The position numbers and the translations under genes were made by a program. From Kocuria rosea (GTDB lineage Bacteria; Actinomycetota; Actinomycetes; Actinomycetales; Micrococcaceae), in NCBI RefSeq assembly GCF_023715525.1, contig NZ_JAMBOG010000019.1, positions 1-64,000 on the forward strand: 64,000 nucleotides of DNA, in the 5' to 3' direction. The notes below the pieces were generated by a model, which searched no databases, was not told the DNA's origin, and was given only the letters and a program-made list of their open reading frames with translations. Below are positions 1 to 64,000 of the stretch, one piece after another. Position 1 is the first letter of the stretch. Every line of letters starts with the position of its first letter.

Positions 1-62
1 AGTCTATGCCAGGTGCTCCGGGTCCCGCCCGTGGGGGGGGGGGCGGGGGGCGGGGGGCGGGG

Positions 63-584
63 TCAGTCGACGACGGTGCCGCTGAGCGGCTCGCCCGGGT
101 CGCGGAGCATGCTCATCCCGTTGCCGGCGGTGATGTCGATCGTGTCGAGGGCGCGGTCGAGGGCCTCGCGCTCGGCGCCGTCGACGGGCAGCCCGGCCAG
201 CTCCTGCTTGATGACCTTCGACTGCACCAGCACGATCTGGAAGCTGTGGGAGAGCTTCTCGTCGCGCATGGAGGGGGAGCTCCCCGCCTGCGCGGCGGCG
301 GGGGCGCGGCCGCGCAGCTGCTCCTGGGCCTCCTCGACCCGGCGGCGGCCGAAGCGGGCGGCCTTGCGCACCATGAGCACCACCCACACGGCGAGCATGA
401 GCCAGCCGAGCGCGATGCCGGCGAGGATCCAGCCCAGCAGCGAGTTGGCGTTCGCGGCCTGCAGGATGGCCACCACGAAGATGACCACGAGCACGGCCAT
501 GCCGATCACCGTGCCCCACAGGGCGGTGCGGGAGCCGGCCTCGCGGGCGGGGGCGGACGGGGTCGAGAATCCGATGGAGCGCAT
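63..584 (-). CDS. Two-TM membrane protein of unknown function
   Basis: I do not recognise this 173-residue protein. It has two adjacent hydrophobic segments (about residues 22-42 and 48-70), then a basic stretch (RKAARFGRRR) and a charged soluble tail of about 90 residues predicted to be cytoplasmic. I chose the ATG at 584 rather than the in-frame start at 593 because a -10-like GACAAT (592-597) ends 7 nt upstream of it, the leaderless spacing seen at several genes here. It is minus strand like the ABC operon that follows but separated from it by a promoter-bearing gap. A family-level function cannot be given. Confidence 0.7.
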   Translation of the reverse strand: MRSIGFSTPSAPAREAGSRTALWGTVIGMAVLVVIFVVAILQAANANSLLGWILAGIALGWLMLAVWVVLMVRKAARFGRRRVEEAQEQLRGRAPAAAQAGSSPSMRDEKLSHSFQIVLVQSKVIKQELAGLPVDGAEREALDRALDTIDITAGNGMSMLRDPGEPLSGTVVD

Positions 585-603
585 GGTGCACATTGTCTCA
601 AAT

Positions 604-631
604 CCCGGCCCGGGCCACGAACCGGGCCGGG
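604..631 (-). terminator. Hairpin terminator of the ABC-2 operon
   Basis: A perfect 10-bp stem CCCGGCCCGG / CCGGGCCGGG with an 8-nt loop lies 15 nt past the stop of the second permease. There is no U-tract, as is usual for actinobacterial terminators. Confidence 0.6.
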
Positions 632-645
632 CCCGGCGGGAGGGC

Positions 646-1503
646 TCAGCGCAGGAACAGGGCCCGCAGCCGGGCCGTGGTGACGAGCACCCCCACCCCC
701 ACGAGGGCCAGGTAGTAGGCCGCGTGCCCTGCCGTGGCGGCGCCGGGGGCGCCCGCGGCCAGGTCCCGCAGCAGCTCGACCCCGTGCCACAGGGGCAGCG
801 CCTGCACGGCCCACCGGACCGGCTCGGGGTAGACCTCCAGCGGGTAGAACGTGCCGGAGAACAGGAACAGCGGGAGCGTGAGGAAGGTGACCCAGTCCAT
901 CTGCTGGAACGTGCGCATGAAGCTGGTCACGGCCATCCCGAACGCGGCGAAGCCGAAGGCCACGAGCACGGCCCCGGGGACCATCAGCACGGCCCACCAG
1001 GAGTGCACGAGCCCCATGGCCGCCATGACCGCCGTGAAGCCGGCCGCGTAGACGCCGCCGCGCACCAGCGCGACGCCGATCTCCCCGAGGGCCACGTCGA
1101 GCGGGCCCAGGGACGTGTTGAGCATGCCCTCGTAGAGCCGGGAGTAGCGCAGCTTGAAGAACACGTTCCACGTCGAGTCGTAGACGGCCCCGTTCATCGC
1201 CGAGACCGCCAGCAGCGCCGGGGCGATGTAGGCGGCGTAGGCGACCGGGGCGCCGTCGGGGCCCGTCACCTCCCCCACGATCGAGCCCAGGCCCACCCCC
1301 ATGGCGAGCAGGTACAGCACGGGCTCCACGAACCCCGAGGCCATGACGGCCCAGTTGGCCCGCCACTGCGCCCGCATCCCGCGGGCGAAGACCGCCCGGG
1401 CGTTGCCGCTGTAGAGCGCTCCCCCGCGCGGGGGGCGCAGCAGCCCCTGGCCGTCGGGCGGGGAGCCGGCGACGGGTCCGGGCCCGCGCCCCGGCGCGCT
1501 CAC
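646..1503 (-). CDS. ABC-2 type transporter permease
   Basis: Integral membrane permease of 285 residues, one of two paralogous ABC-2 permeases in an exporter operon. After a Pro/Gly-rich N-terminus come about six hydrophobic segments, including VMASGFVEPVLYLLAMGVGL and FLTLPLFLFSGTFYPLEVYP. The latter is the ABC-2 signature hydrophobic stretch followed by the Tyr-Pro motif, as in NodJ and DrrB. The GTG start at 1503 overlaps the stop of the upstream permease (GTGA), implying translational coupling. With the NodI/DrrA-like ATPase it should export a drug or lipid-like compound; the substrate cannot be read from sequence. Confidence 0.85.
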   Translation of the reverse strand: MSAPGRGPGPVAGSPPDGQGLLRPPRGGALYSGNARAVFARGMRAQWRANWAVMASGFVEPVLYLLAMGVGLGSIVGEVTGPDGAPVAYAAYIAPALLAVSAMNGAVYDSTWNVFFKLRYSRLYEGMLNTSLGPLDVALGEIGVALVRGGVYAAGFTAVMAAMGLVHSWWAVLMVPGAVLVAFGFAAFGMAVTSFMRTFQQMDWVTFLTLPLFLFSGTFYPLEVYPEPVRWAVQALPLWHGVELLRDLAAGAPGAATAGHAAYYLALVGVGVLVTTARLRALFLR

Positions 1504-2381
1504 GCCTCCAGCCTCCCGGCGTAGGCCCGGCGCGCGAGCACCCATCCCGCGCCCGCGAGCGCGGCGAGGTAGCCGGCGTGCACCGCGGTGAGCCAGCCGG
1601 GCTCGGCGAGCCCGTACGCCAGGACCCGGCCCAGCTCGGTCGCGTGCCACAGCGGGGACAGCCACCCGACGACCTGGAGCGGGCCCGGGAGCACGGACAG
1701 GGGGAAGAAGGTGCCGGAGAACAGGAACAGCGGCATGATCACGAACCGCTGGAGCAGCGCGAACTCGCCCCGCTCCTCGCGCAGGCGCGCCGCGAAGGCC
1801 ATCACGGGCAGCCCGAACGCGTTGCCCGCGAGCACGCCGAGGGGCACGAGCAGCCACCCGGTCGCCGGCCGCGGAACCGCGCCGAACGCCAGGAGCACCC
1901 CGTAGTAGACGCCGGAGGTCACCAGGTAGCGCACCGTGGCCGCCGCGGTGTGCCCGGCGGCGAGCTGCGCCGGGGACAGCGGAGTGGCGTGGGCGCCCAG
2001 GTAGGTGCGCCGCCACCTGAACCCGGCCATCACGGTGTAGGAGTTCTCCTCGGCGCCGGCCATCATCGCCGCGGACACGAGCAGGGCCGGGGCCACGAAG
2101 TGCAGGTACGAGGTCCCGAGCCCCGGGCCGGACGGGGCGGCGGTGTCGACGACGGTCGCCAGACCGATCCCCAGGGCGAGGAGGTAGAGCACCGGCGAGC
2201 CGACCCCCACGCCCAGCAGGGTCCCGGCGTAGGCCCGCAGGTTCCGCAGCTGGTGCTCGGCGAAGTACAGGGCACCCCGGGCCCGGGCCCGGCGGGCGGC
2301 CTCGTCCGGGCCGAAGGGCGGTCGCAGGGAGGAGAGGTCGACCACGGCGCCCCCGCGCGCCGGCCGGGCGGGCTCAGTCAA
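1500..2381 (-). CDS. ABC-2 type transporter permease
   Basis: A 293-residue permease homologous to its downstream neighbour, with the same FVIMPLFLFSGTFFPLSVLP stretch near residue 210 and six predicted membrane helices. The two permeases probably form a heterodimer served by the ATPase encoded just upstream. The likely start is a TTG at 2381, which overlaps the end of the ATPase gene by 8 nt; a GTG a few codons later is an alternative. Tight overlaps on both sides show a single operon. Confidence 0.85.
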   Translation of the reverse strand: MTEPARPARGGAVVDLSSLRPPFGPDEAARRARARGALYFAEHQLRNLRAYAGTLLGVGVGSPVLYLLALGIGLATVVDTAAPSGPGLGTSYLHFVAPALLVSAAMMAGAEENSYTVMAGFRWRRTYLGAHATPLSPAQLAAGHTAAATVRYLVTSGVYYGVLLAFGAVPRPATGWLLVPLGVLAGNAFGLPVMAFAARLREERGEFALLQRFVIMPLFLFSGTFFPLSVLPGPLQVVGWLSPLWHATELGRVLAYGLAEPGWLTAVHAGYLAALAGAGWVLARRAYAGRLEA

Positions 2382-3300
2382 CGAGGGACCTGCCCGTCAG
2401 CCGCAGGAACACGTCCTCGAGGGAGGAGCGGCGCACCAGGGACGTCAGCGGGTGCAGGCCCCGGCGGGAGACCTCCTCGAGGTCGCGCTCGCCGTCGGCG
2501 GAGTAGACGAGCACCCGGTCGGGGAGCACCTCGACGCGGGAGCCGAGCCCGGCGAGCCGCTCGGCGGCGGCCGCGTTGCGGTCGGAGCCGAAGCGCAGCT
2601 CGAGCACCTCGCGGGTGGAGAAGCGGCGGATCAGCTCGGCGGGCGAGCCCTGGGCCATGATTCGGCCGGCGTCGACGACGACCAGCCGGTCGCACAGCTG
2701 CTCCGCCTCGTCCATGTAGTGGGTGGTGAGCACCAGCGTCACGCCCTGCTCCTTGAGCCGGAACAGCCGGTCCCACAGCACGTGCCGGGCCTGGGGGTCG
2801 AGGCCCGTGGTGGGCTCGTCGAGCAGCAGGATGCGGGGGTCGGAGACGAGGGAGCGGGCGATGGTCAGCCGCCGCTTCATCCCGCCGGACAGCTCCGAGA
2901 CCTTCGCGCCGGCCTTGTCCGTGAGCTGGGCGAACTCCAGCAGCTGCTCGGCCTTGGGCCGCAGGTACGCGTACGGGAGGCCGAAGTAGCGGCCGTAGAC
3001 CACGAGGTTCTCCCGGACCGAGAGCTCCTCGTCCAGGTTGTCCTGCTGCGGGACCACGCCCAGGTGGGCGCGCACCCGCGGGCCCTGCTCGTCCGGGTCC
3101 AGGCCGAGGATCTCCAGTCGGCCGGAGGTGCGGCGGGAGACCCCGCCGATCATCCGCATGGTGGTGGACTTGCCGGCGCCGTTGGGCCCGAGCAGCCCGA
3201 AGGACTCGCCGCGGGCGACCTCGAAGCCGATGCCGTCCACGGCGCGGAAGCCGCCGTAGTGCTTGGCCAGGTCGGTGGCGCGGATCACGATCTCGGACAC
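2374..3300 (-). CDS. ABC exporter ATP-binding protein, NodI/DrrA type
   Basis: Cytoplasmic ATPase of 308 residues. It has Walker A GPNGAGKST (about residues 39-47), the Q-loop in VVPQQDNL, the signature LSGGMKRR, Walker B ILLLDEPTTGLDP and the switch His in TTHYMDEAE. The C-terminal 90 residues match the DrrA/NodI C-terminal domain. It energises the two ABC-2 permeases that follow. The GTG start at 3300 has a -10-like TACACT (3307-3312) ending 6 nt upstream, so the operon mRNA is probably leaderless. A resistance or export role is inferred from family only. Confidence 0.93.
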   Translation of the reverse strand: MSEIVIRATDLAKHYGGFRAVDGIGFEVARGESFGLLGPNGAGKSTTMRMIGGVSRRTSGRLEILGLDPDEQGPRVRAHLGVVPQQDNLDEELSVRENLVVYGRYFGLPYAYLRPKAEQLLEFAQLTDKAGAKVSELSGGMKRRLTIARSLVSDPRILLLDEPTTGLDPQARHVLWDRLFRLKEQGVTLVLTTHYMDEAEQLCDRLVVVDAGRIMAQGSPAELIRRFSTREVLELRFGSDRNAAAAERLAGLGSRVEVLPDRVLVYSADGERDLEEVSRRGLHPLTSLVRRSSLEDVFLRLTGRSLVD

Positions 3301-3314
3301 CGGCCCAGTGTAGA

Positions 3315-3350
3315 GCGGCGCCGGGGACGACCGCTCGTCCCCGGCGCCGC
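3315..3350 (-). terminator. Terminator of glyA-folD
   Basis: A perfect 16-bp stem (arms 3315-3330 and 3335-3350) with a CCGC loop lies 30 nt downstream of folD. It ends just upstream of the promoter of the ABC operon, which reads in the same direction. Confidence 0.75.
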
Positions 3351-3380
3351 GGTGCGCCCGGGGTCCCCGGGCCGGCGGGC

Positions 3381-4268
3381 TCAGCGCAGCCCGGCCTGCC
3401 GCTCGGCGGTCTCGACGACGTTGAGCAGCAGCATCGCCCGCGTCATCGGGCCCACGCCCCCGGGGTTCGGGGAGATCCAGGAGGCCTTCGCGGCCGCGGC
3501 CGGGTCGATGTCCCCGGCGAGCTGGCGCTTGCCGGTCTCCGGGTCCTCCACGCGGGAGACCCCCACGTCGAGCAGGACCACGCCCTCCTTGAGGGAGTCG
3601 GCCTTGATCATGTGCGGGCGCCCGGCGGCGGCCACGACGACGTCCGCCTGGGCGAGCAGCTCGTCCAGGTTCCCGGTCCCGGTGTGGGCGAGCGTCACGG
3701 TGGCGTTGATCTCCCGCCGGGTGAGCAGCAGCCCGATCGGGCGCCCGACGGTGACGCCGCGGCCCACGACCAGGACGTGGCGGCCCGCGAGGTCCACCCC
3801 ATGGCGGCGCAGCAGCTCCACGACGCCGTTGGGCGTGCAGGGCAGGGGCGAGGCCATCGGCTCGGACACGTTGAGCACCAGCCGGCCGAGGTTGGTCGGG
3901 TGCAGCCCGTCGGCGTCCTTGTCCGGGTCGATCCGCTCGAGGATCGCGTTGGTGTCGAGGTGGCCGGGCAGCGGCAGCTGCACGATGTAGCCGGTGCAGG
4001 CCGGGTCGGCGTTGAGCTCGTCGACGGCCCGCTCGAGCTCCTCCTGGGAGACGTCGGCGGGCAGCTCGCGGCGGATCGAGGCGATGCCGACCTCGGCGCA
4101 GTCCTTGTGCTTGCCGCCCACGTAGGAGTGGGAGGCCGGGTCGTCGCCGACCAGCAGCGTGCCGAGGCCGGGGACGACGCCCCGCCCGGCGAGGGCGGCG
4201 ACCCGCTCGGTGAGCTCGGCCTTGATGGCCGCGGACGTGGCCCGGCCGTCGAGGATCTGCGCGGTCAT
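3381..4268 (-). CDS. folD: Methylenetetrahydrofolate dehydrogenase/cyclohydrolase
   Basis: Bifunctional enzyme interconverting 5,10-methylene-THF and 10-formyl-THF with NADP, 295 residues. The active-site motif [15 protein letters not shown] carries the conserved Tyr and Lys. [31 protein letters not shown] and the dinucleotide-binding [14 protein letters not shown] follow in family order, ending with [14 protein letters not shown]. The ATG at 4268 lies 2 nt after the glyA stop; a GTG overlapping that stop is an alternative start. Coupling with glyA puts production and oxidation of methylene-THF in one transcript. Confidence 0.97.
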
Positions 4269-4270
4269 GC

Positions 4271-5557
4271 TCACCACTCCTCGAGGCCGTCGTAGAGCGG
4301 GAAGTCGGCGGCCAGCTTGTCGACGCGGGCGCGCAGGGCGGCGACGTCGGCGCCGGGCTTGAGGGCGGTCGCGATGACGTCGGCGACCTCCTCGAACTCG
4401 GTGGCGCCGAAGCCGCGGGTGGCCAGCGCCGGGGTGCCGATGCGCAGGCCGGAGGTGACCATGGGCGGGCGCGGGTCCCACGGGACGGCGTTGCGGTTGA
4501 CGGTGATCCCCGCCCTGTGCAGGAGGTCCTCGGCCTGCTTGCCGTCCAGCTGGGAGTTGCGCAGGTCCACGAGCACGAGGTGCACGTCGGTGCCCCCGGT
4601 GAGGACCGAGACGCCGGCCTCGGTGACGTCGGCGGCGGAGAGCCGCTCGGCGAGGATGCGGGCGCCCTCCAGGGTGCGCTCCTGGCGGTCGCGGAACTCG
4701 TCGGTGGCCGCGATCCGGAAGGCCACGGCCTTGCCGGCGATCGCGTGCATCAGCGGCCCGCCCTGCTGGCCGGGGAAGACCGCGGAGTCGATCTTCTTCT
4801 TGAACTCCCCCGTCGTGAGGATCACGCCGGAGCGGGGGCCCGCGAGGGTCTTGTGCACGGTGGAGGTGACCACGTGGGAGTGGGGCACCGGGTTGGGGTG
4901 CAGGCCCGCGGCCACGAGGCCGGCGAAGTGCGCCATGTCCACCCACAGCTTCGCGCCGACCTCGTCGGCGATCGAGCGGAACGCCTCGAAGTCCAGCTGC
5001 CGGGAGTACGCGGACCAGCCGGCGACGATGACCTGGGGCCGCTCGGCGAGGGCCTGCTCGCGGACCTTGTCCATGTCGACCGTGTAGGTGGTGGGGTCGA
5101 CCTCGTAGGCGGCGATCTCGTAGAGCTTGCCGGAGACGTTGAGCTTCATGCCGTGGGTCAGGTGCCCGCCGTGGGCCAGGGACAGGCCCATCAGCTTGTC
5201 GCCGGGGCTCATGAGGGCGGCCATGACGGCGGTGTTCGCCTGGGCCCCGGAGTGCGGCTGGACGTTGGCGTGCTCCGCGCCGAACAGGGCGGTCGCCCGG
5301 TCCCGGGCGAGGTTCTCGACGACGTCGACGAACTCGCAGCCCCCGTAGTAGCGGCGCCCGGGGTAGCCCTCGGCGTACTTGTTGGTCAGGACGGAGCCCT
5401 GCGCCTCGAGGACCGCCCGCGGGGCAAAGTTCTCGGAGGCGATCATCTCGAGGGTGCCCCGCTGCCGCCCGAGCTCGTCGGCGATGGCCGCCGCGATCTC
5501 CGGGTCGACCTCGGTGAGGGGCTGGTTGGTGACGGACGGGGACGAGCTCGTGGACAT
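4271..5557 (-). CDS. glyA: Serine hydroxymethyltransferase
   Basis: PLP enzyme converting serine and THF to glycine and methylene-THF, 428 residues, the normal length. Visible motifs are MIASENFAP near the N-terminus, [15 protein letters not shown], and [13 protein letters not shown] with the Schiff-base lysine. An AGGAG-like sequence (rc of 5562-5566) precedes the ATG at 5557. It is the first gene of the glyA-folD pair. The 445-nt upstream region was inspected for a ZTP riboswitch and none was convincing. Confidence 0.97.
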
Positions 5558-6002
5558 GCCGCTCCTGAAGCTGGGACCTGGGGTCGGACACCACGAGTTT
5601 AGGCGATCGGCCGGGCGCTCCCGGCCGGGCCCGGGCGGGGCTCCCCCGCCCGGATCCGCTCGAGCCCGCCGGGGCTGTCCGTCGTGGAGGCCGTCGCCGG
5701 GGCCCAGCACGGGCGGGTCGACGTGCGCGGCGCCCCCGGGCCACCTGCTTCGCGGTCCGGCTCCCGCCCGCCCGAGCGGCGCGCCCGGGGCGGGCCGTGT
5801 CCCGCCAGGCGGACCCCGCTTGCCCCGGGGGCCACCGGGCCGTTTAATGAGGTCGTCAGGAACCGTCGGCACGGAGGGCGCGCCAGCCCCTCCCCGCCGA
5901 ACCGCAACGCCGCGCCCGGGGTCCGTAGCGTACCGCGTGCAGGTTTCCCCGAGCGGTCCCGCGGGGCCCGGAAGCCGCTCACCACGCTCCGGAGGAACCC
6001 CC
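5558..6002. other. Divergent intergenic region glyA / HAD-GH65
   Basis: 445 nt separating two divergent genes. It is extremely GC-rich with several GC palindromes. The only AT-rich spot is TTTAAT at 5842-5847. A strong ribosome binding site, GGAGGA (5991-5996), serves the plus-strand gene. I see no small gene and no recognisable riboswitch. Confidence 0.5.
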
Positions 6003-9000
6003 GTGAACGCACTCCCCACCGCTCCGTTCACCGCGTCCCTGCCGCGCATCCGGTCCTCGGACAACCCTCCCCAGACAATCGACCAGCTGCGCACCGACCA
6101 CGAGTCGGTGATCTTCGACATGGACGGCGTGGTCACCGACACCGCCGCCGTCCACGCCGCCGCCTGGAAGACCCTCTTCGACGCGATCCTGGCCGACGAC
6201 CGGCTGGAGCCGTCCGCCGAGGGCGGGACCGTGGACCGGCGCCCGTTCGACGCCGACGCCGACTACCGCCACTACGTCGACGGCCGCCGGCGCGAGGACG
6301 GGATCCGGGCCCTGCTGGACGCCCGCGGGGCCTGCCTGCCCGAGGGCGACGAGACGCCCGGGGCGTGGACCGTGCAGGGCCAGGCCGCGCTGAAGAACGC
6401 CTACTTCCAGGAGGTCCTGCACGTGAAGGGCGTGCGGGTCTTCGACGGCACCGTCGCCCTCATCGAGCGGCTGCGGGCGGCGGGTGTGCCGGTGGGGCTC
6501 GTGACCGCCAGCCGCAACAGCGTCCCGGTCCTGGCCGCGGCGGGGCTGCAGGACGCCTTCGACATCATCGTGGACGGCCACTTCGCCGCCGAGCACGGGC
6601 TGCCCGGCAAGCCCGCCCCCGACACGTTCCTGACCTGCGCGCAGATGCTGGGCGTGGACCCGGCCCGCTCCGTCGTGGTGGAGGACGCCGTGGCGGGCGT
6701 CCAGGCCGCCGCCGCCGGCGGCTTCGGCATGGTCGTCGGCATCCGCCGGCACGGCGAGCGCCAGGACCTCTACCACGCGGGCGCCACGGTCGTGCTCAAC
6801 GACGTGGCCGAGCTCGACCTCGGCGCGCGCCGGGACGACCCGTGGAAGCTGGTCTTCGAGGGCTTCGACCCCGCGACCGAGGTCCGCCGCGAGACCCTGC
6901 TGACCCTCGCCAACGGCTACATGGGCGTGCGCGGGTCCGCGTGCGAGTTCCCCGACAACGGCGTCCACTACCCGGGCAACTACCTGGCCGGCGTCTTCAA
7001 CCGCGTGGTGAGCCACCTCAGCGGCCGCGACGTCGAGCACGAGTCCATGGTCAACGCCCCGAACTGGACCCACCTGGACCTGCGGGTGGCCGGCGGCGAG
7101 TGGTGGTCCGAGGGCGGGCTGCGCCCCACCGCCGAGCGGGTCGAGCTCGACCTGCGCCGCGGGCTGCTGATCCGGTCCCTGACCCTCACCGACCTCCACG
7201 GCGACCTCGGCGACGACGGCTCCCACGCCCGGCTCGAGATCGTCCAGCGCCGCCTCGTCTCCCTGCGCCACCGCCACCTGGGGGCCCAGGAGACCACGGT
7301 GACCGCCCGCGGGTTCTCCGGGCGCCTGCACGTGCGCACCGGCATCGACCCCACCGTGCGCAACAACGGGGTCGCGGAGTACAAGGACCTCAACGCCCAC
7401 CACCTGGTGGACCTGGAGTCGACGTCCCTGCCGGACGACCACGAGACGCTCCTGTCGCACGTGCGCACCACGCAGTCGAAGATCGAGATCACCACCGCCC
7501 AGCGCACCACGATCGAGGGCGGCCAGAACGTGCGCGAGCGCCGCGAGATCCGCCCCGGGGGCACCGAGTTCCGCCGCCACCAGGTGAACATCACGGAGGG
7601 CCGCCCGGTGATCATCGACTCGACCACGGCCGTGGTCACGAGCCGGGACGCGGCCATCGGCTCCCCCCGCGAGGGCGCCCTCGCCGAGCTGGACCGCAAC
7701 CCGAGCGGCGTGCGGGGGCTGCTGCCCTCCCACGAGGTCGAGTGGGCGCTGCTGTGGGACCGCTACGACGTGGACGTCTGCCCCGACCCGGGAGACCGCC
7801 CGAAGGAGCTGGCCATGATCCAGCTGGCGCTGCGCACCCACCTGTTCCACGTGGCCCAGACCCTGGCCCCCCACCTGTCGCTGCGCGACGCCGGCGTGCC
7901 CGCCCGCGGGCTGCACGGCGAGGGCTACCGCGGCCACATCTTCTGGGACGAGCTCTACATCCTCCCGGTGGTCAACCTGCGCCAGCCGCGCGTGACCCGC
8001 TCCCTGCTCTCCTACCGCTGGCGGCGGATCGCGATGGCCCGGCACCGGGCGATGGAGTTCGGCCTCGAGGGCACCGCGTTCCCGTGGCAGTCGGGCTCGG
8101 ACGGCCGGGAGGAGACCCCGCCGGAGCTGTTCAACCACCACTCCAACCGGTGGCTGCCGGACAACTCCTGGCGGCAGTTCCACGTGGGCCTCGCGATCGC
8201 CTACAACGCGTGGATCTACTACGAGACCACCGGGGACATCGACTGGCTGGCCGGCCAGGGCTCCGAGCTGATCATCGGGATCACCCGCCTGTTCGCCTCC
8301 CTCACCGACTACGACCCCGCGGACGGGCGCTACCACATGGCCGGGGTCATGGGCCCGGACGAGTACCACGACGGCCCGCGCGGCCAGCACGGCGGCGGGC
8401 TCAAGGACAACGCCTACACCAACGTGCTGGCGGCCTGGCTGTTCCGGCACAGCGCCCACATCTTCCACGACATGGTGGAGCACCAGCGGGAGGAGCTCGC
8501 GGCCCGCTTCGGGCTCTCGGCCGAGGAGGTCGGGACCTGGCAGCGGATGGCCGAGCGGATGTTCGTGCCCTTCAACCGGGACGGCACGATCAGCCAGTTC
8601 GACGGCTACGACGACCTCGACGAGCTGGACTGGGAGTACTACCGCGCGAAGTACCGCAACATCGGCCGCCTCGACCTCCTGCTGGAGAACGAGGGCGACA
8701 TGACGAACAACTACAAGCTGTCCAAGCAGGCGGACACCATCATGCTCGTCTACCTCCTCGGCCCCGACGGGCTCGTCGAGGAGCTGGGCCGGATGGGCTA
8801 CGAGGTCGACCACGCGGCCGTCGAGCGCACGGTCGACCACTACATCGCCCGCTCCTCCCACGGCTCGTCGCTGTCCCGGGTGGTCAACGCCTCGGTGCTC
8901 GCGTGGCTGAACCCCGACCGCTCGTGGTCCGCGTTCCAGGATGCGCTGCTCGTGGACCTCGACGACACGCAGGGCGGCACCACCGGCGAGGGCATCCACC

Positions 9001-9296
9001 TCGGGGCCATGGCCGGCTCCGTCGACGTCGTCACCCGCGCCTACGCCGGGTTGCGCGTGCGCGGGGAGTGGCTGGAGTTCGACCCGGCCCTGCCGAGCCA
9101 GCTGGACCGGGTCTCCTTCACCGTGCTCTACCGCGGTCAGGTCATCCGGGTCTGCATCGACCACCACGTGCTCGAGCTTGAGGGCTCGTCCCAGCGCGCG
9201 GACAGCGTCACGATCCACGTGCACGGCGCGGAGTACGTCCTCAAGGGCGGGCAGCGCATCCGCGTCGCCATCCAGCAGCGCCACCCCCGCCGCTAG
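6003..9296 (+). CDS. Beta-phosphoglucomutase-like HAD fused to GH65 phosphorylase
   Basis: A 1097-residue fusion. Residues about 30-270 are a beta-phosphoglucomutase-type HAD domain with nucleophile Asp39 and Asp41 in FDMDGVVTD, the TASRNS motif and [12 protein letters not shown]. Residues about 285-1080 are a glycoside hydrolase family 65 module, with [10 protein letters not shown], the GPDEYHDG motif carrying the expected general acid (Glu787) and the late motif [16 protein letters not shown]65 phosphorylases split trehalose, maltose or kojibiose to beta-glucose-1-phosphate, which a beta-PGM converts to glucose-6-phosphate, so one chain could do both steps. In Mycobacterium the two are adjacent genes. 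GTG at 6003 follows GGAGGA with a 6-nt spacer. The disaccharide is not predictable. Confidence 0.92.
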
Positions 9297-9306
9297 GCTG
9301 GTGCCC

Positions 9307-9843
9307 ATGGAAGCTCCCGCGGCCGCCGGCCTGGTCCTCCCGCACGCGGGGCACGCGCCCCGGATCGACCCCTCCGCCTTCGTGGCCCCCACCGCCACGG
9401 TGGTGGGCGACGTCGAGCTGGGGCCGGGCACCGGGGTGTTCTACGGCGCCGTCGTGCGCGGGGACCGCTCCTCCGTCCGGCTGGGGGCGCGGTCCAACCT
9501 CCAGGACAACGTCGTGGTGCACTCGGACCCCGAGCACCCGTGCACGATCGGCACCGGCGTGAGCGTGGGCCACGGCGCGGTCGTGCACGGGTGCACCGTG
9601 GAGGACGACGTCCTCGTGGGGATGAACGCCACCGTCCTCAACGGCGCCGTGATCGGCGCGGGCTCCCTGGTGGCCGCGGGCGCGGTCGTGCTCGAGGGCA
9701 CCGTGGTGCCGCCCCGCTCGCTCGTGGCGGGGGTCCCGGCCAGGGTCCGGCGGGAGCTCACGGAGCAGGAGCAGGAGAAGGTCCGCGCGAACGCGCGCAC
9801 CTACGTGCAGCTCTCCGCCGAGCACCGGCAGCTCAACGGCTGA
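9307..9843 (+). CDS. Gamma-carbonic anhydrase-like hexapeptide protein
   Basis: Left-handed beta-helix protein of 178 residues. Hexapeptide repeats run through about residues 25-130. Metal-ligand histidines occur in VVHSDPEHP, VGHGAVVHGC and the turn between them, the pattern of the gamma-carbonic anhydrase/YrdA/PaaY family. A C-terminal helix follows. Cytoplasmic; carbonic anhydrase activity is possible but unproven for most members. The start at 9307 is supported by TAGGCT (9294-9299), which ends 7 nt upstream; its first three bases are the stop codon of the preceding gene. Confidence 0.9.
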   Translation: MEAPAAAGLVLPHAGHAPRIDPSAFVAPTATVVGDVELGPGTGVFYGAVVRGDRSSVRLGARSNLQDNVVVHSDPEHPCTIGTGVSVGHGAVVHGCTVEDDVLVGMNATVLNGAVIGAGSLVAAGAVVLEGTVVPPRSLVAGVPARVRRELTEQEQEKVRANARTYVQLSAEHRQLNG

Positions 9844-9867
9844 GCCGGCCCGCGCCCGGTGGGCGGG

Positions 9868-10449
9868 TCACTGGGCCACGAGGGTGCGGGCGTAGTCCCG
9901 GTAGGCGTCGCGGTCGAAGCCGGGCAGCAGGCAGGACTGCACCACGTAGCCCTGCAGCACGGACAGGATGGCCTGGGCGAACATGCCGATCCACTCCTGC
10001 GCGGCCATGGCGTCCAGGCCGAGCTGCTCGAGCGCCCACCGGCCGTAGTGCGCCTCGATCCGCCCGCGCACCTGCGCCAGGTGCTCCCCGGCCAGCACTC
10101 CGAGGGCCGGGTCCGTCACGGCCGCTCCCCAGGTGACGAGCAGCAGCCGGGTGGTCCCGGGGTCCGCGTCCAGGCGCTCCAGGAGCCGCACCACCCACTC
10201 GGCGGGGGCGAGGTCCTCCCCGCCCGCCTCGTCCGCGAGGACGCGCCCCAGGGCGTCCCCCGCGGCGGCGAGCACGAGCTCCTGCTTGCTCGGGAAGTGG
10301 TTGTAGAGCGCGCCGGCGGACAGGCCCGTGGCGGCGATGATGCGCTGCATCGACGCGCCGTCGTAGCCGTGCGCGAGGAAGCACGTGCTCGCGGCGGCCA
10401 CGATCTCCCGCCGCCGCCGCTCCCTGTGCTGCTCGCTCACCCGCGCCAC
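9868..10449 (-). CDS. TetR family transcriptional regulator
   Basis: A 193-residue repressor-type protein. The N-terminal helix-turn-helix is clear: RREIVAAASTCFLAHGY, then TGLSAGALYNHFPSKQELV (about residues 12-55). The rest is an all-helical ligand domain of no specific family. I take GTG at 10449 because TAGACT (10457-10462) ends 7 nt upstream; GTG at 10440 is an alternative. It is divergent from a Gfo/Idh oxidoreductase, with a perfect inverted repeat between them, so it probably represses itself and the oxidoreductase. Confidence 0.9.
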   Translation of the reverse strand: MARVSEQHRERRRREIVAAASTCFLAHGYDGASMQRIIAATGLSAGALYNHFPSKQELVLAAAGDALGRVLADEAGGEDLAPAEWVVRLLERLDADPGTTRLLLVTWGAAVTDPALGVLAGEHLAQVRGRIEAHYGRWALEQLGLDAMAAQEWIGMFAQAILSVLQGYVVQSCLLPGFDRDAYRDYARTLVAQ

Positions 10450-10456
10450 GCCGGAC

Positions 10457-10462
10457 AGTCTA
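10457..10462 (-). promoter_or_regulatory. -10 element of the tetR gene
   Basis: TAGACT on the minus strand, 7 nt upstream of the GTG at 10449, predicts a leaderless mRNA. It lies 5 nt from the palindromic operator at 10468-10481, so the bound regulator would cover the promoter. Confidence 0.5.
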
Positions 10463-10467
10463 GGGGA

Positions 10468-10481
10468 CGAACGGTCGTTCG
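10468..10481. promoter_or_regulatory. TetR-type operator
   Basis: CGAACG-GT-CGTTCG is a perfect 6-bp inverted repeat with a 2-nt centre, the usual shape of a TetR operator. It sits 18 nt upstream of the tetR start and 50 nt upstream of the divergent oxidoreductase start. Confidence 0.75.
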
Positions 10482-10531
10482 ATCGCCGGGACGCCGCCGC
10501 ACCCGGCCCGGCGGCGTGGCACAATGCGACG

Positions 10532-11647
10532 ATGCTGCCCCAGACCTCCTCCGCCGCATCCGCCGCCCTGGCCCCCTTCGCCGACGCCGCGCTCGACGCC
10601 GCCCACCTCGAGGACCCGCTGGCCCCGACGGGCCGCACCCTGGGGTGGGGCGTGGTCAGCACCGCGGCCATCGCGGAGAAGGTCGTCCCGGACATCGCCG
10701 CCCTGCCCGACGCGCGCCTGGTGGCCGTCAGCTCCCGCGCGCAGGACCGCGCCGAGGACTTCGCCCGCCGGCACGGCGTGGAGCGCGCGTACGGGGACAC
10801 GGACGGGGCGACGGGCCTGGACCGGCTCGCGGCCGACCCGGACGTGGAGATCGTCTACGTCGCCACCCCGCACGGCTACCACCACCGCGACGTCTCCGCG
10901 CTGCTGCGCGCCGGCAAGCACGTGGTCTGCGAGAAGGCCCTGGCCATGACCGCCGCCGAGGTCCGCGACCTCACGCGGCTCGCCCGCGCCCAGGGGGTGT
11001 TCCTCATGGAAGCCGTGTGGACCCGGATGACCCCCGGCTTCCGCACCGCCATGGGCTGGGTGCGGGAGGGCCGGCTCGGCCGGGTGCGCTCGGTCGAGGG
11101 CACCATCGGGATGCACCGGCCGGTCGACCCCGAGCACCGGCTGTTCCGCAACGCCGACGGCGGCGGCGTGCTGCTGGACATGATGGTCTATCCGCTCACC
11201 TGGACCGCGGCGGTGCTCGGCTCCCCCCGGAGCTGGAGCGTGCTGGCGGAGGTCGGGCCCACGACCGTGGACGTGGACACCGCCCTCACCCTGGACTTCG
11301 ACCACGGCCGCGCCCACGTGAGCGGGACGCTGGCCACGACGGTCCCGCACCAGGTGACGATCAGCGGCACCGGCGGCTGGCTGCGGGTGGACGGCCGGAT
11401 CAACTGCCCGCACACCCTGGTGCTGCAGACGGCCGAGCGGCAGCGCGCCGGCGCCGCGCCCGTCGTCGAGCACGTCGCCGTGACGGGCGCGGGCTACGTC
11501 TTCGAGATGCGCGAGGCCACGCGCTGCGTCCAGGAGGGCCTGCTCGAGTCGCCGATCATGCCGTGGGCCGACTCGCTGGAGCTCGTGGAGCTGTTCGACC
11601 GCGTCCGGGCGGAGATCGGCGTCGGCTACCCCAACGACGCGCGCTGA
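10532..11647 (+). CDS. Gfo/Idh/MocA family oxidoreductase
   Basis: NAD(P)-dependent sugar or polyol dehydrogenase-like protein, 371 residues. The Rossmann segment starts at about residue 38 (TLGWGVVSTAAIAEKVVPDI). VVCEKALAMTAAE holds the conserved EK(P) motif, here with Ala replacing Pro, followed by FLMEAVWTRMTP and the C-terminal beta-sheet domain. Related to glucose-fructose oxidoreductase and dihydrodiol dehydrogenase. CACAAT (10520-10525) lies 6 nt before the ATG. Its only visible regulation is by the divergent TetR protein. The substrate is unknown. Confidence 0.9.
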   Translation: MLPQTSSAASAALAPFADAALDAAHLEDPLAPTGRTLGWGVVSTAAIAEKVVPDIAALPDARLVAVSSRAQDRAEDFARRHGVERAYGDTDGATGLDRLAADPDVEIVYVATPHGYHHRDVSALLRAGKHVVCEKALAMTAAEVRDLTRLARAQGVFLMEAVWTRMTPGFRTAMGWVREGRLGRVRSVEGTIGMHRPVDPEHRLFRNADGGGVLLDMMVYPLTWTAAVLGSPRSWSVLAEVGPTTVDVDTALTLDFDHGRAHVSGTLATTVPHQVTISGTGGWLRVDGRINCPHTLVLQTAERQRAGAAPVVEHVAVTGAGYVFEMREATRCVQEGLLESPIMPWADSLELVELFDRVRAEIGVGYPNDAR

Positions 11648-11765
11648 GGCGCACGGAGGCCCACCAGGTCGCGCGGCGGCACGCCCAGGGCGACCCGGTT
11701 CGCCCTGGGCGATGGAGCCTGTCATCTGTTGCCCGCCGATCGGGGCGGGGATATCATTTTTCACA

Positions 11766-11786
11766 GTTGAGTTGATCGGACTCAAC
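11766..11786. promoter_or_regulatory. HAIR element (HspR operator)
   Basis: GTTGAGT-N7-ACTCAAC, perfect 7-bp arms. It matches the HspR-associated inverted repeat CTTGAGT-N7-ACTCAAG except for the outermost base pair, and lies 45 nt upstream of the hsp20 start. HspR itself is not encoded in this window. Confidence 0.85.
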
Positions 11787-11830
11787 TAAGTGTCAGAGAC
11801 ATTGCTCATCCGGTTCAGGAGATGATGACC

Positions 11831-12334
11831 ATGGCTACGATGTTTACCCCGTTCAACGACTTCGACCGCCTCGCGGCGTCCATCCTGGCCCGCCCGGGCC
11901 TGCGGGAGATGCCCATGGACCTGTACCGCGCCGGCGACGAGTACATCCTGCGCGCGGACCTGCCGGGCATCGACCCGGGCAGCGTCGACGTCGACGTCGA
12001 CGGCCAGCTGCTGACCATCCGGGCCGAGCGGAAGCTGCCCGAGGTCCACGACGTCCAGTGGATCACCCGGGAGCGGCAGAGCTCCTCGTTCGTCCGCCAG
12101 CTCAACCTGGGGCAGGGCGTCGACATCCAGAACATTGCCGCGACCTACGACAACGGCGTGCTCACGGTGACCATCCCGGTCACCGCCCAGGCCAAGCCGC
12201 GCAAGATCCAGGTGGTCTCCGGCCAGGGCGAGCAGCAGGCCCTGGGCCAGACGCAGTCCGGGGAGGAGGACCGCGTGATCGGCGAGGGCGAGCTGGTCAA
12301 CGGTTCCGGCTCCACCCAGTCCACCGAGGGCTGA
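11831..12334 (+). CDS. Small heat shock protein, Hsp20 family
   Basis: ATP-independent holdase chaperone of 167 residues. The alpha-crystallin domain spans about residues 30-125, with LYRAGDEYILRADLPGI at its start and the GVLTVTIPV motif near its end, where the usual A-x-x-x-N-G-V-L-T-V pattern is clear (TYDNGVLTV). The tail is Gln/Ser/Gly-rich. Three in-frame ATGs occur; AGGAG at 11817-11821 is 9 nt from the third (11831) but abuts the first, so 11831 is preferred. The HAIR operator indicates heat-inducible HspR control. Confidence 0.93.
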   Translation: MATMFTPFNDFDRLAASILARPGLREMPMDLYRAGDEYILRADLPGIDPGSVDVDVDGQLLTIRAERKLPEVHDVQWITRERQSSSFVRQLNLGQGVDIQNIAATYDNGVLTVTIPVTAQAKPRKIQVVSGQGEQQALGQTQSGEEDRVIGEGELVNGSGSTQSTEG

Positions 12335-14671
<2,337 letters not shown>

Positions 14672-14679
14672 ACCGTTCC

Positions 14680-14715
14680 CGCGGGCGCCGCGCCGAGCAC
14701 GACGCGGCGCCCGCG
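14680..14715 (+). terminator. First terminator hairpin after icd
   Basis: Perfect 13-bp stem CGCGGGCGCCGCG / CGCGGCGCCCGCG with a 10-nt loop, 9 nt after the icd stop. Confidence 0.7.
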
Positions 14716-14716
14716 G

Positions 14717-14764
14717 CACAGCGCAGCGGCCGCATCCGTTCCCGGATGCGGCCGCTGTGCTGTG
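14717..14764. terminator. Second, bidirectional terminator icd/purH
   Basis: A 15-bp perfect stem (14724-14738 with 14743-14757, TTCC loop) extends by 7 more pairs with one mismatch. It lies between convergent icd and purH and can serve both. Confidence 0.7.
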
Positions 14765-14774
14765 CCGGGAGGGC

Positions 14775-16385
14775 TCAGTGGAAGAAGTGCCGCGCCCCGG
14801 TGAAGTACATGGTCACCCCGGCGGCCTCGGCCGCGGCCACGACCTCCTCGTCACGGATCGAGCCGCCGGGCTGGACCACCGCGCGCACTCCGGCGTCGAG
14901 CAGCACCTGCAGGCCGTCGGCGAACGGGAAGAACGCGTCCGAGGCCGCGACCGCGCCCCGGGCCCGCTCCGCGCCGTCCTCGCCGAGGCTGTTGGCGCGC
15001 TCGACGGAGAGCCTGCAGGAGTCCACGCGGTTGACCTGGCCCATGCCGATGCCCACGGAGGCGCCGTCGTGCGCGAGCAGGATCGCGTTGGACTTCACCG
15101 GGCGCAGGGCCTTCCACGCGAAGGCCAGGTCGGCGAGCGTGCGCTCGTCGGCCGGGGCGCCCGCGGCGAGGGTCCAGTTCGCCGGGTCGTCGCCCGCGGC
15201 GTCGAGCCGGTCGGTGACCTGGAACAGCGCTCCGCCGGAGATCTGCCGGTACTCGAGGGCGTCGCGCTCGAAGCCTTCCGGCAGCTCGAGCAGGCGCACG
15301 TTCTTCCGGGTCCGCAGGATCTCCAGGGCCTCCGGCTCGAAGCCGGGCGCCACGACGACCTCGGTGAAGATGTCCTTGACGGTCTCGGCCATGGCCCGGG
15401 TCACGGGGCGGTTGGCGGCGATCACCCCGCCGTAGGCCGAGAGCGGGTCGCACGCGTGGGCCTTGCGGTGGGCGTCGGCGATCGGGTCGGCGGCACCGGG
15501 GCCGGCCACCGCCACGCCGCAGGGGTTGTTGTGCTTGACGACGGCCACGGCCGGCTCGTCGAAGTCGTAGGCGGCGCGCAGGGCGGCGTCGGCGTCCACG
15601 TAGTTGTTGTAGGACATCTCCTTGCCGTGCAGCTGGTCGGCCTGGGCGATCCCGGGGGACGCCGCCTCGTCGACGTACAGGGCGCCCTTCTGGTGGGGGT
15701 TCTCGCCGTAGCGCAGCGAGGCCGAGCGCTGGAAGGCGAGCCCCGCGTACGGCGGCCAGAAGTTGGCGTCCTCGTCCTGCTCGAACTGCTGCATGGTCCA
15801 GGTGGCCACGGCGGTGTCGTAGGCGGCGGTGTGGGCGAACGCCGCGGCCGCCAGCCGGCGACGGGCCCGCAGGTCGAAGCCCCCGGAGGCGGCGGCCTCG
15901 ACGACCTCCCCGTAGGAGGCGGGGTCCACGACGACGGAGACGGCCGCGTGGTTCTTGGCGGCGGCGCGGACCATGGACGGGCCGCCGATGTCGATCTGCT
16001 CCACGACCTCGTCCTGCGCCGCCCCGGAGCGGACGGTCTCCACGAAGGGGTAGAGGTTGACGACGACGAGGTCGAAGGGCTCGATGTCGAGCTCCGCGAG
16101 CTGGTCCAGGTGCTCCTGCTTGCGGCGGTCGGCGAGGATGCCGGCGTGCACGCGCGGGTGGAGGGTCTTGACCCGGCCCTCCAGGCACTCCTGGAAGCCG
16201 GTCACCTCCGAGACCTCGGTGACGGGGACCCCCGCCTCGGCGATGCGCCGCGCCGTGGACCCGGTCGAGACGATCGCCACGCCGGCCTCGTGCAGGCCGC
16301 GGGCGAGGTCCTCCAGTCCCGTCTTGTCGTAGACGGACACCAGGGCTCGTCGGATGGGCACGCGGTCGGGCTGGGTGAGGCTCAC
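14775..16385 (-). CDS. purH: AICAR transformylase / IMP cyclohydrolase
   Basis: Bifunctional enzyme for the last two steps of IMP synthesis, 536 residues. The N-terminal methylglyoxal-synthase-like cyclohydrolase domain shows [30 protein letters not shown] and [17 protein letters not shown]. The transformylase domain shows [27 protein letters not shown], the catalytic KHNNPCGVA and RPVKSNAIL. The GTG at 16385 has GGAGA 5 nt upstream. It follows purN on the minus strand with a 78-nt gap. It uses 10-formyl-THF, linking it to folD and purU elsewhere in the window. Confidence 0.97.
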
Positions 16386-16463
16386 AGGTTCTCCATGGGT
16401 CTTCGGTGGTGGGTGCCGGCGGGATCCGCCGCACACCAGTTTACGGACCCCGGCCGGGCGCGC

Positions 16464-17045
16464 TCACCGGGCCTCGTGCAGGGCGGACCGGCGGGCCAGC
16501 GCGCCGAGAGTGTCCACCAGCAGCTCCCGTTCGGCGGCCTTGATGCGCTCGTGCAGCCGGTCCTCGTCGTCGTCCGTCAGCACGGGCACGGCCGCCTGGG
16601 CGAGGATCGGGCCGGCGTCGACGTCGGCCACCACCTCGTGGACCGTGACGCCCGTGACCTTCACGCCGTGCGCCAGGGCGTCCCGGACGGCGTGCGCCCC
16701 GGGGAAGGAGGGCAGCAGGGACGGGTGAGTGTTGACGACCCGGCCGGCGAAGGCCTCGACGAACCCGGCGTCGACGATCCGCATGAACCCCGCGAACAGG
16801 ACGCGGTCCGGCGCGTGGTCCTCCACGGCCCGCTGCAGCGCCCGATTCCACTGCGCCCGGTCGGGGTGGTCCCCCGGCCGCACGAGGAACGTCTCCACCC
16901 CCGCGGCCTGCGCGCGCTCGAGGCCGGTGCACGGCTTGTCCGCGCCCACGGCGGCGATCTCGACGTCGATCCGGTCCTCCCGGACGGCGTCGAGGACCGC
17001 CTGCAGGTTGGTGCCGGACCCGGAGACCATGACCACGATGCGCAT
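16464..17045 (-). CDS. purN: Phosphoribosylglycinamide formyltransferase
   Basis: GAR transformylase using 10-formyl-THF, 193 residues. Visible motifs are VSGSGTNLQA near the N-terminus, the active-site THPSLLPSFPGAHAV with the catalytic His, and HEVVADVDAGPILAQ with the catalytic Asp. TAGAAT (17052-17057) ends 6 nt before the ATG, so the message is probably leaderless. It begins a purN-purH unit; the gap before purH contains no strong hairpin. Confidence 0.96.
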   Translation of the reverse strand: MRIVVMVSGSGTNLQAVLDAVREDRIDVEIAAVGADKPCTGLERAQAAGVETFLVRPGDHPDRAQWNRALQRAVEDHAPDRVLFAGFMRIVDAGFVEAFAGRVVNTHPSLLPSFPGAHAVRDALAHGVKVTGVTVHEVVADVDAGPILAQAAVPVLTDDDEDRLHERIKAAERELLVDTLGALARRSALHEAR

Positions 17046-17116
17046 GCCCCGATTCTAGTCGGGCCCCGGAGGGACCCCGGACGGGCACCGGACGGGGGTG
17101 GCCTAGAGTGAACGGC

Positions 17117-17674
17117 ATGGCCCCTCCCCCACCGCCCGTCCGTGACCCTGCCGCGAAGGACGCCCGGCGTGCCGCCGCGATGCGCACGGCGGGCGGCGGC
17201 CTGGTGTGCGCCGTGGTCGCCCTGGCCCTGGTCGGCTCCACCCTGTGGCTCACGGTGGCCGGGCTGGCGGCGGCGGCCCTCGGCACGGCACTGGGCATCG
17301 CGGCGCTCGTGCGCTCCGGCGGCACCGCGCCGCGCCGGCTCGTGGTGGCCGGCGGGGTCGTCGCGATCCTCCTCGGCGGCCTGAGCCTGCTGACCGGCGG
17401 GGCGCGGCTGGCGCTGTGGCCCGTGGCCGAGGCCTACGAGCGCTGCGTCTCCCGCACCCTCACCCTCTCGGGCACCGCCCGGTGCCAGCAGCAGCTGGAG
17501 GACGGCATCTGGTCCTACTTCTCCGGCGGACCGGGATCCGCCGGGGCGTCCTCCGCCACCACCGGCGCGGTCCCCCGGGACGCGGCCTCCCCGGACGCGT
17601 CGACGTCGAACGCCTCGGCGGATCCCGGCACGGCGGCCTCGCCGTCCCCGGCCTCCTGGGCGTCCGCCGCCTGA
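17117..17674 (+). CDS. Small membrane protein, unknown function
   Basis: A 185-residue protein with three hydrophobic helices (about residues 27-47, 52-70 and 79-97). Then comes a short extracytoplasmic-looking region with two cysteines (ERCVSRTL, TARCQQQL) and an Ala/Ser/Pro/Asp-rich tail. TAGAGT (17104-17109) ends 7 nt before ATG 17117, supporting that start over a GTG at 17108. The last 160 nt overlap the 3' end of the convergent DUF6350 gene. No family assigned. Confidence 0.72.
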   Translation: MAPPPPPVRDPAAKDARRAAAMRTAGGGLVCAVVALALVGSTLWLTVAGLAAAALGTALGIAALVRSGGTAPRRLVVAGGVVAILLGGLSLLTGGARLALWPVAEAYERCVSRTLTLSGTARCQQQLEDGIWSYFSGGPGSAGASSATTGAVPRDAASPDASTSNASADPGTAASPSPASWASAA

Positions 17675-19110
17675 GCCGCGCCCCGGGCGGAGCGGTCCGC
17701 GCGCGGGCGCCGCTTCCCGGCCGCGCGCATCGCCCGCCGCGCCGCCGCCTCGGCGCGGCGGCGCCGGCGGTCCTCGCGCCGGGCGGCCGCGCCCTGTGCC
17801 CCGGCCGCCCCGCGGGGCGGGGTGAACGGGGACTCGTGCTCGAGCCAGGGCCCGGCCACGTAGCCGAGCGCCGCCCCCACGGCGACCTCCGCGCCGAACC
17901 AGAGCAGGACCTGGACCCCGTCGGGGCCCACCTCCACGAGCCGGCCCAGTGCCAGGGAGCCCTGCGCGATCCAGCTCAGCGCCATCATCAGCGCGCCCGC
18001 GGCCGCGCCGATGAAGGCGCCGGTCACCAGCGTCGAGAGCGGGAACGTGATCCAGCGGGCCGGCAGCCGGATCGCCATCCAGTCGTCGAGGTGGTTCTCG
18101 CCCTCGCGCAGGAACCACCACCCGGCCAGCACCCCGGCCAGGACGGGCAGCACCACGACGGTCAGGGCCCAGGACGGCAGCTCGGCCGGTGGCAGGGCCG
18201 CGAGCGCGGGCAGCAGGGGCACGGGCCCGGTGGTGGTGCCGAGGGGGGAGGCGTGGGTGCCGGAGCCCAGTTCGAACCCGGCACCCGTCGCCCATGCGAA
18301 GGCGTAGACGGCGAGGTTGGGCAGGTAGCCGAGCTGGAGGCCCGTCAGGGCGGTGTCCCCGGGGGCGCCGGTGCCTAGGCGCTGGTAGACGGCCACGACG
18401 TCGTTCCAGTTCCAGAACAGGGCCGTGCTCAGCAGCGCCGCCCCGATCCCGACCCCGGCGACGGCCGCCAGGAAGCCCGCGCGTAGCACCGCCCAGACGT
18501 ACGAGCCCGCCCACCGGGAGTACTGGCTGGTGCGCTCGACCCACGCCGCGGCGTTGACGCCGATCAGGCCGGGCAGCGAGCGGGAGACGCGGTAGGCCCC
18601 CACGAGGGCGCCCAGCGCCACGGGGACGAGCGGGAACACGGCACCTGCCACGGGGCTCGCCGAGACTTCGTCCGTGCCGAACAGCACGGCCGCCCCGGCC
18701 CCGAGCACGGCGTAGCCGGCCAGCCCGCTGAGGTACGGCTGCCAGAACTGGCCCTCCCAGCAGGCGCGGGCCAGCCGGCGTCCCGCGATCCACGCGAGCG
18801 CGAACGGGACGACGGTCAGGCCGAGGGGCACGAGGTTGAGGGTCCCCGAGGTCGCCGGCAGCCCGGCCCCCGGGTCCAGGGCCACCTGCAGCGGGGCGAG
18901 GTGGGCGAGCAACCACACCTGCCCGGACAGGACGAACCCGCCGGTGAGGCCGAGGCTGTCGAAGCCGTCGGCGAGCCAGACCATGAGCACGGTCAGCAGC
19001 ACCAGGAGGTAGGAGACCAGGGCCACGGAGCCGAGTTCCATCAGGCCCTGGAGCCACAGGGGCATCGGCACGCCGCGGCGGTCGGGGGAAGAGGAGCCTT
19101 GGGTGATCAT
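17515..19110 (-). CDS. DUF6350 family multi-TM protein
   Basis: Polytopic membrane protein of 531 residues with roughly ten hydrophobic helices through residue 420. A strongly basic region follows (RREDRRRRRAEAAARRAMRA), then an acidic Ala/Glu-rich tail. Its position beside purN-purH matches the actinobacterial DUF6350 family, sometimes called cell-division protein PerM-like; that role is not established here. ATG 19110 gives the N-terminus MITQGSSS; GTG at 19128 is also in frame. The 3' end overlaps its convergent neighbour by 160 nt. Confidence 0.85.
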   Translation of the reverse strand: MITQGSSSPDRRGVPMPLWLQGLMELGSVALVSYLLVLLTVLMVWLADGFDSLGLTGGFVLSGQVWLLAHLAPLQVALDPGAGLPATSGTLNLVPLGLTVVPFALAWIAGRRLARACWEGQFWQPYLSGLAGYAVLGAGAAVLFGTDEVSASPVAGAVFPLVPVALGALVGAYRVSRSLPGLIGVNAAAWVERTSQYSRWAGSYVWAVLRAGFLAAVAGVGIGAALLSTALFWNWNDVVAVYQRLGTGAPGDTALTGLQLGYLPNLAVYAFAWATGAGFELGSGTHASPLGTTTGPVPLLPALAALPPAELPSWALTVVVLPVLAGVLAGWWFLREGENHLDDWMAIRLPARWITFPLSTLVTGAFIGAAAGALMMALSWIAQGSLALGRLVEVGPDGVQVLLWFGAEVAVGAALGYVAGPWLEHESPFTPPRGAAGAQGAAARREDRRRRRAEAAARRAMRAAGKRRPRADRSARGAAQAADAQEAGDGEAAVPGSAEAFDVDASGEAASRGTAPVVAEDAPADPGPPEK

Positions 19111-19253
19111 CACCGCCCATCTTCCCACGCCACCCCGGGGGGCACGGCCCCGGGGCCGCCACGGGGCGGTCGGGCGCGGAGTTCACGGTCGCTTCACCGG
19201 GGGGCCACGCGGTGCTGTCCCCCCGGTCGCTCGGGGGCGGCAGGTTCGGTGGC

Positions 19254-20423
19254 GTGAGAGTCGCCCTGGTTGCCGAGCAGTTCCTCCCCCACATGAACGG
19301 TGTCACGCACTCGGTGCTGCGGGTGCTCGAGCACCTGCGCGCCGGCGGCCACGACGTCGTCGTCGTGGCCCCCTCCTACGCCCCGGCGCCCCTCGGGGGC
19401 CTGGTGGAGGACGTCGTCGAGGACCTCGACGGCGTCCCGGTCCACCGGCTGCCCGCCGTCCCGCTGACCGGCTACCCGGACGTGCGCGTGGCCGGGGGCA
19501 CCGTCGCCCGGGTGCGGCGGCTGCTGGAGCGGTTCCGGCCCGACGTCGTCCACGTCGCCTCGCCGTTCGTCCTGGGCCGCCGGGCGATCCTGGCGGCCCA
19601 CCAGCTGGCCGTGCCCTGCGTGGCGGTCTACCAGACGGACGTGCCCGGCTACACCGCCAAGTACGGCGCGCCGTTCCTCGAGCAGCTGCTGTGGGCGCGG
19701 GTGCGGGCCATGCACAACCTCGCGACCCTGACCCTCGCGCCCTCGTCCGCCGCCGTGGGCCAGCTCGTGGAGCACGGTGTCCGCGACGTGCGGATCTGGC
19801 GGCGCGGGGTGGACACCGTCCGGTTCTGCCCGCGGCACCGGGACGAGCAGTGGCGCGAGGAGGTCGCCGCGGGGCGGCGGATCGTCGGCTACGTGGGCCG
19901 GATCGCCCCGGAGAAGCAGGTCGAGGACCTGGCCGCGGTCGCGGACCTGCCGGGCACGCGCCTCGTGGTCGTGGGCTCCGGGCCGGAGGAGGAGTCGCTG
20001 CGCCGCCGGCTGCCGGGCGCCCACTTCGCCGGGTTCCGCACCGGCGCGGACCTGGCCCGGATCATGGCGTCCTTCGACGTCTTCGTCCACCCCGGCGAGT
20101 TCGAGACCTTCTGCCAGACGATCCAGGAGGCCATGGCCTCGGGGGTGCCCGTGGTCGCGACCGGCCGGGGCGGGCCCCTCGACCTCGTGGACTCCTCCCG
20201 CACCGGCTGGCTCTATCCGCCCGGGGACCTGGCCGCCCTGCGGGGCCGGGTCGCGGACCTCGTGGGCGACGACGCGAAGCGGGCCGCGTTCGGCGCGGCC
20301 GCGCACGCCGCGGTCCAGGACCGGACCTGGCACGCGCTCGGCGAGGAGCTCCTGGGGCACTACCGCAGTGCCGTGGAGCTCTCGGCCCGGGCCCGCGCCC
20401 CGCGTCACCGCTGGCCCGTCTGA
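19254..20423 (+). CDS. GT4 glycosyltransferase, MgtA-like
   Basis: A 389-residue GT-B fold glycosyltransferase. The N-terminus VRVALVAEQFLPHMNGVTHS and the motifs VAVYQTDVPGYTAKYG and VHPGEFETFCQTIQEAMASG match the actinobacterial GDP-mannose-dependent mannosyltransferase group (MgtA/PimB-like) that builds lipoglycans at the inner membrane face. The last motif holds the family EX7E pair. The start GTG at 19254 fits the family N-terminus. The exact acceptor is inference. Confidence 0.85.
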   Translation: MRVALVAEQFLPHMNGVTHSVLRVLEHLRAGGHDVVVVAPSYAPAPLGGLVEDVVEDLDGVPVHRLPAVPLTGYPDVRVAGGTVARVRRLLERFRPDVVHVASPFVLGRRAILAAHQLAVPCVAVYQTDVPGYTAKYGAPFLEQLLWARVRAMHNLATLTLAPSSAAVGQLVEHGVRDVRIWRRGVDTVRFCPRHRDEQWREEVAAGRRIVGYVGRIAPEKQVEDLAAVADLPGTRLVVVGSGPEEESLRRRLPGAHFAGFRTGADLARIMASFDVFVHPGEFETFCQTIQEAMASGVPVVATGRGGPLDLVDSSRTGWLYPPGDLAALRGRVADLVGDDAKRAAFGAAAHAAVQDRTWHALGEELLGHYRSAVELSARARAPRHRWPV

Positions 20424-20426
20424 GGG

Positions 20427-20810
20427 TTAGCCGCGGGCGGTCCTCACGTCGAGGACGTCCACCCCCGTGCCGGCGTAGCGCTCCGGCTCGGCGGTGAGCA
20501 CCGTGAGCCCGTGCACGAGCGCGGTCGCGGCGATGAGCCCCGCGACCGGATCGGGCCGGCGAGGAGCGTCCAGCCCGCCCCAGGTGCGGCTGACCAGGGC
20601 GTCCACCGGCAGCACCCGGTCCGGGAAGCGCAGCTCGAGCTGCTCTGCCCACAGCGCCTCGTCCGGCCGCCCGGCCAGGAGCTCGCCGAGCACCGGGGCG
20701 GGGAGGAACATGCGGCGGTGGCCGTGCCGGCGCAGGGCCGCGGCGATCTCCGGGCAGCGGTCCGGGGTGCGCACGCCCAGCAGCACGGAGCGGTCCAGGA
20801 GCAGGTCCAC
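20427..20810 (-). CDS. PIN-domain (VapC-like) protein with altered acidic site
   Basis: A 127-residue PIN-domain protein, the length of a VapC ribonuclease toxin. The first acidic residue is in LLLDRSVLLGV (usual LLVDTSVL), the second in VLGELLAGRP. The third is not in its usual place before the LIAATALVHGLTVLTAE motif: the expected Asp position is Ala, with an Asp three residues further upstream (RRPDPVAGLIAATA). GTG start at 20810, 30 nt after a small upstream gene. A toxin-antitoxin module is likely from context, but activity may be reduced or altered. Confidence 0.72.
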   Translation of the reverse strand: MDLLLDRSVLLGVRTPDRCPEIAAALRRHGHRRMFLPAPVLGELLAGRPDEALWAEQLELRFPDRVLPVDALVSRTWGGLDAPRRPDPVAGLIAATALVHGLTVLTAEPERYAGTGVDVLDVRTARG

Positions 20811-20840
20811 GGCGGTCAGGTCCTCGGCCCGGGGCGGCCG

Positions 20841-21020
20841 TCAGGCCGCGGCCGCGAGCCGGCCGCGGGCGGGCGCCAGCAGGAACTCGACGAACTCGTT
20901 GCGGGCCTGCACCACGCGGGCGTAGTCCTCGACGCTCATGGCGGCCGCGCTCAGGCCGGGCCCGGCGGCGGATGGTGCGGCCACGGGGGCAGGAGGAACG
21001 GGGGGAAGGGCGTCGGGCAT
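20841..21020 (-). CDS. Small protein, possible antitoxin partner of PIN protein
   Basis: A 59-residue ORF rich in Pro and Ala at the N-terminus, with a helix (MSVEDYARVVQARNEFVEFLL) near the C-terminus. An AGGA sits 10 nt upstream of ATG 21020. It precedes the PIN gene by 30 nt in the same direction, the position of a VapB antitoxin, but shows no AbrB or RHH motif. An in-frame upstream ATG at 21092 would give 83 residues with an Arg-rich start. Its leader resembles that of the divergent gene at 21537. Confidence 0.45.
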   Translation of the reverse strand: MPDALPPVPPAPVAAPSAAGPGLSAAAMSVEDYARVVQARNEFVEFLLAPARGRLAAAA

Positions 21021-21138
21021 GACCGGGATCCTTCGATGTGCTCTTGCTCGCACCGGGTGCCGCCGTGGCGGCGATGCGAGCCGCTTCCTCATCCGAACCA
21101 CCCGCGAACATGGGGTTGGTGCCCGGTCAAGTCGGAGC
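21021..21138 (-). promoter_or_regulatory. 5' leader A, homologous to leader B
   Basis: Read on the minus strand this leader contains GCTCCGAC, CCAACCC, GTTCGCGGGTGGTTCGGATG, GAAGCGGC and GCAAGA in the same order and near-identical spacing as leader B (21436-21536), ending at a ribosome binding site. The CCAACCC and GGGTGG blocks can pair as a bulged hairpin. Core 21080-21103. Meaning unknown. Confidence 0.6.
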
Positions 21139-21435
21139 TTGCCGACCGGGTCTCTTGAAGCTGCTCCCATTGAACCACATGTGGCGGACCGCACGCCGTG
21201 GCGCGCCCGGCGTCCCCGGACCGTCACCGGGCCGACACCTCGCCGACACACGGTTCGTGTTCACTGGTGCCGTGGCGCCGAGGGCCGCACCACCGAGGAT
21301 TACGTCTTCGTGACACAACTCACGACGGACTTGTCGGAGTGTCGGCCCCACGGGGTAGCCTGGACCTGCTTCTCGAGATGCAGCTTCCGCGCGCTCGGAC
21401 GGGACAGGACGTCCCGGACACGGGTTCGCGGACAG

Positions 21436-21536
21436 GCTCCGACCAGCTGCGCGCCAACCCGCAGTTCACGGGTGGTTCGGATGACGAAGCGGCGGGCAAC
21501 GACACCGGATGCCTGCAAGAACGTCAGGAGAAAAAC
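21436..21536 (+). promoter_or_regulatory. 5' leader B, homologous to leader A
   Basis: Plus-strand counterpart of leader A. The 24-nt core at 21470-21493 differs from A at one position. CCAACCCG / CGGGTGG can form a bulged hairpin, and a 19-codon reading frame starts at the ATG inside the core (21481). It ends with AGGAG at 21526-21530, 6 nt before the ATG of the small gene. A possible promoter, TTGTCG-N19-TAGCCT, lies at 21331-21361. Confidence 0.6.
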
Positions 21537-21830
21537 ATGACCATGTCCAAGGAAAGACCAGCGAGCACCACCGACCAGCGTGAGGAGTGGATCGACGTCA
21601 CCGTCACCACCCTCCCCGACCTGCACCTCGTCCGGCTGACGTCGACCGAGGGCGACGTCCAGGAATACCTGAGCGCGGAGGCCGCGGACCTGGCCGCCGC
21701 CGCGGAGCACACGGCGGGGACGGCGCAATGGTGCGCCAAGTACCACCAGCTCCTCGTCCCCGGCGCCATGGCGGCGACCGGACGGCACCCGTTCTTCAAG
21801 CTGCACCCGGCGCTGCCGCTGTCGGCGTAG
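21537..21830 (+). CDS. Small acidic protein, unknown function
   Basis: A 97-residue soluble protein, not recognised. The N-terminus is polar; the middle (EEWIDVTVTTLPDLHLVRL) looks like beta-strands and an Ala-rich helix follows. It is followed by WCAKYHQLLVPG. AGGAG with a 6-nt spacer gives a confident ATG at 21537. The start codon overlaps the stop of a 19-codon upstream frame (ATGA). A terminator follows at 21853. Confidence 0.7.
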   Translation: MTMSKERPASTTDQREEWIDVTVTTLPDLHLVRLTSTEGDVQEYLSAEAADLAAAAEHTAGTAQWCAKYHQLLVPGAMAATGRHPFFKLHPALPLSA

Positions 21831-21852
21831 ACAGACGGCACGTCCCACCGGC

Positions 21853-21886
21853 GAAGGCCGCGGCCCCCTCGGGGGTCGCGGCCTTC
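21853..21886 (+). terminator. Terminator after small acidic protein
   Basis: GAAGGCCGCG ... CGCGGCCTTC stem (10 bp) extended inward by a CCCC/GGGG pairing, 22 nt past the stop codon. Confidence 0.7.
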
Positions 21887-21911
21887 CTCGTGCCCGGGTC
21901 CGGGCCGGCCG

Positions 21912-22112
21912 TCAGGCCAGGCCGTAGTCCCCCGGCGCGCCCCAGCCCTCGCCGGTCCCGTCGGCGGAGCCGTCGGCCTCCCACCCGGAGGCCTCCCACT
22001 CGGAGCTCTCCAGCTCGAAGGGCACGGAGGCGGTGAGCTCGGCCTCGGGGACGCGGTTGACGAGGAACGGGTCCTCCTCACCGGCCGGTGGGTGCGGGAC
22101 GGGATCGACCAC
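21912..22112 (-). CDS. Small acidic hypothetical protein
   Basis: A 66-residue, Glu/Asp/Gly-rich ORF containing FELESSEWEASGWEADGS; probably disordered. The GTG start at 22112 has GAGGAG 6 nt upstream. It lies 120 nt downstream of the cold-shock gene on the same strand, beyond a terminator. There are no known motifs; it could be a spurious frame, though the ribosome binding site argues for a gene. Confidence 0.4.
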   Translation of the reverse strand: MVDPVPHPPAGEEDPFLVNRVPEAELTASVPFELESSEWEASGWEADGSADGTGEGWGAPGDYGLA

Positions 22113-22157
22113 GGCGGGCTCCTCGGCGACGGCCCGGTCCGGGCGGCCGGGGAACGG

Positions 22158-22195
22158 CAGAACCGCCGCCGGGCGCGTGCCCGGCGGCGGTTCTG
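22158..22195 (-). terminator. Terminator of the cold-shock gene
   Basis: Perfect 17-bp stem (22158-22174 with 22179-22195) and a GCGT loop, 38 nt downstream of the csp stop. Confidence 0.75.
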
Positions 22196-22233
22196 GACGG
22201 ATCGGACGGGCCGTGGGCCCGTGGTCCCGGTCC

Positions 22234-22440
22234 TTAGGAGATGACGGTGATGTTCGCAGCCTGGGGGCCCTTGGGGCCGTCCTGGGTCTCGAACTCGACG
22301 CGGTCGTTCTCGTTCAGCGAGCGGAAGCCGCCGGAGTTGATCGCGGAGAAGTGGGCGAAGACGTCCTTGGAGCCGTCCTCGGGGGTGATGAAGCCGAAGC
22401 CCTTGTCGGCGTTGAACCACTTGACGATGCCGGTAGTCAT
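22234..22440 (-). CDS. Cold shock protein, CspA family
   Basis: Single-stranded nucleic acid-binding OB-fold protein of 68 residues. RNP1 is KGFGFITP and RNP2 is VFAHFSAI, with [11 protein letters not shown] at the start and [13 protein letters not shown] at the end, as in actinobacterial CspA. It acts as an RNA chaperone. The 5' region of about 150 nt is unusually AT-rich for this genome, as expected for the regulated leader of a cold-shock mRNA. Confidence 0.97.
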
Positions 22441-22590
22441 GGGAGTACCTGATCCTTCATGAGATGAACGTTTCCCGACGGTCGAGAAACCAAAGAGTTG
22501 TGATGCCTGGAAAACGTCTTCTCAGAAAAACTGCTGCACCCGAGCGGGCCGAACTGCTTGAAATACAAAAACGACAACCTCAACAACTTC
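22441..22590 (-). promoter_or_regulatory. AT-rich leader and promoter region of csp
   Basis: The minus-strand sequence upstream of csp contains runs such as GTCGTTTTTGTATTTC and CAGTTTTTCTGAG, against a GC-rich background. A weak promoter, TTGTTG (22581-22586) with TATTTC (22560-22565), would leave a 5' UTR of about 110 nt. A long leader is typical of csp mRNAs; no known structured class was identified. Confidence 0.4.
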
Positions 22591-22672
22591 GCACGAGCCT
22601 ACACCACATCCCCCCGCAGTGCCCAGCGTCCGCGGGACGGACCCGCTCGCGCCGATCCCCCGCCGCCCCGGG

Positions 22673-22702
22673 GCACGAGGAGGCCCCGGGGCCTCCTCGT
22701 GC
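22673..22702 (-). terminator. Terminator after the large unknown gene
   Basis: A perfect 30-bp palindrome (15-bp arms meeting at CCCC/GGGG), 14 nt after the stop at 22716. Confidence 0.7.
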
Positions 22703-22715
22703 GCGCAGCCGCGCG

Positions 22716-25700
22716 TCAGCTCATGAGCTTGTCGACCAGCGCCTGGGCGAATTCCGGGGAGATGTCCCCGTAGTTGAGGGAGAAGTCCTCGTCCACCTTG
22801 GCGGGCAGCATCCCGGAGCACAGCACCGCGGCGCGGGCGTAGAGCCCGGACAGCTCGGCGCCGATGGGCACGGACAGCAGCTGCAGCTCCGGGTCGTAGG
22901 AGACGATCGGGACGCCCGCCTGCCGGGCCGCGAAGTGCTTGCCGATCCCCGAGGCGACGAGCCGGGCGTGGCCGGACTCGACGTCGGCTGGGGTCCGGAA
23001 CGCGTACCGGGTGCGGTGGTGGTGGTTGATCCGGTACAGCCCGGGCCGGTCCCGGTCCTCGGTGGCCTCCCACGTGGCGTCCTCGGGGACGAAGCGCTCG
23101 GCCACCCCGTTGTACTGCATCTCCGAGCGGCGCACGCGCTGCTCGACCTCCGACAGCGGGGGCAGGGTGTCGAGCATGACGGGCCCCGCCTCGAAGACGA
23201 CGTCGCAGAAGCCCTCCGGCAGCGCCTCCTGGAGCTTCTCGAGGTCCACGTCTTGCAGCAGCGTGGTCGCGTGGTCCTCCGGGGAGAGGACCACCACGGA
23301 CGCCTCCTGCGCGGCGGCGGCCTCGGCGACCACCGCCTCCTTCTCGGGGGTCCACCCGCCCGTGAGCAGCACGGAGCCGTCCACGAGCTGGGTCAGGGCG
23401 GGCCCGCAGACCTGCCAGCGGCGCACCGTCCAGTGCTCGTCCCGGACGACCTCGAGGAAGCCGAGGGCCTGCAGGTGGCCCACGAACCACTCCTCGAAGC
23501 GCTCGGAGTCCTCGAGCTGGCGGGCCACGATGGACAGGCTCGAGCGCTTGCCGCCGCCCAGGAAGGTCAGGGCGTCGCGGAACGGCATCCAGGACGTCGG
23601 GTACTCCCCCTCGTCCGGGCCGATGAAGCGCAGGGCCTCGACGGATCCGGTCTGGGTGATGGCCGAGGGCTTGGTGAGCCGGCCCGGGTAGCGCTTCTGC
23701 AGCCCGCACTGGGCGCACTGGCCGAAGATCCACGGCGCCTTGGCCTTGGGCTCCATGGCGGGCAGCACGATGCGGTGCCGGCCGGTGGCCAGGCAGGACC
23801 GGCCCTCCGGCTCGGGCAGCACGTTCGTGCGCTCGAGCAGCAGCTGCCCCTCGGAGGAGTGCCAGCCGGGGGCGGCGGGCACCTCGTGCGCCGCGGCGAG
23901 CTCCTGGGCGGGCAGGTTGTCGAAGGACCCCTGCACGTACTCCTCGGGCAGCTCCTCGAGGGTGGACGCGGTGACCGGCCACAGGGGCTCGTCCCGCACG
24001 TGCACCATCTCGCCCTCGTAGCCGAGGGAGCGCTGGGTGAGGTAGAAGGACGAGTCGCGCAGCTTGAACTCGCGCCGCTGCTTGACGGTGCGGCCCGCCT
24101 TGAGGACCAGGGTGTAGTCGTTGGGCTTGAGCGTCCCGTCGCGGCGGGCCAGCGGGGTCCCGCCCAGGGAGATCTGGAACGGGGGCACCCGGTTCTCGGT
24201 CAGCTTCGCCTTCTCGAGCTTGAACGAGTGCGGGTTGCGCCACTCGCACTCCACCGTCAGGGGCACGTCCGTGTCCGAAGTGACCGTCACCTGGGGCGGG
24301 CGCAGCGCGGACCAGCGCACCACGTCGCCGGGGATCCGCAGGCCGCCCGAGAGTGTCACCGCCGGCACCAGGCGGGGCACGAGCCCGGAGAAGTTGTCGT
24401 TGGCCGTCAGCTCGGGGTTGCCCGCGCGCAGCACCTGCACGTCGTCGAACATCACCCAGCCCTCGGCGAGTCCCTGGGTGCCGGCCTCGACGAAGCGGTA
24501 GTCCGGGGAGGCGGAGTCGTCGAGGATCCGCTTGACCTGCGCGATCATCTCGGGCTCGTCGCGCACCATGATCCGGCTCGGCCAGGCCGCGGGGATGTGG
24601 TCGACGGAGATGAAGGTGTCCGAGAACCCGTCCTTCGCGAAGACGACGACGGGGCGCGGGTTGCGCTCGAAGCGCACCTCCCCGGCGCTGATCCTCAGCG
24701 CGCCGCCCAGCAGCGTCGGGGCGTCGATCCGCGCGGTGTAGGCCGACACGCCCAGGAAGGCGTCGCCGATGTAGGACAGGAAGACCGTGCGGGGGCCCGC
24801 CGTGGTCTCGAGCTCCACCTCCCGGCCGGACAGGAAGCGCTTGGGCACCACGAACCCGAGCTCGAACACGGGGTTGCCCACGTAGTCGGTGCCGTCCGTG
24901 AGGGACAGGGAGCAGGACTTCACGGCGCTGCGGCCGGGGCCGCGGCCGTTGGCCCGGACCTCGGCGCGGGCCTGCTCGCGGGACTTCTCCCACACCCCGA
25001 GCTCCGCGAGGGCGATCTCCAGGCCGGGCTCCCGGGTGAGGGGGTTCGCCCAGATCTGCTTCATGGGCTTGGACGCCCGCGTGTCGGCGACGTCGAGCCA
25101 GAAGTCGAGGTAGATGCCGAGCTCGGCCGCCGACAGCCCCTGGGCCGTGGTCATCCCGAGGTCCTCGAACATCCGGTGCAGCTGGCGCCGCTCCGCCTCG
25201 CCGAGCATCGTCTGGGACAGGGCGAGCCCCACGGGCCGCTGGTTGACGGCGTACGCCGTGGGCAGCCCGATCTCGCCGTCGCGCAGCTCCAGCCAGTAGC
25301 GCAGGGCGTCCCAGTACGCCTCCGTGTCCTTCTTGAAGGAGGCCTCGAGGACCTTCGCGTTCTCCGGGCCCACCTGGAGCAGCACCGCGAGGGGCAGGAA
25401 GAAGGTGGAGACGGACTTGTTGCCGGTCCGCGCGGCCAGGGTGGACATGTGCCGGCCCGCGAGCGCGAAGAGGGCCAGGAGCGCGACGACGGGCGGCGGC
25501 GGGATCTCGGCGAGGGAGTCCAGGCTGCGCCGGGTGGCCCGGTACCACTTGGCGTTGAGGCGGGTGAAGGCGTCGAACACGGAGCGCCGCGGGTCGGAGG
25601 GCACCAGCAGCGGCGTCACCGAGTCGGCGAGGGCCCGCAGGGTGGAGGGGCCGTCGAGCCCCTGCTCCGCGCCGATCGCGGCGAGGGTCTTGTCGTCGAG

Positions 25701-25841
25701 GTCGAGGTAGACGGGCTCCCCGGAGCGGTGGGGCCCGAAGAAGGCCGCGCACACGGCGTCGTTCCACCGGAGGTAGGCGACCTCCTCGGCACTGTCGGCA
25801 ATGGCATGGTCTCCGAGGCGGAGCCCAGCAGTGTCGGGCAC
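22716..25841 (-). CDS. Large uncharacterised protein (1041 aa)
   Basis: I cannot assign this protein. Near the N-terminus is AEEVAYLRWNDAVCAAFFG followed by GEPVYLDLDDKTLAAIG. The middle is beta-rich (LSLTDGTDYVGNPVFELGF, WVMFDDVQVLRA). A possible zinc-binding pair, CAQC, occurs near residue 700 (FGQCAQCGLQKRYPG), and a C-terminal segment is NHHHRTRYAF. It lacks a signal peptide or membrane helix. GTG 25841 has GGAGG 4 nt upstream and lies 59 nt after a TATAAT; an in-frame GTG at 25898 sits 1 nt from that box and is unlikely. Divergent from an SNF2 helicase, so a joint nucleic-acid role is possible. It resembles nothing I can name safely. Confidence 0.75.
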   Translation of the reverse strand: MPDTAGLRLGDHAIADSAEEVAYLRWNDAVCAAFFGPHRSGEPVYLDLDDKTLAAIGAEQGLDGPSTLRALADSVTPLLVPSDPRRSVFDAFTRLNAKWYRATRRSLDSLAEIPPPPVVALLALFALAGRHMSTLAARTGNKSVSTFFLPLAVLLQVGPENAKVLEASFKKDTEAYWDALRYWLELRDGEIGLPTAYAVNQRPVGLALSQTMLGEAERRQLHRMFEDLGMTTAQGLSAAELGIYLDFWLDVADTRASKPMKQIWANPLTREPGLEIALAELGVWEKSREQARAEVRANGRGPGRSAVKSCSLSLTDGTDYVGNPVFELGFVVPKRFLSGREVELETTAGPRTVFLSYIGDAFLGVSAYTARIDAPTLLGGALRISAGEVRFERNPRPVVVFAKDGFSDTFISVDHIPAAWPSRIMVRDEPEMIAQVKRILDDSASPDYRFVEAGTQGLAEGWVMFDDVQVLRAGNPELTANDNFSGLVPRLVPAVTLSGGLRIPGDVVRWSALRPPQVTVTSDTDVPLTVECEWRNPHSFKLEKAKLTENRVPPFQISLGGTPLARRDGTLKPNDYTLVLKAGRTVKQRREFKLRDSSFYLTQRSLGYEGEMVHVRDEPLWPVTASTLEELPEEYVQGSFDNLPAQELAAAHEVPAAPGWHSSEGQLLLERTNVLPEPEGRSCLATGRHRIVLPAMEPKAKAPWIFGQCAQCGLQKRYPGRLTKPSAITQTGSVEALRFIGPDEGEYPTSWMPFRDALTFLGGGKRSSLSIVARQLEDSERFEEWFVGHLQALGFLEVVRDEHWTVRRWQVCGPALTQLVDGSVLLTGGWTPEKEAVVAEAAAAQEASVVVLSPEDHATTLLQDVDLEKLQEALPEGFCDVVFEAGPVMLDTLPPLSEVEQRVRRSEMQYNGVAERFVPEDATWEATEDRDRPGLYRINHHHRTRYAFRTPADVESGHARLVASGIGKHFAARQAGVPIVSYDPELQLLSVPIGAELSGLYARAAVLCSGMLPAKVDEDFSLNYGDISPEFAQALVDKLMS

Positions 25842-25899
25842 GAGTCCTCCGTCCGCGGCCGCACGTGGGGCCGCTGTCGTCGTTCGAGGGGTCGCCACG

Positions 25900-25905
25900 A
25901 TTATA
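25900..25905 (-). promoter_or_regulatory. -10 TATAAT of the large unknown gene
   Basis: The minus strand reads TATAAT, the consensus -10 hexamer, rare in this GC-rich DNA. The predicted start of transcription (about 25893) lies downstream of the first possible GTG (25898), which favours the GTG at 25841. Confidence 0.5.
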
Positions 25906-25968
25906 GATAGCCCGCGAGGGGGCTCGGGACGCGGCCCGGTTGTCCCCCTGGGCCGATACGGTGGAGGG

Positions 25969-28900
25969 ATGCACTCCCCTCCCGTCCCCCTCGTGGACTC
26001 CCGGCGGCTGGTCGCCGCCGCGGGGCCCGCGGTCTTCCAGCGCGGCCAGGACTACTTCCGGGCCGGGCGGGTGCGCTCCGCCCAGTGGTCCGGGGAGGCC
26101 GGGGGACCGGGCACCCTCGCGGCCCAGGTCGAGGGCTCCGGCGGGACCTACTCCGTGTCCGTGCGGGTGGGGGCCGGCGGCGTCCCGGGCCCCGCGTGGT
26201 GCAGCTGCCCCGCCGGGGGCTTCTGCAAGCACGCGGTGGCCGCCGTGCTGCGGCACAACTTCGAGACGGCGGTCCGGGCCCACCGCACGGACGGGGCGGC
26301 CGGGCCCGCGGGGTCCTCCGCCGCCCGCGAGCCCGGGGCGCCACAGGACCCCGGGTCGCCCGACTGGAAGGACGCCCTGTCCCGCATCCTGGGCGGGGCC
26401 CCCGGGCCCGGGGGCCCCGGTCCCGAGGAACCGGTCGGGGTGGGGCTGGAGTTCGACCTGCGCCGCGAGCCCTACCGCTACGTGCACGGCGCCGGCCGGC
26501 CCGGGGCGGGCCGCCCGGCGCCGTGGCACCTCTACGTCCGGCCGGTGCGCCGGGGCCGGCGGGAGCAGTGGATCAAGGGCGGCCTGGACTGGGAGCGGAT
26601 CACCTCGGAGCCCGGGGCCCTGGATCCCGCCCAGGCCGACTGGTTCGACGAGCTGCGGGCCCTCAGCGCCACCCGCTCCCCCTACGCGGTGCACGACCGC
26701 CACTGGATCCGGCTGGACTCCTACGCCTCGCCCCTGCTGTGGGGGATCCTCGCCCGGGCGCCGCAGGCGGGGATCTCCCTGGTCGGGCGGGAGCACGGGC
26801 TGCCCGTGACCCTTGAGGAGCCGGGGCGGTTCTCTGTCGACGTCGTGCGCGGCGCGGGCGACGCCCTCGAGCTGCGCCCCACCGTGCACAGCGGCGAGCG
26901 CCGGATCGCGCTCACCACCGCCCGGATCATCGGGGACCCCGGCCACGGGCTCTTCCACCCCGACGGGGACCCGGCGGCCGTCGCGGACACCGAGGACCTC
27001 AATGTCTTCCCCCTGCGGCTCGTGCCCCTGGCCACCCGGCTGACCCGGGAGCAGCGGCGGTTCCTCGACACGGCGGGCGGGCTGACCATCCCCGAGGACG
27101 AGGTCGGGGAGTTCTTCGACCGCTACTTCCCGCGGCTGCACCGCAGCATGGACGTCGCCACCGGGGACGGGTCGATCGAGCTGCCGCAGGTGGCCGACCC
27201 CGAGCTCGTGCTCACCCTGGAGCACCAGGAGCTGACCGTGCGCGCCACCTGGGAGTGGGAGTACCAGCGGGGCCGGGAACGGATCCGGCTGCCGTTCCGC
27301 CCGGTGGACCCCCTGGCCGACGAGCCCGTGGACCGGGAGAGCTCGTGGGAGACGGCCGTCACCGCCGCGGTGCGCCACCGCGCCCCGGGCCTCGACCTGC
27401 GCCGGTCGAGCTACGTGGCCGGGGACGCCCTCGTGCTGATGCGCGAGTGGTTGCCCGCGCTGGAGAAGGTCCAGGACCTGCGGATCGAGCACGCCGGCGG
27501 ACGGCCCGCCTACCAGGAGATCTCCTCCCCGCCGACCATCACGGTCAGCACCGCCGCCACCGAGCGGCGCGACTGGTTCGACCTGGGCGTGACCGTGAAG
27601 GTGGGCGAGTTCTACATCCCCTTCGCCGACGTCTTCCGCGCCCTCGACCTCGGCCAGGACGTCATGCTCACCCCCGACGGGTCCTGGTTCGCCCTGGACC
27701 GCCCGGAGTTCGACCGCCTGCGGGAGCTGATCAAGGAGGCTCGCTCCCTGCAGGAGCACCCCGACGGGCCGCTGCGGATCCACCGGCAGCAGGCCGGGCT
27801 GTGGCAGGACCTCGAGGACCTCGCCACCGAGACCGAGCAGGCGCAGGCCTGGCGGGAGGGCGTGCGCGCGCTGCTCGACCTCGACGCCGTGGAGGCCCCG
27901 CCGGTGCCGGCGGGCCTGCACGCGGAGCTGCGCCCCTACCAGCGGGACGGCTACACGTGGCTGAGCTTCCTGTGGGACCACGGGCTGGGCGGGATCCTCG
28001 CCGACGACATGGGCCTCGGCAAGACCGTCCAGGCGATCGCCCTCATCTGCCGCGCGCGGGAGCGCGACCCCGGCCTCCCCCCGTTCCTCGTGGTCGCGCC
28101 CACCTCGGTGGTGCCGAACTGGGTCGCGGAGATCCGCCGCTTCGCCCCCTCGCTGCAGGTCGCCGGCGTCACCGACACGCAGGGCAAGGCCGGCACCGCG
28201 CTCGCGGACACGGCCGCCGGCGCGCACGTGGTGGTGACGTCCTACACGCTGCTGCGCCTCGACGAGACCGCGTACCGGGGCGTGTCCTGGGCGGGCGTGC
28301 TCCTCGACGAGGCCCAGTTCGTGAAGAACCCCCGCACCAAGGCGCACCGGGCGGCCAGAGAGCTCGACGCCCCCTTCAAGCTGGCCATCACCGGCACGCC
28401 GTTGGAGAACAGCCTCGTCGAGCTGTGGGCGCTGCTCTCGCTCACCGCGCCGGGGCTGTTCCCGTCGCGGCGGAAGTTCACGGAGACCTACCAGCGCCCC
28501 ATCGAGCGCGCCGAGGACGCCGAGGCGCTGGCCCGGTTGCGGCGCCGGGTCAAGCCCCTCATGCTGCGCCGCACCAAGGAGTCCGTGGACCTGGAGCTGC
28601 CGCCCAAGCTGGAGCAGACCATCGAGGTGGAGCTCTCCCCCGCGCACCGCCGGATCTACGACACCCGCCTGCAGCGGGAGCGGCAGAAGGTGCTCGGGCT
28701 GCTGCGGGACCTGGACCGCAACCGGTTCACGATTTTCCAGTCCCTCACGACCCTGCGCCTGCTCAGCCTCGACGCGTCCCTCGTGGACCCCGAGGCGGAG
28801 GTGTCCTCCAGCAAGCTGGACCTGCTCTTCGAGCACCTGCCCGAGATCGTGGCCGAGGGCCACCGGCCCCTGGTGTTCAGCCAGTTCACGAGCTTCCTCA

Positions 28901-29313
28901 AGAAGGCCGCGGCCCGGCTGGACGAGCTGAAGATCCCCTACGCCTACCTCGACGGGTCGACGACGGACCGCGCCGGGGTGCTCGAGCGGTTCACCTCGGG
29001 GCAGGCCCCGGTGTTCCTGGTGAGCCTCAAGGCGGGCGGCTTCGGGCTGAACCTGACCCAGGCGGACTACTGCTTCCTGCTCGACCCGTGGTGGAACCCC
29101 GCCACCGAGGAGCAGGCCGTGGACCGCACCCACCGCATCGGCCAGCAGAAGAAGGTCATGGTGTACCGGCTCGTGGCGCGGGACACCATAGAGGAGAAGG
29201 TCATGGAGCTCAAGGAGCGCAAGGCCCGGCTCTTCACGGCGGTGCTCGACGACGACCGGATGTTCTCCGGCTCCCTCACGGCGGAGGACATCCGCGGGCT
29301 GCTCGAGCCGTGA
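25969..29313 (+). CDS. SWIM zinc finger SNF2-family helicase/ATPase
   Basis: A 1114-residue DNA-dependent ATPase. The N-terminal SWIM zinc finger is CSC...FCKHAVA (about residues 78-90). The SNF2 core begins near residue 655. It includes motif I LADDMGLGKT (about 680), LLDEAQFVKNP (motif II, DEAQ), TGTPLENSLVELWALLS (motif III), the helicase C motifs LVFSQFTSFL and SLKAGGFGLNLTQAD, and HRIGQQKKV (motif VI). Expected to translocate on DNA; no nuclease or methylase domain is fused. TACGGT (25957-25962) ends 6 nt before the ATG, so it may be leaderless. Divergent from the 1041-aa unknown protein with a gap of about 125 nt. Confidence 0.93.
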   Translation: MHSPPVPLVDSRRLVAAAGPAVFQRGQDYFRAGRVRSAQWSGEAGGPGTLAAQVEGSGGTYSVSVRVGAGGVPGPAWCSCPAGGFCKHAVAAVLRHNFETAVRAHRTDGAAGPAGSSAAREPGAPQDPGSPDWKDALSRILGGAPGPGGPGPEEPVGVGLEFDLRREPYRYVHGAGRPGAGRPAPWHLYVRPVRRGRREQWIKGGLDWERITSEPGALDPAQADWFDELRALSATRSPYAVHDRHWIRLDSYASPLLWGILARAPQAGISLVGREHGLPVTLEEPGRFSVDVVRGAGDALELRPTVHSGERRIALTTARIIGDPGHGLFHPDGDPAAVADTEDLNVFPLRLVPLATRLTREQRRFLDTAGGLTIPEDEVGEFFDRYFPRLHRSMDVATGDGSIELPQVADPELVLTLEHQELTVRATWEWEYQRGRERIRLPFRPVDPLADEPVDRESSWETAVTAAVRHRAPGLDLRRSSYVAGDALVLMREWLPALEKVQDLRIEHAGGRPAYQEISSPPTITVSTAATERRDWFDLGVTVKVGEFYIPFADVFRALDLGQDVMLTPDGSWFALDRPEFDRLRELIKEARSLQEHPDGPLRIHRQQAGLWQDLEDLATETEQAQAWREGVRALLDLDAVEAPPVPAGLHAELRPYQRDGYTWLSFLWDHGLGGILADDMGLGKTVQAIALICRARERDPGLPPFLVVAPTSVVPNWVAEIRRFAPSLQVAGVTDTQGKAGTALADTAAGAHVVVTSYTLLRLDETAYRGVSWAGVLLDEAQFVKNPRTKAHRAARELDAPFKLAITGTPLENSLVELWALLSLTAPGLFPSRRKFTETYQRPIERAEDAEALARLRRRVKPLMLRRTKESVDLELPPKLEQTIEVELSPAHRRIYDTRLQRERQKVLGLLRDLDRNRFTIFQSLTTLRLLSLDASLVDPEAEVSSSKLDLLFEHLPEIVAEGHRPLVFSQFTSFLKKAAARLDELKIPYAYLDGSTTDRAGVLERFTSGQAPVFLVSLKAGGFGLNLTQADYCFLLDPWWNPATEEQAVDRTHRIGQQKKVMVYRLVARDTIEEKVMELKERKARLFTAVLDDDRMFSGSLTAEDIRGLLEP

Positions 29314-29494
29314 CGAGGCGGTTGCGTGCGCCGTGTCAACAGCGGGTCACAATCCCCCGGCGCTCCCGGTGCCGGAGGCGGAACGACTAGCATCGACACA
29401 ACGCCGCCCACCCCGTGGCGCGGCCGTCCCCGTCGGTCCCCGACGCGCGCCTCCGCGCGGATCCCGTACCGACCTCTCGACCGAAGGACCTAAC

Positions 29495-30907
29495 ATGCCG
29501 TACGCCGTGGCGGGTCTCGCCGCCTTCGTGCAGCGCTACGGCTCCCTCATCCGCGCCATGGCGCGGCGCGGGATGACCCGCGGACAGGTGCGGATGCGCT
29601 TCCTCCTCCTGTTCCCGGACGAGTCGCCGGCGCTGCTGGACGAGGCCATCGCCCAGCTGGGCGCCCAGTTCTCCCCGGGCACGACCGCACCCGAGGTCGG
29701 GGACGGCGCCGTGGCCGCCGGGGTGTGGCTGACCATGGCACACCACCTCGGTCTGGCCCCGGACCCGGACTACGCCGCCCTGCACCTGAGCACGGAGACG
29801 GTCCGCGACGTCACGGCCGTGCTCGCCGCGGCCGACACCGACGGCAGCGTCACCCGCCGGGTCCTGGGGCTCATCGGGGCCGCCCAGCAGCACTGCGCCG
29901 ACGAGCCGTCGACCACCTTCGGCGCCCACGACTACGAGCGGGCCCGGCTGAGCCTGTGCACCGGCGCGAACTTCCTGTGCGCCCTGGCCCACTACTGGCC
30001 GGCGGCCGAGCGGACCGTCTCCCAGCGCCTCGGCGAGGGCCGGTGGAGCCGGGCGATGGAGCAGATCGGCCTGCCGGCCGCGGCCGGCGAGCCCGACGTC
30101 CACGTCTTCACCGAGGAGGAGTACGCCGAGGCCGTGACCGCGTTCCTCTCCGAGTGCCGCAGGCACGGGAAGCGCCCCACCACGACCCGGTACGGGCGGT
30201 GGGCCGTGGAGCAGGGCGCCCGCAGGACCCCCCGCCCCTACTTCGACGGGGTCCGCCGCTACTTCGGGTCCTGGGAGGAGGCCATGCGCTTCGCCTCCGG
30301 CCGCCAGCCGGTGGGCGAGCCCGCGGGCGAGGGCTTCGCCGACACGAGGACCTGGTCCGACCTGGCCACGCCCGAGGCGCAGGAGCTGCTGGGCCGCGCG
30401 GGCATCGGCGTCGTCGCCGCGGGTCCCGGTCCCACGGTCGCCGACGAGGACGTGTGGGACGACCTGCACCGGCTCATCGCCACCGTCCTGGCCCGGCTGC
30501 CGTGGAATGACTTCCTCGTCATCGAGTACGAGCCCCTGCAGGGCCGCACGGAGGCCCCCGTCGCGTGGGCCGGCGTGGGCCCCCACGGCGTGGAGTGCTC
30601 CGTGCTCTCCCGGGAGCAGCTCACGCACGCGGCGTGGCCCGTCGACGAGACCTTCTTCAATGAGGACGAGTGGACCGAGCCGGCGGGCTGGGACCAGCCG
30701 TGGACTACCGGGCCGGTGGGCTTCCAGGACGCCGCCCAGCGGCTCGTCGACGGCCTGCGCTTCGGCTGGGGCTGCGCCGACCCCTACCGCTTCCACTGGG
30801 GCGTCGGTTCCTTCCCGGCCGAGCCGGTGGCACCCGGCGACGCCACGGTCATCGACGCCGACCGGCGGCGCCACCCCGCCGGGACGACGGACACCCGGGG
30901 CTCCTGA
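29495..30907 (+). CDS. Protein with homing-endonuclease-associated repeats and TY-Chap-like C-terminus
   Basis: A 470-residue soluble protein. Two segments resemble the small DNA-binding repeat found with HNH homing endonucleases: TVSQRLGEGRWSRAMEQIGL (about 170-190) and HGKRPTTTRYGRWAV...YFGSWEEAMRFA (about 220-265). The C-terminal part (about 310-445), with LPWNDFLVIEYEP and GVECSVL, resembles TY-Chap-type domains, but I am unsure. No catalytic nuclease motif is visible. GAAGGA lies 6 nt before the ATG. It is downstream of the SNF2 gene on the same strand, with a 180-nt gap. Confidence 0.7.
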   Translation: MPYAVAGLAAFVQRYGSLIRAMARRGMTRGQVRMRFLLLFPDESPALLDEAIAQLGAQFSPGTTAPEVGDGAVAAGVWLTMAHHLGLAPDPDYAALHLSTETVRDVTAVLAAADTDGSVTRRVLGLIGAAQQHCADEPSTTFGAHDYERARLSLCTGANFLCALAHYWPAAERTVSQRLGEGRWSRAMEQIGLPAAAGEPDVHVFTEEEYAEAVTAFLSECRRHGKRPTTTRYGRWAVEQGARRTPRPYFDGVRRYFGSWEEAMRFASGRQPVGEPAGEGFADTRTWSDLATPEAQELLGRAGIGVVAAGPGPTVADEDVWDDLHRLIATVLARLPWNDFLVIEYEPLQGRTEAPVAWAGVGPHGVECSVLSREQLTHAAWPVDETFFNEDEWTEPAGWDQPWTTGPVGFQDAAQRLVDGLRFGWGCADPYRFHWGVGSFPAEPVAPGDATVIDADRRRHPAGTTDTRGS

Positions 30908-30983
30908 GCCCGGTCCGCGCCCGGCCGGTTTCGGTGCACCGAATCCGGGCTCCGCCGCTCCCGGCCTACACTCGTCGGGAAGC

Positions 30984-31089
30984 GAAGGGGAGTAGTTCCC
31001 GGGCCCGCGCGCCCGTCGGTCTGTCGCCATCCCGGTCTCGACGAGGAGCCCCGGCAGCCCACCCGCACCCGCGGGCGAACGAGACCTTC
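30984..31089 (+). ncRNA. yybP-ykoY (Mn2+) riboswitch
   Basis: The 5' strand GAAGGGGAGTAG (30984-30995) carries the family's conserved GGGGAGUAG. The 3' strand ACGAGACCTTC (31079-31089) matches the conserved AGCAAGACCUU-type segment and pairs back, GAAGG with CCTTC, to close P1. Internal GC-rich arms lie between. It sits 66 nt upstream of a ferritin-like/VIT transporter, a fitting target for a manganese-sensing switch. Confidence 0.75.
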
Positions 31090-31155
31090 ACCGGACGAAC
31101 CACTCCCGGTCGGGCCCCGCGCACCGTGGCTCCCGCCCGGCCCGAGGAAGGCCGC

Positions 31156-32280
31156 ATGAGCACCCCCACCGACACTGGCTCCGCCCCGCGCGAGCACCCG
31201 CAGCCGGCCCAGATCCGCCGCTGGCGCAAGTACCTCGCCGAGGAGCGGGCCGAGGCCCAGATCTACCGCCGGCTCGCCGCGCGCAGCTCCGGGCGCGAAC
31301 AGGAGATCCTCCACCAGGTCGCCGAGGCGGAGCAGCGCCACGCCGAGCACTGGGTGCGCCTGCTCGGCCCGCACGCCGACGCCGCCGCCCGCCCGTCGCT
31401 GTCCTCGCGCCTGCTCCTGTTCCTCGCCGCCCACCTCGGCACCGTCTTCGTGCTCGCCCTGCTGCAGCGCGCCGAGAGCCGCTCCCCCTACGACCGGGAG
31501 CAGGACGCCTCCGAGGCCATGGCCGCGGACGAGGCGGTGCACGAGGAGATCATCCGGGCCCTCGCCACCGAGGGCCGGCACAAGCTCTCGGGCAACTTCC
31601 GGGCGGCCGTGTTCGGCGCCAACGACGGCCTCGTGTCCAACCTCGCCCTCGTCATGGGCGTGGGGGCGACCGGCACCTCCCCGTCGATGGTGCTCTTCGC
31701 GGGGGTCGCCGGCCTGCTCGCGGGCGCCCTGTCCATGGGGGCCGGGGAGTTCGTCTCCGTCCGCTCCCAGCGGGAGCTGCTCGACGCGTCCCAGCCCACC
31801 CAGGTCACCCTGCACGTCGCCCCGAACCTGGACCTGGACGCCAACGAGCTCGTGCTGATCTACCGGGCGCGGGGCATGAGCGAGGAGGCCGCCGAGCACC
31901 GCGCGGCCGAGCGCCTTGGCTTCTTCGACTGCGACTGCGACCCGTCCCGGTCCTTCCGGGACCCCGTCGAGGACGAGCCCGACCCCCAGGCCCACGTCGC
32001 CCTGGGCACGGACCTGGGCGCGGCGGCCTCCAGTTTCGGCTTCTTCGCCTCCGGGGCGCTCATCCCGATCCTGCCGTACCTCTTCGGGCTGACCGGGCTG
32101 CCGGCGATGACGCTCGCGCTCGCGCTCGTCGGGATCGCGCTGCTGGTGACCGGGGGCCTGGTCGGCCTGCTCTCCGGCGCCTCGCCGTGGAAGCGCGGCC
32201 TGCGCCAGCTGGCGATCGGCTACGGGGCGGCGCTGGCCACCTATCTGCTGGGGCTGCTCTTCAACACGAGCGTCGCCTGA
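31156..32280 (+). CDS. Ferritin-like/VIT1-CCC1 Mn/Fe transporter (MbfA-like)
   Basis: A 374-residue membrane protein. Residues about 20-135 are a ferritin-like helical bundle with metal-ligand Glu and His (LAEERAEAQIYRRLA, VAEAEQRHAEHW, AADEAVHEEII). The VIT/CCC1 domain follows, with NDGLVSNLALVMGV, GALSMGAGEFVSV and three C-terminal helices. A cysteine-containing linker, FFDCDCDPS, lies between helices. Such fusions export Fe2+ or Mn2+ (MbfA in rhizobia). The upstream Mn2+ riboswitch suggests manganese detoxification. GAGGAAGG precedes the ATG at 31156. Confidence 0.9.
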   Translation: MSTPTDTGSAPREHPQPAQIRRWRKYLAEERAEAQIYRRLAARSSGREQEILHQVAEAEQRHAEHWVRLLGPHADAAARPSLSSRLLLFLAAHLGTVFVLALLQRAESRSPYDREQDASEAMAADEAVHEEIIRALATEGRHKLSGNFRAAVFGANDGLVSNLALVMGVGATGTSPSMVLFAGVAGLLAGALSMGAGEFVSVRSQRELLDASQPTQVTLHVAPNLDLDANELVLIYRARGMSEEAAEHRAAERLGFFDCDCDPSRSFRDPVEDEPDPQAHVALGTDLGAAASSFGFFASGALIPILPYLFGLTGLPAMTLALALVGIALLVTGGLVGLLSGASPWKRGLRQLAIGYGAALATYLLGLLFNTSVA

Positions 32281-32310
32281 GCCGACCCGGCGACGTCACG
32301 GAAGCGAACG

Positions 32311-32342
32311 GGGGCCGTCCCCACTTGCGGGGACGGCGCCCG
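32311..32342 (+). terminator. Terminator of the VIT transporter
   Basis: CCGTCCCC / GGGGACGG stem (8 bp) with an ACTTGC loop, extended by flanking GGG/CCC, 31 nt after the stop. Confidence 0.6.
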
Positions 32343-32460
32343 GGAGCGTGCGTGCCCGCGGCGGCCGCCCGGCACCGGCGACGGCCCCGCACGGCCGCTG
32401 AGCGGCGCGGATCCGCGGCCGGGCGGCCGACCCCGGCACGGGCCCGTGGCGGCGCCGAAC

Positions 32461-32690
32461 GGCGGACACCGGAAATTTCCCGGGGGAACCGGGTGCGAAC
32501 CCGCCACGGAGTCGGATATGGTTGCTTCCGTGGTGAAAACCACAGCAATGGGGGAAATTGCACGGGTAGGACCCATTCGGACGCACTGGGGGGTGCACCG
32601 TCTGCGGCACCTGTGTTCTGAAAGCCGCTCAGCCCACGGCTCTCCTCTGTTGAGGCGTGCAACGCCTGCCGATGGCCGCGGGTCCTCCAC
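32461..32690 (+). ncRNA. Candidate structured RNA of unknown class
   Basis: A non-coding stretch, less GC-rich than its surroundings, with many short perfect stems. CGGGT-GCGA-ACCCG is at 32490-32503; CCACGGA/TCCGTGG (32504-32533) competes with GTGGT-GAAA-ACCAC (32530-32543). GCAAT...ATTGC is at 32545-32561, GCGGC...GCCGC and AGGCGT-GCA-ACGCCT come later, and AGGACCC/GGGTCCT (32568/32686) could close a domain. It lies upstream of the likely purU promoter, so it may be independent. It matches no class I know; it could be a chance fold. Confidence 0.35.
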
Positions 32691-32819
32691 CGGAGGCGCA
32701 TCTCTCCCCGCGCCGGGCGGACTCCTACCGCCCGTTCCCGCGGCCATCGGTCTACACCCCCCTCCCCGGGGCTCCTCGCGGGCCGGAGCCGGCCGTCCGG
32801 CACCTCCGGACGCTGCGGC

Positions 32820-32825
32820 TAGGAT
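32820..32825 (+). promoter_or_regulatory. Putative -10 of purU
   Basis: TAGGAT, a good -10 hexamer, 75 nt upstream of the purU ATG. Confidence 0.35.
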
Positions 32826-32900
32826 CGTAGGGCCGCGCCCGTCGCCACCGACGCCGCAGAGCGCGGCCGCACCCGCCGCTCACCGCCGAGGAGTCCATCC

Positions 32901-33773
32901 ATGCCCGACCAGGTCCCGGGGACCGTCGAACACGTCCTGACCGTCCACTGCCCGGAGGCCCACGGGCTGGTCAGTGCCATCACGTCCAACCTGACGCAGC
33001 AGGGCTGCGACATCTTCGACGTGAAGCACTTCTCCGACCGGTTCACGGACGAGTTCTTCATCCGCTGCCACACCGTCAGCGAGGCCGGCACCACCACCGT
33101 CGAGTCCCTCACCGAGGGCTTCGCCCCGGTGGCCGAGCAGCACGACATGCGGTTCCGGCTCGTGTCCGCGCAGCGCCGCACCCGGGTGCTGGTCATGGTC
33201 TCCCGGTTCTCCCACTGCCTCACCGACCTGCTGCACCGCACCCGGATCGGCGAGCTGCCCATCGAGATCGTGGCCGTGGTCTCCAACCACCTGGACCACA
33301 AGAGCCTCGTCGAGTGGCACGACATCCCGTTCCACCACATCCCGGTCACCACCGCGACCAAGCAGCAGGCCGAGCAGCGGCTGCTCGGCCTCGTGGACCG
33401 CTACGACGCGGAGCTGGTCGTGCTGGCCCGCTACATGCAGATCCTCTCCGACGAGCTCACCCGCGAGCTGTCGGGCCGGTGCATCAACATCCACCACTCG
33501 TTCCTGCCCTCCTTCAAGGGCGCCAAGCCCTACCACCAGGCCTACGCCCGCGGCGTGAAGATGGTCGGGGCCACCGCCCACTACGTCACCGGCGACCTCG
33601 ACGAGGGCCCGATCATCGCCCAGCGCGTCATTCCCGTGGACCACGCCCACACCCCCGACGACCTCGTGGCGGTGGGCCGCGACGCCGAGATGCAGGCTCT
33701 CTCCCGCGCCGTGCGGTGGCACGCGGAGGGCCGCGTGGTGCTCTCCGGCAACCGCACCATCGTCCTGGTCTGA
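32901..33773 (+). CDS. purU: Formyltetrahydrofolate deformylase
   Basis: Hydrolyses 10-formyl-THF to THF and formate, balancing the one-carbon pool. 290 residues. An N-terminal ACT domain (about 8-85) starts with VLTVHCPEAHGLVSAITSNL. The catalytic domain is homologous to PurN, with NIHHSFLPSFKGAKPYHQA holding the catalytic His and YVTGDLDEGPIIAQ the catalytic Asp. The double His (NIHHSFLP), rather than NxHPSLLP, is diagnostic of PurU. Single gene with its own promoter and terminator. Confidence 0.96.
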   Translation: MPDQVPGTVEHVLTVHCPEAHGLVSAITSNLTQQGCDIFDVKHFSDRFTDEFFIRCHTVSEAGTTTVESLTEGFAPVAEQHDMRFRLVSAQRRTRVLVMVSRFSHCLTDLLHRTRIGELPIEIVAVVSNHLDHKSLVEWHDIPFHHIPVTTATKQQAEQRLLGLVDRYDAELVVLARYMQILSDELTRELSGRCINIHHSFLPSFKGAKPYHQAYARGVKMVGATAHYVTGDLDEGPIIAQRVIPVDHAHTPDDLVAVGRDAEMQALSRAVRWHAEGRVVLSGNRTIVLV

Positions 33774-33796
33774 GGGGGGCCGCCCCGGTTGGTGCC

Positions 33797-33820
33797 GGCG
33801 GGGACGTGGGGGTCCCCGCC
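33797..33820 (+). terminator. Terminator of purU
   Basis: GGCGGGGA / TCCCCGCC stem with an 8-nt loop, 24 nt past the purU stop. Confidence 0.55.
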
Positions 33821-34034
33821 GTCGTGCGCCCGCGGCGGCGGCTGCGCCGGTGCGCGTCATGGAGCCCACTTCTCACCGGCGGGCGTCGACCGGTTGCCGT
33901 CCGGCGCCTACCGTGGAGATGTCCGGGCGCGACACCGCGTCGGCACGCCTCGCGGGGCCCGGATCCGACCGCCGGCCTCGCCCTCGGGGTCTCGGGGTCC
34001 CGTGCAGGCATTTCCTCGCAGGGAAGGAACCGTC

Positions 34035-34481
34035 ATGAGCGACGCACCGAACACCAGCACCCCCACCGGCGACCGCGTCATCGTGGCCGTCGACGGCTCG
34101 GGGCACTCCCAGGACGCCCTGCGCGAGGGCGACCGCCTGGCGCGGGCCCTCGGGGCACCGCTGGAGGCCATCATGTGCTGGGACAGCTCGTACCTCTACG
34201 AGAGCTACGCCGACATCGACCCCGCGAGGTTCGCCGCCGAGAGCGACGAGCTGCTCGCCACCACCCTCGCCCAGGTCTTCGGGGAGGACCTCCCGGAATA
34301 CCTCACCCCCCGCCTGCTCCGCGGCCAGGCAGCGGCCCGGCTCATCGAGGAGAGCAAGAACGCCCAGCTGCTGGTCGTGGGCCCCCGCGGCAGGGGCGGG
34401 GTGCTGGGCATGATCCTGGGCTCGGTCAGCTCCGCGCTGATCTCCCACGCCCACTGCTCGGTCCTGGTGGCCCGCCCTTAG
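34035..34481 (+). CDS. Universal stress protein
   Basis: A 148-residue single UspA domain. The N-terminal VIVAVDGSGHSQDAL and the C-terminal nucleotide-binding signature GPRGRGGVLGMILGSVSSAL (G-x2-G-x9-G-S) indicate an ATP-binding USP. AAGGAA lies 7 nt before the ATG. Monocistronic; convergent with the ABC importer genes. Role in stress or dormancy inferred from family. Confidence 0.93.
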   Translation: MSDAPNTSTPTGDRVIVAVDGSGHSQDALREGDRLARALGAPLEAIMCWDSSYLYESYADIDPARFAAESDELLATTLAQVFGEDLPEYLTPRLLRGQAAARLIEESKNAQLLVVGPRGRGGVLGMILGSVSSALISHAHCSVLVARP

Positions 34482-34592
34482 ACGATCCCGGATGCCACAC
34501 CGGTCACCGGTGGTCACGGCCCCGTCAGCGCAGACGCGCGGTGGCGTGCTCCGTTTCCGCCGCCCGGCGTGGGAGCCGGACGGGCTGCCGTC

Positions 34593-35504
34593 CTACTGCC
34601 GGCGGGGGCGGGAGAGGTCCGCGGCCATGTCGGCCCGGCCCTGCTGGAGCCGGGAGGTGTGCCCCCCGAGCTGGGCGAGCTCGTGGGTGAGCTCCTCCAG
34701 CTCCGCACCACCGGCCATCTGGGCGGTGAGGTCGCCCAGGGTGATGTCGGCCTTGTCGTAGTAGCCGATGGACTGCCCGCGCTTGAGCAGCAGGAACCGG
34801 TCGCCGACCGGGTAGGCGTGGTGGGGGTTGTGGGTGATGAACACCACTCCTAGACCGCGTTCGCGGGCCTGGAGGATGTAGCGCAGCACCACCCCGGACT
34901 GCTTCACGCCCAGGGCCGCGGTGGGCTCGTCCAGGATCAGCACCGTCGCGCCGAAGTGCACGGCGCGGGCGATGGCCACGCACTGGCGCTCACCGCCGGA
35001 CAGCGTCCCGATGGGCTGCTCGACGTCGCGCAGGTCGATGCCCATGTCGGCCAGCTCCTTCTTGGTGATCTCCTTCATCTTCGCCACGTCCAGGCGCTTG
35101 AAGGGCCCGAACCCGGTGGTGAGCTCGGAACCGAGGAAGAAGTTGCGCCACACCGGCATCAGCGGCACCACGGCCAGATCCTGGTAGACGGTGGCGATCC
35201 CGGCGTCGAGGGCCTGACGGGGCGAGTTGAAGGTGGTCTCCTCGCCGTTGACGTACAGGGTCCCGTCGGTGTGCTGGTGGAGTCCGGCGATGATCTTGAT
35301 CAGGGTGGACTTCCCCGCCCCGTTGTCGCCGAGCACGCAGGTGACCTTCCCGGCATGGACGGCCATGGTCACCTCGCGCAGGGCGATGATGTTGCCGTAG
35401 CGCTTGCCCACCCCGTCCAGCTCCACCAGGTGGGTGAAGCCGTCGGTAGGGGTGGCGGCGTGGGCGCCGGCGGTGGGGTCTGGTTGCGTCGTCATGACGG
35501 TCAC
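34593..35504 (-). CDS. Sugar ABC importer ATP-binding protein, CUT2 type
   Basis: A 303-residue, single-domain ATPase of the FrcA-like branch. It has Walker [10 protein letters not shown], the Q-loop TVYQDLAVV, the signature LSGGERQC, Walker [12 protein letters not shown] and the switch His in [10 protein letters not shown]. The GTG at 35504 follows the permease stop directly and has GAGG 6 nt upstream; ATG 35495 is the alternative. Last gene of a binding protein-permease-ATPase operon; a substrate of inositol or a related polyol is inferred from the surrounding iol genes. Confidence 0.93.
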
Positions 35505-36620
35505 CTACTTCCTCTCGATGCGCTTGCGCACGTACATGTTGACGATGGTGGCCAGCAGCAGCATCAGGCCGAGGAAGAACTTGAACCAGTCCGGGTTCCA
35601 CTCGGCGTAGACGATGCCCCGTGAGGCGATGCCGAAGATCAGGGCGCCCAGGGCCCCGCCGATGGCGGAGCCGAAGCCGCCGGTGAGCAGGCACCCGCCG
35701 ATGACCGCGCCGATGATGTAGAGGAACTCGTTGCCCACGCCCTCCCCGGACTGCACCGAGTCGAAGGCGAAGAGATTGTGCATGCCCAGCAGCCAGCCGC
35801 ACAGGCCCACGCCCATGAACAATCCGATCTTGGTGCGCGCCACGGGCACACCCACCGCGCGGGAGGCGTCCTCGTCCCCGCCCACGGCGAAGATCCAGTT
35901 GCCCATCCGGGTCCTGAGCAAGATGAAGGTGGCCAGGCCGGTCAGGGCGATCCAGTAGAGGACGGTGATCCTGATGTCGACGCCGAGGATGTGCACGGAC
36001 GAGGCGAAGACGGCCTTGGCGGAGGCGAAGCCATCCATGTCGCTGATCGGGGGCGAGGCCACCGAGCCGCTGATCAGCCGGGTCAGGGCCAGGTTCAGGC
36101 CGGTGAGCATGAGGAAGGTCGCCAGGGTGACGATGAAGCTGGGCAGCTTGGTGCGGATCAGCAGCCAGCCGTTGAGCAGGCCGATGAGCAGGGACACGGC
36201 GAGGGCCACGGCCACCCCCACCCAGACGTTGAGGACGAAGAACCAGCTGAACATCGAGGCCGTGAGCGCCGAGGTGATCACGGCCACCCCGGTGGAGAGG
36301 TCGAACTCTCCGCCGATCATCAGCAGGGACACCCCCACGACCATGATGCCGATGGTGGAGGCGCCGTAGAGCACCGTCGAGATCGACTGCGGGGCGGTGA
36401 TGGACGGGGCGGCGACGGCGAAGAACAGCGCCACGACCAGCGCGCCCACCAGCGCCCCGATCTCGGGGCGGGCCAGGAACGTGCCGAGCAGGCCCTTGGT
36501 CCGGACCCGCTCGTCGGCCGGGTCCGCGGCGGTCGGGGCGGGCGCCCCGCCGGATCGGGGGGCCCCGGCGGGGTCGCGGTCCCGAGCGGGCGCCGCGGCC
36601 GGGGGGCGGGTGGAGGACAT
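35505..36620 (-). CDS. Sugar ABC importer permease, CUT2 type
   Basis: A 371-residue inner-membrane permease with about nine helices after a 40-residue Pro/Ala-rich cytoplasmic start. GEFDLSTGVAVI, LNGWLLIRTKLPSFIVTLATF and the coupling-loop region GGDEDASRAVGVPVARTK are the family's conserved segments (usual form GGN..AA..SGI). It lies between the binding-protein and ATPase genes. Confidence 0.93.
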   Translation of the reverse strand: MSSTRPPAAAPARDRDPAGAPRSGGAPAPTAADPADERVRTKGLLGTFLARPEIGALVGALVVALFFAVAAPSITAPQSISTVLYGASTIGIMVVGVSLLMIGGEFDLSTGVAVITSALTASMFSWFFVLNVWVGVAVALAVSLLIGLLNGWLLIRTKLPSFIVTLATFLMLTGLNLALTRLISGSVASPPISDMDGFASAKAVFASSVHILGVDIRITVLYWIALTGLATFILLRTRMGNWIFAVGGDEDASRAVGVPVARTKIGLFMGVGLCGWLLGMHNLFAFDSVQSGEGVGNEFLYIIGAVIGGCLLTGGFGSAIGGALGALIFGIASRGIVYAEWNPDWFKFFLGLMLLLATIVNMYVRKRIERK

Positions 36621-36646
36621 CGGCTTCTCCTGGTTTCCGGCGCCGC

Positions 36647-37675
36647 TCAGCGGACGCCTTCCTGCGCGTGCTGGAGGACCTGCTCGGCGTCGGACGAGTC
36701 GACGACCGCGGGCCCGGTCAGTGTGGCCTGGCCGCCGCCGATCGTGAAGGCCCCGCGGTGGTTCTGCCACAGGGCGTCGACGGACAGATAGCCCTGCAGC
36801 CACGGCTGCTGGTCGACGGTGAACAGCACGTCGCCGTCGACGACGGCCTGGGCCAGGTCGCCGTTCATGTCGAAGGAGGCGACCTGCACGTCGCTGCCGG
36901 CGGATTCCTTCGCCGCCAGCAGCGTCAGGGTGATCGGGGCACTGAGACCGATGACGGCGTCGGCGTTGTGGGAGGTCTGCAGCTTGGCGGTGGCGGTGGA
37001 GGCGACCTGTGTCATGTCGGTGCCCTGGACGTAGAGGATCTCGGTCTCCGGCAGCGCCTTCCTCACGCCGGCGCACCGGGTCTCCAGGCCGACGTTGCCC
37101 TGCTCGTGGATCACGCAGACCGGGTGCCGCAGGCCCTCCTCCTTCAGCCGGCGCCCTGCGGCCTCGCCGGCCAGCCCCTCGTCGGAGCCGAAGTGCGCGA
37201 ACGCGCCCATGTCCCGGAACTGCTCCGCGCCGGAGTTCAGGGTGACGACGGGGATGCCGGCGTCCTCGGCGGCGGCCAGCACGTCGCGCATGGCCTCGGG
37301 CTTGGCCAGGGTCACGGCGATCCCGTCCACGCCCTGGTCGAGGTACTGCTGCACCAGCTGGGCCTGGCGCCCGCCCTCGGGATCGGAGGCGTAGAGCAGC
37401 TCGGCGTTGTCCTTGGCCGCGGCCTCCTCGGCCCCCTTGCGGACCGTGTCCCAGAAGGTGTCTCCCGGGGAGGCGTGGGTGACCATGGCGACCTTCATCC
37501 GCGCCGTGGTCGCGACCTGCCCCTCGCTGCCCTCACCCTCCTCGGCGACGGTCCGGCCGCCCTGGCTGGAGCAGCCGGCCAGCGCGAGCGCGGGAACGAG
37601 CAGCGCCGCGGCGGCCACGTGCCGGCGGCCCGGCATCCGGCGATACCCGTTGCGGGCCGCACGTCGCATGGACAC
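36647..37675 (-). CDS. Sugar-binding lipoprotein of CUT2 ABC importer
   Basis: A 342-residue periplasmic-binding-protein-like lipoprotein. The signal peptide ends in the lipobox LALAGC (Cys35), so it is anchored to the membrane outer face. The type I sugar-binding fold starts with KVAMVTHASPGDTFWDTV; DGIAVTLAKPEAMRDVL and SFDMNGDLAQAV are typical. The GTG at 37675 has GGAG 7 nt upstream. Divergent from the GntR gene; the shared region carries the GTATGGACATAC site. Confidence 0.93.
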   Translation of the reverse strand: MSMRRAARNGYRRMPGRRHVAAAALLVPALALAGCSSQGGRTVAEEGEGSEGQVATTARMKVAMVTHASPGDTFWDTVRKGAEEAAAKDNAELLYASDPEGGRQAQLVQQYLDQGVDGIAVTLAKPEAMRDVLAAAEDAGIPVVTLNSGAEQFRDMGAFAHFGSDEGLAGEAAGRRLKEEGLRHPVCVIHEQGNVGLETRCAGVRKALPETEILYVQGTDMTQVASTATAKLQTSHNADAVIGLSAPITLTLLAAKESAGSDVQVASFDMNGDLAQAVVDGDVLFTVDQQPWLQGYLSVDALWQNHRGAFTIGGGQATLTGPAVVDSSDAEQVLQHAQEGVR

Positions 37676-37701
37676 GGAGTTCTCCTCTCACCGCGAGAGA
37701 T

Positions 37702-37713
37702 CCTAGCGCTTCC
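37702..37713. promoter_or_regulatory. Possible LacI-type half-palindrome
   Basis: CCTAGCGCTTCC, with the AGCGCT core of LacI-family operators but imperfect arms, lies 27 nt upstream of the binding-protein start. It could be a second target of the LacI regulator whose perfect site is at 46058; weak evidence. Confidence 0.3.
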
Positions 37714-37780
37714 GCGCGCAGACTCGACCACGCGCCTGGCGCACCGCGCGAGTGAGGGGGATCACAAGGGTCAACAGAAT

Positions 37781-37792
37781 GTATGGACATAC
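37781..37792. promoter_or_regulatory. GntR (IolR-like) operator 1
   Basis: GTATG-GA-CATAC, perfect 5-bp arms. It overlaps a possible -35 TGGACA (37784-37789) of gntR, with CACAAT (37808-37813) as -10, and lies 106 nt upstream of the divergent ABC importer operon. Confidence 0.65.
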
Positions 37793-37897
37793 TCACAAGA
37801 TCGGGGCCACAATGGACACTGGGGAACCCTTTCCCGACCGGCACCGGTGTCCGCACCGAAGCCGGGCTGCCCCTTGCCCGATCCTTGGAGGCCCACC

Positions 37898-38638
37898 ATG
37901 TCCGGTCCGCTCCGCCTCTCGGTCGACAGGACCTCCCCCGTGCCCCTCTACCACCAGGTGGCCCAGGGCCTCGAGGAGGCCATCCGCAGCGGGGACCTCC
38001 CGCCCGGCACCAAGCTGGACAACGAGATCGACCTCGCCAACCGGCTCAACCTCTCCCGCCCCACGATGCGCAAGGCCATGGATCAGCTGGTGAGGGCGGG
38101 ACTGCTGGTGCGCAAGCGCGGGGTCGGCACCCAGGTGGTGGGCGCGCAGGTCCGCCGCTCCCTCGAGCTGACGAGCCTGCACGACGACCTCCAGCGCAGC
38201 GGGAACAGGCCCACCACGGAGGTGCTCGACTTCTCCCGGATCCCGGCCGAGGAGGACGTGGCCTCGCTGCTCGGCGTGCCGGCGGGCGAGGAGGTCTACC
38301 ACCTCGTGCGCCTGCGCCGCACGGACGGGGAGCCGCTGGCGCTCATGGAGAACTGGATCCCGTGCTCGCTGTGCGAGCTCTCGCGCGAGCAGCTGGCGCA
38401 GAACGGCCTCTACGCGACCATGCGCGAGCAGGGCATCAACTTCCAGCTCGCCCACCAGCGGGTGGGGGCGGTGGACGCCGACCCCTTCCAGGCCGAGCAG
38501 CTGCACGTCGCCCCCGGCGCAGCACTCGTGGCCATGAGCCGCACCGCGATGGACGACATCGGCCGCCCCGTGGAGACCGGCCGCCACGTCTACCGGGCGG
38601 ACAAGTACAGCTTCGAGCTCACCTTGGTCCAGCGGTGA
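37898..38638 (+). CDS. GntR family regulator (HutC/UbiC type), probable inositol regulator
   Basis: A 246-residue regulator. The N-terminal winged helix shows PLYHQVAQGLEEAIRSGDLP, GTKLDNEIDLANRLNLSRPT and LLVRKRGVGTQVV (about residues 16-85). The C-terminal UTRA ligand domain shows EVYHLVRLRRTDGEPLALME and ends with HVYRADKYSFELTL. TTGGAGG lies 6 nt before the ATG. Embedded in the iol region and flanked by a palindrome repeated at the iolT and iolE promoters, it is the best candidate for the IolR of this organism. Confidence 0.9.
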   Translation: MSGPLRLSVDRTSPVPLYHQVAQGLEEAIRSGDLPPGTKLDNEIDLANRLNLSRPTMRKAMDQLVRAGLLVRKRGVGTQVVGAQVRRSLELTSLHDDLQRSGNRPTTEVLDFSRIPAEEDVASLLGVPAGEEVYHLVRLRRTDGEPLALMENWIPCSLCELSREQLAQNGLYATMREQGINFQLAHQRVGAVDADPFQAEQLHVAPGAALVAMSRTAMDDIGRPVETGRHVYRADKYSFELTLVQR

Positions 38639-38705
38639 GCCGCGGGCCGGAGACCATCCCTGCGCGGACAGCACCGTCCCGCGCACGACGACACAGGAGG
38701 ACGAC

Positions 38706-39626
38706 ATGACCGCACCCCCGCACCCCGAGTGGGTTTACCCGAAGGACTCCGCCGCCCAGGGCGCGTGGTTCGTCTCGCTGGGCGGCCACGACTCCACCAC
38801 CGCGGTCGAGGGCTGGGCGCACACGGGCCTGCGGGTGGCCAAGCTGGGCCCGGGCGAGGGCGTGGCCCTCGACGGCGCCGACGAGGAGCGCATCGTGGTC
38901 CCCCTGTCCGGGTCCTTCCGCGTCGACACGGACGGGCACTCCTACGAGCTGGTGGGCCGGGAGAGCGTCTTCTCCGGCCCCACGGACGTCCTCTACACCG
39001 GTGTGGGCCGGGACCTGACGGTGATCTCGGAGGTCGGCGGCCGGGTGGCCGTGGCGTCCGCACCGGCCCGGGCCGAGTACCCCACCCGTCACGTCCTGCG
39101 CGACGAGGTGCCCGTGGAGCTGCGCGGGGCGGGCAGCTGCTCCCGCCAGGTGCACAACTTCGGCACGCCCGCGGCCCTGGAGGCCGACCGGTTCATCGTG
39201 TGCGAGGTGCTGACCCCCGCCGGCAACTGGTCCTCCTACCCCCCGCACAAGCACGACGAGGAGACCGAGGGGGAGACCGCTCTCGAGGAGATCTACTACT
39301 TCGAGACGCAGGTCGCCGCCGGCATGCCCGCTCCCGCCCCGGAGCAGGGCGGAGCCGACGCCCTGGGCTACCAGCGCGTCTACGCCTCCGACGCCCGGCC
39401 CATCGACGTCAACGCCGAGGTGCGCACGGGCGACGTCGTCCTGGTGCCCTACGGCTGGCACGGGCCCGCGATGGCGGCCCCGGGCTACGACATGTACTAC
39501 CTCAACGTCATGGCCGGTCCCGGCCGCGTGCGCGAGTGGCTGATCAGCGACGACCCGCACCACGGGTGGATCCGCCGGACCTGGGACGAGGCGGCGATCG
39601 ACCCGCGGCTGCCGTTCGGCCGCTGA
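38706..39626 (+). CDS. iolB: 5-deoxy-glucuronate isomerase
   Basis: Cupin enzyme of inositol catabolism, 306 residues, converting 5-deoxy-glucuronate to 5-dehydro-2-deoxygluconate, the substrate of IolC. The metal-binding motif is SSYPPHKHDEE (two His, one Glu) with EEIYYFE after it and VLVPYGWHGP later. AGGAGGACGAC precedes the ATG. It follows gntR by 67 nt on the same strand, away from the main iol operon. Confidence 0.95.
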   Translation: MTAPPHPEWVYPKDSAAQGAWFVSLGGHDSTTAVEGWAHTGLRVAKLGPGEGVALDGADEERIVVPLSGSFRVDTDGHSYELVGRESVFSGPTDVLYTGVGRDLTVISEVGGRVAVASAPARAEYPTRHVLRDEVPVELRGAGSCSRQVHNFGTPAALEADRFIVCEVLTPAGNWSSYPPHKHDEETEGETALEEIYYFETQVAAGMPAPAPEQGGADALGYQRVYASDARPIDVNAEVRTGDVVLVPYGWHGPAMAAPGYDMYYLNVMAGPGRVREWLISDDPHHGWIRRTWDEAAIDPRLPFGR

Positions 39627-39634
39627 ACGGGCCC

Positions 39635-41116
39635 GTGCCCGCTCCGGGCGCCCGGGGAGGCGCGGCGGACGACACCGCCTCCCCCGGCGGCGAGTCCTGG
39701 AACCGCGGGCCGGCGCTGCTGGTGGCCGCCGTGCTGTTCATGGAGCACCTGGACGGCACCATCCTCGTCACCGCGGCGCCGGCCATCGCGGCGGACCTCG
39801 GCGTCTCCGGCGCCGAGGTGGGCCTCGCGATCACCGCCTACCTGATCACCGTGGCCACGGCGATCCCCGTGGGCGGGTGGCTCGCCTCCCGGTTCGGGCC
39901 CCGCCGGGTCTTCTGCAGCTCCATCGTGGTCTTCACGCTGGCGTCCGTGCTGTGCGCCCTCAGCGGCAGCCTCGCCGTGCTGGTGCTGGGCCGTGTGCTG
40001 CAGGGTCTCGGCGGGGCCATGATGGTGCCCGTCGGGCGGCTGATCGTGCTGCGGGCCACGCAGAAGCGGGACCTGCTGCGCGCGATCGCCTACATCACGT
40101 GGCCGGCCCTGCTGGCGCCCGTGCTGGCGCCGCTGGCAGGCGGGCTCCTGACCACCCATGCGGGCTGGCCCTGGATCTTCCTGGTCAACGTGCCGCTGGG
40201 CGTCCTCGCCCTCGTGGCCGCGCTGCGGTTCGTCCCGGACTCCGCCCCGGAGCCCCGGGCCCTGGACTGGCGCGGGCTGCTGTGGTGCACCGCCGCCGTC
40301 TTCGGCCTGGTCACCGGCATGGAGCTGGTCGCCGGCGCGGACCGGACCGGCACGGGCGTCCTGCTGCTCGTCGCGGCCGCCGCGAGCGGGATCCTCGCCG
40401 TGCGCTGGCTGCTGCGCACGGCGACCCCCCTGCTGGACCTGCGGGTGTACCGGGTCGCCACCTACCGCGCGGCCAACGCGGGCGGATTCGTCTACCGGCT
40501 GGTCATCAGCTCGGTCCCGTTCCTGCTGCCCCTGCTGTTCCAGGACGGGTTCGGGTGGTCGCCCGTGGAGGCGGGGCTGTTGGTGACCGCGGTGTTCGTG
40601 GGCAATCTCGGCGTGAAGCCGGCGACGACCCCGCTGCTGCGCCGGTTCGGGTTCCGGGCCGTCCTGATCGGCGCGGTGGCCGGCGGGGCGGGCTGCCTCG
40701 CGGCGTGCACGGCGCTGACCCCGGACACGCCGGTCCCGGCCCTCGCCGCGCTGCTGACCCTCAGCGGAGCCCTGCGCTCGATCGGGTTCAGCGCCTACAA
40801 CGCGCTGCAGTTCGCCGACGTGGCCCCCGAGCAGATGCCCTCGGCAAACACCCTTTCTGCGACCGGCGCGCAGCTGGCCGGCGGGCTGGGGGTGGCCGCG
40901 GGGGCGCTGGCCCTGCAGGCGTCGGCCGCCCTGGGCCACGGGCTCCCGGTCGGCGAGCTCTTCCCGTACCATGCCGCCTTCGGGCTCATGGCCGCGCTGC
41001 TGCTGGTGCCGCTGGCCGGCGCCGTCAGGCTCTCCCCCGCGGCGGCCGCCGAGGTCACCGGACGCCCCGCCGGGGGCCGATCCGGCGCGTCCTCCGAGCC
41101 GCCGCCGCGCGGCTAG
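39635..41116 (+). CDS. MFS transporter, DHA2 (14-TM) type
   Basis: A 493-residue drug:H+ antiporter-2 type permease. Motif C-like and antiporter motifs include FMEHLDGTILVTAAPAIAADL (D-x-T-I/V near TM1), VGGWLASRFGPRRVF (loop 2-3 motif A) and GRVLQGLGGAMMVPVGR (TM4). The GTG at 39635 lies 8 nt after iolB. It may export a compound made or met during polyol growth; drug resistance is only a family association. Confidence 0.88.
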   Translation: MPAPGARGGAADDTASPGGESWNRGPALLVAAVLFMEHLDGTILVTAAPAIAADLGVSGAEVGLAITAYLITVATAIPVGGWLASRFGPRRVFCSSIVVFTLASVLCALSGSLAVLVLGRVLQGLGGAMMVPVGRLIVLRATQKRDLLRAIAYITWPALLAPVLAPLAGGLLTTHAGWPWIFLVNVPLGVLALVAALRFVPDSAPEPRALDWRGLLWCTAAVFGLVTGMELVAGADRTGTGVLLLVAAAASGILAVRWLLRTATPLLDLRVYRVATYRAANAGGFVYRLVISSVPFLLPLLFQDGFGWSPVEAGLLVTAVFVGNLGVKPATTPLLRRFGFRAVLIGAVAGGAGCLAACTALTPDTPVPALAALLTLSGALRSIGFSAYNALQFADVAPEQMPSANTLSATGAQLAGGLGVAAGALALQASAALGHGLPVGELFPYHAAFGLMAALLLVPLAGAVRLSPAAAAEVTGRPAGGRSGASSEPPPRG

Positions 41117-41126
41117 CCTGGAAGGC

Positions 41127-41858
41127 ATGGGCTGGCACATCGGCACATCAGGGTGGAGCTACGACCACTGGGAGCACGTGCTCTATCCGCCGGGCACCCC
41201 GCCGGCCCGGCGCCTGGAGCTCTACGCCCGCACCTTTTCCACCGTGGAGCTCAACGCCAGCTTCTACCGCTGGCCCCGGAGCACGACCTTCGCCGGCTGG
41301 AACACCCGACTGCCGCCGGGTTTCGTGATGTCGGTGAAGGCCCCGCGCGGGCTCACCCATGCCAAGAAGCTCTACGCGCCCGAGGTGTGGACGGAGCGCA
41401 TCGCGGGGTCCTGGCACGAGCTCGACGGCAGGCGAGGGGTGTTGCTCGTCCAGCTGCCTCCCGCCCTGAGCCGCGACGACGCGCGGCTGGACTGGTTCCT
41501 GGCCTGCCTCCCGCCGTGGGTCAGGGTCGCCGTGGAGTTCCGCCACGGCAGCTGGCACCACCCGGAGGTCTTCGCACTGCTGGCCCGCCACGGCGCGGCC
41601 TACTGCGTGATGAGCGGAGCCGGGCTGCCCTGCGTCCTCGAGGCCACGGCCGGCTTCGTCTACGTCCGCCTCCACGGCCCCGACCCCCACCACCTCTACG
41701 CGGGCTCCTACTCCGACGCCGACATGGCCTGGTGGGCCGACCGCGTCCGGGAGTGGCACCGCACCGGCCACGAGGTGTTCACGTACTTCAACAACGACGG
41801 CGAGGGCCACGCCGTGCGCAACGCCCTGACCCTGCGCCGTCTGCTCGACGCCGGGTGA
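41127..41858 (+). CDS. DUF72 (YecE-like) TIM-barrel protein
   Basis: A 243-residue protein of the DUF72 family. Characteristic motifs are GTSGWSYDHWEHVLYP at the N-terminus, TVELNASFYRWP, and FVYVRLHGP with VFTYFNNDGEGHAV at the end. Biochemical role unknown. TAGCCT (41114-41119), including the preceding stop codon, ends 7 nt before the ATG, suggesting a leaderless promoter. Confidence 0.92.
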   Translation: MGWHIGTSGWSYDHWEHVLYPPGTPPARRLELYARTFSTVELNASFYRWPRSTTFAGWNTRLPPGFVMSVKAPRGLTHAKKLYAPEVWTERIAGSWHELDGRRGVLLVQLPPALSRDDARLDWFLACLPPWVRVAVEFRHGSWHHPEVFALLARHGAAYCVMSGAGLPCVLEATAGFVYVRLHGPDPHHLYAGSYSDADMAWWADRVREWHRTGHEVFTYFNNDGEGHAVRNALTLRRLLDAG

Positions 41859-41923
41859 GAGGTCGCCGCCGGGGCGGCGTGGGCGTCCGACCGGGGCGTC
41901 CACCTGCTGTCGGCCACCGCACG

Positions 41924-41957
41924 GAAGGGCCCCCTCCTGATCGGGAGGGGGCCCTTC
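41924..41957. terminator. Bidirectional terminator DUF72/iolT
   Basis: A 14-bp perfect stem beginning GAAGGGCCCC with loop TGATCG, between convergent genes. Confidence 0.7.
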
Positions 41958-41971
41958 GGCTCGTGGTCGTC

Positions 41972-42019
41972 CGCCGGACTGCACGCCACCCGATGATTCG
42001 GGTGGCGTGCAGTCCGGCG
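41972..42019. repeat. 22-bp perfect inverted repeat with TGAT loop
   Basis: Arms 41972-41993 and 41998-42019 are fully complementary around TGAT, with less GC bias than the neighbouring terminators (core ACTGCACGCCACCC). It lies 30 nt downstream of iolT, so it can act as that gene's terminator; it could also be a dispersed palindromic element. Confidence 0.6.
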
Positions 42020-42048
42020 AGTACTCCCGGGAGTCCTGGCACGAACTC

Positions 42049-43500
42049 CTACTGGTTGGCGTTGGCCTTGACCGTGTAGATGGCCCCGGTGGACACGTCC
42101 TCCTCCAGTGCCTCCAGGGTGCGTCCGCGGGTCTCGGGGACCTGGGTGTAGACGAAGAGCAGCGACAGCACCCCGACCCCGGCGAAGAGGAAGAACGTCC
42201 CGGTGATGCCCACCGCGTTGACCAGGGAGGGGAAGTACAGCGACAGCACGCCGTTGGCCACCCAGAGCATGAAGATGGACACCCCGATCCCGAACCCGCG
42301 CATGTGCAGCGGGAACACCTCGGAGAGGTAGACCCACACGGCGACGTTGAGGAAGGTCTGCATGGACCCCACGAAGGCCACCACCAGGGCCAGGATCACC
42401 CACGGGCGCAGCGGATTGCCCGCCTCGAGCACGAGCGAGAAGACCCCGATCAGCAGGTGGCAGGTGGTGGTGAGGGTCAGCCCGATCATGAAGGTCTTGC
42501 GCCGGTCGAGGCGGTCCATCATCGCCAGGGCGATGAAGCCGCCCACCACGGCGATGATCCCGGGGGCGATGTTGGCGATCAGCGCCGCGCTGGCGCTGAA
42601 GCCGGACTCGATGAGCACGATCTGCCCGTAGTACATGATCGAGTTGATCCCGGTGAACTGCTGGACGATGCCCAGCCCGATGCCCACCAGCATGATGCGC
42701 ACCAGGTGCTTGTTGGCCAGGATCGCGCCCAGCCCGATCTGCTGGGCGGCGCGCTCCTCCTCGGTGACGTGCTCGACCTCCCCGAGCTCGGCGATCGCCC
42801 GGTCCTCGGAGCGGATGGTCTTGAGCACCGCCAGGGCCTCGTCGTGTCGGCCCTTCTCCACCAGCCACCGCGGGGACTCCGGCATCCGCAGCATCCCGAT
42901 GAACAGCCCCACCGCCGGCAGCGCGCAGATGGCGAACATGATCCGCCACACCCCGGTGGTCTCGCTGAAGACGTTGCCGATGATGGCGTTGATCACGAAC
43001 GCCGCCAGCTGCCCGATCACGATGGCCACCTCGTTGCGCCCGGCGATCGAGCCGCGGATCTCATACGGGGCCATCTCCGCCAGGAACACCGGCACCACCG
43101 CCGAGGCCCCGCCCACGGCCAGGCCCAGGAAGACGCGCCCGACCACCAGGACCTCGTAGCTGGGGGTGAACACCACGATCGCGGTGCCCACGAAGAACAG
43201 CACGGCCAGCAACAAGATGGTCTTGCGCCGCCCCCAGGCATCCGACAGCCGACCGCAGGACAGCGCCCCGACGGCGGCGGCGAAGACCAGCGAGCTGGTG
43301 ACCACGCCCTCGGTGAGCGGGGTCAGGCCCAGCTCCTCCGACATCGGGCGCAGCGCACCGTTGATCACCCCGGTGTCGTAGCCGAAGAGCAGCCCGCCGA
43401 AGCAGGCCACCACGGAGATCAACCCCAGGCGCTTGCGATGCGGGCCCGGGGTCAGGGCAGGCAGCGGAACAGCTGACTCATGGGATGACGATGTGGCCAT
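42049..43500 (-). CDS. iolT: Sugar porter MFS, myo-inositol symporter-like
   Basis: A 483-residue, 12-TM sugar porter. Family signatures are GGLLFGYDTGVINGAL (TM1), GRLSDAWGRRKT, the PESPRWLVEKGR central loop, QQFTGINSIMYYG (TM7), LDRRKTFMIG and VPETRGRTLE at the C-terminus. Position in the iol region and likeness to IolT point to proton-coupled inositol uptake. A GntR-site variant lies about 100 nt upstream at its promoter. Confidence 0.9.
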   Translation of the reverse strand: MATSSSHESAVPLPALTPGPHRKRLGLISVVACFGGLLFGYDTGVINGALRPMSEELGLTPLTEGVVTSSLVFAAAVGALSCGRLSDAWGRRKTILLLAVLFFVGTAIVVFTPSYEVLVVGRVFLGLAVGGASAVVPVFLAEMAPYEIRGSIAGRNEVAIVIGQLAAFVINAIIGNVFSETTGVWRIMFAICALPAVGLFIGMLRMPESPRWLVEKGRHDEALAVLKTIRSEDRAIAELGEVEHVTEEERAAQQIGLGAILANKHLVRIMLVGIGLGIVQQFTGINSIMYYGQIVLIESGFSASAALIANIAPGIIAVVGGFIALAMMDRLDRRKTFMIGLTLTTTCHLLIGVFSLVLEAGNPLRPWVILALVVAFVGSMQTFLNVAVWVYLSEVFPLHMRGFGIGVSIFMLWVANGVLSLYFPSLVNAVGITGTFFLFAGVGVLSLLFVYTQVPETRGRTLEALEEDVSTGAIYTVKANANQ

Positions 43501-43599
43501 CGAAGGCTCCTTTGTCCGTGCGCACGACTGCGCTGTTCACTCTGTCGGCCCGTCAGTCCAACACGACCGCCGGGCGTGTGACACAGCTCTCATTTGGTG

Positions 43600-43611
43600 G
43601 GATGTACATAT
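43600..43611. promoter_or_regulatory. GntR operator variant at iolT promoter
   Basis: GGATGTACATAT matches GTATGGACATAC at 9 of 12 positions. It lies downstream of a possible minus-strand -35 TTGTCC (43616-43621), about 100 nt from iolT. Confidence 0.5.
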
Positions 43612-43751
43612 GTTAGGACAATAGCCGCGTCCTGACTACCCCTGGCCCCGCATGGCCGACACATAGCGCCCGGCGGGTGACACCGAGGCGGAGAATCCCG
43701 TCGTCCCACCCACCGTCCCCATGGCCGCGCGGTCGCGGACGGTGCGACTCC

Positions 43752-43793
43752 CCTCCCGGGCGGGGAGGGTGCCCACCCGCCCCTCCCGGGAGG
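43752..43793 (-). terminator. Terminator of the isomerase operon
   Basis: CCTCCCGGG (43752-43760) pairs with CCCGGGAGG (43785-43793); an alternative inner stem GGGCGGG/CCCGCCC is also possible. It is 9 nt downstream of the isomerase stop. Confidence 0.55.
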
Positions 43794-43801
43794 ATCTGCT
43801 C

Positions 43802-44809
43802 TCAGCGCCGGGCGCTGACGGCGGCCGCCGCGTTCTTGAGCACGGTCGCGGCGACCTCGAGTCCTTCGATCCGGCCCAGGGAGGTGTCCTCGTGCTCGAT
43901 GTTGACCGCCATGTCGGGGTCGACCTCGTGCAGCGCGGTGAGGAACTCGGCCCAGAAGGCGGTGTCGTGTCCGCGGCCCAGGGCCACGAAGTCCCAGGCG
44001 GAGTTCCTGGGCCACTCGTTGGCCCACTCGTCACCGCCGAGGTTCGTGCGCTCCTCCTCGGGCGCCAGGCGGCGGAAGCTGTTGTCCAGCACCCCGTAGA
44101 GCGCGGCGTTCTCCCGGTTGATCCGGACGTCCTTGGCCGCGGCATGGAAGATCAGGGGTCCGAGTTCGCGGACCACGGCGACCGGGTCCATCTGCTGCCA
44201 GAACAGGTGCGAGGCGTCGAGCTCTACACCCACGTGGGTGGCGCCGGTCAGGTCGATGAGCTTGTAGACGTCGGCGGTGTTGAACACGACGTTCTGCGGG
44301 TGCAGCTCCAGGGCCACCTTCACGCCGTGGTCGGCGGCCATCCGGTCGGTCTCGCGCCAGAAGTCGGCGACGATCCCCCACTGGTGGTCCAGCACGTCCA
44401 GGGCCCCGGAGTTCCAGGCGTTGACCACCCAGTTGGGCACGGTGGCCCCGGGCTCCCCGCCGGGCAGCCCGGACATGGTGACCACCCGGTTCTGGCCCAG
44501 CCGCTCGGCGAGCCGGATGGAGCGGCGGATGTCCTCGGCGTGCTTCTGTCCGATCTCGGGCTTGGGGTGCAGCGGGTTGCCGTTGCAGTTGAGACCGGCG
44601 ATCGAGACCCCGGTCCCCTCGAAGAGGCCCAGGTAGTCGTCGCGGGCGGCGTCGCTGAGGAGGATCTGGTCCATGTCCGGGACGTGGACGGCCGGCAGGA
44701 ACCCTCCGGTGTTGATCTCGATGCCGCTCAACCCCAGGTCGGCGATGACCTGCAGTGCCTCGGGCAGGGACCGGTCGTGCAGGATCGCGTTGTAGACGCC
44801 GAGCTTCAC
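43802..44809 (-). CDS. Sugar phosphate isomerase/epimerase-like TIM barrel
   Basis: A 335-residue protein of the xylose isomerase-like (AP endonuclease 2) fold. The start is KLGVYNAILHDRSLPEALQ. Metal-ligand motifs include LELHPQNVVFN, GVELDASHLFWQ, FHAAAKDVRIN and NIEHEDTSLG, so a metal site is intact. It overlaps the upstream Gfo/Idh dehydrogenase by 4 nt (ATGA). Such pairs process oxidised inositols or keto-sugars; the exact reaction is unknown. Confidence 0.88.
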   Translation of the reverse strand: MKLGVYNAILHDRSLPEALQVIADLGLSGIEINTGGFLPAVHVPDMDQILLSDAARDDYLGLFEGTGVSIAGLNCNGNPLHPKPEIGQKHAEDIRRSIRLAERLGQNRVVTMSGLPGGEPGATVPNWVVNAWNSGALDVLDHQWGIVADFWRETDRMAADHGVKVALELHPQNVVFNTADVYKLIDLTGATHVGVELDASHLFWQQMDPVAVVRELGPLIFHAAAKDVRINRENAALYGVLDNSFRRLAPEEERTNLGGDEWANEWPRNSAWDFVALGRGHDTAFWAEFLTALHEVDPDMAVNIEHEDTSLGRIEGLEVAATVLKNAAAAVSARR

Positions 44810-45984
44810 AGGAGAACCTTCTTTCCGTGGTTGGTGGCGGACTCCACGGCCGCCTCGAGGATTTCCATGTTGTGCACGCCCTCGGCGAAGGAGGCGTTGC
44901 GGGGCAAGGAGGCGGTCTCCTCGAGACTGGCGACCTCCTCGAGGAAGGCCCGGGCCTGGTAGCCGAAGGCGTCGTTCTGGCCGAAGCCCACGCCGGGGGC
45001 GTCCATGGCCAGGCCGCCGCCGAGATACGCGTGGCCGGGGCCGAGGTTGACGGTGCGGTAGCCGTTGGTGGCCTCGGGCCCCTCGGCGAGGTAGAGCTCG
45101 AACTCGGCCGGGCGCAGCTGGGTGAACCGGGCCGCGCCCTTCTCGCAGAACACCTCGAAGGTCAGCGTGTTCGGGTGCCCGGCCGCCACCCGGGAGACCT
45201 CGAGGCTGCCGGCGCCGGCGGCGAACTCGGCGGAGAAGGCGGCGTAGTCGTCGTTCTCCACCGGCTCGTACTGGTCACTGACCTCCACGAGGTCGTGGCC
45301 GACCACGGCCCCCAGGGGCAGGGGGCGTTCGGTGATGGTGGTGGCCAACCGGCCCCCGGACACGGAGGTGATGTCGCCACAGAGGAACTCCGCGACGTAG
45401 GCCAGGTGGCTGCCGACATCGGCCAGCGCCCCGGAGCCGGGTCCGCCCTGGTAGCGCCAGCTCATGGGGGCCTTCGGGTTCACGCCGTAGTCGGTCCAGT
45501 AGCGGCCGCTGAAGTGCAGGACCTTCCCGAGAGTGCCGTCCTGGATCAGGTCGCGGATCGCGGCGATGCCAGGGGTGCGGCGGTAGGTGAAGCCGATTCG
45601 GGCGATGGACTCCGCCCGTTCTGCGGCGGCAGCCATGGCCCGGGCGTCCTCGAGGGTGTCGCTCAGCGGCTTCTCGCACAGCACGTGCTTGCCCGCCTCC
45701 AGCAGGCCCTCGACGGCCCGGCGGTGGAAGCGGTTGGCGATCACGACGCTGACCACGTCGATCTCCGGGTCCTCCGCGATCGCCTCCCAGGACCCCAGGG
45801 CCTTCTCGTAGCCGTAGCGGCGGGCGACGTGACCGCCCAGGGTCTCGTTGACGTCGCCGATGGCGACGTAGCGCAGGGGCGGCAGGACGGGGTCGTAGAG
45901 CGTGGGGGCCACGCGGTAGGCCGCCGCATGGGCCTGCCCGGCCATGCCGGCGCCGATAACGGCGATACCGATGCTGTCAGTCAT
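44806..45984 (-). CDS. Gfo/Idh/MocA dehydrogenase, inositol/sugar type
   Basis: A 392-residue NAD(P)-dependent dehydrogenase. The Rossmann motif GIAVIGAGMAGQAHAAAYR (about residues 5-23), HVLCEKPLSDTLEDA with the catalytic-site EKP lysine, and the C-terminal domain motif YQGGPGSGALADVGSH with the conserved Asp and His. GGAGG 4 nt upstream of ATG 45984 decides the start. First gene of a two-gene operon divergent from a LacI regulator; the operator between them is a perfect palindrome. Confidence 0.92.
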   Translation of the reverse strand: MTDSIGIAVIGAGMAGQAHAAAYRVAPTLYDPVLPPLRYVAIGDVNETLGGHVARRYGYEKALGSWEAIAEDPEIDVVSVVIANRFHRRAVEGLLEAGKHVLCEKPLSDTLEDARAMAAAAERAESIARIGFTYRRTPGIAAIRDLIQDGTLGKVLHFSGRYWTDYGVNPKAPMSWRYQGGPGSGALADVGSHLAYVAEFLCGDITSVSGGRLATTITERPLPLGAVVGHDLVEVSDQYEPVENDDYAAFSAEFAAGAGSLEVSRVAAGHPNTLTFEVFCEKGAARFTQLRPAEFELYLAEGPEATNGYRTVNLGPGHAYLGGGLAMDAPGVGFGQNDAFGYQARAFLEEVASLEETASLPRNASFAEGVHNMEILEAAVESATNHGKKVLL

Positions 45985-46057
45985 GTTCCCTCCAGGGACG
46001 AGACGAGCGAAGAACAAGGAACACCCCGCCGTCCGCGCCAATGACGAAACGGGTTTA

Positions 46058-46069
46058 TGGAGCGCTCCA
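46058..46069. promoter_or_regulatory. LacI-family operator
   Basis: TGGAGCGCTCCA, a perfect 12-bp palindrome with the GC centre typical of LacI-family sites, lies 74 nt from the dehydrogenase start and 54 nt from the lacI-type start. Confidence 0.75.
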
Positions 46070-46122
46070 AACGAGAGTAGAGTCACACCTGGACCACGTC
46101 AACCGTCATGTCAGGAGAATCA

Positions 46123-47154
46123 ATGGAAGACAATGCTGGGGTGAGTTCCGTCCCGAAGCGCCCGCCGACCATCTACGACGTCGCCCAGGCCGCCGGCGTC
46201 TCCAAATCCTTGGTGTCCCTCGTCCTGCGCGGGTCTCCTCATGTGTCCGAGGCTCGGCGGACCGCCGTCCTCGAGGCCATGGCCCGGCTGGACTATCGGC
46301 CCAGCCACGCCGCCTCGGCCCTGGCCGGCGCGACCACCCGCACGATCGGCGTCGTCATCGACGACTACCGGAATCTCTGGTTCGTGGAGCTGCTGCGTGG
46401 CCTGCAGGAGGGCCTGGCCCCGCACGGACTGCGGATCGCGGTCGCCGACCACACCCTCAACGCCCACGTGGAGGCGCACCCGCTGGACGGGTTCCTCTCG
46501 ATGCGCGTCGACGGGCTGGTGATCGCCACCGAACCGACCGGGGCCATGGGCGTGCCCCAAGGGCTGCCCGTCGTCGTGGCTGGCCACCGGGAGGGCCGGA
46601 TCCCGGACGCTGACATCGTCGCCAACGACGACCGGCTTGGGGGTCGCCTGGCCACGGAGCACCTCCTGGAACTCGGCCACCGCAGGCTTGGGCACCTCAC
46701 CGGTAACGGCGGAGCGGCGCGCCTGCGGGCTGAGGGCTTCCGGGACGCCCTTCGGGCGCGGGGCCTGCGCGCTCCAGTGCTGCGCGGTGAGGGCCGCACC
46801 ACGGAGGAAGACGGCTACCGGGCCGCGCTGCAGTTGCTCGACGAAGCGCCGGACACGACCGGGATCTTCACCGCGAACGACACCATGGCCATGGGCGCAC
46901 TGGCGGCCGTCAGGGAGCGAGGGCTTCGCGTGCCGCAGGATCTCTCCGTCGTCGGCTACGACGACTCCCCCATCGCCTCCACGCACCTGCTCGAGCTGAC
47001 GACGATCGACGGCCGCAACGCACAGGTCGGCGCAGCGGCCGCCGAGCGGCTCATGGCGCGGATCGGCGGGGAGCGGGCGGCCGCGGGGACGACCCTCCTC
47101 GGCCCCGAGCTGACGCTCCGGTCCTCCACCGCACCTCCCCGCACCGCGCGCTGA
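46123..47154 (+). CDS. LacI family transcriptional regulator
   Basis: A 343-residue regulator. The N-terminal HTH and hinge are TIYDVAQAAGVSKSLVSLVL and DYRPSHAASALAGATTRTIG. The periplasmic-binding-protein-like domain follows, with AGHREGRIPDADIVANDDRLG, FTANDTMAMGALAAVRERGL and LSVVGYDDSPIAS. AGGAG 5 nt before ATG 46123 is better than the upstream ATG 46108. It likely represses itself and the divergent dehydrogenase-isomerase operon. Confidence 0.93.
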   Translation: MEDNAGVSSVPKRPPTIYDVAQAAGVSKSLVSLVLRGSPHVSEARRTAVLEAMARLDYRPSHAASALAGATTRTIGVVIDDYRNLWFVELLRGLQEGLAPHGLRIAVADHTLNAHVEAHPLDGFLSMRVDGLVIATEPTGAMGVPQGLPVVVAGHREGRIPDADIVANDDRLGGRLATEHLLELGHRRLGHLTGNGGAARLRAEGFRDALRARGLRAPVLRGEGRTTEEDGYRAALQLLDEAPDTTGIFTANDTMAMGALAAVRERGLRVPQDLSVVGYDDSPIASTHLLELTTIDGRNAQVGAAAAERLMARIGGERAAAGTTLLGPELTLRSSTAPPRTAR

Positions 47155-47175
47155 CCGGAGGCCGCCTGCGCGGAA

Positions 47176-47203
47176 GCCGTGGACCCGGCACCGGGCCCAC
47201 GGC
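47176..47203. terminator. Bidirectional terminator lacI/iolG
   Basis: GCCGTGGaCCCGG / CCGGGcCCACGGC stem, one mismatch, 2-nt centre, between convergent genes. Confidence 0.6.
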
Positions 47204-47209
47204 CTCCCG

Positions 47210-48253
47210 TCAGCGGGCGGCGCCGGCCGGGACGCTGCCGGCGCCGTAGAGCTCGGGCTTGGGCTGGAGCTGGACGGGGACGATCTCCCCGGTCGCTTGC
47301 GCCCGGACACCGGCCTCGCAGCACGCGGCCGTGGCGTAACCGTCCCAGGCCGAGGGCCCGCCGATCTCCCCGCGGGCGGCGGCCTCGACCCAGGCCTGGA
47401 TCTCGCGGTCGTAGGCCTCGACGAAACGCTCCTCGAAGCCGGGGGTGACGCTGCCGCCCCACGTGCCGGCGGTGCGGACGTAGGGCTCCTGGTCCCCGCC
47501 GATGCCGACGACGCCGGTCTCGAAGGAGGCCTGGGTCGCCACCTGGTAGCCGAACTGCGCGTTGACGTACACCTCGACCTGGGCGAGGATCCCGGACTCG
47601 GTCTCCATGAGCACCAGCTGGGGGTCGCGCTGGCCGGCCGGCGCGTTGCGGGTGGAGCGCCCGATGCGCACCTGCACCGAGGTGATCTCCTCGCCGGTGA
47701 AGAACCGCACGGCGTCGAACTCGTGCACCACCGAGTCGTTGATGATCATTTCGTTGGTGAACCCGGTCGGGGTGGTGGGGTTGCGGTGCTGGTGGTGCAG
47801 GGTCAGCAGCTCGCCGTAGGTCTTTTCCTCGATCATCCGGCGCAGGGTGAGGTAGCCGGAGTCGAAGCGGCGCATGAAGCCGACCTGGATCAGCTGCCGG
47901 CCGGCCGCGACCTCGGCCTGGACGACGCGCCACGAGGACTCGGCGTCCGGGGTGAGCGGCTTCTCGCACAGCGTGGGCAGCCCGTGCTCGAGGGCGGGCA
48001 GCAGCACCTGCTCGTGCAGGAAGCCAGGGGTGGCGATCAGGGCGGCGTCGACGTCCCCCCGCTCGAGCACCTCCTGGAAGTCGGTGTGGGCCACGGCGCC
48101 GGGGATGTGGGCGACAGCGGCCTCGGCACGGGCCCTGTCGATGTCGACGACGGCGGCGATCTCGGCGCCGTTGATGCGGCGGTGGATGCGCTCGATGTGG
48201 TCGGCGCCCATGCGGCCGGCTCCGACGACGGCGACGCGAAGCGGAGTGTTCAT
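47210..48253 (-). CDS. iolG: Inositol 2-dehydrogenase
   Basis: A 347-residue Gfo/Idh/MocA enzyme oxidising myo-inositol to scyllo-inosose with NAD, the first catabolic step. VAVVGAGRMGADHIERIHRR is the Rossmann motif, TLCEKPLTPD the EKP motif and FMRRFDSGY a typical IolG segment. NDSVVHEFDAVRFF contains the catalytic-site Asp and His. ATG 48253 was chosen for MNTPLRVAVVG. It is the last gene of the minus-strand iol operon, separated from iolA by a strong hairpin. Confidence 0.92.
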   Translation of the reverse strand: MNTPLRVAVVGAGRMGADHIERIHRRINGAEIAAVVDIDRARAEAAVAHIPGAVAHTDFQEVLERGDVDAALIATPGFLHEQVLLPALEHGLPTLCEKPLTPDAESSWRVVQAEVAAGRQLIQVGFMRRFDSGYLTLRRMIEEKTYGELLTLHHQHRNPTTPTGFTNEMIINDSVVHEFDAVRFFTGEEITSVQVRIGRSTRNAPAGQRDPQLVLMETESGILAQVEVYVNAQFGYQVATQASFETGVVGIGGDQEPYVRTAGTWGGSVTPGFEERFVEAYDREIQAWVEAAARGEIGGPSAWDGYATAACCEAGVRAQATGEIVPVQLQPKPELYGAGSVPAGAAR

Positions 48254-48296
48254 GGTCTGTCCTCTCTCGGCCCTGGAGGGGCCTGGAATGTGCGAG

Positions 48297-48330
48297 GCCC
48301 TGCCGGGCACGGGACCGTGCCCGGCAGGGC
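48297..48330 (-). terminator. Intra-operon hairpin between iolA and iolG
   Basis: A perfect 16-bp palindromic stem with a GA centre, 22 nt after the iolA stop and 43 nt before iolG. It can terminate or partly attenuate the operon, or stabilise the 3' end of the processed upstream mRNA. Confidence 0.55.
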
Positions 48331-48351
48331 GTCACCTGTGGTGGGTGGTGC

Positions 48352-49878
48352 TCAGTGGTCCGACGACGACGGGAACGCGAAGGACGCCCCGGAGGCGTGG
48401 TGGGGCTCGGGCCACCGCTCGGTGACGGCCTTGCCGCGGGTGTAGAAGCGCACCCCGTCGGGGCCGTAGATGTGGTGGTCCCCGAACAGCGAGGCCTTCC
48501 ATCCGCCGAAGGAGTGCCACGCGACGGGCACCGGGATCGGGACGTTGACCCCAATCATCCCCACGGTGACGCGGCGCTTGAACTGGCGGGCGTAGGCACC
48601 GGAGGAGGTGAAGATCGCAGTGCCGTTGCCGTAGGGGTTGGCGTTGATGATCTCGATGCCCTCGTCGAAGCTGTCCACGCGCAGCACGACCAGCACCGGA
48701 CCGAAGATCTCCTCCTCGTAGGCCTCCATGTCCCGGCGCACCCGGTCGAGGACTGTCGGGCCCACGAAGAAGCCGTTCTCGTGGTCGTCCACGACCAGGT
48801 CGCGACCGTCCACGACCACCGCCGCGCCGGCCTCCTCGGCCGCCGTGACGATCCTCACCACGCGGTCGCGGGAGGCCGGGGTGATGACCGGGCCCATGTC
48901 GGAGGACGCGTCCATGCCGTTGCCCACGGTGATGTCCCTCGCCCGCTCGGCGAGCTTGTCCACCAGCAGGTCCGCGGCCTCGCCCACGGCCACGGCCACC
49001 GAGACCGCCATGCAGCGCTCCCCGGCGGAGCCGAAGGCCGCGGCCGTGAGGTTGTCGGCGGCGGAGTCCATGTCGGCGTCGGGCAGGATGATCGCGTGGT
49101 TCTTCGCCCCGCCGAGGGCCTGGACCCGCTTGCCGTGCTTGGTCGCTGTCTCGTGCACATACTTCGCGATCGGGGTGGAGCCCACGAAGGAGATGCCGTC
49201 CACGTCCGGGTGGGTCAGCAACCCGTCCACGGCCTCCTTGCCGCCGTGCAGCACCTGGAAGACACCGTCCGGCAGGCCGGCCCGCTGCCACAGCTCGGCG
49301 ATCAGCAGCGACGGCGAGGGGTCCCGCTCGGAGGGCTTGAGGATGAATGCGTTGCCGGTGGCGATCGCGACCGGGGCCATCCACAGGGGCACCATCACGG
49401 GGAAGTTGAACGGGGTGATCCCGGCGACCACGCCCAGCGGCTGGCGGAAGGAGTAGACGTCGATGCCGGTGGAGAACTGGTCGGAGAACTCGCCCTTGAG
49501 CTGCTCGGCGATCCCGCACGCGAACTCCACGACCTCCAGGCCGCGGCCGACCTCGCCCTTGGCGTCGGAGAGCACCTTGCCGTGCTCGGCGGTGATCAGG
49601 GCGGCGAGGTCGTCGGTGTGGGAGGCCACGAGCTCGCGGAACTTGAACAGCACCGCCGTGCGCCTGGCGATGGACATCTCCCCCCACTTGTCGGCGGCCG
49701 CGCGTGCGGCGGCCACCGCACGCTGCAGATCCTCGTCGGAGGCCAGGTGCAGGATGCCGGACACCTTCCCCGTGGCCGGGTTGTAGATCTCCTGGGTGCG
49801 GTCCCCGGTACCGGGGGTGCGCGCTCCGTCGATGAAGTGCTCGACGTGCTGGGTCTGCTGCTCGGTCTGCTGCGTCAT
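48352..49878 (-). CDS. iolA: Methylmalonate-semialdehyde dehydrogenase
   Basis: CoA-acylating aldehyde dehydrogenase of 508 residues, converting malonate or methylmalonate semialdehyde to acetyl-CoA or propionyl-CoA, the last inositol step. ITPFNFPVMVPLWM, the family-specific GGAKNHAIILPDAD and the catalytic cysteine in GSAGERCMAVSVAV are present; the C-terminus has the ALDH motif GGWKASLFGD. AAGGAGG lies 5 nt before ATG 49878, and the gene follows iolD by 12 nt. It could also be called mmsA. Confidence 0.95.
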   Translation of the reverse strand: MTQQTEQQTQHVEHFIDGARTPGTGDRTQEIYNPATGKVSGILHLASDEDLQRAVAAARAAADKWGEMSIARRTAVLFKFRELVASHTDDLAALITAEHGKVLSDAKGEVGRGLEVVEFACGIAEQLKGEFSDQFSTGIDVYSFRQPLGVVAGITPFNFPVMVPLWMAPVAIATGNAFILKPSERDPSPSLLIAELWQRAGLPDGVFQVLHGGKEAVDGLLTHPDVDGISFVGSTPIAKYVHETATKHGKRVQALGGAKNHAIILPDADMDSAADNLTAAAFGSAGERCMAVSVAVAVGEAADLLVDKLAERARDITVGNGMDASSDMGPVITPASRDRVVRIVTAAEEAGAAVVVDGRDLVVDDHENGFFVGPTVLDRVRRDMEAYEEEIFGPVLVVLRVDSFDEGIEIINANPYGNGTAIFTSSGAYARQFKRRVTVGMIGVNVPIPVPVAWHSFGGWKASLFGDHHIYGPDGVRFYTRGKAVTERWPEPHHASGASFAFPSSSDH

Positions 49879-49889
49879 GGGTTCCTCCT

Positions 49890-51839
49890 TCAGTTCCCGA
49901 GCAGCGGACGCTGCCGGGCCTTGTGTTCCTGGTAGACCTCGTAGGCCTCGTTCGTGGACTCCAGGGTCGCTGTGGCCGTCACGGGCACGTCCCACCACGA
50001 CTCGGAGCTGGGCGCGTCGATGAGCGGGTCCGACTCGACGTGCACGAGCACGGGACCGGAGCCCTCGGGCACCGCCTTCGCCTGGGCGACGGCGGCCTTC
50101 AGCCGGTCGATTACGCCCGCCCCGGGCTCGACCCGCAGCACGGCCACGCCGAGAGACTCGGCGTTGGTGGCGAGGTCGATCGGCAGCGTCGAGCCGTCGT
50201 CGAAGCTGTGCCGCTCCCCGTCCAGGTAGCGGTATTTCGTGCCGAAGCGCTGGGAGCCCAGGGACTCGGACAGCGCGCCGATCGAGGCGTAGCCGTGGTT
50301 CTGGATGAGCACGACCACGAGCTTGAGCCCCTCGGCGACGGCAGTGACGAGCTCGGTGTGCATCATCAGGTAGGAGCCGTCGCCGACCATGACGACGACG
50401 TCGCGGGGGTCCTGGCCGGTGCGGGCTGCCTCGTCGACCGCTGCGCGCTTGACCCCGAGGCCGCCGGCGATTTCGTAGCCCATGCATGAGAAGGCGTACT
50501 CGACGTGGTAGCCGTAGGGGTCCTTGACCCGCCACATCTTGTGCAGGTCCCCGGGCAGGGAGCCCGCCGCGCAGATGACGACGTCGCGGTCGTCCATGGC
50601 CTCGTTGACGGCGCCGATGATCTCGTTCTGTGCCGGCAGCGGCTCGTGGCGGGTGGCGAACGCCTCGTCGACGATGCCGTCCCAGCGCTGCTTCTCGGCC
50701 GCGACGACCTCGGCCAGGTCCGCGCCCACGCGGTAGCCGCCCAGCGCCTTCGTGAGCTCCACGAGCGTCTTGCGGGCGTCGGCGACGACCGGCACGGAGG
50801 ACCCGAGCTTGTAGGCGTCGAACGCCGCCACGTTGATGTTGAGGAAGCGCACGCCGGGGTGCTGGAAGGCGGTGCGGGACGCGGTCGTGAAGTCCTCGTA
50901 CCGGGTGCCGATGCCGATCACGAGATCGGCATCGGCCACCACCGCGTTGGAGGCGGTGGAGCCCGTGGAGCCCACCGCGCCCAGGCACAGCGGGTGGTCC
51001 CAGTCCATCACGCCCACGCCCGCCTGGGTGTAGGCCACGGGGATGCCGGTGGCCTCCGCGAACTCGGCCAGCGCCTCGGTGGCGAACGCGTAGTGCACGC
51101 CGCCGCCGGCGATGATCACGGGCCGCTCGGCCGCCCGGATCGCCGTGACGGCGGCCCGGACGTCCTCCTCCTCGGGTGCGGGGCGGCGGATTCGCCACTC
51201 GCGGGGGGCGAGGAACTCCTCGGGCACCTGCAGCGTTTCCGCCTGCACGTCCTGGGGCAGGGCGATCGTGACCGCGCCGGTCTCGGCCGGGTCGGTGAGC
51301 ACCCGCATGCCGTTGAGCAGCGCGGAGAACAGCTGCTCCGGGCGCCACACGCGGTCGAAGAAGCGCGAGACCGGCCGGAAGACGTCGTTGACCGTCAGGT
51401 CCCCGGCGTCGGGGCGCTCGAGCTGCTGCAGCACGGGGTCCGGAGCGCGGGAGGCGAACTGGTCGGAGGGGAACAGCAGCGCCGGCAGGCGGTTGGTGGT
51501 GGCCAGCGCGGCACCGGTGACCATGTTGGTCGCGCCGGGGCCGATCGAGGTGGACACCGCGAAGGTGGCCCGGCGCCGGGTGTGCCGGGCGTAGCCGACG
51601 GCCTGGTGAACCTGGGCCTGCTCGTTGCGGCCCTGGTAGTAGGGCATCAGCGTGGGGTCCTGGGCCTGGTACTGCTTCAGCGCCTGGCCCACCCCGGCCA
51701 CGTTGCCGTGGCCGAAGATGCCGAACATGCCGGGGATCGTCCGCTCCCGGTACTCCGTGCCGCCCACGCGGTCGACGGTCCACTGGTTGGCCAGGAACTC
51801 CACGAGCGCCTGGGAGACGGACAGGGTGCGCGCGCTCAT
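49890..51839 (-). CDS. iolD: 3D-(3,5/4)-trihydroxycyclohexane-1,2-dione hydrolase
   Basis: ThDP-dependent ring-opening hydrolase of 649 residues. The N-terminal Pyr domain has FGIFGHGNVAGVGQAL; the central domain has RPVIIAGGGVHYAFA; the PP domain has VMVGDGSYLMMHTEL, followed by QNHGYASIG, the GDG...N metal-ThDP motif. ATG 51839 overlaps the upstream aldolase stop (ATGA). Confidence 0.96.
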   Translation of the reverse strand: MSARTLSVSQALVEFLANQWTVDRVGGTEYRERTIPGMFGIFGHGNVAGVGQALKQYQAQDPTLMPYYQGRNEQAQVHQAVGYARHTRRRATFAVSTSIGPGATNMVTGAALATTNRLPALLFPSDQFASRAPDPVLQQLERPDAGDLTVNDVFRPVSRFFDRVWRPEQLFSALLNGMRVLTDPAETGAVTIALPQDVQAETLQVPEEFLAPREWRIRRPAPEEEDVRAAVTAIRAAERPVIIAGGGVHYAFATEALAEFAEATGIPVAYTQAGVGVMDWDHPLCLGAVGSTGSTASNAVVADADLVIGIGTRYEDFTTASRTAFQHPGVRFLNINVAAFDAYKLGSSVPVVADARKTLVELTKALGGYRVGADLAEVVAAEKQRWDGIVDEAFATRHEPLPAQNEIIGAVNEAMDDRDVVICAAGSLPGDLHKMWRVKDPYGYHVEYAFSCMGYEIAGGLGVKRAAVDEAARTGQDPRDVVVMVGDGSYLMMHTELVTAVAEGLKLVVVLIQNHGYASIGALSESLGSQRFGTKYRYLDGERHSFDDGSTLPIDLATNAESLGVAVLRVEPGAGVIDRLKAAVAQAKAVPEGSGPVLVHVESDPLIDAPSSESWWDVPVTATATLESTNEAYEVYQEHKARQRPLLGN

Positions 51840-52774
51840 CGGGCGGCTCCTTCCTGGACCGGGTGGTCCTTGAGCAGGGAGGCGGCCGTGGCCACGGCGC
51901 CGGTGACGTCCCCGTCCTCGGGGTACAGCAGGGTGCGGCCCACGGTCAAACCTTGCACGCCGGGCAGCGCCAGGGCGGCCTCCCAGGTGGCGAAAACCTC
52001 GTCGGGGGACCCGCTCGGGTCCCCGCCCAGCAGCACGGTGGGCAGGGTCGTGGAGGCCATGACGCGCTCCATGTCCTCCACCACGGGCAGCTTCATCCAG
52101 GTGTGGGCGGAGGACCCGCCCAGGCCCTGGGCGATGGCCACGGACTGGATCACGGCCTCGGGCGAGAGGTCGTTGACGATGCCCACCTCGGTGATCCGGG
52201 AGATGAACGGCTCGACCATGGCGATGAGGCCCAGGGCCGCGAGGGAGTCCACGGCGTGCGCCGTGTTCTCGAGCACGGACGTGGTGTGCGGGTCCTCGAA
52301 GCAGATGCGGGTCAGCATCTTGCCGCCGTCGGCGCCGATCCGGTTCAACGCCTCGGCGGTGTGGCCGGTGAAGCGGTCGTCGATCTCGTTGACGAGCCCG
52401 GGCAGGCCGCCGCGGTTCATCGAGCCGAAGACGAGCTTGCCCTCCAGCGCACCGAGCAGCAGCAGGTCGTCGAGCACGTCCGGGGAGGCGAGCACGCCGT
52501 CGACGCGCGGGTTGGCCAGGGCGATCTGCAACCGGTCCAGCAGGTCCCGTCGGTCCGCCATGGCCTGCACGTCGCCGCGGACCTTCAGAGCCCCGCGGGC
52601 GGCGTGGTCGGCGGCGACCACGAAGTTCTGCTGGCCGTGGACGAGACCGGGGTGGCGGCGCCGGGAGTCGGCGGCCCGCTGCACTGCGCGGGGGTCCTCG
52701 AGCCGGATCCGGGACAGGTGCTCGTAGCGGCGCGGATCGGCGTCGGTGCCGAGCGCGATCGGGGAGGTGGTCAT
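51836..52774 (-). CDS. Cgl0159-type (beta/alpha)8 aldolase, IolJ-like position
   Basis: A 312-residue TIM-barrel protein of the DeoC/LacD superfamily. FVVAADHAARGALKV and KMLTRICFEDPHT, with WMKLPVVEDMERV and TVLLGGDPSGSPDEV further on, carry the barrel lysines. No separate iolJ is present, so this is the likely enzyme cleaving 2-deoxy-5-keto-gluconate-6-phosphate to DHAP and malonate semialdehyde; inference from family and operon position. It overlaps both neighbours by 4 nt. Confidence 0.85.
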   Translation of the reverse strand: MTTSPIALGTDADPRRYEHLSRIRLEDPRAVQRAADSRRRHPGLVHGQQNFVVAADHAARGALKVRGDVQAMADRRDLLDRLQIALANPRVDGVLASPDVLDDLLLLGALEGKLVFGSMNRGGLPGLVNEIDDRFTGHTAEALNRIGADGGKMLTRICFEDPHTTSVLENTAHAVDSLAALGLIAMVEPFISRITEVGIVNDLSPEAVIQSVAIAQGLGGSSAHTWMKLPVVEDMERVMASTTLPTVLLGGDPSGSPDEVFATWEAALALPGVQGLTVGRTLLYPEDGDVTGAVATAASLLKDHPVQEGAAR

Positions 52775-53757
52775 CGGGTGGCTCCTTCGGGAACGGATCG
52801 GCCGCGCTCGCGCAGCAGCTGGAAGACCTCATCGGGGGTGGGCATGGCGTCGGAGCAGGAGATGCGGGAGGCGACGATCGCGCCGGAGGCGTTGGCGTAG
52901 TCCAGCACCTGCTCCAGGGCCCAGCCCTGGTTGATGCCGTGGCAGAACGCCCCGCCGAAGGAGTCCCCGGCGCCGAGGCCGTTGACGGTCTCGACCGGGA
53001 CGGGGGCGGAGACGACACGCTCGTCGCGGGTCTTGGCCATGACGCCCTCGGGCCCCAGCTTGACCACGGCGATCTGCACGCCGGCCTCGAGCAGCCGGTC
53101 GGCCTGCTCGTCGGGGGTTCCCTCCCCCACGGCCACGGCGCACTCCTTGTCGTTGCCGATGGCGATGGTCACGTGCTGGAGCAGCTCGTGGACCTGGGCG
53201 CGGGCCTCCTCCTCGGAGGCCCAGAACATGGGTCGGTAGTCGAGGTCGAGGATCGTGTGCTGGTCCGCCCGCAGCTGCTCCCGGGGCCGGGCCGCGTGGG
53301 CGGCGAGGTGGGCGGCCCGCGACGGTTCCTGGCACAGCCCGGTGACCGTGGACCACAGGATGCGGGCCTCGGCCACCGCGTCGGTGTCGATCTCGTCGGC
53401 GCGGATCTGCAGGTCGGGTGCCGTGGGGAAGCGCCCGTAGAAGTAGAGGGGGAAGTCCTCCGGCGGGCGGATCGCGCAGAACGTCGCCGGGGTCTGCAGC
53501 CCGGGCACGGCCGAGACGAACCGGTCGTCCACGCCGTAGCGGGCCAGCTCGCGGTGCAGGTAGACCCCGAAGGGGTCGTCGCCGGTGCGGGTGATCACCG
53601 CGGCGGACTCGCCGTGGCGGGCCGCGGCGACGGCCACGTTGGACGGGGAGCCGCCCAGGTACTTGCGGAACGTGGTCACGTCCTCGAGGCCGACACCGAT
53701 GTCGTCGGGATAGATGTCGACGCTGATGCGCCCGAGGGTCAGGACGTCGTAGCTCAT
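52771..53757 (-). CDS. iolC: 5-dehydro-2-deoxygluconokinase
   Basis: PfkB-family kinase, 328 residues, phosphorylating the IolB product. N-terminal substrate motif YLGGSPSNVAVAAARHGE, IAIGNDKECAVAVG, and the C-terminal catalytic GLGAGDSFGGAFCHGI with the base Asp. The gene overlaps the upstream isomerase and the downstream aldolase by 4 nt each. Confidence 0.95.
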   Translation of the reverse strand: MSYDVLTLGRISVDIYPDDIGVGLEDVTTFRKYLGGSPSNVAVAAARHGESAAVITRTGDDPFGVYLHRELARYGVDDRFVSAVPGLQTPATFCAIRPPEDFPLYFYGRFPTAPDLQIRADEIDTDAVAEARILWSTVTGLCQEPSRAAHLAAHAARPREQLRADQHTILDLDYRPMFWASEEEARAQVHELLQHVTIAIGNDKECAVAVGEGTPDEQADRLLEAGVQIAVVKLGPEGVMAKTRDERVVSAPVPVETVNGLGAGDSFGGAFCHGINQGWALEQVLDYANASGAIVASRISCSDAMPTPDEVFQLLRERGRSVPEGATR

Positions 53758-54701
53758 GCGTGGGCTCCGGTCTTCTGCGAGGACTCCGGGGAGGACTCCT
53801 GTGTGGCGCGGGCGGGGTTCTGTGCGGCGCTGCGGGCCGCGTCGGCGCGCTCGGTCATCTGCGCGAGCTGGTAGCGGGAGACCTCGGGGGCGCTCTCGTC
53901 CTCGGCGAACACGGAGGAAACCATCACGGTCTCCTCCCGGTCGAGGAAGCCGTTGGCGGCCAGGCCGCCGAAGAACTCGTTCCAGTCGACGTCGCCGTCG
54001 CCGATCTTGAGGTGCTGGTGGACCCGGACGGCGTTGCCCGGAGGGTTGGTGATGTAGCGCAGCCCGTGGGAGCGGTGGTGGTCCATGGTGTCGGCCACGT
54101 GCACGACCCGCAGTCGGTCACCGACCGCGGCCATGATGTCCAGGGGCGCGTCGGCCATGTGGAAGGTGTGGGGCGCCACGTAGGCGAAGCCGAGGTTCCT
54201 GGAGTTGACCCCGCGGATGACCCGCCAGGCGGCGAGGCCCTGCTCGACGAAGTCGTCGGGGTGGGGGTCGATGGCGATGTGCACGTCCTCGGCCTCGATC
54301 AGGGGCAGCAGTTCTTCCATCGAGCGGTAGAACGCGCGCTCGGACTCCTCCGCCCGCTCGGGTCGGCCCTGGAACTCCGTGTTCATCTGCTGAACCCCGA
54401 GGTCCACGGTCATCCGGATGGCGCGCTTCCAGTAACGCACGGCGGCCTCCCGGGCGTCGGGGTCCGGGGAGGACCAGCGCAGCACCGGCAGCACCGAGGC
54501 GATCTGGACCCCCGCATCGCGGCACGCCCTCCGCAGGGCGGCGACGAGGTCGTCGTCGGCCTTGGGGTGGTTGAAGAAGGGCAGGAAGTCTGCGTGCGGC
54601 GTCAGTTGCAGGTACTCGTAGCCGAGCTCCCGGGCCAGCGCCGGGAATTCCAGCAGCGAGTGGGTGGAGTGGAACGGGGTGGGATCGAGGGCGATCTTCA
54701 C
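53754..54701 (-). CDS. Sugar phosphate isomerase/epimerase, IolH-like
   Basis: A 315-residue xylose isomerase-like TIM barrel. Metal-site motifs are MNTEFQGRPE, HIAIDPHPDDFVE, VHVADTMDHHRS and, at the end, VMVSSVFAED. The C-terminal 25 residues are Ala/Ser/Glu-rich. The GTG at 54701 has AGGAG 8 nt upstream. Position in the operon suggests inosose isomerisation or dehydration (IolH/IolI/IolE-like); the exact member is not certain. Confidence 0.85.
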   Translation of the reverse strand: MKIALDPTPFHSTHSLLEFPALARELGYEYLQLTPHADFLPFFNHPKADDDLVAALRRACRDAGVQIASVLPVLRWSSPDPDAREAAVRYWKRAIRMTVDLGVQQMNTEFQGRPERAEESERAFYRSMEELLPLIEAEDVHIAIDPHPDDFVEQGLAAWRVIRGVNSRNLGFAYVAPHTFHMADAPLDIMAAVGDRLRVVHVADTMDHHRSHGLRYITNPPGNAVRVHQHLKIGDGDVDWNEFFGGLAANGFLDREETVMVSSVFAEDESAPEVSRYQLAQMTERADAARSAAQNPARATQESSPESSQKTGAHA

Positions 54702-54741
54702 GGTCGGGTCTCCTGGACGGTCGGGGCGACGACGGACGGGG

Positions 54742-55698
54742 TCAGCGGACGCGGGTGCGGGAGCCGCAACCCGTGAGGTAGGCACGGGTGCGGGTGGCGA
54801 TCGGGAGCGGGACGGCGAAGGAGGACACCGGGTACATGTCCTGCTCGACGATGCCGAAGATCGGCCGGTCCAGCTTCTCAACCTCCGCGATGACCTGAGC
54901 GAGGTCGGGCAGGCCGGCGGGCGGCTCGACCATGACGCCGGCCAGGTTGGCGGCGGCCCACGTCATGTTCTCGCGGCGCACGCGCTCGAGCACGACCGGG
55001 TCGATCTGCTTGAGGTGGAGGTAGCCGATGCGCTCGGGGTACTTGCGGATGAGGTCCACGGAGGAGGCGCCGCCGTACTCGGCGTGGCCGGTGTCCAGGC
55101 ACAGGGTCACGAGCTCGGGGTCGGTGCGCTGCAGGAAGGTCTCGATGTCCGGCTGGCCGCACACGTGGGAGTCGGCGTGGGAGTGGAACTGCTGCTGTAG
55201 GCCGAACTCCTCCTGCAGCACCTTGCCGAGCCGGTCGTGGCCGGCGCACAGGGCGCTCCACTGCTCGGCGCTCAGCTGCTCGTTCTCCACGGCCTCGCCC
55301 GTGACGTCGTCGCGCCACATGGCCGGAATGACCACGATGTGCTCCCCGCCCATCGCGGCGGTCAGCTCCGCGACCTTCCGGGCGGGCTCCCAGGCCTGCT
55401 CCCACTGTTCTGCGCCGCGGTGGAAGGCGGTGAAGACGGTGCCGGCGGAGACCTTCAGGTTCCGCTGGGCGAGCTCGTCGGCGAGCCGGGCGGGGTCGGT
55501 GGGCAGGTAGCCGTACGGACCGAGCTCGATCCAGGAGTAGCCGGCCTCGGCGACCTCGTCGAGGAAGCGCTCCCACGGCGTCTGCTTGGGGTCGTCGGGG
55601 AACCACACGCCCCAAGAGTCTGGAGCGGTGCCGATGAGCACGGGATTCTGCTGCTGCTCCGACTCGGCGGTGACGGTGGTCGCGTTCTGCTGCGCCAT
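54742..55698 (-). CDS. iolE: Inosose dehydratase-like TIM barrel
   Basis: A 318-residue member of the xylose isomerase-like family. GTAPDSWGVWFPDDPKQ near the N-terminus is characteristic of actinobacterial IolE/2-keto-myo-inositol dehydratases. FHSHADSHVCG, LCLDTGHAEYGG, GYLHLKQIDP and FGIVEQDMYP provide the metal ligands. First gene of the main iol operon, with a good promoter and operator upstream. The name is given by likeness and position; IolI or IolH are alternatives. Confidence 0.82.
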   Translation of the reverse strand: MAQQNATTVTAESEQQQNPVLIGTAPDSWGVWFPDDPKQTPWERFLDEVAEAGYSWIELGPYGYLPTDPARLADELAQRNLKVSAGTVFTAFHRGAEQWEQAWEPARKVAELTAAMGGEHIVVIPAMWRDDVTGEAVENEQLSAEQWSALCAGHDRLGKVLQEEFGLQQQFHSHADSHVCGQPDIETFLQRTDPELVTLCLDTGHAEYGGASSVDLIRKYPERIGYLHLKQIDPVVLERVRRENMTWAAANLAGVMVEPPAGLPDLAQVIAEVEKLDRPIFGIVEQDMYPVSSFAVPLPIATRTRAYLTGCGSRTRVR

Positions 55699-55785
55699 GG
55701 TGACCTGCTTCCTGGTGCTCGTTCTGGGGTGGCGCCGCGGAATGGTGTCCTGGCGCCGGGCCGATCAGTGGTCCGGATCACAACC

Positions 55786-55813
55786 AGAATACGCATCCAG
55801 GATAGTTTGTAAA
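55786..55813 (-). promoter_or_regulatory. Promoter of the iolE operon
   Basis: On the minus strand TTTACA (55808-55813), N16, TATTCT (55786-55791), about 90 nt upstream of iolE. The -35 is overlapped by a GntR-type site. Confidence 0.6.
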
Positions 55814-55820
55814 GACATAA
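55809..55820. promoter_or_regulatory. GntR operator at iolE promoter
   Basis: GTAAAGACATAA matches GTATTGACATAC at 9 of 12 positions and overlaps the -35 of the iolE promoter. Confidence 0.5.
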
Positions 55821-55895
55821 GGTCTAAACAGCCCTAGGATCCCCGACCGCCGAAGCATTGGCCGATGCGCCCGACCTCCACCCGATTGTCCGAAT

Positions 55896-55907
55896 GTATT
55901 GACATAC
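55896..55907. promoter_or_regulatory. GntR operator, second copy upstream of iolE
   Basis: GTATT-GA-CATAC, differing from the gntR site at one base. It contains a plus-strand -35 TTGACA (55899-55904), with GATATT (55922-55927) 17 nt on as -10, pointing toward the symporter remnant. Confidence 0.65.
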
Positions 55908-56123
55908 TACCTTTCACGCGTGATATTGATAACACGCGCGTGACGGGGGCCCCGCACCTCGACGCAACCCTCCGCCGGAGAGCTGCGTGCACCGTGCACC
56001 ACGACCGGCGGAGCCCCTCCTCCTGAACCACGGTCCGGCTCCACAGCGCGCATCGGCAGGGTGGCGCCCATCCGATCGGCGGTGCCACGGATGGCACCGG
56101 CGACCCGAACGAAAGGAACCGGC

Positions 56124-56316
56124 GTGTCCCACCAACGCGGTCGTCACCCTCGTCTTCTTGCCGCTCGTGACGTCGCTCGGCTTCGGCGCCTTCCTGCTCA
56201 TCGCCTTCGTCGGGCTCCTGGTGCTGCTCTTCGTGGCCGCCTCCGCGCCCGGGAGCCGCGGCAGGACCCTGGAGGACCTCGAGGAGCAGTTCGAGGCCGA
56301 CTGCAGCACCGTCTGA
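56124..56316 (+). pseudogene. C-terminal remnant of a sugar MFS symporter, frameshifted
   Basis: The frame ending at 56316 reads NAVVTLVFLPLVTSLG through GSRGRTLEDLEEQFEA. This aligns with the last two membrane helices and tail of the IolT protein in this window (ANGVLSLYFPSLVNAV ... ETRGRTLEALEED). A GTG at 56124 with AAGGA 6 nt upstream is one base out of frame; removing one C from the CCC at 56128-56130 would join them. The first ten helices are missing. A true 63-residue membrane peptide is possible but less likely. Confidence 0.6.
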
Positions 56317-56383
56317 CCCGCTGCGGCCCACCGGCCGCCCATGCTCCTCCTCCGCTTCCCGACTCCACCGAAAGGCTCCTCCC

Positions 56384-56776
56384 ATGCCCCTCGTGCGCAT
56401 CGACGTGATCGAGAACCGCCGCACCCCCGGCCAGCTCCGCGAACTGGCCGACGTCGTCCAGGACGTCATGCTCGAGACCTTCGCCGCCCCACCCCGGGAC
56501 CGCTACCAGATCGTCACCGAGCACCGGCCGGGCCAGATCATCGCCGAGGACACCGGCCTGGGCTTCATCCGCACCGACGACCTCGTCGTCGTCCAGGTGT
56601 TCCAGCAGGGCCGCACCGAGGACCAGAAGAGGGCCATGTACCGGGCACTGGCCGACCGGCTCCAGGACCGCACCGGCCTCGACCCGCAGGACCTCATCGT
56701 CTCCGTCACCGAGAACACCCGCGCCGACTGGTCCTTCGGCCACGGCGTCGCGCAGTTCCTCGAGGGCCACCTCTAG
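56384..56776 (+). CDS. Tautomerase family protein
   Basis: A 130-residue protein of the 4-oxalocrotonate tautomerase/MIF superfamily. The catalytic Pro follows the initiator Met (MPLVRIDVIE). An RYQIVTEHRPGQII segment and FQQGRTEDQKRAMYRALADRL match the long fused-domain tautomerases. GAAAGG lies upstream of the ATG. It probably acts on an unknown enol-keto substrate. Confidence 0.88.
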   Translation: MPLVRIDVIENRRTPGQLRELADVVQDVMLETFAAPPRDRYQIVTEHRPGQIIAEDTGLGFIRTDDLVVVQVFQQGRTEDQKRAMYRALADRLQDRTGLDPQDLIVSVTENTRADWSFGHGVAQFLEGHL

Positions 56777-56803
56777 GCGCCCGCGCCCACCGCACCACCG
56801 CCC

Positions 56804-56838
56804 GAGGGCCCGTCCGCGCCGCACGCGGACGGGTCCTC
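56804..56838. terminator. Bidirectional terminator tautomerase/phoD
   Basis: GAGGgCCCGTCCGCG / CGCGGACGGGtCCTC with a 5-nt loop, between convergent genes. Confidence 0.65.
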
Positions 56839-56847
56839 GTCGCGTCC

Positions 56848-58476
56848 TCACCGCTGCGGGACGAGCTCCTTGCTGAACACGGTGTCCCCGTAGCCGTCGC
56901 GCAGGCTCACGGTCAGGACGTCGTCCTCGTCCAGCTGCGCGTGACCGAAGAACTGGTACCGGCCGTCCCGCGGGGAGCCCCCCGCCGGGCCAGCCTTCGC
57001 GAAGACCTGCTCGGGGCCGAAGGTGCCGTCGAGCGCGTTGGGGCCGAAGCCGCCCGCGTTGATCGGCCCCGCCACGAACTCCCAGAACTCGTCGAAGCCG
57101 GTGAACGCCGCCCGCTCGGGCGAGTAGTGGTGGGCCGCGCAGTAGTGCACGTCCGCGGTCACCCACACAACGTTGCGCACGCCGGCGTCCTTGAACGCCC
57201 GGAGCACGCGGGCCAGCTCGAGCTCGCGGCCCAGCGGCTCGCCGTCGTCGGCGTTGGCGACCGACTCCTGCGCCTTCCCGTCGGGGACAATCACGCCCAG
57301 GGGCAGGTCCGCGGCGATCACCTTCCACACGGCCTCCGAGGACGTCACCCCGTCGATCAGCCACTGCACCTGCTCCTCGCCGAGCAACGGGGTGGCCTCC
57401 CGTTCCCGGCCCGCGGTGTTCTCGCCCTTGAAGGTGCGCATGTCGAGGCAGAAGACATCGAGCTGGGGGCCGCGCTCGAGCCGGCGGTGGATCCGCTGGT
57501 CCTCGAAGCCCGTGGTGCCCGGGCGCAGGGCGCGGGCGTCCCCGACCGGCTGATACTCCTGCCAGGCCCGGCGGCCCCGGGCCGCCAGCGTGTTCACGTC
57601 GCGCACCGTGTAGCGCGGATCCTCCAGGACCTCCCCGGCCCACCAGTTGTTGGTGGTCTCGTGGTCGTCCCACTGGGCGACGACGGGCACGTCGGCGTAC
57701 ATGGCCCGCACGTTGTGGTCCAGGAGGTTGTACCGGTGCCGCGCCCGGTACTCCTCCTGGGTCTCGGCGACCTTCGTGACGCCCTCGACGACCACGTTGC
57801 GCCACACGCTGCCGTCCGGTTCGACGACCTCGGCCTGGATCGGTCCGTCCGCGTAGATCGTGTCCCCGGAGTGGATGAAGAAGTCGGGGGCGAGGTCGTG
57901 CATCGTCCGGTAGGCGTACATCCCGCCGAGGTCCGGGTTGATGCCCCAGCCCTGGCCGGCGGTGTCGCCCGTCCACACGAAGGACTGGCCGCGGGCGCCG
58001 CCGCGGCCCCGCCCCCTCCCCCGGCTCCCGCCGGGCGCGGTGCGGAAGGTGCCGTGGGCGACGTCGGAGAGCACGCCCTCCTCGTCCTCGAAGCGGACCT
58101 CCAGCGCGAACCGGGTGCCCGGCGGCAGGTCGGTCGCCCCGATCTTCACCGTGTGGTCGGTCGCGTCCGTGACCCACCCGGAGGTCAGCGTCCGGTCGAG
58201 GGTACCGTGCCCGCGCAGGGGCGTGCCCTCGGCGTCGACGGCCCGCAGCCGGGCGCGCATCCGGCCGGTGCTGTCCGTGCGGGACCACAGGATCGCGGAG
58301 CTCGAGGTCACGTCGCCCGTGGCGATGCCGCTGGGCAGGTGCAGGCGCCTGCGCACGAGCGCCGGCGAGGAGGTGCGGGTCACCGGCACGGCGGCGGCGG
58401 GGGTCGTGGCGGCGAGGGTCAGGGCGGAGGCCGCGAGGGAGCCCTGGAGCAGGCCGCGGCGCGAGAAGGTAGCCAT
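56848..58476 (-). CDS. phoD: PhoD-like alkaline phosphatase, Tat-secreted
   Basis: A 542-residue secreted phosphodiesterase/phosphomonoesterase. The Tat signal FSRRGLLQGSLAASALTLAA is at residues 4-23. An N-terminal fibronectin-like PhoD_N domain with ATGDVTSSSAILWSRTD precedes the metallophosphatase core, which has FVWTGDTAGQG, FIHSGDTIYADGP, AQWDDHETTNNW and VTADVHYCAAHHY (Fe/Ca ligands). A low-complexity Gly/Arg insert (GGSRGRGRGRGGARG) lies near residue 155. ATG 58476 has GAGGA 8 nt upstream. Confidence 0.93.
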   Translation of the reverse strand: MATFSRRGLLQGSLAASALTLAATTPAAAVPVTRTSSPALVRRRLHLPSGIATGDVTSSSAILWSRTDSTGRMRARLRAVDAEGTPLRGHGTLDRTLTSGWVTDATDHTVKIGATDLPPGTRFALEVRFEDEEGVLSDVAHGTFRTAPGGSRGRGRGRGGARGQSFVWTGDTAGQGWGINPDLGGMYAYRTMHDLAPDFFIHSGDTIYADGPIQAEVVEPDGSVWRNVVVEGVTKVAETQEEYRARHRYNLLDHNVRAMYADVPVVAQWDDHETTNNWWAGEVLEDPRYTVRDVNTLAARGRRAWQEYQPVGDARALRPGTTGFEDQRIHRRLERGPQLDVFCLDMRTFKGENTAGREREATPLLGEEQVQWLIDGVTSSEAVWKVIAADLPLGVIVPDGKAQESVANADDGEPLGRELELARVLRAFKDAGVRNVVWVTADVHYCAAHHYSPERAAFTGFDEFWEFVAGPINAGGFGPNALDGTFGPEQVFAKAGPAGGSPRDGRYQFFGHAQLDEDDVLTVSLRDGYGDTVFSKELVPQR

Positions 58477-58560
58477 GCGCCCATCCTCGGAGCCGCCGCC
58501 GACCGGCGGCTTAACGCCGGGCGACGCCCCGGGGACCGTGCCATGAGCGGCCGGGGACAC

Positions 58561-58597
58561 GGAGGCCCCGCCCGCGGCGTGCGCGGACGGGGCCTCC
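58561..58597 (-). terminator. Terminator of sucCD
   Basis: GGAGGCCCCG ... CGGGGCCTCC stem of about 15 bp with one mismatch, 31 nt after the sucD stop. Confidence 0.7.
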
Positions 58598-58627
58598 TCG
58601 GGGATCAGCGGGCCGGGGCCCGGCGGA

Positions 58628-59545
58628 TCACTTGCCCTCGAAGATGCCGCGCATCAGCTGCGCGGTCTCGGACGGGGTCTTGCCGACCTTCACGCCCGCA
58701 GCCTCGAGGGCCTCCTTCTTGGCCTGGGCGGTGCCCGAGGAGCCGGAGACGATGGCGCCGGCGTGGCCCATGGTCTTGCCCTCGGGAGCCGTGAAGCCCG
58801 CGACGTAGCCGACGACCGGCTTGGTCACGTTCGCCTTGATGAAGTCGGCCGCGCGCTCCTCGGCGTCGCCGCCGATCTCGCCGATCATCACGATGGCCTC
58901 GGTCTCGGGGTCCGCCTCGAACGCCTCGAGGGCGTCGATGTGGGTGGTCCCGATGATCGGGTCGCCGCCGATGCCGATGGCGGTGGAGAACCCGATGTCC
59001 CGCAGCTCGTACATCATCTGGTAGGTCAGGGTGCCCGACTTGGAGACCAGCCCGATCTTGCCCTTGCCGGTGATGTTGGCCGGGGTGATGCCCACGAGGG
59101 ACTCACCCGGGGTGATGATGCCGGGGCAGTTCGGCCCGATGATGCGGGTCTTCTGCTTGCCGTTCTCGTCGGTCCTCGACTTGGCGTAGGCCCAGAACTC
59201 CGCGGAGTCCTGCACCGGGATGCCCTCGGTGATGACGACGACGAGCGGGACCTCGGCGTCGACGGCCTCGACCACGGCGTCCTTGGTGAAGGCCGGCGGC
59301 ACGAAGACGATGGAGACGTCCGCGCCGGTCTTCTCGACGGCCTCGGCGACGGTGCCGAAGACCGGCAGCTCGACGTCGTTGCCGTCCTTGTCCTTGTGGG
59401 CCACGGTGGTGCCGGCCTTGCGGGCGTTGACGCCGCCCACGACCTGGGTGCCCGCGGCGAGCATGCGGCCGGTGTGCTTGGTGCCCTCGCCGCCGGTGAT
59501 GCCCTGAACGATGACCTTGGAGTCCTTGTTCAAAAAGATAGCCAT
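58628..59545 (-). CDS. sucD: Succinyl-CoA synthetase, alpha subunit
   Basis: A 305-residue TCA-cycle subunit that binds CoA and carries the phosphohistidine. N-terminal [19 protein letters not shown] (CoA/Rossmann), [23 protein letters not shown] and the active-site [12 protein letters not shown] with the phosphorylated His. It follows sucC by 31 nt. Confidence 0.97.
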
Positions 59546-59576
59546 TGCTGTTCGTTCCTCAGTAGTGTTCGGCGGA

Positions 59577-60746
59577 TCAGTGGGCGGCGTGGGCGAGCTC
59601 GGCGGCCTTGTCCGCGCCCTCGTCCATGGTCTCGGCGAGGGTCACCAGCGGGTGGCTCGCCTCGGCGAGGATGCGGTGGCCCTCCTCGACGTTGTTGCCG
59701 TCCAGGCGCACCACGAGCGGCTTGTTGGCCTCGTCGCCGAGCATCTCCAGGGCCTTGACGATGCCGTTGGCCACCTCGTCGCACGCGGTGATGCCGCCGA
59801 AGACGTTGACGAACACGGACTTGACCTGCGGGTCGTTGAGGATGACGTCCAGGCCCGCGGCCATGACCTCGGCCGACGCCCCGCCGCCGATGTCCAGGAA
59901 GTTGGCGGGCTTCACCTCGCCGTGCTTCTCGCCGGCGTAGGCGACGACGTCCAGGGTCGACATGACCAGGCCGGCGCCGTTGCCGATGATGCCGACCTCG
60001 CCGTCGAGCTTGACGTAGTTGAGGTCGTGCGCCTTGGCCTTCTCCTCCAGCGGGTCGGCGCTGGACTTGTCCGCGAGGGCGGCGTGCTCCGGCTGGCGGA
60101 ACTCGGCGTTCTCGTCGAGGGAGACCTTGCCGTCGAGGGCGAGGATCTCGCCGTCGCCGGTCTTGACGAGGGGGTTGACCTCGACGAGGGTCGCGTCCTC
60201 ATTCTTGAAGACGTCCCAGAGCTTGACCAGCACGGGGACCACCTTGGCGGCGGTCTCCTCGTCGAAGCGCGCCTCCTCGACGATCTCCTGGGCCTTGGCC
60301 TCGGTGATGCCCTCCGTGGGGACGACCTCGACGCGGGCGAGGGCCTCGGGGCGCTCGACGGCGAGCTGCTCGATGTCCATGCCGCCCTCGACGGAGCACA
60401 TGGCCAGGTAGGAGCGGTTGGCCCGGTCCAGCAGCACGGAGAAGTAGTACTCCTCGGCGATGTCGGCGCCCTGGGCGATCATCACGCGGTGGACGGTGTG
60501 GCCCTTGATGTCCATGCCGAGGATCTGCTGCGCGTACTCGTAGGCCTCGTCGGCGGTCTTGGCGACCTTCACGCCACCGGCCTTGCCGCGGCCGCCGACC
60601 TTGACCTGCGCCTTGACGACGGTGACGCCGCCGATCTTCTCGGCGGCGGCCTTTGCTTCTTCCGGGGTGGTCGCGACGATGCCCTGGAGCACGGGCACGC
60701 CGTGCTTCTCGAACAGGTCGCGTGCCTGGTATTCGAACAGGTCCAC
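59577..60746 (-). CDS. sucC: Succinyl-CoA synthetase, beta subunit
   Basis: A 389-residue ATP-grasp subunit conferring nucleotide specificity. [18 protein letters not shown] at the start, [16 protein letters not shown] (ATP-binding Gly-rich loop), [20 protein letters not shown] (Mg/ATP site) and [15 protein letters not shown] complete the family pattern. The GTG at 60746 has AAGGA 8 nt upstream. Confidence 0.97.
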
Positions 60747-60913
60747 GGGTGATGTCCTTCTTCGTCGAAGTCGTGCGTCGGTGTCGACCCGGGTGGGGAC
60801 TCGGGCCGCGCCGACCGGTTGGTGAACGGAGCGCGGAGCACCCCGCCGGGCCGAGGCCAGGCGGGTGCATCCGGGCTGTCGCGCGGAGCCGTTCCGGGCG
60901 CAGGACAATCCGG

Positions 60914-60941
60914 TGCACTCCCTGTACGAGACTGTAGTGCA
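60914..60941. promoter_or_regulatory. Inverted repeat upstream of sucC
   Basis: TGCACT-N16-AGTGCA about 170 nt upstream of sucC, around CTGTACGAGACTGTAG. It may be an operator within the promoter region; TACAGT on the minus strand could be a -10. Confidence 0.3.
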
Positions 60942-61008
60942 TGCGGAATCGGCGGCTGCAACCCGGCCCCGGTGCATCCCGGCGCGCGATTCTTGATTGA
61001 CTGGGCCC

Positions 61009-61770
61009 ATGAGCTCCCTCGACCAGCCCGAGAACCGGGCGTTCGCCCCCGCCGATGCCGGCTTCCTCGTCACCGTCGCGGTCCTGGCGTTCCTGGCGCT
61101 CGGGCTGGAGGCCGTCGCCGACGGGACGGTGCTCATGTTCACCGGGCAGATCCCCGCGGTCTACCCGCTGGGCTGGCAGGTCTTCGTGTGGCTGTGCCTG
61201 GGCGGGCTGTGGGCCGGCATCCAGCGGGGGCTGGTCGCGTGGCTGCGCCACCGGGCGGCGGACCCCGCCGTGCCCGAGCCCCTCCCCGCCGAGGACCCGG
61301 CCCCGGACCCCGAGGACCGCACGACCAGCACGGCCACCACGGCGCTCGTGCTGTTCGTCGCGGCGGTGCTGCTCGGGGTGATCCTGCCCGTCTTCCTCGT
61401 GGGCGGGTGGCGGGTCCCGCCGATCCAGCTCTACCTGGACCTGTACGCGGTCCACGGCGGTGGCGCGTGGCTGGCCATGGTGGGCTTCGCCGTCTACCAC
61501 GTGGGCCGCTCCCTGCTGCTCGCCCTCGTGCTGACGTGCGTGCAGCGGGCCGCGGAGCTGCGCCGGCCGTCCCGGCTGGTCCGCACCACCCCGGTGGGCG
61601 GGATCGCGCTCGGCCTGCTGCTGGCCCTGCCCGGGCTGGTCCTGGGCGGGGTGCCCTCCGCCGCCACGGCGCTGGTGTGCTGCACGCTGCTGGGCGCGGT
61701 GCACAACCTCACCGGCAAGTCGCTGCGCTGGACGGCGCCGGCGACCGCGGCGGTGCTCCTGTTCGTCTGA
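61009..61770 (+). CDS. Polytopic membrane protein, unknown
   Basis: A 253-residue membrane protein with about six hydrophobic helices. A basic/proline-rich cytoplasmic loop ([19 protein letters not shown]) lies between the second and third. No conserved motif recognised. ATG 61009 has no clear ribosome binding site; a TTG four codons upstream is in frame. Convergent with pcrA. Confidence 0.7.
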
Positions 61771-61776
61771 GCCCTC

Positions 61777-61828
61777 CCCCGGAGCTCTTCCCCGGAGCTC
61801 TTCCCCGGCGTGCTTCCCGGGGTTCTTT
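61777..61828. repeat. Degenerate 13-bp tandem repeat, four copies
   Basis: CCCCGGAGCTCTT occurs twice exactly, then CCCCGGCGTGCTT, then a diverged CCCGGGGTTCTTT. It occupies the gap between two convergent stop codons. Confidence 0.7.
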
Positions 61829-61837
61829 CCCAGGGCC

Positions 61838-64000
61838 TCAGCCCACGCGGGTCAGGGGCGCGTAGCGCAGCAGCAGCCGCTTCTCGTCGGCCCCGAAGCG
61901 GACCTTGGCCACCGTCTTGTCCCCGGCGCCCTCGAGGGAGACCACGGTGCCCTTGCCGAACGCCTTGTGGTCCACCGTGTCCCCCACGGACAGGGACGGG
62001 ATCTCCTTGTTCGGCTGCACCCGTCCCGCCGCGGTGGACCGGGACGGGCCCATCCGCTCGAACGCGGCGTTCGACGCCGCCGCGGCGCCCCAGTAGGAGC
62101 CTCGCATCGGGTCCCGCCGGTCGGCGCCCCCGTGCAGGGAGGACCCCCACGACGGCGCGGCCGAGGACCCCTCGCGCTTCCAGTCCACGAGCTCGGACGG
62201 GATCTCGTCGAGGAAGGGGCTGGCCGGGTTGTACTGGGACTGGCCCCACATGGAGCGGAACTCCGAGCGGGTGAGGTAGAGCCGCTCGCGGGCGCGGGTC
62301 AGGCCCACGTAGGCGAGGCGGCGCTCCTCCTCCATCTCCTTCTCGTCCATCAGGGAGCGCTGGTGCGGGAACAGCCCGTGCTCCATGCCCGTGAGGAAGA
62401 CCACCGGGAACTCCAGCCCCTTGGCGGTGTGCAGGGTCATCAGCGTGACCACGCCCTGGGCGCGGGCCTCGGCGACCTCCGCGGCGATCTGCTCGGCGCT
62501 GGGCCCGCCCTCGGCGTCGCCCGCCGGGCGGTTGGGGATCTGGTCGGCGTCGGCCACGAGGGAGACGTGCTCCAGGAACTCGGGCAGCCCGGCGTCGGGG
62601 TTGTCCCGCTCGAACTCGCGGACCACGGCCACGAGCTCGGCCAGGTTCTCCACCCGGGACTCGTCCTGCGGGTCCTGGGATCCGCGCAGCGCCGCGAGGT
62701 AGCCGGACTGCTCGAGCACGGCCTCCAGGACGGTGGCGGCCCCCGAGCTCTCGGCCACCGAGGCGAGGTCGTCCATGAGCTGGACGAAGGCCTTCACCGC
62801 GTTGAGCGAGCGCGTGGCCATGCCCGGGGCCTCGTCGGCGCGGCGCAGGGCGTCCATGAAGGAGATCCGCTCCCGCTGCGCCAGCGCCGCGGCGGCGCCC
62901 TCGGCGCGGTCCCCGATGCCCCGCTTCGGCTCGTTGACGATCCGGCGGACGTTGATGTCGTCGGCGGGGTTCACGATGGCGCGCAGGTAGGACAGGGCGT
63001 CCTTGATCTCCTTGCGCTCGTAGAACCGGGTGCCGCCGACCACCTTGTAGGGCAGGCCCACGCGCATGAGGATCTCCTCGAGCGAGCGCGACTGCGCGTT
63101 GGTGCGGTAGAACACGGCGACGTCGCCGGGCCGGTAGCCGTCGTCGTCCTGGAGCCGGTCGATCTCCTCGGCGATGAAGCGCGCCTCCTCGTGCTCGTTC
63201 TCGGCGGCGTAGCCGACGATCTTCTCGCCGCTGCCCGAGGCGGTCCACAGCCGCTTGTCCCGCCGGCTCTTGTTCTTGGCGATCACGGCGTTGGCCGCGG
63301 TGAGGATGTTCTGGGTGGAGCGGTAGTTCTGCTCCAGCAGGATGGTGCGCGCGTTGGGGTAGTCCTGCTCGAAGTCCACGATGTTGCGGATGTCCGCGCC
63401 GCGGAACGCGTAGATGGACTGGTCGGAGTCGCCCACGACGGTCAGCTCGGCCGGGGGCACGGGGTCCGCGCCCGGCCCGACGTCCTGGGCCGGGTCCGCC
63501 GGCGTGCCGACGAGCTCGCGCACCAGGGCGTACTGGGCGTGGTTGGTGTCCTGGTACTCGTCGATGAGCACGTGCCGGAACCGGCGCCGGTAGTACTCGG
63601 CGACCTGCGGGAACGCCCGGAGCATGTGGACGGTCTGGGCGATGAGGTCGTCGAAGTCCATGGCGTTGGCCGCGCGCAGCCGCTCGGTGTAGCCGCGGTA
63701 GACCTGGGCGACCGCGCCCTCGAACGGGTCGGTCTCGGAGACCCGGGAGAGATAGGTCTCGTCGTCGACGAGCTCGTTCTTCAGGGCGGAGATCCGGTGC
63801 TGGATGCTCTTGGGCGCGAAGCGCTTGGGGTCGAGGTCGTGCTGCTTGGCCACGAGCGTGATCAACCGCAGGGAGTCGGCGGAGTCGTAGATAGAGAACG
63901 TGGACTTCAGGCCCACGCTGGCGGCCTCCCGGCGCAGCACCCGCACGCAGAAGGAGTGGAACGTCGAGATCCACATGGACTTCGCGGACTCCCCCACCAG
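61838..64000 (-). CDS. pcrA: ATP-dependent DNA helicase PcrA/UvrD (3' part)
   Basis: The frame is open to the end of the window, so the N-terminus with Walker A is missing; 720 residues are visible. Superfamily 1A motifs are WISTFHSFCVRVLRREA (Ib), VLIDEYQDTNHAQY (II), VVGDSDQSIYAFRGA (III), EQNYRSTQNIL (IV), TLMTLHTAKGLEFPVVFLTG (V) and LAYVGLTRARERLYL (VI). The C-terminal Tudor-like domain, VDHKAFGKGTVVSLEG, is the PcrA/UvrD RNA polymerase-binding module. Acts in nucleotide excision repair and conflict resolution. Confidence 0.96.
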   Translation of the reverse strand: MVGESAKSMWISTFHSFCVRVLRREAASVGLKSTFSIYDSADSLRLITLVAKQHDLDPKRFAPKSIQHRISALKNELVDDETYLSRVSETDPFEGAVAQVYRGYTERLRAANAMDFDDLIAQTVHMLRAFPQVAEYYRRRFRHVLIDEYQDTNHAQYALVRELVGTPADPAQDVGPGADPVPPAELTVVGDSDQSIYAFRGADIRNIVDFEQDYPNARTILLEQNYRSTQNILTAANAVIAKNKSRRDKRLWTASGSGEKIVGYAAENEHEEARFIAEEIDRLQDDDGYRPGDVAVFYRTNAQSRSLEEILMRVGLPYKVVGGTRFYERKEIKDALSYLRAIVNPADDINVRRIVNEPKRGIGDRAEGAAAALAQRERISFMDALRRADEAPGMATRSLNAVKAFVQLMDDLASVAESSGAATVLEAVLEQSGYLAALRGSQDPQDESRVENLAELVAVVREFERDNPDAGLPEFLEHVSLVADADQIPNRPAGDAEGGPSAEQIAAEVAEARAQGVVTLMTLHTAKGLEFPVVFLTGMEHGLFPHQRSLMDEKEMEEERRLAYVGLTRARERLYLTRSEFRSMWGQSQYNPASPFLDEIPSELVDWKREGSSAAPSWGSSLHGGADRRDPMRGSYWGAAAASNAAFERMGPSRSTAAGRVQPNKEIPSLSVGDTVDHKAFGKGTVVSLEGAGDKTVAKVRFGADEKRLLLRYAPLTRVG

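Follow-up and report, generated by a model that had tools for sequence, protein, structure and literature searches.

Two paralogous SAM-IV riboswitches, placed back to back, most likely govern a toxin-antitoxin remnant on one side and an unnamed 97-residue protein (p97) on the other. The identity of both leaders as aptamers, their structure, their paralogy and their association with these genes are shown by computation. The binding of SAM, an OFF response and a translational mode of control are inferred: there are no binding or expression data, and the sequence leaves the direction of control undetermined. A preliminary description of the window (the whole 64-kb stretch of DNA that was analyzed), made from sequence alone, had proposed that two divergent small genes share homologous leaders with a 24-nt core, and this held: the core was found again at 21080-21103 on the minus strand (leader A) and at 21470-21493 on the plus strand (leader B), with a single difference. 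By Rfam alignment, it spans the 3' strands of P3 and P1 together with the PK-1 strand in both leaders. No third copy with up to three mismatches is present in the 64-kb window, and 100 dinucleotide shuffles of the window returned no core match. The hairpin CC(A)ACCC/GGGTGG noted at the time holds as well and is P3 of the SAM-IV aptamer. Of the suggestion that the leaders are a duplicated cis-acting RNA or operator, the RNA part held, although the class had not been named. The extents assigned to the leaders (21021-21138, minus strand, for A; 21436-21536, plus strand, for B) failed, being too short, with the 5' end of B set too far downstream. Co-regulation of both sides is supported as a reading, but that SAM is the shared signal is an inference from the class of the RNA alone.

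Leader A (21035-21160, minus strand) is shown by computation to be a SAM-IV riboswitch aptamer: it matches RF00634 with 69.4 bits (E 3.9e-12 in 801 nt) and thereby passes the Rfam gathering score of 38 bits; that it binds SAM is inferred. P1, P2a, P2b, PK-1 and P3 are all formed in 43/43 distinct A leaders and P5 in most of them, and all four pairs of PK-2 are possible in each of the 43. Each of the seven pairs of P2a occurs with several pair types, i.e., with compensatory variation. In the window, the PK-2 loop strand, GUUC (21106-21109, minus strand), has its partner GAGC at 21040-21043, and the Shine-Dalgarno-like GAAGGA of the first ORF (21029-21034, minus strand), read from the sequence, lies 5 nt past the PK-2 strand. 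Leader A is kept 5' of its operon in 47 loci of one family.

Leader B (21369-21527, plus strand) is a second, divergent SAM-IV aptamer, which is likewise shown by computation, even though it stays below the gathering score in the window, and for which SAM binding is again inferred. With permissive filters, Rfam gives 34.8 bits against the gathering score of 38 (E 2.6e-4 in 801 bases), and no other Rfam family scores near SAM-IV on this leader. Orthologues in relatives score 33.2 to 44.6 bits, several of them above 38, and the g7 leaders score 38.3 to 40.6 bits (RF00634). The alignment is limited to 21419-21527 because an inserted hairpin, a feature missing from the Rfam model, parts the P1 5' strand, CTTC (21369-21372), from P2b. 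The orthologous leaders revealed the missing portion: CTTC-CGAG-ATG, the P1 5' strand with the start of P2a, is located about 50 nt upstream of the Rfam start, at 21369 in the window. These upstream strands are conserved in 19 Kocuria genomes, and each of the 18 distinct B leaders from Kocuria forms P1, P2a and PK-1. Between two Kocuria clades, PK-1 switches from UCCGA/UCGGA to UCCAA/UUGGA, a compensatory replacement of G-C by A-U. P3 is intact in all B leaders found by motif pattern, but the pattern itself requires P3. The PK-2 loop strand of B, again GUUC (21464-21467, plus strand), has the partner GAAC at 21519-21522, as read from the loop and tail sequence; 3 nt past the PK-2 strand follows AGGAG (21526-21530, plus strand), the Shine-Dalgarno-like site of the p97 gene, also taken from the sequence. 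The insert in P2 (21385-21435, plus strand), an extra hairpin between P2a and P2b, folds at -29.6 kcal/mol and is predicted in 32/32 distinct B-type leaders from three genus-level groups, with a median z-score of -3.3 against mononucleotide shuffles.

Both leaders share the order of P1, P2a, P2b, P3, P5, PK-1 and PK-2 with the cryo-EM structure of SAM-IV (RF00634; PMC6890682). In that structure, a 4-nt turn connects P2a and P2b (PMC6890682), whereas leader B has an additional hairpin in its place. The preliminary description had also suggested a search for further genomic copies; with Rfam, five SAM-IV aptamers above the cut-off are found in the genome, plus leader B. A SAM-IV leader of the subfamily of A and B (CTTCACGAG...CCAACCC...GGGTGGTTCGGATGA.GAAGCGGC) also stands before a MetY-type gene of this genome (L065), and relatives show the same arrangement. 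The leader in L065 (MSVPVTDHDLSTRQIHAG...) is nearly the same as those of the window in its core (CCAACCC, GGGTGGTTCGGATGA, GAAGCGGC), its PK-1 and its spacing to the Shine-Dalgarno sequence but, unlike A and B, controls a PLP-dependent sulfur enzyme; we take the product to be a MetY-type PLP enzyme, a name that comes from reading the sequence and not from a library search. Since A, B and the MetY leader belong to one SAM-IV subfamily, they are paralogues; the order of duplication is not fixed by a tree. In Kocuria relatives, SAM-IV is also located before other unknown small proteins of about 119-181 aa (L061, L062, L064, L066, L069).

Downstream of leader A, operon A consists of a 59-codon ORF followed by a PIN-domain gene. 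The ORF (20841-21020, minus strand), here called mini-Phd, encodes a Phd-type antitoxin remnant with the motif AMSVEDYARVVQARNEFVEFLLAP. It had been described as a putative antitoxin, which held in part but was overstated, as only a C-terminal Phd segment remains: in Pfam, Phd/YefM (PF02604) is not matched, and the N-terminal DNA-binding domain is absent, whereas the antitoxins of modules without SAM-IV reach 44.6 to 50.1 bits (PF02604). With hhalign, a profile of 47 short ORFs aligns to Phd residues 36-62 (probability 91.8, E 7.5e-7), a stretch located just past the DNA-binding part. Some 27 columns carry this homology; a plain HMM search gave only weak support, yet three true Phd proteins outranked all shuffled ones. 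The second gene (20427-20810, minus strand) encodes a VapC/FitB-like PIN-domain protein (PF01850, 29.6 bits, cut-off 23.6) with an eroded active site. The search for relatives of this protein covered 245 genomes from the family and 347 from the order. All 47 linked PIN loci have the SAM-IV core upstream and a short first ORF of 41-78 residues with the motif A-x-S-x-x-D-Y...R-x-x-F-x-x-F-L-L. They come from five genus-level groups of one family: Kocuria clade 1 (7), g3 (17), g7 (10), g160 (2) and g161 (11). More distant PIN relatives, from the same and from other families, have no SAM-IV core upstream, and nearly all are accompanied by a complete Phd/YefM or other antitoxin. The counts of linked loci are not independent events, because the sequences are related and a single event may underlie all 47 A modules. 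The N-terminal part of mini-Phd varies strongly in both sequence and length (10 to 44 residues ahead of the motif; L118-L124, L134-L174) and is rich in Pro and Ala in Kocuria.

The truncation of the antitoxin and the erosion of the PIN active site are both shown by computation. The third catalytic Asp of the PIN domain is present in 10/10 unlinked proteins, compared to 4/47 SAM-IV-linked ones; of the remaining linked proteins, 22 have Glu and 21 a non-acidic residue at this position, the latter including all Kocuria and g161. In the window, Asp1 and Glu2 are present and the third acid is Ala; a VapC/FitB-type PIN RNase should have three to four acidic residues in its active site, and the protein falls short of this. 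It has also lost the TRN..DF motif, as have all of Kocuria clade 1 and most linked proteins. Glu occupies the third position in the g3 PIN proteins and in some from g7, and these might have retained activity. With Phd/PIN (VapC, FitB) type II toxin-antitoxin modules, operon A shares the two-gene organization, the PIN domain and the C-terminal toxin-binding segment of the antitoxin; it differs in lacking the DNA-binding part of the antitoxin, in its eroded PIN site, in the riboswitch in front and in its fixed chromosomal position. A search with PADLOC returned no match. Operon A is thus best regarded as a SAM-controlled, probably domesticated toxin-antitoxin remnant, a reading we consider likely, in which SAM binding, the direction of control and domestication are inferred.

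The p97 gene (21537-21830, plus strand) encodes a member of an unnamed small-protein superfamily; of 26 further Kocuria genomes, 18 carry it. Its earlier description as a 97-residue unknown held, as no family is matched in Pfam or NCBIfam. The AlphaFold2 model predicts a small beta-rich fold (mean pLDDT 79). Fold searches against the PDB gave no convincing relative (best Foldseek E 0.46, VIA-align Z below 5), and a sequence search of solved structures gave no match. Because there is no convincing structural relative, the link of p97 to sulfur metabolism rests on the riboswitch alone. The repeated placement of the p97 superfamily under SAM-IV is shown by computation: the leader is present at 19/19 Kocuria p97 copies; outside Kocuria, the p97 gene is found in 10/10 g7 genomes and many g161 genomes, with SAM-IV at 7/10 g7 loci and at all eight g161 loci tested. 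The g161 proteins carry an additional N-terminal segment, C-x-x-F-x-P-G-H-x-x-H-W-I, which connects p97 with another family of small proteins (74% and E 2.7e-5 when both are compared by hhalign). This second family, also without a Pfam or NCBIfam match, is under SAM-IV in four Kocuria genomes, in the g7 genome G032 and in two more distant genomes. In family f19 of the same order (L103-L113), the second small-protein family is present with no Rfam riboswitch match upstream; these genes might carry another type of leader, which is no more than a possibility.

The locus is syntenic, in the order DUF6350-like gene, glycosyltransferase, PIN, SAM-IV, p97 and cspA. The layout of the window, in which SAM-IV/mini-Phd/PIN faces SAM-IV/p97, is repeated in 7 of 10 loci of g7. 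Kocuria clade 2 has p97 alone at the same place, beside the glycosyltransferase and DUF6350-like genes, and g3 has the PIN side alone, adjoining the same glycosyltransferase, DUF6350-like or SNF2 genes. These layouts across Kocuria, g7, g3 and g160 suggest that the locus is old, was passed on vertically and underwent separate losses; the order of events is an inference. In one g160 genome (G452), a SAM-I riboswitch (RF00162, 44.4 bits; L231:4305-4401, minus strand) precedes a MetE-like gene and faces the SAM-IV/PIN operon. A cold-shock protein gene adjoins p97 (22234-22440 of the window, minus strand); in relatives, its region matches the Rfam cspA thermoregulator only under the gathering score. 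Median pN/pS values in Kocuria clade 1 are 0.21 for p97, 0.42 for PIN and, within the short ORF, 0.36 for the conserved part and 0.77 for the N-terminal part. Such values indicate purifying selection, and p97, PIN and the short ORF therefore all appear to be used.

The interval between the two riboswitches (21161-21368) is taken to hold both promoters, with TAnnnT -10 boxes just upstream of the aptamer starts. Such a box, ending a few bases short of the aptamer, is present in 39/47 A, 19/19 B and 12/12 MetY leaders (shuffle means 4.0, 0.6 and 0.5, respectively); in the window, the -10 region reads TAGCCT for B and only TTCAAT for A. Because the -10 box ends just before the aptamer, each transcript probably starts at P1, so that transcription of either side would begin at or slightly before this helix. 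Binding of SAM would then stabilize the aptamer including PK-2. The 3' strand of PK-2 ends 3-5 nt before the Shine-Dalgarno sequence; high SAM therefore most likely blocks translation, which scarce SAM or methionine would allow. On the left, SAM would govern a pair of genes in one operon that stems from a toxin-antitoxin module of the Phd/PIN kind. As the antitoxin has lost its DNA-binding half, classical autoregulation has probably been lost; canonical catalytic residues are missing from the PIN protein. Most likely, the riboswitch took the place of the autoregulatory circuit and the pair was domesticated. On the right, SAM would govern p97, a small protein predicted to be beta-rich.

The alternative that survives best is that operon A is still a working toxin-antitoxin module, in which mini-Phd neutralizes an active PIN RNase and growth is arrested upon methionine starvation via SAM-IV. 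This remains possible: both genes show conservation and purifying selection, the toxin-binding motif is the most conserved part of the short ORF, and Asp1 and Glu2 of PIN are invariant, with Glu or Asp at the third position in 26/47 proteins. However, the third residue is non-acidic in 21/47, including all Kocuria and g161, TRN..DF is mostly lost, and the fixed syntenic place over several genera sets the module apart from most mobile toxin-antitoxin pairs. Less probable is that the riboswitches are SAM-IV but turn expression ON at high SAM, or act on transcription. The CUUC strand of P1 could in principle pair with the complementary GAAGG/AGGAG of the Shine-Dalgarno sequences, which would speak for an ON switch; moreover, no experiment fixes the direction. 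Against a transcriptional mode, neither aptamer is followed by a terminator-like site on the strand it occupies. Against an ON response, a MetY-type biosynthetic gene has a similarly spaced leader of this subfamily in front, and SAM represses such genes in the known logic of SAM riboswitches.

Very little speaks for the view of leader B as a decaying copy of A without SAM sensing. Its score falls just under the Rfam gathering cut-off and its P2 bears an insert, but the aptamer is kept at p97 genes in 19 Kocuria, 7 g7 and 8 g161 leaders, P2a and PK-1 covary, and the insert hairpin recurs in every one of the 32 distinct leaders. An origin of B as an accidental remnant is ruled out by conservation. 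Interpreting the shared element as a DNA operator or as mobile-element ends, which the inverted arrangement and the similarity over about 100 nt could suggest, is all but excluded by RNA covariation, the complete SAM-IV architecture, conserved synteny and the presence of the element 5' of unrelated MetY-type genes elsewhere. The earlier view that these are not transposon ends held, and mobile-element ends are ruled out by SAM-IV identity, covariation and synteny.

The preferred reading, paralogous SAM-IV riboswitches in front of a toxin-antitoxin remnant and p97, describes leaders that are ordinary in their class and unusual in the genes they control, and, in the case of B, in shape as well. 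Riboswitches usually control biosynthesis or transport; in the window, the targets are not sulfur-metabolism enzymes but a toxin-antitoxin remnant together with an unnamed protein. In the literature searched, which left most subscription journals uncovered, there was no precedent for a riboswitch before a toxin-antitoxin or PIN gene. A bolder reading would be that, in Micrococcaceae-type actinobacteria, SAM-IV took over a Phd/PIN module, whose DNA-binding autoregulator was shed and whose PIN domain decayed, and turned it into a SAM-governed effector, and that the new p97 family under a SAM-IV with a P2 three-way junction is the second arm of a response to methionine starvation; taken jointly, these proposals could as easily fail as hold. 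Across several genera and at a fixed place, SAM-IV sits on a toxin-antitoxin remnant, where it has apparently replaced the repressor domain of the antitoxin. The locus thus offers a clear case of a metabolite-sensing RNA replacing protein autoregulation and a route to study the domestication of toxin-antitoxin systems. Leader B extends the known shape of SAM-IV, and the repeated control of the p97 family by this riboswitch suggests an unrecognized role of these proteins in sulfur or SAM physiology.
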